Assembly (NCBI GenBank): GCA_947483545.1
Contig: CANKNP010000030.1
Span: 1-23,290, forward strand
DNA: 23,290 bases
Reading direction: 5' to 3'
DNA from: Deltaproteobacteria bacterium
Lineage (GTDB): Bacteria; Myxococcota; UBA796; SXON01
Every line of letters starts with the position of its first letter. The first letter of the stretch is position 1. The position numbers and the translations under genes are program-made. A model generated the notes under the pieces. It made no database searches and was not told the origin of the DNA. It was given only the letters and a program-made list of their open reading frames with translations. Below, piece after piece: positions 1 through 23,290 of the stretch.

Positions 1-1
1 C

Positions 2-193
2 AGCGCGGACAGCGAGGACACCGGGGTGCGCTCCGACACGTCGAAGGATCTCGTGGCTGAAAAGAGCTGCGGATGTGGGACGGGGGCGGGGGGGCCGGGG
101 TGGTTGGGGCTCGTGATCGGGTTGGTTTGGGGGGGGAGGAGGCGCCTCAAGCCCCCCCCAAAACCCCCCCATCCCCCAAATCCACGACCATGA
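2..193 (+). CDS. C-terminal end of an exported protein with MYXO-CTERM-like sorting tail (partial)
   Basis: Open frame entering from the left edge and ending at TGA 191-193. The visible 63 residues begin with a polar Ser/Asp-rich stretch. A Cys-Gly-Cys-Gly motif (KSCGCGTG) follows at about residues 22-28, then a hydrophobic segment (PGWLGLVIGLVWGG) and three arginines. Cysteine pair, membrane segment and Arg cluster in that order are the hallmark of MYXO-CTERM tails, which in Myxococcota mark exported proteins for surface sorting. About 15 Pro-rich residues follow the Arg cluster. That is longer than usual, and a run of eight G at 129-136 could hide a small frameshift that would end the gene earlier. 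The 3' end overlaps the convergent bpX gene by 47 bp. The upstream domain, and therefore the function, is outside the window. Confidence 0.62.
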   Translation, partial: SADSEDTGVRSDTSKDLVAEKSCGCGTGAGGPGWLGLVIGLVWGGRRRLKPPPKPPHPPNPRP

Positions 194-2834
194 CCCTGCC
201 CCGGTCGTCGCCCAGCGTGACGGTGTCCACCCCGATCTGCACGCAGAGCCGCTGGGCGCTTGGGAAGATCACCCGGGCGATCAGCCGCTCCCGGCGTAGG
301 ACCGCCATCATCGCCCCGGCAGACTGAAACGTGTGGACCTGGCAGGCTCCGAACGCGTGCTGTTCGAGCAGCCGGAAGGGCACCCCCGGGGCGGAGCCCA
401 TCCCCAGCGTGATGCCCACCGCCTCTCCCCGCACGGGGTGTCGCTTCAGGTGGACGACGAAAGTAATGTCCTTGGCTGTGCCGTCCTCGGCGGTCACCAC
501 GGTCCCGTCGGCCAACAGGATGGCGTGGGGCCCGACCACGGTTTCGTGCCGCCCAACCGCCTGAAGATCTGCGCCGCGCAACACCCAACGCTCGCCCGCC
601 ACCCCGCCGGTTTGAAGCGCGACGGTCTTCCCATCCCGGACGATGGCGTGGATCCCCGACAGCCGAGGGCGCTCACCACCCTCCGACTGTGCGCCTGGAA
701 GTACCGTTTTCCACAGCGCGCGCGGCTCCTTCAATTTTGGGCCAGCATCCCAGACTTGCAGGACGTCCAGCGCGATCAGCGTCAAATCATCGCCGACGAG
801 CCAGCGGTTGCCGTCGCAGCGGGGCTCCCAGACGGTGTAGGTGGCGTCGTGCCAGGGGGTGTCGGTGCCCGCCCGGGTGTCGATCCCGCGGAGTCGAACC
901 CCCCGGCGGCTGCGTGCCAGCGCGATCACCCGCGCGGTGCCTTCGATGGGGATCAGGTGATGGCACGGCTCGGGAAAGCGGGCGAGGACCTTGCCATCGC
1001 GACCGTGGACCACGGTTCCCAGCTCCCCGAAGGCGACCACCAGCGTGCCATCGGCCAAGAAGGTCGCGTCGTAAATGGGGGCGTTGCTGAACCCACCGGT
1101 GACGTGGGTGGGCACCTCACGCTGGGGGAGCGGCGTCGCGGCGGTGTCCACGGCGGGGGAGTCGGCCCGGAACGCGGGCTCGGAGACGCCCTGCGATTGC
1201 CCCCGGAGCCAGGCCGCGCCGACCAGATCGGGGCGCGTCGCGTGATCGAGCAGGAGCTGGCGCACCACCGGAAGGAGGAGCCTGCGGCCGTGCGCGCCGC
1301 CCGCCTCCCCCAAGCCCTCCGCCACGGCGAGGCGGATCCGCACCGCTTCGGGCCCGACACCGCGGCAGACCGCCTCGACCCGAGGTTGGACCAAGGCCCA
1401 GGTCTCCGGGGTCTGGCGAAGGAGGAGCGCGAGCAGCCGGGCGCCCGCGGGGGTCTGGCTGCTGATCGCGGCGTCCAGCCACGGGACCGCCATGGGCCGA
1501 AGCGTCGGCTCGGACCAGGCGAAGGTCGCGGCCGCGGCCATGTCCCCGCGTTCGGCGAGGTGCTGCGCCCACGCCCAACGGAGTCCGATGGCGCGGGGCT
1601 TGTCGACCGCCTCCAGGGCCAGCAGCACCGCCGTGATGGGCCCGGTGCGGCGCGCGAGGTGGACCGCCTCTTCCATCCTCCCCGCGAGGGTCCACAGGGC
1701 GATCGCGCGATCGGGCGGGAGCCGGCCCTCGGCGATCTGTGCGGCGGACGCAAAGCGCCCGGCACCCTCCAGGAGCTTGACCGCACGCTCGTAGTCGCCG
1801 AGCAGCTCGGCCAGCACGAACACCGCGTCGTCCAGTCGGCCCTCCGCGATCAGCCGCTGCACAGCCTCATGGTAGAGCTCGCGGAGCTGACTGAACACGT
1901 CGGTGGTGATGCCGATGCTGGTCCGCGGGGCGCTGCCGGCAGGTCGGACCTGCAACGCCTCCCGCGGGCGGGGCAGACCCCACGTCGCCTCGCCGCCCCC
2001 GGTGCCCGTGCCCAGCGGGATGGCCCACTTCAGCGCTTCGTCGATCTTACCGGCGTTGAACGAGTCGAGCAGGTTCATCAGGTGACCGCCGTGGACCGCG
2101 CCCATCAGCCGGGCCTGGAGCGGCGCGAGCAGGCGATCCAGGGCTTTTCGCCACGAGGATACGGGAGCGGGCTGGGTTGTTGGCACGAGCGCGTTGGCCG
2201 CAGCACCGCCCGCAGCACCACCGGCCGCCACGCCTCGACCCGCCGGTCCTCCAGGCCCCCGGGCCGCTGCCGGCGCCCGTCCCAGACCGCCGAGCCACTG
2301 TGCCGCCGCCGAGATCCCCCGCTTCCAAGCGGGCAGCGCAGCGGGGTTGGAGAGAGAGACCTGCAGGAGCGCGGCAGAGGGCATCGGCGGGGCACGCCGC
2401 AGGACGGTCCGAAGTTGGACCGGCTCCGATGCGCGCGGAGGCAAAGGCGGCGGGCCCAACGGCTCCGCGAGGGGCGGGTCGAAGGGCGGCAGGGGAAGCA
2501 ACGCCGCGAGATCCAAGTGCGGAAGCTGCGCAATCACCGCCGTCACCCGCCTGCCTTGCCACGCCAGCAGGACCTCCCCGGCCCTGGCTGTCGCGCCCTC
2601 GATCCCCACCAGCCCGCCGTTCCGAACCAGCGGCATTCCGGGCGTCTCCGCGAGGCCTTCGCGGTCGAGCACGACCAACCATCCGCCTTCCAGCTGCCGA
2701 ACCTCCGTCCCCGGCGTCCAACGCGCCAGCACCTGGCCGAGCGGATCGACCGACCCGGGCGGCAACCAGTACGCCGCTGCCCGCACAGCGCCGCGCAGGA
2801 GCATCGGCGGTCGCGGGTCCGCGAGCCGGGTCAC
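147..2834 (-). CDS. bpX-domain / helical-repeat / beta-propeller component of a MoxR-vWA-bpX ternary system
   Basis: 895-aa protein, apparently cytoplasmic (no signal peptide). Residues 1-150 resemble the bpX-type N-terminal region (motif RGAVRAAAYWLPPG, followed by GGWLVVL). Residues about 160-260 are a Pro/Ala/Gly-rich linker. Residues about 270-580 form an alpha-helical repeat region that reads like TPR (DEALKWAIPLG; RLDDAVFVLAELLGDYERAV). Residues about 600-895 are a run of beta-strand/turn units of propeller type (DATFLADGTLVVAFGELGTV; LADGTVVTAEDG). In these systems a MoxR ATPase and a vWA protein work with such a third component; the target is not known. I chose GTG 2834 because it forms a GTGA overlap with the stop of the upstream vWA gene. 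The ATG at 2882 would need a 52-bp overlap. It is the last gene of the minus-strand operon inside the window. The bpX name is from memory of the family; the domain order is read directly. Confidence 0.72.
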   Translation of the reverse strand: MTRLADPRPPMLLRGAVRAAAYWLPPGSVDPLGQVLARWTPGTEVRQLEGGWLVVLDREGLAETPGMPLVRNGGLVGIEGATARAGEVLLAWQGRRVTAVIAQLPHLDLAALLPLPPFDPPLAEPLGPPPLPPRASEPVQLRTVLRRAPPMPSAALLQVSLSNPAALPAWKRGISAAAQWLGGLGRAPAAARGPGGPAGRGVAAGGAAGGAAANALVPTTQPAPVSSWRKALDRLLAPLQARLMGAVHGGHLMNLLDSFNAGKIDEALKWAIPLGTGTGGGEATWGLPRPREALQVRPAGSAPRTSIGITTDVFSQLRELYHEAVQRLIAEGRLDDAVFVLAELLGDYERAVKLLEGAGRFASAAQIAEGRLPPDRAIALWTLAGRMEEAVHLARRTGPITAVLLALEAVDKPRAIGLRWAWAQHLAERGDMAAAATFAWSEPTLRPMAVPWLDAAISSQTPAGARLLALLLRQTPETWALVQPRVEAVCRGVGPEAVRIRLAVAEGLGEAGGAHGRRLLLPVVRQLLLDHATRPDLVGAAWLRGQSQGVSEPAFRADSPAVDTAATPLPQREVPTHVTGGFSNAPIYDATFLADGTLVVAFGELGTVVHGRDGKVLARFPEPCHHLIPIEGTARVIALARSRRGVRLRGIDTRAGTDTPWHDATYTVWEPRCDGNRWLVGDDLTLIALDVLQVWDAGPKLKEPRALWKTVLPGAQSEGGERPRLSGIHAIVRDGKTVALQTGGVAGERWVLRGADLQAVGRHETVVGPHAILLADGTVVTAEDGTAKDITFVVHLKRHPVRGEAVGITLGMGSAPGVPFRLLEQHAFGACQVHTFQSAGAMMAVLRRERLIARVIFPSAQRLCVQIGVDTVTLGDDRGRVMVVDLGDGGVLGGA

Positions 2835-4612
2835 GTCGCCACCTCCCGCAACATGACGGGCTCGCCGCGCTTCACGTCCCACACCTCCACGGTGTTCTCC
2901 AACGTATGAAAGCCGACAAACTGCAGATCGGCGGAGGCGGTAGGGCGGATCGGCCGCCGCGGGACCTCAAAACCGATCAGCCCCTGGTCCAATGCGAACC
3001 CAACGCCGCCGCGGGACCACTTGAGCGTCGTCGTGCTCCACGTCCTTGGCTCCCAGTCGTACGTCCGTCGGATGCCGAGGATCTCCCAGCGTTCGTCGGC
3101 CTCCAGGAGCTCGACGGGCACCTGGGTGAGGGGCCGCCGCAGGCTCCAGACGTCGCGCTCTTGGAGTAGGACATCCGGCTCGATCTGGCCCGCTTGCAGC
3201 CAGAACGACCCCCGCGAAGCCCCCGGAAAGCCTGCGGCAACATCGATCTTGCCGCCGGGCAGGAGGCGCAGCACCCGAAACCCGTCCCCCGAGCGCTCCA
3301 GAGCCAGCGGGCCCTGCGGGGTGGGCGCGAGGTCGATGACCCCGGCTCGTGGGGCGCCCGAGGGCCAGGCCCCGCCGCCGCAAAGGGTCAGGGCATCCCG
3401 TTGCAGGTGCCAGAGTGCTTCGTTCGCGTCGGTGAACCAGACCTCGTTCGCATAGGCGATGGCGCGGCCGAAGCCGAGCGGTGGCGGGCTTTCGCCGGCG
3501 GAGACCGCGTGCGAGAGAGCGCGAGGTGCGGAGCTGGACACCCGCCCGCCGTCCAAGGCCACCGGCAGGAACCCCTGGTGATGCCAGCCCATCGCAACTC
3601 GGTTGGCCGGTTGGGCGATCTTGGCCTTGGGCACCGCCCGCCTGGGCACGTTCGCGAAGCTCCACGCCAGCACATGCCGCGATTGGAAAGCGCACATGAA
3701 CTGGGCGGTGCCGTGTACGAACCGCGTCTCCAGCGGGCCCGCGACGCCCTCCGGAAACGCCCGCCACTCGGGCGACTTACGCGGTGCCAGCGGGGTCGGG
3801 CGATGGGCCGGGCGGGGAGCGGCGGTGACCGGTCGAGACGCGAAGGGGGTCAGCAGAAGCTTGCTGCGAAGCGGGGGCGCGGGGAGGGGGAGGACCGCCT
3901 CGGAAGGGCGAGCCCCGGGGCGGTGGACGGTCGCGAGGATCGCGTCGGTGTCCGGGCCGATGAGGTCGGTCAGTGTCAGCCAATGGCCCGCTCTTGCGCC
4001 TCCGGTGCGCCCGCCGTCAGGGGCGGAAGGCGCCGGGCCGATCACCCAGGTCTCGTCGGCCGGCGGCTCTCCCGAAAGATCTGGCAGCACGAACGGGTCG
4101 TGGCACCGCGAAGCGAGCAGGCCACGCAGGCTCGGCTCGTCCACGGTCTCGAACACCGCCTGGGGGCGCTGCGCGACGGACCAGGTCATCGTCGCCTTCG
4201 CCAACTGCGCGCGGCGATGCAGCACAATCAGCGCGGCGATGTGCACCAACCGCGGACCGCCAAGCTGGCTCGGACCCGCGTCCAACACGACCCGAACGTG
4301 CAGCCCACCCGAAGGCTTGCGTGTTTCAAGCTGATAAAACGCATGTTCGCCCGCGACGGCCCGGCGCACGAACTCATCCGGAGCCTCGTCCAGGAGCGCC
4401 CACTCCGACAGCAGCAGGCGATCGTAGGGCCCCCGGCGCACCAACCCCCGAAAACCGTCCGGCTCCCCGCCGCGCTCGGTGTCCCGCGGACGTAATTGCC
4501 CGATCAACCTGTCCAGTCGCCCCGCCATCTGCGCGACGTCCGGCCGCAGATCCTCCGCCAGCAACGCCAACGGCTCGGCCCAGACCTTCAACGCGGTCGG
4601 CAACACGGTCAT
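2831..4612 (-). CDS. vWA-like protein with C-terminal propeller-like region (ternary system component)
   Basis: 593-aa protein. The N-terminal 100 residues are helical. Around residues 64-78 there is RLLLSEWALLDEAPDE, followed by strand-helix-strand units containing VRVVLDAGPSQLGG (residues 107-118) and LVHIAALIVLHRRA. This is the layout of the vWA protein in MoxR-vWA-bpX systems. The DAGPS (Asp111, Gly113, Ser115) sits where a normal vWA has the metal-binding DxSxS, so the MIDAS site looks degenerate. Residues about 270-590 carry repeated strand-turn units with Trp-containing ends and are probably a beta-propeller. The start ATG overlaps the stop of the small upstream gene (ATGA) and the stop overlaps the GTG of the downstream gene, so all three are probably translationally coupled. 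The vWA assignment is by pattern and family memory; structure prediction would settle it. Confidence 0.68.
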   Translation of the reverse strand: MTVLPTALKVWAEPLALLAEDLRPDVAQMAGRLDRLIGQLRPRDTERGGEPDGFRGLVRRGPYDRLLLSEWALLDEAPDEFVRRAVAGEHAFYQLETRKPSGGLHVRVVLDAGPSQLGGPRLVHIAALIVLHRRAQLAKATMTWSVAQRPQAVFETVDEPSLRGLLASRCHDPFVLPDLSGEPPADETWVIGPAPSAPDGGRTGGARAGHWLTLTDLIGPDTDAILATVHRPGARPSEAVLPLPAPPLRSKLLLTPFASRPVTAAPRPAHRPTPLAPRKSPEWRAFPEGVAGPLETRFVHGTAQFMCAFQSRHVLAWSFANVPRRAVPKAKIAQPANRVAMGWHHQGFLPVALDGGRVSSSAPRALSHAVSAGESPPPLGFGRAIAYANEVWFTDANEALWHLQRDALTLCGGGAWPSGAPRAGVIDLAPTPQGPLALERSGDGFRVLRLLPGGKIDVAAGFPGASRGSFWLQAGQIEPDVLLQERDVWSLRRPLTQVPVELLEADERWEILGIRRTYDWEPRTWSTTTLKWSRGGVGFALDQGLIGFEVPRRPIRPTASADLQFVGFHTLENTVEVWDVKRGEPVMLREVAT

Positions 4613-5109
4613 CCGGGTGCTCGGAGGCGGGCGCGGGCGGCGGTGAGCTCAGCGCGGCCCAAAGGTCGGGCATCTCCGAGGGAAATCACCGCATCGGGCG
4701 GGCTTGGCGCCACCCCGCTCCGGTCCGCCCCCGCCGTGAAACGCCCGTGCACATCCCCCGGGAGAAAGGCCGCCGGCCAGTCGCACCCCGGCGCCCGCAG
4801 CCGAATGGCCCGCGCCACCAGATCGATCGGCAAACTCGGACGGATCGCCGTGGGAAAGAGCACCGCGGGGGCGTCTGGGTGGCGGCCCAGGTAGACCACG
4901 CCCTCGGCCCAGGGCAGCGCATCGGCGGGGCCGAGCAGTACGACCCATTGTCCGGCGATCACACCGGTCAAAGGCTCCAAGCTGGCACGGGTGAGCACGC
5001 GGTCGAGCAGCCGAACGGCCGCGTCTCCGTGGGCGGCGACCGCGCAGGGGGTCAGCGGGGCGTCCGCGGGGAGCCAGGGGGACCGTGACGGGGACGGGGG
5101 GCGGGCCAT
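4609..5109 (-). CDS. Small bpX-like protein, first gene of the ternary-system operon
   Basis: 166-aa protein with no signal peptide or membrane segment. It has strand-rich motifs GQWVVLLGPADALPWAEGVV and VYLGRHPDAPAVLFPTAIRP, then a segment with Asp/Trp/Phe positions (GCDWPAAFLPGD). I do not recognise a catalytic site. Its place, four bases overlapping the vWA gene, and the hydrophobic LLGP..LPWAEGVVYLG pattern suggest one of the small bpX domains that accompany MoxR-vWA systems. The ATG at 5109 is the only reasonable start in frame; no strong Shine-Dalgarno precedes it. It faces the plus-strand cassette across a 208-bp divergent intergenic region containing a palindrome. Function is inferred from neighbours only. 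Confidence 0.6.
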   Translation of the reverse strand: MARPPSPSRSPWLPADAPLTPCAVAAHGDAAVRLLDRVLTRASLEPLTGVIAGQWVVLLGPADALPWAEGVVYLGRHPDAPAVLFPTAIRPSLPIDLVARAIRLRAPGCDWPAAFLPGDVHGRFTAGADRSGVAPSPPDAVISLGDARPLGRAELTAARARLRAPG

Positions 5110-5204
5110 CTGGCCCGTGGGGTAACGCAGGGCGTGGGAGGGTCACGTGGTATGGTCGTACGTGCCCGCTGTGTGCCAACGTGGAAGCTGAGATCCGGCG
5201 CAAA

Positions 5205-5230
5205 ACTTTCTTCGGGGGGACGAAGAAAGT
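5205..5230. promoter_or_regulatory. Perfect 10-bp inverted repeat, candidate operator
   Basis: ACTTTCTTCG (5205-5214) and its exact complement CGAAGAAAGT (5221-5230) are separated by GGGGGA. It lies in the divergent region between the bpX operon and the plus-strand cassette and ends two bases before a TTGACA box. That position fits a repressor or activator site acting on the cassette promoter. An RNA hairpin made by a transcript from further upstream is the alternative. Confidence 0.5.
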
Positions 5231-5232
5231 GC

Positions 5233-5262
5233 TTGACACCCCCCCCACCCCTGTGCGTTAGC
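5233..5262 (+). promoter_or_regulatory. Probable promoter of the 5318-7616 cassette
   Basis: A consensus -35 box TTGACA (5233-5238) is followed, after a C-rich spacer of 17-18 bp, by CGTTAGC (5256-5262) as a weak -10. The start codon of the first gene is 56 bp further on, preceded by AAGGAG. The -35 is clear; the -10 is a poor match. Confidence 0.5.
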
Positions 5263-5317
5263 GTGAGACCACTGCCCGGTCAGTTCCGAGCTTGGCAGGT
5301 TCAAGGAGTCTCATCGC

Positions 5318-5650
5318 ATGTCCTCTCAGTACGTACGCCAGTTGCCGGCCTCGGCGCTCCCCGTCACCTTCAAGCAAGCCGACAACCAAGTGACAGACTT
5401 CGGCGCCTTCCGGGTGCTGGAGGTCTACTTCAAGATCTTCAAGGCCGGGCCCTCGCAGGGCAGCCTCTTTCTTTCGCACAACGCAACGATGGACCCCGAC
5501 AATTGGAAGGCGATCGCGGGCGCCTCGATCGCTCAGAACGGGACCGACTCCTTCGTGACCGTGAACGACTTCCTCCGGTACGTCAGGGTGGAGGGCACCG
5601 CCGGGGATGGCACGGGCGTGGGAATGGTAGACATCGTGGCGAAGGAGTAG
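5318..5650 (+). CDS. Small probable beta-sandwich protein of unknown function
   Basis: 110-aa acidic/polar protein with alternating hydrophobic pattern (FRVLEVYFKIFKAG; SLFLSHNATMDPDNWKAIAG; SFVTVNDFLRYVRVEG), which reads as a single all-beta domain. No cysteines, signal peptide or membrane segment. AAGGAG lies nine bases before the ATG, and a TTGACA-type promoter lies upstream, so this is a well-formed first gene of a unit. The next gene starts 8 bp after its stop. The lengths and strand pattern resemble the 119-aa protein at 14533-14892, though with little obvious identity. Possible roles are a binding domain, a structural subunit or a secreted accessory of the following putative metalloprotease; none can be shown from sequence. 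Confidence 0.75.
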   Translation: MSSQYVRQLPASALPVTFKQADNQVTDFGAFRVLEVYFKIFKAGPSQGSLFLSHNATMDPDNWKAIAGASIAQNGTDSFVTVNDFLRYVRVEGTAGDGTGVGMVDIVAKE

Positions 5651-5658
5651 GGAAACCC

Positions 5659-7380
5659 GTGGCTGGCTGTGGTTGCGAGGGCGGTGTTCCTTGTGGATGC
5701 AAGCCCGCAGCGAGGGTGTCAGGACCGGCCGCGGGTGGGGGGTCCGGCGCTGCACGGTTCGCCGGGATGTTGGCGCTCCGGAAGGCCGGCGAAGCACGCC
5801 CCAAGAAGGCGGCGCCCCCGCCGGGTACCCGGGCGGCCGGCGGGCGCGTGCTGGCGGCGGAGGCACCGCACGGGACCCCCCCCGGCCGCGGGGGCAAAAT
5901 CTCGCCTCCTTCAGCCTCCTGCGGCGTCGGATTCGACGCTACCGGGCTCTCCCAGCCTCCACCGGGGACGCCCAGGCCGGCACCCAACCCCGCGGCATCG
6001 GGCGCAAAGATGCTTCCGGGATTTGCGTTCGCGCCGGGCGGTCAGGGGCCCGCGCTGGAGGCCGCTATCGCCCAGCTCCGCAAGGCGACGCTGCTTCGGC
6101 CGGGCCGCGGGCCCGACGCGTTGCGGCCCGGATCGGACAGCCTTTCTCCAGGGAATCGGGAGGCGATCGACGGGATCTTTGGAAACCGCCACACGTTCTC
6201 CTACCGGGACCAGACGTTCTACGTGGAGGAGGGCTGGCTGGTCGATTATCTGATCGACTGGATCGATGTTCGTGAGGGCGACGACACTGCGTCCACGGAT
6301 CTCGTCTCGTCCATCGAAACGACACTGGATCTGCTCTGGCAGCCGTTCCGCAGTGCGGCCACCGGCTCGTTCACCGAATTCCATGAACGCCTGGGCTGTT
6401 ACGACCTGCCACGCGACGACTGGCCTGACCAGCCGGTGTTCTACTTCTGGAACAACGGCTGGAAGGCGCCACACAAGTTCTTCCTTTACACCTGCCAGTT
6501 GATTCACACCTATTCGGACGAGATCTCCGGCACCACCACCTGCGAGGGTTTGGGTGATTTCGTCCGGGATGCGCTGGTGGGGGATGTACTTCGCAGGAAG
6601 AACCCGAGCGTGTTCCGGCAACCGAAGAACAACGAGTGTTCGCTGACGATCAACTTTCGCGGCGGGGAGAAATTCGACCGTCTTCATGATGCGTGCTCGG
6701 GAAATACGAAGTGCGGGGTTTTCGATAATTCTCTTGGGACCACGGGTCGGGCGTGGAGTGAGCTGGATCTGGACTGGGTCGACGATGACGAATGCTGGAG
6801 CGGACGGCCCACCGATATTTGCGAGGGCCCAAGAATCAAGGCGGAAAACTTCGCAATCGCTGGCGACTTCAGCGCGACGTTTCACCCGATTTCCCTCGTG
6901 TTTTACGGCCAGGTGAGCGACTACATCCTGTTTCTGTCGCGCATCTGCCTGGATTACGCGCTGTACAGACTCAGCGAGGGAGCGACGCTTGGGGAGTTCT
7001 TTGGGTACTTTGATACCGCAACAAAGCTCGCTCGATATCCCCTGCGCATGATGGCTGCGCTCGGCAGGTACATCATCCACGAGATCGGGCACACCTGGCT
7101 GGAGACGGGCCATTGCGAGTGGGATTGCTGCTTCGACTCCGAGGCGCTCCGCTGGCAATGCGCGGTGCGCGCCAAGCTCGGTCTACCGCGGTTCGAGCAG
7201 GGCCCGCGATCCTCGGGGGATTACGACAACGCAGATGGGCTCGACCAAGAGGACTGCAACAATTGTGGCAACGACACCGAGACGTTCATGACCAGTTGCA
7301 GCATCTCGACGGAGGGTGAGGTGGGCGCAGACTGGGCGTTTGGGGCGAGTGGCTGTTGGGAGGAGGATCCGCGATGTTGA
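5659..7380 (+). CDS. Putative zincin-type metalloprotease with Cys-rich N-terminus
   Basis: 573-aa protein. Residues 1-16 contain a four-cysteine pattern (MAGCGCEGGVPCGCKP). Residues about 18-125 are a Pro/Gly/Ala-rich, probably disordered linker. From about 135 to 573 the protein is folded, rich in aromatic residues and cysteines. The motif HEIGHTWLETGH (His474, Glu475, His478, possible third ligand His485) is an HExxH zinc-protease signature. The spacing to the third His is one residue longer than in metzincins, so the clan is uncertain. A Cys cluster (HCEWDCC, DCNNC) follows. GTG 5659 is preferred: AAGGAG and AGGGA lie just upstream, it follows the previous stop by 8 bp, and it keeps the Cys motif. 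Third bases and overall composition from about 6160 onward look less GC-rich than the flanking genes, a possible sign of transfer. No classical signal peptide; the export route, if any, is unknown. Confidence 0.68.
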   Translation: MAGCGCEGGVPCGCKPAARVSGPAAGGGSGAARFAGMLALRKAGEARPKKAAPPPGTRAAGGRVLAAEAPHGTPPGRGGKISPPSASCGVGFDATGLSQPPPGTPRPAPNPAASGAKMLPGFAFAPGGQGPALEAAIAQLRKATLLRPGRGPDALRPGSDSLSPGNREAIDGIFGNRHTFSYRDQTFYVEEGWLVDYLIDWIDVREGDDTASTDLVSSIETTLDLLWQPFRSAATGSFTEFHERLGCYDLPRDDWPDQPVFYFWNNGWKAPHKFFLYTCQLIHTYSDEISGTTTCEGLGDFVRDALVGDVLRRKNPSVFRQPKNNECSLTINFRGGEKFDRLHDACSGNTKCGVFDNSLGTTGRAWSELDLDWVDDDECWSGRPTDICEGPRIKAENFAIAGDFSATFHPISLVFYGQVSDYILFLSRICLDYALYRLSEGATLGEFFGYFDTATKLARYPLRMMAALGRYIIHEIGHTWLETGHCEWDCCFDSEALRWQCAVRAKLGLPRFEQGPRSSGDYDNADGLDQEDCNNCGNDTETFMTSCSISTEGEVGADWAFGASGCWEEDPRC

Positions 7381-7616
7381 TGCTGCTCTGGCTCGGGTGC
7401 CCGGAACGAGTGGAGCTGTGCGACCCCCCACCACTCGTCTGCAACGCTGGGCGGAACGAGGACTTCGATGCATGCGATGCATGTGGGGTCGTTTGGAACT
7501 GCTACAATAGCTATCCCGATTGGGAGCCCCGTTGGATCCGTACTGGCTGGGATTGCGAATGCATCAACGACGAGGGCCATGTGGATACGGACGAGCTTTG
7601 TAGTTGGGGCTACTGA
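7374..7616 (+). CDS. Small Cys-rich probable lipoprotein
   Basis: 80-aa protein. The very short N-terminus MLMLLWLGC ends in a lipobox-like LWLGC, so lipidation at Cys9 is possible, although the n-region lacks positive charge. Nine cysteines (9, 16, 23, 34, 37, 43, 61, 63, 76) and many Trp/Tyr residues suggest a small disulfide-stabilised extracytoplasmic domain. The ATG overlaps the end of the metalloprotease gene by 7 bp and has GGAGGAGG seven bases upstream, which argues for the ATG over the TTG at 7356. Coupled translation with the protease gene suggests they act together, for example as inhibitor, anchor or partner. That role is inference from context. Confidence 0.62.
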   Translation: MLMLLWLGCPERVELCDPPPLVCNAGRNEDFDACDACGVVWNCYNSYPDWEPRWIRTGWDCECINDEGHVDTDELCSWGY

Positions 7617-7620
7617 TGGT

Positions 7621-7635
7621 GCCGTGTCGCACGGC
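7621..7635. terminator. Hairpin between convergent genes, candidate bidirectional terminator
   Basis: GCCGTG-TCG-CACGGC forms a perfect 6-bp stem in the 27 bp between the stop of the Cys-rich lipoprotein gene and the stop of moxR. No T-tract follows on either strand, so termination is only suggested. Confidence 0.35.
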
Positions 7636-7643
7636 GGGGCTAA

Positions 7644-8777
7644 TCACCCCCCCAAAACCACCCGCACCCGCTCCCGCACCTCCCGCAGCGCCACCGGCAG
7701 CGAAGCAGGCGAGAAGCACGCATCGATCTCGCGTCCGATGCCCTCCACCCGTCGGGTCCAGCCGTCCAGCGTGACCGGGTCTGCGCCCTCCGGTCGCGCC
7801 CTCATGACCGTCTCGGCGGCCTCGGCGATCCGCGCGGCGCGGGCCAACGGTCCCCCAGAAGCCTCGGCCGCGGCGCCCCGCAGCGTGGCGTTCTCGCTCC
7901 GGGAGAGCAGCGGGGCGAGCTCCTCGCGGGCCAGCGTCTGGTTTGCAGCGGTCGGCACCGCATAGACCAGCGGCCACAAGTCGGCTGGGCCCGCCACCGT
8001 CCGCCCGTCGAGCAGCGCGGCGGCCGCGATCAGCCGCTGCGACCGCACCACCCGCCGATCGGGTAGCACCACGCCGGCCTTTCGCAGCGTCCGCACGGCG
8101 TGCGCCAGCAGCGGTCTCGCGGCCTCTAAATCCACGTTGCGAAGCTGGGCCGACAAGCTGTCGAGCGCCGCCATCGCCCCGGGGACCGGCTCCGGCGGCG
8201 GGCCTTGCACCCCCCACCCCTCAGCCAGGAGCTGCTCCAAGAACGGATCGCCCACTGGCTCGACGAACGCGCGCACGAGAAAACGGTCTGCGAACGCGGC
8301 AAGCGACTCGTCGTCGGGGAGCGCGTTGCTGGCCCCTACGGCCACGCGAAGGGGAACAGCGCGGACGGTGTGGCCGCGTCGAAAGACCCGCTCGTTCAAC
8401 ACCCCGAGCAGGGTGTTCAGGATCGCGGTCGAACCGAGGAAAACCTCATCGAGGAAGGCGATCTCGGCCTCGGGCAACATGCCTGTGGTCTCGACCTCCA
8501 CCGCACCCTCGCGCAGCCGCCGCAGATCGATGGGCCCGAAGATCTCATTCGGCTCGGTGAACCTGCCCAGCAGGTATTCAAAGGTCCGGCCGCCGAGGGC
8601 CCGGGCGACCCGGCGCGCGGCCTCAGACTTCGCGGTGCCGGGGGGACCGATCACCAGGACGTGCTCGCCGGCCACCGCCGCCAACACGATGGCCTCGACG
8701 AGCGTCTCGCGCTCGACCAAGCCGCGCCGGGCGGAGAGGATCGCGGCGTTGAGGGTGGCGACGGGGGTGGGGAGCAT
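7644..8777 (-). CDS. MoxR-family AAA+ ATPase
   Basis: 377 aa. The AAA+ core shows Walker A GPPGTAKS (residues 44-51), Walker B IAFLDE (106-111) followed by the MoxR-typical FLGSTAILNTLLGVLNER, sensor-1 region VGASNALPDD (148-156) and the AFADRFLVR segment (161-169). The C-terminal lid runs to about 285, with an Ala/Arg-rich helical tail after it. MoxR ATPases remodel or load cofactors onto partner proteins, commonly with a vWA protein. Here the matching vWA and bpX genes lie on the same strand at 4612-147, but separated by the plus-strand cassette. The gene starts 35 bp downstream of a lipoprotein gene and probably shares its transcript with thyX. No gene symbol is given because MoxR subfamilies differ in role. 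Confidence 0.92.
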   Translation of the reverse strand: MLPTPVATLNAAILSARRGLVERETLVEAIVLAAVAGEHVLVIGPPGTAKSEAARRVARALGGRTFEYLLGRFTEPNEIFGPIDLRRLREGAVEVETTGMLPEAEIAFLDEVFLGSTAILNTLLGVLNERVFRRGHTVRAVPLRVAVGASNALPDDESLAAFADRFLVRAFVEPVGDPFLEQLLAEGWGVQGPPPEPVPGAMAALDSLSAQLRNVDLEAARPLLAHAVRTLRKAGVVLPDRRVVRSQRLIAAAALLDGRTVAGPADLWPLVYAVPTAANQTLAREELAPLLSRSENATLRGAAAEASGGPLARAARIAEAAETVMRARPEGADPVTLDGWTRRVEGIGREIDACFSPASLPVALREVRERVRVVLGG

Positions 8778-8811
8778 GGGGGGGGGTAACGTGCGGGAGT
8801 CCGGTGCCTCT

Positions 8812-9312
8812 TCACCCCGGCGCGATGACCCCTGGCGCTGGCTCCACCACCTTCGGCTCCCCCTCCGGCGCCCGCGGGAGCATCTTGCCCGGCGGCTTCA
8901 CCGGCTCCGCCACTTCGGGCACCGGCTGCACCACCACCGGCTCCACCGCCACCGGCTGCCCCCCCTCCACCGCAGGCGCCGTCACCACCGTCGCATCGAT
9001 GACCACGAGCAGATCCGCCTCCTGGTGCCCGTGCGTCTTGACCGTCATTCCAAGCTGCAGGTCCCCCGCCAGCACCGTCCGACCGTCGATGGTCAGCACC
9101 CCGGTCGCGGGCAGGTGGCCAATGACCGTCTGGCCTTCGCCGACTTGCACCCACGTGCGGGACTCCGCGCTTACAGACGTCACAATCCCCGTCACCGTGA
9201 CCTCTCCCGCGTCCCCGCCCGTGGTGACAGGTGCCGGCTCCGGCGGGGGGTTGGGCTGCATCATCGGCTCTTGGACACCGCACGCCGCCAACATCACAAG
9301 GACACCGATCAT
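8812..9312 (-). CDS. Predicted lipoprotein with central beta-rich domain and Pro-rich tail
   Basis: 166 aa. A short signal sequence ends in the lipobox MLAAC, so Cys11 is the probable lipidated residue. Residues 12-30 are Pro-rich. Residues about 36-110 form a compact beta-rich domain ([40 protein letters not shown]), possibly OB-like. Residues 112-166 are a repetitive Pro/Val/Glu tail ([19 protein letters not shown]), typical of extended periplasmic spacers. The start is chosen at 9312 because it gives an ATGA overlap with the thyX stop and places the lipobox at residue 11. The longer start at 9354 would overlap thyX without adding a sensible signal. Function unknown. Confidence 0.82.
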
Positions 9313-10220
9313 GACGTCGCTCCCGGGCGGATCGCCGCCATCAGTTCGGTCCACTCGCGTTTGGAGAGCCCGGAGGATCCGGCGTCTACAGGTTCACCCG
9401 CCAGCAGCCTGCGGACCACGGCGAGCATCGGACCCGAGAGGTTGAACGCCCCGAGTCGATAGTCCACGAAAGCTTCGTAGCAGTGCGGCACCCAATCCTT
9501 CACTACGCTCGCGATGGCCTCGCCGTACACCCGGATCTCGTATTGGGCGTGCGGGTCGATGCGCAGCGCGAGAAAATGCAGCAAGTTGTGTAAATCAACT
9601 TTCCAATACCACTGGGTGTAGTAGCCGACCGAAAGGTTCATGCGGGCAAGCTCACGGGCCAGGCCGGCGTCGTCGATCAGCTTCTCGTAGGTGTCGTAGG
9701 TCTGCTCGTGGTCGCGGCGCAACAGGCGCAGCACCTCGGCGGCGCTGTCGGGGTCGAGGACCTCGCCGCGGCCCTGCTTGTTGTTGCTGGACTGCCGTGC
9801 CAGATCTTCGGGGCGGGGCAGGTAGAACTCGCGGTCCATGATCGAATAGCGCGCGCTGTACTCGTTCACGTTGGCGGTGCGGTGCCGGATCCACTGCCGG
9901 GCGACGAAGATTGGCAGCTTGACGTGCAGCTTCAACTCGCACATTTCCAGCGGCGTGGTGTGCCGGTGGCGCATCAGGTAGCGGATCAGCCCGCGGTCGT
10001 CGTTCTGCGTGCGCGTGCCCTTGCCGTAGGAGACGCGGGCGGCCTGCACCACCGCGCTGTCATCGCCCATGTAGTCCACGACGCGCACAAACCCGTGGTC
10101 GAGGCAGGGGATCGGGTGAAAGAGGCGCTCTTCAAGGGCCGGGACGGTCGGCCGTCGCGTGACGCAACGTTCGGCGAGTTGAGCCTGTAGTTCTGCGAGG
10201 TCGTCGGTGGAGACGGTCAT
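9309..10220 (-). CDS. thyX: Flavin-dependent thymidylate synthase ThyX
   Basis: 303 aa. The ThyX signature [15 protein letters not shown] is at residues 112-126 and matches the family pattern RHRxxxxNExSxRYS used for FAD and dUMP binding. Other conserved stretches are [10 protein letters not shown] (60-69), [11 protein letters not shown] (82-92) and a C-terminal [21 protein letters not shown]. The enzyme makes dTMP from dUMP with methylene-tetrahydrofolate and NADPH in the cytoplasm. The length is somewhat above the roughly 220-250 aa of many ThyX proteins, with about 35 extra N-terminal and some extra C-terminal residues. No Shine-Dalgarno is visible before ATG 10220. A TAAAC about seven bases upstream might be part of a -10 for a leaderless transcript. 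It is coupled to a lipoprotein gene by a 4-bp overlap, an unusual partner for a nucleotide-synthesis gene. Confidence 0.96.
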
Positions 10221-10274
10221 GCGGCACGTTTAGCCCGGGGCGGCGTCGGGGGCGGCCTGAGCTCGCCTCGCCTT

Positions 10275-10288
10275 GATACCCTCCCGCG
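10275..10288 (+). promoter_or_regulatory. Possible -10 box for a leaderless transcript
   Basis: GATACC (10275-10280) lies eight C-rich bases before the ATG of the SPASM-like gene, and no Shine-Dalgarno is present. A transcript starting from this -10 would begin at or just before the start codon. A TATACT box in the same relation to the GTG at 20531 strengthens the idea. Confidence 0.35.
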
Positions 10289-10597
10289 ATGCCCGCCCCC
10301 GCCCGCGCCGAACCCCGCCCGCCCTGCGCGGGCCTGTGGGACACGCCGATGATCCAGGTGAACGGCGATGTCACGACCTGCTGCCTCGACGAGCACTTGG
10401 AAAACAAGGTCGGAAACATCAACGAGAAGCCGCTCTCGGAGATCTGGACCGGCGAGACGATGGAGCGCTGGCGCCAGGCTCACATCGACGGCCGATTTGC
10501 GGCCTCCGGCCCGTATTGCACGCGTTGTAACTGGCGATCCGCGGGTGCATTGTCTCCTGAGCGGATCGCAGCATGGCGGAGCCGGCCCCCCCGATGA
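10289..10597 (+). CDS. Stand-alone SPASM-like Fe-S domain protein
   Basis: 102 aa. The sequence follows the SPASM/Twitch C-terminal pattern of radical SAM enzymes. Cys13 is followed by W and MIQVNGDVTTCCLD (Cys31, Cys32), then VGNINEKPLSEIWTGE, WRQAHIDG and finally CTRC (Cys77, Cys80). The radical SAM barrel and its CxxxCxxC motif are absent here, and nothing of the kind lies just upstream, where thyX runs the other way. It is therefore a free-standing auxiliary cluster domain rather than a truncated enzyme tail with its N-terminus nearby. It may bind a [4Fe-4S] cluster and act with a radical SAM enzyme encoded elsewhere. Its stop overlaps the start of the ABC ATPase (ATGA), so it heads a four-gene operon. 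Confidence 0.8.
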   Translation: MPAPARAEPRPPCAGLWDTPMIQVNGDVTTCCLDEHLENKVGNINEKPLSEIWTGETMERWRQAHIDGRFAASGPYCTRCNWRSAGALSPERIAAWRSRPPR

Positions 10598-11499
10598 CCC
10601 TCGCGATTCGCACCGAGAAGCTCGGTAAAACCTACTACTCCGGCTTCTTCCGGTTTCCCTACCTGGCGCTGTCGGACCTGGACCTCGAGGTGCCCGAAGG
10701 CTCGTCCTTCGGGTTCATCGGCCCCAACGGCGCAGGCAAGACCACGGCGATCAAGGCGTTGATGGGCTTGCAGCGGCCCACCGCCGGTGCGGGCTGGATC
10801 CACGGCAAGTCGATCCTCGACACCGAGTGCCGAGCGCGCGTCGGCTTCCTCCCGGAGCGCCCTTACTTCTACGAGCATTTGACGGCGCGGGAGTTCCTGG
10901 ACTTCTACGCCCGGCTCTCCGGCGTGCGGAGCGCAGACCGGGCGGCGAGGATCGCCGCGTTGTTGGAGCGCGTGGACCTCGCACGTTTTCGGGACATCGC
11001 GCTGGGCAAGTTCTCGAAGGGCATGCTCCAGCGGGCGGGTATCGCCCAGGCGCTCATCGCCGACCCCGATCTGCTCGTGCTGGACGAGCCGATGAGCGGT
11101 CTCGACCCGGTGGGGCGCGCGTTGGTCCGGGATCTGATCCTGGAGGAGCGTCGGGCTGGAAAGACCGTGTTTTTCTCGTCGCACGTGCTCTCGGACATCG
11201 AGGCCATCTGTGACCGCGTGGCGATGGTGGTCCGCGGCAAGCTGCGGGGTCAGGGCCTTGTCTCGGAGCTGCTCGCGGGGGCCGTGCTGCACGTGGAGCT
11301 GCGGTTGCGGCGCGGAGATGTGGTCGAGGTACGCCGGGTACCGCCCGCCGATGGGGACGCGGCGTTGGACGCGGCCCGGCGCGAGGGGTGGAGCGTGGTT
11401 TCGGTCCAACCCGTGTCCAAGTCCCTGGAGCAGGTGCTGTTGGACGAGGTGGAGCGCGCAGCACCCATCGATGGCAGTCGGATGGGGGTGCTGGCGTGA
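10594..11499 (+). CDS. ABC transporter ATP-binding protein
   Basis: 301 aa. Walker A GPNGAGKT is at residues 43-50, the Q-loop region is VGFLPERPYFYEHL, the signature is FSKGMLQRAGIA (140-151), Walker B LLVLDEP is at 160-166, D-loop SGLD follows, and the switch His is in FFSSHVLSD. The first 220 residues are the ATPase; the last 80 form a beta-rich C-terminal extension as in drug- or gliding-type ABC-2 exporters. I prefer ATG 10594 over 10573 because it overlaps the preceding stop by 4 bp. The permease start overlaps its stop (GTGA). It would power export by the adjoining membrane protein; the substrate is unknown. Confidence 0.93.
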   Translation: MTLAIRTEKLGKTYYSGFFRFPYLALSDLDLEVPEGSSFGFIGPNGAGKTTAIKALMGLQRPTAGAGWIHGKSILDTECRARVGFLPERPYFYEHLTAREFLDFYARLSGVRSADRAARIAALLERVDLARFRDIALGKFSKGMLQRAGIAQALIADPDLLVLDEPMSGLDPVGRALVRDLILEERRAGKTVFFSSHVLSDIEAICDRVAMVVRGKLRGQGLVSELLAGAVLHVELRLRRGDVVEVRRVPPADGDAALDAARREGWSVVSVQPVSKSLEQVLLDEVERAAPIDGSRMGVLA

Positions 11500-12284
11500 G
11501 CAGCGTCGAACGAGCTCTGGTGCGGATCGCAGCGGTGGCGATGAACACCTTTCGCGAGGCGGTGCGGGACAAGGTGCTCTACAGCATACTGCTCTTCGCA
11601 GCACTCCTGCTCCTGGCGTCGCTCGGGATGCGAGAGGTCGCGCTGGGCGACCGGGAGAAGGTCGTCCGAGGCGTCGGGCTGGGCGGCATCTCGTTGGTCG
11701 GTGCGATCATCGCGATCTTCCTGGGGGTGGGCCTCGTTTGGAAGGAGATCGAGCGCAAGACGATCTACACGCTGGCGTCGAAGCCGCTGCCACGCTGGCA
11801 GATCCTGCTGGGCAAGTACCTTGGACTGTGGACGACGCTCGCGCTGGAGGTCGTAATCCTGACAGTCATGTACACGCTGATCATTGGCTACCAACAGGGC
11901 ATGCCGGGAGCGGGTGTGTTTGTCGCGATGGGCATGTTGATGTTGGAGTTGACGCTGGTCACCGCGTTCGCCACGCTGTTCTCGACGTTCGCGAGCCCCC
12001 TGTCAGCCAGCGCGTACACGCTCTGCATCTATGTGATCGGGCACTTCGCGGATGATCTGCACCTGTTCGGCCAGGCTAGCGACAACCCCGGTTTTCGGTC
12101 CCTGACGCTCGCGCTCTACCGGGTCGTGCCCAACCTCGGTATGTTCAACGTGAGGACCGAAGCGGTGCACGGTGTGCCGATCCCAGGGGGCGAAGTGCTG
12201 TGGGCCGGGCTCTATGCGCTGGGGTACACCACCGCAGTGTTGGGCGTAGCGATGATGGTGTTTGAACGGAGGGACTTCAAGTGA
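11496..12284 (+). CDS. ABC-2 type transporter permease
   Basis: 262 aa with about six predicted membrane segments. The clearest are ILLFAALLLLASLGM near residue 31, VGAIIAIFLGVGLV, LALEVVILTVMYTLIIGY, VAMGMLMLELTLVTAFATLF, SAYTLCIYVIGHF, and a last one near the C-terminus. The cytoplasmic stretch WKEIERKTIYTLASKPLPRW is typical of ABC-2 permeases of the NosY/gliding type. The GTG start at 11496 overlaps the ATPase stop, and its own stop overlaps the GTG of the aminotransferase gene, so the three are coupled. It pairs with the ATPase to form an exporter or membrane-remodelling complex; nothing in the sequence tells the substrate. Confidence 0.9.
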   Translation: MSSVERALVRIAAVAMNTFREAVRDKVLYSILLFAALLLLASLGMREVALGDREKVVRGVGLGGISLVGAIIAIFLGVGLVWKEIERKTIYTLASKPLPRWQILLGKYLGLWTTLALEVVILTVMYTLIIGYQQGMPGAGVFVAMGMLMLELTLVTAFATLFSTFASPLSASAYTLCIYVIGHFADDLHLFGQASDNPGFRSLTLALYRVVPNLGMFNVRTEAVHGVPIPGGEVLWAGLYALGYTTAVLGVAMMVFERRDFK

Positions 12285-13345
12285 CGTTGGTGCGGATGGC
12301 GGACATGGCGGCGCGGCATGGGCACGTTGCCGAGCGGGTGGAAGCGCTGGTGGTCGAGGTGCTGAGATCGGGCCGATATGTGGGTGGGCCCTACGTCGAG
12401 CGGGCGCAAGTCGCGTTGGCCGAGCACTTCGGTTGGAAGCACGCGGTGGGCGTAAACAGTGGGACCGATGCGCTCATCTACGCGCTCTACGCCGCGGGGG
12501 TTCGGCCGGGCGACGAGGTGATCGTGCCGGCCGTGACGTTCTTTGCCAGCGCTGGGGCTGTCTGTCGCGTTGGGGCGATCCCTGTGATCGCGGATGTTCG
12601 CGGGGATCTGCCGCTGCTGGACCCGGAGAACCTGCCAATCTCCTCGAAGACCCGGGCGGTGATGGCGGTACACCTGTTTGGCGAGCCCTGTGTGTTGCCA
12701 ACCCTGGACGTGCCCATCGTGGACGACTCGGCCCAGACCGCCGGGTCCGATCCCCCGTGCAAGCTGGGCGAGATCGCGGCGGTCAGCTTCTACCCGACGA
12801 AAACCCTGGGGGCGGCGGGCGATGGCGGGTGTGTGTTCACGGATGACATCGAGGTGATGCGCAAGCTCAAGCTCCTGACGCACCATGGGATGCCGACCCC
12901 CTACTTTGCCGAGCGCGTGGACGGTGTCGTGGGCGCAAACAGCCGACTCGATGCGATCCAGGCGGCGATTTTGACGGTGCACTTGAGTGACATGCCCCGG
13001 AGGGTGTTCAACCGTCGCAAGACCGCGGCGATCTACGACCGCGAGCTCCCGCCGGACATTCGCCGCCTGCCCAGATCCCCGGGGCATCCGGTGCACCAGT
13101 ACGTCGTTCAACTCCCGGAGACGGTGGGGCGTGAGGGCGTGATGCGCCGGCTCGCGGACCAGGGGGTCGAGTCCGCGATCTACTACCCCTGCTCGCTCTC
13201 GGCCCAGCCGGCACTGAGGGACTATGCGCGTCCAACGCCGAACGCGGACGCCTTCTGCGCCTCGTGCCTGGCGCTCCCTGTCCACGAGGCGTTGACCGAG
13301 GCGGAGGTTGGGCGGGTGGTGGAGGCGGTTGGGCGGGCTGTGTAG
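12281..13345 (+). CDS. DegT/DnrJ/EryC1/StrS-family PLP aminotransferase
   Basis: 354 aa, fold type I. GVNSGTDAL (57-65) binds the cofactor phosphate and VDDSAQTAG (147-155) contains the conserved Asp and Gln. SFYPTKTLGAAGDGG (169-183) carries the Schiff-base lysine at Lys174. Later motifs GANSRLDAIQAAIL and a final ALPVHEALTEAEV are typical of this family, which transfers amino groups onto keto-sugars for cell-surface glycans or glycosylated natural products. The GTG start overlaps the permease stop by 4 bp. Together with the ABC exporter this suggests production and export of a modified glycan or small molecule. No other sugar-nucleotide genes are in view, so that link is inference. Confidence 0.92.
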   Translation: MTLVRMADMAARHGHVAERVEALVVEVLRSGRYVGGPYVERAQVALAEHFGWKHAVGVNSGTDALIYALYAAGVRPGDEVIVPAVTFFASAGAVCRVGAIPVIADVRGDLPLLDPENLPISSKTRAVMAVHLFGEPCVLPTLDVPIVDDSAQTAGSDPPCKLGEIAAVSFYPTKTLGAAGDGGCVFTDDIEVMRKLKLLTHHGMPTPYFAERVDGVVGANSRLDAIQAAILTVHLSDMPRRVFNRRKTAAIYDRELPPDIRRLPRSPGHPVHQYVVQLPETVGREGVMRRLADQGVESAIYYPCSLSAQPALRDYARPTPNADAFCASCLALPVHEALTEAEVGRVVEAVGRAV

Positions 13346-13375
13346 GAGCGAGCGCCGCGACGGCACGGTCAGAAC

Positions 13376-14293
13376 CTACACCAGTTCTTCCGCCGAGAGG
13401 ACCGTCACGGCCTGCCCGATCCATCGGTCAAGCGTCTCACCGTCCAAGCAAGCGCGGATGCGCCGCCGTGCCGCCTCGTCCACGGCGATTCCCCGCGCCT
13501 GCAGGAAAGTGAGGATCGCCTCCGCTTTACCCTCGGCTTTACCCTCGGCTTTGCCCCTGGCCTCCCCCCTGGCCTCCCCCTCCTCCGCCAACTCCCGCGC
13601 CTGCACGATTTCGGCCGCGACCTGCTCATACGCATCCTGCTCGATGTCGGTGAAGGTGGCCCAGTTGGCCAGCTCGACGGCCCTCCGATGGGGCCCCTTC
13701 GGGAGCTCTGCGGGAATTCGCGTGAGCCGTTTGGCATGCGCGAACAGCCAGGCCCACAGCGCGCTCCCGCCACCGGGCCGCTCGCCACCCAGCTTCGGCA
13801 GCTCCAGGAACGCATACTGAACCTGGCGGAGGCCAGAGCTGCCGGTGCTCCTCTCGGTCAGGTTCCAACGGCTGAGCATCGGCACCCGGGGCTGGCCCAT
13901 CGCATCGCGCTCCGCATCGGGCCAAAGGCAGAAGTCACAGATGGAGATCGCGAAGACATCCTTCAGCGAGCCGTATTCCCCCGTCTCCTTGAGTTGGCCA
14001 ACATAGGCCTTGCACGCATTGTAGACGACCCGGTTCTCGAACCCCTTCGTGTGCAACAACTGCATTTCGACGATGAACGTATGACCCGCCTGGTCGGTGC
14101 ATCGAATGTCCAGGATCGAGAGCTTGGCGCCGTCCGCGATGGGCAACTGCTCCGATGGGAGGTACTGGATCCGGGTGATGACCTCATCGCCGACCCGTTC
14201 CAGCAAGTCGTTCAACAACGCGATCAGCAACGGAGGGTGCTTCGCGAAGATCCGCCGGAAGACGAAGTCGTTCTTGAGGTCTGCGAACTTCAT
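13376..14293 (-). CDS. Rpn / PDDEXK_2-family nuclease
   Basis: 305 aa. The N-terminus MKFADLKNDFVFRRIFAKHP is characteristic of the Rpn/PDDEXK_2 family of recombination-promoting nucleases. The restriction-endonuclease-like core is visible as LSILDIRCTD (Asp) followed by TFIVEMQLL (Glu-x-Gln), then the GFENRVVYNACKAYVGQL segment. Residues about 236-257 are a tandem Gly-Glu/Lys-Ala linker encoded by five 12-bp repeats, which in this family varies in length between relatives. The last 45 residues form a small helical domain. No Shine-Dalgarno precedes ATG 14293. The gene is convergent with the aminotransferase and divergent from the small genes at 14533-15373. Such genes are mobile and often multi-copy, so this marks a likely accessory stretch. 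Confidence 0.9.
   Translation of the reverse strand: MKFADLKNDFVFRRIFAKHPPLLIALLNDLLERVGDEVITRIQYLPSEQLPIADGAKLSILDIRCTDQAGHTFIVEMQLLHTKGFENRVVYNACKAYVGQLKETGEYGSLKDVFAISICDFCLWPDAERDAMGQPRVPMLSRWNLTERSTGSSGLRQVQYAFLELPKLGGERPGGGSALWAWLFAHAKRLTRIPAELPKGPHRRAVELANWATFTDIEQDAYEQVAAEIVQARELAEEGEARGEARGKAEGKAEGKAEAILTFLQARGIAVDEAARRRIRACLDGETLDRWIGQAVTVLSAEELV
13524..13583. repeat. Five 12-bp tandem repeats inside the Rpn gene
   Basis: Units begin at 13524, 13536, 13548, 13560 and 13572. The first two are identical (GCTTTACCCTCG) and the last three drift from it. On the coding strand they give repeated Gly-Lys/Glu-Ala-Glu/Arg units. Because 12 is a multiple of three, copy-number change would alter linker length without breaking the frame. 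Confidence 0.85.
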
Positions 14294-14371
14294 GGGGAGA
14301 GGCTAAGGACGGCGGGGGCGGGGCGCAAGCTGAACAGACGGGAATGCCGGGGCTTGGGGGCCCGGCAGGCG

Positions 14372-14411
14372 TCGTGACAATTCGTGACAGTCAGAACTCG
14401 ACGCATACAAC
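14372..14411 (+). promoter_or_regulatory. Direct repeats and possible promoter upstream of 14533
   Basis: TCGTGACA occurs at 14372-14379 and again at 14382-14389, one helical turn apart, which suits a protein-binding site. The second copy supplies GTGACA as a -35-like box, with TACAAC (14406-14411) 16 bp downstream as a possible -10. The promoter reading is tentative; the repeat is plain in the sequence. Confidence 0.4.
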
Positions 14412-14421
14412 ATGCACAAGT

Positions 14422-14472
14422 GGCCCTGGCCCTGGCCCTGGCCCTGGCCCTCGCCCTCGCCCTCGCCCTCGC
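14422..14472. repeat. Hexanucleotide tandem tract
   Basis: Five copies of GGCCCT (14422-14451) are followed directly by three of CGCCCT (14452-14469) and a partial fourth. The tract lies between the possible promoter and the start codon of the gene at 14533, so it would fall in the 5' untranslated region if that promoter is real. Confidence 0.9.
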
Positions 14473-14532
14473 ATAACGTATCGTGGCCGCAACGGCAGGC
14501 GTGCGGTGAACTCAAGCCCTGGAACACACCAC

Positions 14533-14892
14533 ATGTCGCTCATCAACCAGCTCCCCGAAGTCAGCACCGCGGTCAGCGGCAACACGACAACCTACGTCTA
14601 CTATTGGCTGACCGGCTGGATCCCGTGCATCGCGATGAACGCGGCGATGGCGACGTTGAAGCTTCGGAACTGCGGCGGAAACGTGCGGATCTTGCCCGTG
14701 CTCCAGTTCGCCGAAGTCCGCACGGACAAGCCCAGCGCGGTGACGACCCTGGCCGGCTTCACCGCCCTCAGCGCAGATGACGAGTACACGATCACGGCGA
14801 CGAACTACGGGATCGGTACGCTCGCCCCCGGCAACACAAACTTCAATATGAGCACGTGTGAGAACATGTGCGCAGCGGTCTACAGTGACTGA
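14533..14892 (+). CDS. Small probable beta-sandwich protein of unknown function
   Basis: 119 aa (MSLINQLPEVSTAVSG start). Alternating hydrophobic/polar residues (AAMATLKLRNCGGNVRILPV; DDEYTITATNYGIG) suggest a single all-beta domain. Four cysteines occur, two of them close to the C-terminus (STCENMCAAVYSD). It has no signal peptide. No strong Shine-Dalgarno is seen before ATG 14533; an open frame continues upstream through the hexamer tract but without a convincing earlier start. The next gene starts inside its last codons, so the two are coupled. Size, predicted fold and head-of-unit position resemble the 110-aa gene at 5318. Function not recognised. Confidence 0.68.
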   Translation: MSLINQLPEVSTAVSGNTTTYVYYWLTGWIPCIAMNAAMATLKLRNCGGNVRILPVLQFAEVRTDKPSAVTTLAGFTALSADDEYTITATNYGIGTLAPGNTNFNMSTCENMCAAVYSD

Positions 14893-15373
14893 CCCCACGG
14901 ATCGCGTCGGGAGGCGACTTTACAAGGACCCCAACACCGGGGAGGAGGTCGTCGTCGAAATCGACCGCCCCGTCCATGTCTCGCCTCGCATCGTCTCGGA
15001 CCCGCCCGTGGACCCAGACGGTGTCGGCTGCCCGCCAACCCATGGCTACTGGACGGTTGCATACCGCGTCCGGAGGGACGACCAGATCCAGTCTTTCCTG
15101 ACGGACGGGGCGGACTCCTTGGGCGCTCTCTTCTCCGCGCTCGTGGAGCTGGCGCACATCGTCGAATCTGAGCGGCTCGTCGGCCTGTGGGTGTTTCCGC
15201 ATATGTGGCTCAGAGCTGTCGGCCGGAGGCACGCGGATTGCCCGCACTACGGAGAGGGGCCTTGCACGGCCCCCGCCACAGCGACCTCCGCCGGGGCGAA
15301 GCGTCCGCGCAAGGCCCGAGCAAAACCCGCGACCCCGGACGACAAGCCGACCGGGAGACGGAATAGCGGCTGA
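14885..15373 (+). CDS. Protein of unknown function, intact copy of a tandem pair
   Basis: 162 aa. The core AYRVRRDDQIQSFLTDGADS (residues about 59-78), LFSALVELAHIVESERL, and VFPHMWLRAVGRRHADCP reads as a compact mixed alpha/beta domain. The C-terminal 35 residues are basic, Pro/Ala-rich and probably disordered (KRPRKARAKP). The GTG start overlaps the end of the upstream gene by 8 bp. The reading frame is supported by a second, degraded copy at about 15823-16140 that keeps the same core with roughly 60 percent identical residues by eye. No catalytic motif is evident and I do not recognise the family. Confidence 0.68.
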   Translation: MTDPTDRVGRRLYKDPNTGEEVVVEIDRPVHVSPRIVSDPPVDPDGVGCPPTHGYWTVAYRVRRDDQIQSFLTDGADSLGALFSALVELAHIVESERLVGLWVFPHMWLRAVGRRHADCPHYGEGPCTAPATATSAGAKRPRKARAKPATPDDKPTGRRNSG

Positions 15374-15405
15374 TCGGCGCACGCCCGTCAGCCACAGGCT
15401 GGCCG

Positions 15406-16140
15406 ATGATCACGCCACACGCTTCACGATCACAGACAGAACATCGCCGCCGCCGCCGGCGGAGCGAGGTGGTGACGACGCCGGGGCGCGCATCACCTGG
15501 TCGTCACTCCGGGGCTGGCTCGACGGATGGCGCGACATCTACCGGCGGCAGACCGCCGCAAAGCGGTACGAGGCCCTGAGCGCGCACCTTGGCCTGCTCA
15601 CCGAGGCGCACGTCGAGCAGGCCGACCTGCCCGAGCTCGACGAGCTGGAGCGCGTGCTGCTCGACGGGCACAACGTGCTGCCGCCGAGGGGGAAGCCCGA
15701 GGGGCATCCCACCACGCAGCTCCGGACGCCATCGACCGGACGCGGACTCCGTACCGTGTCGCGGACGCCTCCCCCGAGGAGCCGGATGCCTGGGCCGCGG
15801 GCATCCTCAGTGCGCCCCCGCCGCGGATGGCGGGACGACCATTGCATATCGGGTTCGGAGGGCCGAAACCGTCCAGTCGTTTCTGACCGACGGGCCGGAC
15901 TCCCTGGGCGTGCTGTTCAGGGCGCTGTCGGAGGTGGAGGACATCGTCACGTCCCAACGGTTCCTCGGCCTGCCCGTGTTCCCGCATTCATGGCTCAGAG
16001 AGGTCGGCCGAATGCACATGGATTGTCCGCCCGGCCCTTGCGCCGGCGTGGGCGGGCAAGCCGCACCGCCCGGGGCGGTCCTGACTGGCGACCTTGATCG
16101 ACAGGAGGCGCCCGGATGCACGCTTCCCGGCCGGAGGTAG
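15406..16140 (+). pseudogene. Frame-broken second copy plus an unidentified fragment
   Basis: Coding-like sequence runs in three different frames. About 15420-15710 (frame of 15420) encodes a fragment with WSSLRGWLDGWRDIYRRQ and LPELDELERVLLDGHN; no start codon is found in this frame before about 15654. About 15715-15835 (shifted frame) encodes DAIDRTRTPYRVADASPEEP. From about 15823 to the TAG at 16138-16140 a third frame encodes AYRVRRAETVQSFLTDGPDS, VFPHSWLREVGRMHMDCP, clearly homologous to the 162-aa protein just upstream. The breaks fall near G/C-rich runs (around 15685-15720 and 15810-15835), so assembly or read errors are an alternative to true decay. Confidence 0.6.
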
Positions 16141-16170
16141 CTCATCGGCCCCGACGGTCGAGCCAAACCC

Positions 16171-17826
16171 TCACCCCCCCACAACCTCCATCGACTCGTT
16201 GCCCCCCCCGCTCCCCCGCGGTGTCGCCCAGATCAAGGCGCCGGTCCCCGCATCCAGGGCCAGAACCACGCTTCGGAGCCCGATGTAGACCCGCCCTTCG
16301 GCCACCGCCACGGGGGCGTTGGCCAACCGTACTTGCCACCTTGGTCCTGACGTATCAAAGCGTGCGTACGCCCCTGAGCGGGTCGCCAGCACGCCCTCCG
16401 GCAGCCCCCCCGCCCCCGGCAGCACCGCCTGCGCCGTCCACCCCGCGGGCAGCGTGAACGCGCCGCTCGGCAGCGCTACGAGCCCTGTCGCATCCGCCCC
16501 CACGCCCACCGGCAGGAGCCGCTTGCTCGGCTCCCCCAGCCCTCGGAGCACCACCTTCCCCTTCGCCGCGTCCACGAGGATCCACCCGCCGCCCCCCCGC
16601 AGTAGCCAGGCTCCCTGCTCGCAGTCGAAGACCCGGGCTTCCGCCGTTCCCAGGGTTTTGGCGGAGAGTGTCCACCGCCGCGCGCCCTTGAGGGTGTAGG
16701 CCTCGAGATCCCCGGCGGTCGTGACCAGCGCCAGCAGGTCCCCGCACGACGCGCCCTGAACCCCGCCGCGCTGGATGGTCGCCGTGGTCTTGCCCTCCGT
16801 CTCGACGAACCAGGTCGTGTCGTTGAACTTGCGCAGTTGTACGGGATCGGCCCAAGGTTTGTGGAACGCGATCACCGGCCCCTCCGGCGCGGTCTCCAGC
16901 GTATGCACCTGCGGGATGTTTCCGACGCGGGCCAGGAGCGCGCCGTCGTCCCGGGCCAAGAGCAGCGAGTCGTCGCCGCTGCGCAGGAGCAACGCTGGTT
17001 TTGGAAGAGGAAAGCGAATTCCCGCCTCCCCAGGCGGGTCGATCTGCAGCCGCGTCGCGCCATCGAACCCGTACACCGCGAGCCGCCCGGACAGCGCGTG
17101 GATGACGCCCTCGGGCTGCAGCCACCAGGTGCCCGACTGCTCCGTCCACGTCGCGGCGATCGTGCCATCCGGAAGGACCAGGCGCCTCGGTCCGTCCGCC
17201 CCCGGGTCGCGCGTCAACATCGTGCCCGCGCCCGCCCCCTCGACAAGCACGTCGGTGACGCGCCCTTGCTGCGCCCGCCAGACCACGGGTTCACCGGCGC
17301 CCAGCAGGCGGGCAGCGTCGCCGTCGAGGCAGACCGCGCGAGGCCCGTCCAACAGCGTGCACCGCGGATTGGATCCGAGCGCGTCGGCGGGGATGACAAG
17401 GGTACCGTCGAACCGCCGAACCCCCCGGTCATCCAAAAACCCGTCCGCGACGGCAGCGTCCGCGGGGCCCTCCCAGAGCGTCACGGACAGACCCGTCCAA
17501 GGATCGACCGACCGCACTCTGTCCCCGGTCGTGTAGATCAAGCCGTGGCGTCCGACGGTCCAGTCGGATCCGGCGCGGGGGGTTTCGGAGACGCGAAGGC
17601 CCTCGCGCGCGGACCACAGCGCGACACCGTCCTGCAGCGTCATGGCCAGGTCGTCCCCCTCCCACGCCAGCGCAGTGACCCGCAAAGGGAGCGTAGCGAG
17701 CAGCTCGCCGCCGGGGACCGCATAGACCCGCACGATCTCGGAGCCCGCGTGGGCGAGCCGCGTCGAGGTGAGCGCAGCGTCTTCGGCGCGGGCCGAAGCG
17801 AGGAGGGCGAGCAGCACCGGCGTCAC
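16171..17826 (-). CDS. Exported beta-propeller protein (second of a coupled pair)
   Basis: 551 aa. An N-terminal signal peptide is visible (VTPVLLALLASARAEDA), with likely cleavage after the ASARA stretch. The mature part is a succession of strand-turn-strand units such as VRVYAVPGGELLATLPLRVT, RVRSVDPWTGLSVTLWEG and finally VVLALDAGTGALIWATPRG. The last is the PQQ-like repeat pattern (AlDaxTGxxxW). Two propellers or one large one could be built from this length. The GTG at 17826 overlaps the stop of the upstream propeller gene (GTGA) and gives a clean signal peptide. The open frame extends upstream to 18360 but that part is out of frame with the larger gene and is not coding. Probably periplasmic or surface-exposed, acting with its coupled neighbour; function unknown. 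Confidence 0.78.
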   Translation of the reverse strand: MTPVLLALLASARAEDAALTSTRLAHAGSEIVRVYAVPGGELLATLPLRVTALAWEGDDLAMTLQDGVALWSAREGLRVSETPRAGSDWTVGRHGLIYTTGDRVRSVDPWTGLSVTLWEGPADAAVADGFLDDRGVRRFDGTLVIPADALGSNPRCTLLDGPRAVCLDGDAARLLGAGEPVVWRAQQGRVTDVLVEGAGAGTMLTRDPGADGPRRLVLPDGTIAATWTEQSGTWWLQPEGVIHALSGRLAVYGFDGATRLQIDPPGEAGIRFPLPKPALLLRSGDDSLLLARDDGALLARVGNIPQVHTLETAPEGPVIAFHKPWADPVQLRKFNDTTWFVETEGKTTATIQRGGVQGASCGDLLALVTTAGDLEAYTLKGARRWTLSAKTLGTAEARVFDCEQGAWLLRGGGGWILVDAAKGKVVLRGLGEPSKRLLPVGVGADATGLVALPSGAFTLPAGWTAQAVLPGAGGLPEGVLATRSGAYARFDTSGPRWQVRLANAPVAVAEGRVYIGLRSVVLALDAGTGALIWATPRGSGGGNESMEVVGG

Positions 17827-20531
17827 TTCCCCCGCCCCCAAGCGACGATATCCCCGTCTACGGTCCCGAATGTCGCCGCAGGCCCCAACGCTGGCATCGC
17901 ATCCGTGAGCAGCAGTTGGGTCGGCTTGCCCTTTCCATCGATCGCGACCCAAGGGCCTGTGGCGGTGCCCAACTGAACGAGAAACCGGTCTCCCTCCACA
18001 GACAGTTGGGGTGCCGACAGGCGCCAGACCTCGTCCCCATCGGCGTTCCAAGCCACCCGATCGTCTCCGTCCCGCCCCACGACCAGACGGCCGATCGGCT
18101 GGCCCGGCGCGCACCCTGAGCTTGAGAGGTCCAAGCGCTGGCCGCAGCGCCAACCCTCCGGCCCGTCGAACCAGAGCACATCGCCCGATGCGCTGGGCGC
18201 CTCGAGCTTTTCGTACATGCCGGGCAGAAGGCCGTGCCCTTTGCCATCGGGCCCGACCACAAAGTCTCCGAGCGGGCCATCCAAGAGCGCCCAGCCGTCG
18301 CCCACCGCCCCCAGCGAACCGTGGATCTGCCAGGCGTCCGCGCCGTCCTTCGCGCTCCAAGCACGAACATCACGCGACCCGGCCATCACGACGTCGCCCA
18401 TCGTCCAGAGCCCCGTCGTCCTCGGCAGCCGCCGCTCGTCCCGGGTCCACCGCAAGCTGCCGTCTGCGTTGAGCACCCCGACCGTGCGCTCGGACCGGAA
18501 CGCGACTGCCCCGTCGAGCAGCGCCGCGACCTGGGTGACTGGCTCAGCCGCCCGGTATCGCCAAGTGGCAGCCTCAGGCTTCGGCAGCTTCACCGCCCCA
18601 AGATCCCGCCAACGCAGACGGTCGGCGACCTCCCGCAGCGTGCCCTCCGCGAGCACGCGGCCGTCCTTGTCCACGAACATCGCGCCGGGATTTGGTAGCC
18701 CGAGGTGGACCGCAAGGTCGTCGCCGAAGTCCCCAACCTCCACGGTCTGCGCCGGGTCGTGCTCCAGCGTGAACGCCCAAAGCCCCTCTGCCTCGCCCTC
18801 TTCCCGCAGGGCGACCATCCGACGTGCGAACGCCTCCTCCGAGAGCCCGAACAGCAGGTCGATGTCGGGATCCGCGGCGGCGTCCAGGATGCGCGCCGGG
18901 ACCTCCTCAGGATCCCCGATGATCACGAGCACGGGCCGCTCGGGACGCAGCGGCAGGGTGACGGGGTTCGTGTTGATGCGGACGTTGGTCAGCCCAGCGA
19001 CCGACCGACCCGGGGACAGCGGCTTCCGCTCGGTCGAGAAGATCACCGCGCCCTCCGACCTCGGGGGCCACGCTCTCGGTGGGAGCAGCGCCTCCAGCGG
19101 GTTCGCTGCGGTCGTGCCCAACACACCCTGCAGCGCCGCAACACGCGCGGGATCCGCCACGGCTGCCGGCGGGTTGGTCGCCCGATGCAGCGGGTCGTCC
19201 GCCGCTGCACCCTCCAAGGGCACCGGGGCCACGACCGCCGGCCAGGCGGGAAGCTTGCCGCTCTGAAGGCTGAGGATCGTCCCGTCCGGCCCTGTCAGCA
19301 CTGCGTCGATCCAGCTCCCGCTGATCGCCGTCGTGCTGGTCAGGGTGTAGGCCTGGGTGCCGGTGGCCGTGTCAACAACCAACCGCGCGGCCGGCTCCCC
19401 TCTTCCCTTGGCCCCAAGCTCGCTCCAGACCAATGCCCGGGAGGTGAGCAGGATCGGCGCCATCGACCGCGTGACCACCCACAGCTCCCGCCCCGTCGCC
19501 ACTTCGAGCAGCGCGCTCCTCGGCCCGGAAGCAGGCTCATCGACCAACAACACCAGCCTTCCATCCGTCGATATCAGCCCCTGGCGTGCCCATCGCGGGA
19601 TTTCCACCCCCACGTCTCGCCCGGTCGTCAGGTTCACCACCCGCGTGCCCGTGGGCGTGAGGCGGAGCCCCAGATCCCCGGTGCGCGCACCCACCGTGTC
19701 GTAGGGCGCCGCGGGGCCCGAGGCCGCCGGAGAGGCCGCCGCCACCGACGTGATCGTGCCCGCGAAGGGATCCCACACCAGGGTCCCCAGGCGCATGGCG
19801 AGCGCATCCCCGCGGGCTTCGAACGCCGGGTTCGCCGAGACCTGCAGGCGCTCGGGCGCCCCCAGCTTGCCCGACCGCCAGGGGAACCGGAGGAGCTCCT
19901 GCGAGGTCAGGATCCAGAGCGTGTCCGCCGTCAACGCCGCCGCCCGGCTCTTGATCGGGACCATGGCGACGGGCTCGCACTCCATCGACACCAGGAGGAC
20001 AGAATTCGCGTCGCGAACCACAACAGGGTCGCCCGCGATCTCGGGAGCCATCACGGGCCCCTTCGGCCCGGTCAGATCACACGAGGCGGTCTTGCCCCGG
20101 ATCGTCAGATCCTCGCCGGTATAGGCGATCCCGCCATTTGGAAGGCCCACGGCATATCGGATACCCTTTGCCCGGGTGGATTCCTGGGTGCCATCGGGGT
20201 GAACGCGGGTGAGGGTGTCTGGCGTTGCGAGGAGCAAATCGTCGCCGGCCAGTGTCGCGAACCGGACACCCGCGAGCTGGAAGGTGCCGGTCCCAAAACC
20301 CACCGAGAGGAGGTTGTTGCGTGCTTCGGCCACCTTCGTGAGGGTGAAACCGCCAAGTCGAGTTGGGTCGTCCTGGGCGGATTCCAATACACGGCCGTCT
20401 GTCAGATCCAGACGGATTCGGGCGCTGCCGTGGGTGAACCAGACAGCGTCTTTGGAGAGGAGCAGGCGGGCATCGTCGTGGGTGAGCCTGGGGGGCGGGT
20501 CGGCGGCGAGCGCGAGGGCGAGGAGGAGCAC
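17823..20531 (-). CDS. Exported two-propeller protein with cysteine-less thioredoxin-like insert
   Basis: 902 aa. A short signal sequence (MLLLALALAADPP) begins at GTG 20531. Residues about 15-430 are propeller-like repeats (DDLLLATPDTLTRVHPDGTQ; RSALLEVATGRELWVV). Residues about 515-640 look like a thioredoxin/TlpA fold: strand PVLVIIGDPEEV at the place of the usual CxxC, and the late motif LGLPNPGAMFVDKDGRV near 604-620, which matches the cis-Pro region of TlpA-like proteins. No cysteines occur there, so redox activity is unlikely. Residues about 645-902 are a second propeller (VTQVAALLDGAVAFRSERTV; VGVLNADGSLRWTRDERR). Translation appears coupled to the 551-aa gene downstream. No Shine-Dalgarno is seen; a TATACT box lies six bases before the GTG. 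The fold calls are by pattern only. Confidence 0.78.
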   Translation of the reverse strand: MLLLALALAADPPPRLTHDDARLLLSKDAVWFTHGSARIRLDLTDGRVLESAQDDPTRLGGFTLTKVAEARNNLLSVGFGTGTFQLAGVRFATLAGDDLLLATPDTLTRVHPDGTQESTRAKGIRYAVGLPNGGIAYTGEDLTIRGKTASCDLTGPKGPVMAPEIAGDPVVVRDANSVLLVSMECEPVAMVPIKSRAAALTADTLWILTSQELLRFPWRSGKLGAPERLQVSANPAFEARGDALAMRLGTLVWDPFAGTITSVAAASPAASGPAAPYDTVGARTGDLGLRLTPTGTRVVNLTTGRDVGVEIPRWARQGLISTDGRLVLLVDEPASGPRSALLEVATGRELWVVTRSMAPILLTSRALVWSELGAKGRGEPAARLVVDTATGTQAYTLTSTTAISGSWIDAVLTGPDGTILSLQSGKLPAWPAVVAPVPLEGAAADDPLHRATNPPAAVADPARVAALQGVLGTTAANPLEALLPPRAWPPRSEGAVIFSTERKPLSPGRSVAGLTNVRINTNPVTLPLRPERPVLVIIGDPEEVPARILDAAADPDIDLLFGLSEEAFARRMVALREEGEAEGLWAFTLEHDPAQTVEVGDFGDDLAVHLGLPNPGAMFVDKDGRVLAEGTLREVADRLRWRDLGAVKLPKPEAATWRYRAAEPVTQVAALLDGAVAFRSERTVGVLNADGSLRWTRDERRLPRTTGLWTMGDVVMAGSRDVRAWSAKDGADAWQIHGSLGAVGDGWALLDGPLGDFVVGPDGKGHGLLPGMYEKLEAPSASGDVLWFDGPEGWRCGQRLDLSSSGCAPGQPIGRLVVGRDGDDRVAWNADGDEVWRLSAPQLSVEGDRFLVQLGTATGPWVAIDGKGKPTQLLLTDAMPALGPAATFGTVDGDIVAWGRGK

Positions 20532-20543
20532 GGGGGGAGTATA
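20529..20543 (-). promoter_or_regulatory. TATACT -10 box giving a probable leaderless mRNA
   Basis: On the minus strand TATACT (20543-20538) is followed by six C and then the GTG start at 20531. A start of transcription six to seven bases after the -10 would fall on the start codon itself. There is no Shine-Dalgarno and no clear -35. Confidence 0.42.
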
Positions 20544-20671
20544 GCGGGGTGGGGGGAGGCCCCGCCCGCCCCGACTCCCAGCGGCGAAGCACGGCGGCGC
20601 CGGCGGCCTGGCCCATCCAAGCGCGCCGCCCCCAAAAGGCTGACGATCCCTGGGGTATTCTCCCCCGCTAG

Positions 20672-20699
20672 CCCCGACGCGGGAGTACCCGCGCCGGGG
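20672..20699. terminator. Strong hairpin with AGTA loop downstream of mdh
   Basis: CCCCGACGCGGG (20672-20683), loop AGTA, CCCGCGCCGGGG (20688-20699): a 12-bp stem with one mismatch, about 95 bp past the mdh stop. No T-tract follows, so it may be a non-canonical terminator or a member of a dispersed hairpin repeat. The rest of the 20532-20794 intergenic stretch holds further GC-rich short inverted repeats but no gene I can support. Confidence 0.45.
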
Positions 20700-20794
20700 G
20701 CCCGGGCGACGTTGGATTCTGCGGCTCCGGGAGCAGCCGCGGCGCCCGCTGCGAGTCTCGCGGGCGGCGCTCCCGGTCTATGCGCTGCGGACTC

Positions 20795-21775
20795 CTAGGC
20801 CAGCAGGTCCTTCACCGTCTCCCGCTCGTTCAACAGCTCCTGGGTCGTCGCCGCGATCTTCGCCTTGGCGAAGTCGTCGAGGTGGAGCCCCTCGACCACC
20901 TTGAAGTTCCCTCCGGCCGACGTGACGGGGAAGCTGAAGATCAAGCCCTTGGGCACATCGTATTGCCCCTCGGACCACACACCCATCGAGGTGAAATCGC
21001 CAAGCGCGCTGCCGTGCCAGAGCGTGGACATGTGGTCGATGGCGGCGGCGGCGGCCGATGCGGCGGAGCTGGCGCCTCGGGCCTCGATGATCGCCTTGCC
21101 GCGGGTCGCGACGGTCTTGAGAAAATCGCCTTCGAGCCAGTCGCGACCGACCTGATCGGTGACCAGCTCGCCGCGGACTTTGGCGTTCGCGAAGTCAGGG
21201 TACATCGTGTCGGAGTGGTTGCCCCAGATGCCGAGGTTTGTGACCTCGCCGGGGAGCGCGTTGAGCTTCTTCGCGAGCTGGGCCTTGGCGCGGTTCTCGT
21301 CGAGCCGGGTCATCGCGTGGAAGCGGTCCTTTGGGATGCCAGGGGCCGAGTGCGCCGCGATCAGCGCGTTGGTATTGCAGGGGTTGCCGACCACGATCAC
21401 GCGGATGTCGTCCGCCGCGTTGTCGTTCAGCGCGCGGCCCTGGCCGGTGAAGATGGGGCCGTTCGCGGAGATGAGATCCGCCCGGTTCATGTCCTTCGTG
21501 CGCGGGCGCGAGCCAACCAGAAAGGCCTGGTTGATGCCTGAGAAGGCGATGTTCGGATCGTCCGAGATCTCGACGCCGTGCAGCAGCGGGAACGCCGAGT
21601 CGAGCAGCTCCATCACAACGCCCTCAAGCGCTTTCATGCCGGGCGCGATCTCGAGCAACTGCAGGATGATGGGCTGGTCTTTTCCGTAGCACTCACCCGA
21701 GGCGAGGCGGAACAGCAATGCGTAGCCAATGTTGCCGGCGGCGCCGGTGACTGAGACACGGATGGGAAGGGGCAT
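20795..21775 (-). CDS. mdh: Malate dehydrogenase (NAD-dependent, cytosolic-type)
   Basis: 326 aa. The Rossmann motif [17 protein letters not shown] starts at residue 11. The acidic residue at the end of the second strand (LLEI, Glu42) favours NAD over NADP. Further MDH markers are [10 protein letters not shown] (128-137), the catalytic Asp/Arg stretch TRLDENRA (156-163) and catalytic His187 in [12 protein letters not shown]. The sequence is of the longer 'cytosolic/chloroplast-like' MDH group rather than the LDH-like group. It interconverts malate and oxaloacetate in the TCA cycle. ATG 21775 is chosen because CGGAG lies seven bases upstream and residue 2 leads straight into the first strand. 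The open frame continues to 22039 without good reason. It is divergent from the YARHG lipoprotein gene. Confidence 0.97.
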
Positions 21776-21781
21776 GAGATC

Positions 21782-21809
21782 TCCGAGGGGAAGGGGGCGC
21801 AGGATTATC
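21782..21809 (-). promoter_or_regulatory. Probable -10 and ribosome binding site of mdh
   Basis: On the minus strand GATAAT (21809-21804) is a good -10 and a GGAG core (about 21785-21782) precedes the ATG at 21775. No convincing -35 is seen. Confidence 0.45.
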
Positions 21810-21917
21810 CTGGCAGGGGTGGGGCGGCTCGCTCCGATCCGCTGGGTTTCACGTCGGGCCGTGGAACGCCGCGGCACATTCGCGGGGGCAGGAGATAGGC
21901 TCCTCGGCGAGGTGTGA

Positions 21918-22763
21918 ATGTCCCTTTCGCGTTGGATCCTCGGCTCCGCAACGGTGGTCATCCTCGGGTGCAAGGGCGGCTGCGCGCCGGCCCCTCCGCC
22001 CGTCACGAACACGCCGCCGGCGACCTCGGTCACGACCACAGCGGCCGCCCCGGCGACCCCGGGGGTGGAGACCCGGCCGCTCTACTACGAGCGTGCACTG
22101 ACCTCCGCGGACCTCGATGGGCGCTCGCTCATGGAGCTCTCGCTGATGCGGAACACCATCTTCGCGCGGGCTGGCAACCCGTTTCAGAAACCCTGGCTGG
22201 ACAACTACTTCCGGGCGCAGAGCTGGTACGTTCCTGCGGCGAAGATGGACGGTTCCAAGCTCACGGAGATCGACGCGGCCAACGCCGCGATGATCTCTGA
22301 CCGCGAGAACAGCTTCAGCCGGGAGCAGTTGTTGGCGATGAAGGAGGCAGTGAACCCGGCGGATCCCAACGCGACCGTGGAGCTCTCCCTGTTGAGCGGG
22401 GCGCTGGGGGAGTGGGTCGGGGACGCAGGTGTGGCGGCGGAGGCTCGAAACCCCCTGGAGGATCCCACCGTGCTCGCGCAGCAGCTCACGCTCGCGCAGA
22501 TCGACGAGATGTCGCGTCGGGACCTGCGGCTTTTGCGCAACACGATCTACGCCAGGCACGGTCGGCCGTTCAAGTCCGAGATCCTGCAGATGTATTTCAC
22601 CGACAAGGCCTGGTACCTCCCCGACCCCGGGTACTCCGACAAGGCGCTCACGGCCGTGGACCAGCGCAACATCACGCTCGTTCAAAGCGTCGAGGATCGG
22701 CTCGGCGGCGCGTTGAGCGACTGGGATCACCGCTCCGAGGAGGGCTGGTTCTCCGGTGCCTGA
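21918..22763 (+). CDS. Lipoprotein with two YARHG domains
   Basis: 281 aa. The signal sequence ends in a lipobox (VVILGCKGG), giving lipidation at Cys18. A Pro/Thr/Ala spacer covers residues 22-52. The first YARHG-like unit (about 70-115) reads [20 protein letters not shown] and has lost the canonical Tyr-Ala-Arg-His-Gly. The second (about 205-255) is canonical: [19 protein letters not shown], followed by [14 protein letters not shown] and [13 protein letters not shown] is an extracellular domain, thought to bind or act on peptidoglycan or other surface ligands; its exact role is not settled. GAGG five bases before ATG 21918 supports the start. A terminator-like hairpin follows ten bases after the stop, so the gene is probably monocistronic. 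Confidence 0.9.
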
Positions 22764-22772
22764 TGAGCAAAT

Positions 22773-22798
22773 TGCACCCCGGCGGGGTGCAGTTTTCT
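22773..22798 (+). terminator. Rho-independent terminator of the YARHG gene
   Basis: TGCACCCC and GGGGTGCA (stem within 22773-22791, perfect inverted repeat) are followed by GTTTTCT. It lies 10 bp after the stop codon at 22761-22763. Confidence 0.72.
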
Positions 22799-22800
22799 CC

Positions 22801-22817
22801 GGGGGGCTGCGCCCCCC
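22801..22817. repeat. GC hairpin GGGGGGC-TGC-GCCCCCC
   Basis: A perfect 7-bp stem with a TGC loop directly after the terminator, followed by AGACCCCCC. This type of G6/C6 hairpin is common between genes in high-GC genomes. It may be a back-up terminator or a dispersed repeat. Confidence 0.55.
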
Positions 22818-22838
22818 AGACCCCCCGTGCCGGACGCT

Positions 22839-22868
22839 ACCCAGGTCCGCGAGTACGCGGACCTGGGT
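22839..22868. repeat. Perfect 13-bp hairpin with AGTA loop
   Basis: ACCCAGGTCCGCG (22839-22851), AGTA, CGCGGACCTGGGT (22856-22868). The loop equals that of the hairpin at 20672-20699. A shorter TCCGG-AGTA-CCGGA stem follows near 22884-22897. The 22764-23134 stretch contains no gene I can support. Confidence 0.8.
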
Positions 22869-22892
22869 CCGGGAACGCCGGCTCCGGAGTAC

Positions 22893-22941
22893 CGGACCGG
22901 AGTTCCCGACGCGGTCCGGCCGCAATTGCCAAACTCCCTGG
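22893..22941. repeat. 49-bp direct repeat, copy 1
   Basis: Matches 22979-23027 with one difference (T/C at the twelfth base). Each copy contains the inverted pair CGGACCG / CGGTCCG and the palindrome CAATTG, and ends in CCAAACTCCCTGG. Confidence 0.85.
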
Positions 22942-22978
22942 CGGGTACGCGGACGAGTTGGGCCGGGGGCTCTGCAAA

Positions 22979-23027
22979 CGGACCGGAGTCCCCGACGCGG
23001 TCCGGCCGCAATTGCCAAACTCCCTGG
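22979..23027. repeat. 49-bp direct repeat, copy 2
   Basis: Second copy of the 22893-22941 unit, separated from it by 37 bp of unrelated sequence. Confidence 0.85.
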
Positions 23028-23053
23028 TGGACAGTTCGACGGGCTGTGTCACG

Positions 23054-23088
23054 ACCGAACATAACTGAGGGGCTCAGTTATGTTCGGT
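23054..23088. terminator. Perfect 16-bp hairpin between convergent genes
   Basis: ACCGAACATAACTGAG (23054-23069), loop GGG, CTCAGTTATGTTCGGT (23073-23088). It lies 46 bp past the stop of the minus-strand gene entering from the right. It is markedly AT-richer than its surroundings. A bidirectional terminator is likely; no T-tract follows on either side. Confidence 0.5.
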
Positions 23089-23134
23089 GGCCGGTGTCCC
23101 CCCTCCGCCCGATGGCCCCAAGGCCGGCCTCCGA

Positions 23135-23290
23135 TCAGAACTTCCCCCGCCCCCCCTCCACCACCATCCCCGTCCCCCCCAGCGCGTTCACCACCCCCAG
23201 GACCCCCAGCGGATCTGGCGATCGCATCGCCCCCGCCCCCCCGAGCCCCGCCTGGATCGGCAACACCTCCGCAGGGTGGCCCGCCCCCAG
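23135..23290 (-). CDS. C-terminal end of an unidentified protein (partial)
   Basis: The last 51 codons of a minus-strand gene, ending at TGA 23137-23135. The frame gives a plausible folded tail (HPAEVLPIQAGLGGAGAMRS; LGVLGVVNALGGTGMVVEGG; ending RGKF). Gly-rich with short hydrophobic strands; no motif I recognise. The codon pattern has G/C at third positions like the other genes, and the neighbouring 16-bp hairpin suits a gene end. The start lies outside the window. Confidence 0.55.
   Translation of the reverse strand: MGAGHPAEVLPIQAGLGGAGAMRSPDPLGVLGVVNALGGTGMVVEGGRGKF

Follow-up and report, generated by a model that had tools for sequence, protein, structure and literature searches.

A 23,290-nucleotide stretch of DNA from a Deltaproteobacteria bacterium (contig CANKNP010000030.1, positions 1 to 23,290; hereafter the window) probably carries two unrelated systems superimposed on each other, namely a MoxR-vWA-beta-propeller ternary system and an independent, multi-copy three-gene module that lies at the junction between MoxR and bpX5. 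The ternary core is of an already described kind, and the module is without a family name in the libraries searched.

Ternary-system genes of the window

The four genes of the ternary system all lie on the minus strand. The AAA+ ATPase gene at 7644-8777 (377 aa) matched the Pfam family bpMoxR (PF20030, 1.4e-82), and the 166-aa protein at 4609-5109, which an earlier note made from the DNA letters had described as small and bpX-like, matched bpX5 (PF19921, 2.7e-20) with 72.9 bits against a cut-off of 27. The third component at 147-2882 (911 aa) has an N-terminal bpX6 domain of borderline strength (PF19922, 7.8e-6), its 26.3 bits being slightly below the cut-off of 27. The earlier note had read this protein as bpX, helical and propeller parts; the first of these is supported at the border, and the helical middle and C-terminal propeller are predictions. 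The second component (2831-4612, 593 aa) occupies the vWA position and had no Pfam match. The first three genes are coupled, as shown by their overlaps of 52 bp (147-2882 and 2831-4612) and 4 bp (2831-4612 and 4609-5109). As the earlier note had it, these three coupled genes share their strand with a MoxR gene from which they are parted by 2.5 kb of opposite-strand DNA, and this interval (5110-7643) holds three plus-strand genes, referred to below as the cassette. GC3 was 0.81-0.87 in the four ternary genes and 0.88, 0.76, and 0.69 in cassette genes 1-3, a coding bias that is consistent with seven real genes, four ternary and three cassette.

A P-loop variant, GXXXTAKS, is reported as frequent in MoxR-vWA-beta-propeller systems in the available text of the paper describing them (eLife 2020;9:e52696, PMC7159879), and the P-loop of 7644-8777, GPPGTAKS, fits this variant. 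NCBIfam and PADLOC gave only general AAA+ matches for 7644-8777, the best of which was a RavA model (1.4e-48; 166 bits, far under its cut-off of 681). RavA-ViaA of E. coli consists of a MoxR AAA+ protein plus a vWA protein. The window likewise encodes a MoxR-family ATPase, but has bpX partners instead. Judged from profiles and gene order, the window appears to hold a complete bpX5/bpX6-type MoxR-vWA-beta-propeller ternary system, with bpX6 at the border and the vWA fold excepted. It shares bpMoxR, bpX5, a borderline bpX6, and a conserved neighbourhood with the known systems, whereas it differs from them in that vWA is undetected by profile and MoxR is split off by an antiparallel cassette.

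Relatives of 2831-4612 were abundant, with 76 besides the protein itself at E <= 1e-3 among 7996 candidates scored. Alignment A1 of the second component contains 16 of the 77 proteins, and alignment A2 covers 24 of 55 loci. The N-terminal ~260 residues are strongly conserved in alignments of relatives, and a FDAGPxQLG motif occupies the place of the vWA DxSxS loop. At the C-terminus, a WD-like last blade was visible by eye in A1, which would fit a C-terminal propeller. Pfam vWA profiles matched neither 2831-4612 nor any of the 24 homologues scanned. HHalign comparison of the family with 13 vWA domains, which had been selected from five genomes by a motif close to VWA_2 matches, paired the same strand with a probability of 0.5%, and a profile search of the PDB with the family yielded no solved structure below E 2. 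Since the vWA domains of these systems are termed divergent in the available text of the same paper (eLife 2020;9:e52696, PMC7159879), position and gene order support the vWA identity of 2831-4612, although they do not prove it. Hence, the reading of this protein as vWA-like plus propeller in the earlier note fits in position and order, with the propeller represented by a blade seen by eye and the vWA domain recovered by no sequence method. The assignment of the locus to the ternary systems is upheld by the MoxR and bpX5 profiles, by bpX6 at borderline, and by gene order, and the profile search that the note had proposed left 2831-4612 without a match.

The MoxR-bpX5 junction in other genomes

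A one-genome-per-species scan with alignment A1 gave 54 related loci. In these loci, searched with the window proteins and then with profiles made from their matches, the order MoxR-bpX5-vWA-bpX6 was present as far as the contigs reach. The gap between the MoxR and bpX5 profile matches was at most 70 bp in 48 of the 52 loci with both genes (window included), and the four exceptions were L005 (281 bp), the window (2543 bp), and two Archangium loci (3.3 kb). The distance from bpX5 to the vWA-position gene was at most 370 bp in every locus. Extra DNA ahead of bpX6 was found only in three Massilia loci (L026, L027, and L052), where the vWA-position gene is duplicated and at least two such genes lie between bpX5 and bpX6. 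Families beyond the four ternary genes were each shared by 10 of the 55 loci at most, and conserved neighbours of the operon were confined to small related groups, besides one family present at mixed places in 10 loci. The three cassette proteins had no match in the first 54 related loci.

The protein encoded at 20795-21760, which we take to be malate dehydrogenase, showed 90% identity to G004 (L002), 77% to G005 (L003), and 74% to G003 (L001). L003 belongs to a MAG labelled Klebsiella pneumoniae that groups in the class of G004, and the label is probably wrong. In this class, which is that of the window, bpX5 was detected in 13 of 71 genomes, and MoxR directly adjoins bpX5 in all 13 loci (L001-L003, L051, L053, and L197-L204). 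Because of this arrangement in the class, the insertion in the window is most likely a derived state. The comparison of gene order in relatives, suggested in the earlier note, thus confirmed that the neighbourhood is conserved with MoxR in other genomes and that the cassette is absent at this junction in the 13 class loci.

Interrupted junctions are frequent in Archangium's phylum, where 64 of 195 genomes have bpX5. The survey covered 60 regions together with L004 and L006, and G024 and G118, with matches at contig ends, were left out; 60 of these 62 rows carry both genes, duplicates of earlier loci being counted once. The MoxR-bpX5 gap exceeded 600 bp in 20 of the 60 loci, and its median in the remainder was 100 bp. 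Taken over all 115 loci with both genes, 21 had a gap above 600 bp, the window included, and outside Archangium's phylum the window was alone in this respect (1 of 55; 0 of 54 others). A further genome (L139/L205) has ~12 kb of varied genes between MoxR and bpX5. Since the separation of MoxR is also seen in 20 of 60 loci of Archangium's phylum, it does not disqualify the window's MoxR from membership in the ternary system. These loci also bear on the possibility that the split arose by misassembly or in a chimera. Many module copies lie near contig ends, as is typical of repeated sequences, but both borders of the cassette fall between genes, with open reading frames to either side, and the same junction is interrupted in those 20 loci of another phylum, some of them on chromosome-sized contigs. 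An artefact is therefore very improbable.

The cargo of the occupied junctions is varied. L004 and L006, both from Archangium, carry a toxin-like gene plus TsiV immunity (1.8e-39 and 9.3e-43), and PADLOC identified the L006 cargo as PDC-M20; L085, and partly L096, have by look the same kind of cargo. Pfam matches in the L109 cargo were DUF2169, ketoacyl synthase, and Tox-PAAR-like. Six junctions contain DUF2381 plus a lipoprotein (Pfam tested in L086), eight contain an AHSA1 gene, mostly alongside others (Pfam tested in L120; an EVE plus NOV_C protein by Pfam in L119), and L115 contains one 227-aa gene. EVE/NOV_C proteins are often located near restriction genes. This variety indicates that the MoxR-bpX5 junction is a permissive slot with changing cargo, sometimes with conflict genes and mostly without them. 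A general link between ternary systems and T6SS is not claimed, as only 5 of the 20 occupied slots point that way (Pfam-tested in L004, L006, and L109). In the available text of PMC7159879, no description of insertions or slot behaviour at this junction was found. Because MoxR is parted from the other genes both here and in one third of the Archangium-phylum loci measured, the ternary parts can probably be made separately, and the junction may tolerate insertions since co-transcription of MoxR with its partners would be dispensable.

Cassette genes and their copies elsewhere

A divergent intergenic region (5110-5317, no strand) separates bpX5 from the cassette, all three genes of which are on the plus strand. 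Gene 1 (5318-5650) encodes a conserved 110-aa protein (P0083). Gene 2 (5659-7380) encodes a protein of 573 aa with a Cys-Gly head, AGCGCEGGVPCGC, and a C-terminal zincin-like HExxH domain, in which a putative zinc site, HEIGHTWLETGHC, is encoded at 7078-7116. Gene 3 (7374-7616), the start of which overlaps the gene-2 stop, encodes a Cys-rich protein of 80 aa that begins with a few hydrophobic residues ahead of Cys9 and appears lipoprotein-like by eye. No toxin or delivery domains were detected in genes 1-3 by Pfam, NCBIfam, PADLOC, or PHROGs. A protein search with gene 2 returned no relative at E 1e-3, a silence that is weak evidence because the query itself was also unlisted; all members found of the gene-2 family come from genomes close to that of the window. 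The gene 3 sequence matched only three loci (L192, 1.1e-5; L193, 7e-5; L185, 1.9e-4), and a small Cys-rich third gene overlaps or follows gene 2 in many copies by eye.

Gene 1 has three relatives in the protein database with 60-64% identity, and a profile was built from these and the window copy. The profile search detected the gene-1 family in 16 of the 71 class genomes at 36 places, with 1-5 copies per genome. In the wider phylum of G004, 14 of 282 sampled genomes had the family; 13 of these are class genomes counted above, and the remaining one had a weak match (1.2e-5). The family was found in none of the 195 genomes of Archangium's phylum, in a search without internal positive control, and viral contigs, plasmids, and phages likewise yielded no match. 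Gene-1 relatives matched DUF6385 weakly in 6 of 32 cases (best 7e-4), and the family had no relative with a solved structure. In total there are 37 copies including the window, 36 of them with a match reaching the gene-1 start, and alignment A5 comprises 32 of the 36 (L188, L208, L214, and L220 left out). Gene 1 appears broken in L178 and L188.

A second frame starts -30 to +60 nt from the gene-1 stop in 33 of the 36 copies. At least four cysteines are present in its first 60 residues in 29 of these 33 copies, as in MACGCQAPTGCGCG and VAGCGCGGSCGSPSCGQG, and HExxH is present in 24; contig ends truncate 5 of the 33. The HExxH domains were aligned (A6) using rows picked by HE.[GA]H, of which 22 of 23 were kept and L220 was left out. 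H202 (the third His) and D138 in a preceding stretch are shared by all 22 rows, and at least 90% of the rows have the next Cys. Gene 2 may bind zinc, and its putative zincin fold rests on a motif. Pfam zincin profiles gave nothing above cut-off on gene-2 relatives (Reprolysin_5 at 0.023 in 1 of 10). Against the PDB, the best match of the HExxH profile was a rhamnosidase, a non-peptidase (E 0.063), and peptidase matches had E values of 0.2-1.8 (archaemetzincin 0.2, VgrG2b effector domain 1.8). In the L179 copy, a beta-lactamase-type domain (PF00144, 2e-27) replaces HExxH. Gene 2 therefore appears, as read from these alignments, to combine a constant Cys-rich head with an exchangeable catalytic tail, mostly zincin-like and once beta-lactamase-type. 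In L177, which comes from the genome of L003 and is the closest genome relative of the window cassette, gene 2 is interrupted and HExxH is located in a separate downstream frame. The Cys-Gly head of L177 gene 2 resembles the thiopeptide-type bacteriocin precursor PF19409 at residues 15-36 (0.0035), but this match is under the cut-off (17.5 vs 23.5 bits) and occurs in one of four proteins scanned, and the remainder of the protein is enzyme-like.

Ternary genes were found beside none of the 36 module copies elsewhere (flanks at most ~5 kb). The module and bpX5 co-occur in five genomes of the class, out of 16 and 13 of the 71, respectively, which is not significant (P 0.13). The earlier note had left open whether the inserted genes were cargo, effectors, or an unrelated insertion. 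Since the module occurs without the ternary system, and the ternary system without the module in the class, an unrelated recurring module is favoured, and a cargo or effector of the ternary system is disfavoured. According to the latter reading, the cassette would be a dedicated effector or cargo and the MoxR-bpX5 junction an effector slot controlled or deployed by the machine. This would agree with the available text of PMC7159879, according to which conventional effector modules are lacking in the published beta-propeller systems, and with the T6SS-type cargo at the same junction elsewhere (toxin-like plus TsiV in the two Archangium loci, DUF2169/Tox-PAAR-like in L109). However, most occupied junctions have no clear effector character (DUF2381, AHSA1, lipoproteins, and the varied genes of L205), the junction is empty in 13 of 13 class loci, and the module stands alone elsewhere with the above co-occurrence value of P 0.13, so that we regard an effector slot as unlikely. 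The cassette is similar to the T6SS effector/immunity pairs found at the same junction in other species (TsiV; Tox-PAAR-like plus DUF2169) in having a catalytic protein and a coupled downstream gene, but its genes match none of these families and the VgrG2b domain is reached only at E 1.8.

Upstream repeats and a model for the module

Homopolymer, CT/AG, and 6-15-nt tandem repeats were seen upstream of gene 1 (e.g. L186, L192, L181, L215, and L217), and the repeat units vary between copies. The repeat thresholds were fixed after viewing the first 21 copies, and 16 later copies were tested with the function unchanged. In the first set, repeats were present in 13 of 19 copies, with L178 and L188 left out as broken, or in 13 of 20 with profile-set starts, where L188 was included and L178 had no start match; among the controls, 34 of 620 windows taken from these loci and 4 of 36 regions preceding other genes were positive. 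The held-out copies had repeats in 11 of 16 cases compared with 18 of 341 control windows (P 4.6e-10), although such P values overstate independence because the copies are related. When pooled, 24 of 36 copies were positive compared with 55 of 1004 control windows, and stricter thresholds (9 or more) gave 22 of 36 and 13 of 1004, respectively. The repeats lie mostly 30-150 bp ahead of gene 1, and their frequency is ~12 times the background in these loci. An integron or a shared promoter was also considered and rejected, as the upstream regions have by eye no common motif, only differing repeats.

The tract of the window itself is a C8 run on the plus strand (5239-5246), followed by A and then by C4 up to 5251. 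It is directly preceded by TTGACA at 5233-5238, and a promoter scan at this tract found no complete sigma-70-like site. This candidate phase-variation tract passes the first thresholds and is too short for the stricter ones. A perfect inverted repeat (5205-5230) with 10-nt arms at 5205-5214 and 5221-5230 lies between bpX5 and gene 1 and is a possible operator. Because of the repeat enrichment upstream of gene 1, we infer that the module is likely to be phase-variable, the window's own tract being weak in this regard. The porA gene of Neisseria is a phase-variable contingency locus with a repeat tract in its promoter. The module likewise has homopolymers or short tandem repeats just ahead of its first gene and forms a multi-copy family, but differs from promoter contingency loci in the many types of repeat unit within one family and in being known here from sequence alone.

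The position of the repeats is also relevant to whether the cassette is an ordinary cluster for a secreted enzyme, used for example in acquiring nutrients, with the repeats reflecting local sequence instability. The catalytic domains do resemble hydrolases, and genes 1-3 of the window match no toxin family. Nevertheless, instability would hardly account for repeats of many units placed mostly 30-150 bp before gene 1 at ~12 times background, and digestion would need neither a conserved partner nor a coupled lipoprotein-like gene. We therefore give such a cluster a small chance, and continue with the two superimposed systems as the preferred explanation.

In the ternary system, MoxR would use ATP to remodel the vWA-position protein, as in the published model, and the latter would be held to the bpX6 protein via their propellers, so that remodelling would switch a sensor/effector complex. 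In the window, MoxR is probably transcribed separately from the other three genes, and a module copy would have inserted in antiparallel orientation at the MoxR-bpX5 junction. At replication, the repeat tracts ahead of gene 1 would gain or lose length and thereby turn the module on or off. The gene-2 enzyme would most likely be extracytoplasmic and serve in surface modification or in attack on neighbours, and the lipoprotein-like gene 3 product may protect or anchor as its envelope partner; export of the enzyme and the parts played by genes 1 and 3 are predictions of this model. A head that stays constant, a tail that can be swapped, and a small coupled gene together suggest a toxin/immunity role. 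Surface modification or digestion stays possible because no known toxin or delivery domain is present in genes 1-3 of the window. We tentatively extend the model, with less confidence than in the two-system explanation itself, to a phase-variable, domain-swapping effector/immunity system of one bacterial class, composed of a carrier/assembly protein, a Cys-Gly-addressed enzyme, and an immunity/anchor lipoprotein, together with a MoxR-bpX5 junction that serves as a landing site for conflict modules in separate lineages.

In the open-licence literature, neither an experimental study of ternary systems nor an account of the module was found, the latter being weak evidence since the module is nameless, and the term bpMoxR gave no paper. 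VMAP systems near CRISPR are the subject of PMC10910872, according to its available text. The module makes phase variation, together with enzyme-based conflict or surface change, testable in scarcely studied bacteria.

Elsewhere in the window, the plus-strand frames at 14858-15373 and 15589-16140 encode stretches that are similar by eye, indicating a local duplication, and a gene of the PDDEXK_2 transposase family lies near these duplicated frames (14858-16140), at 13376-14293.
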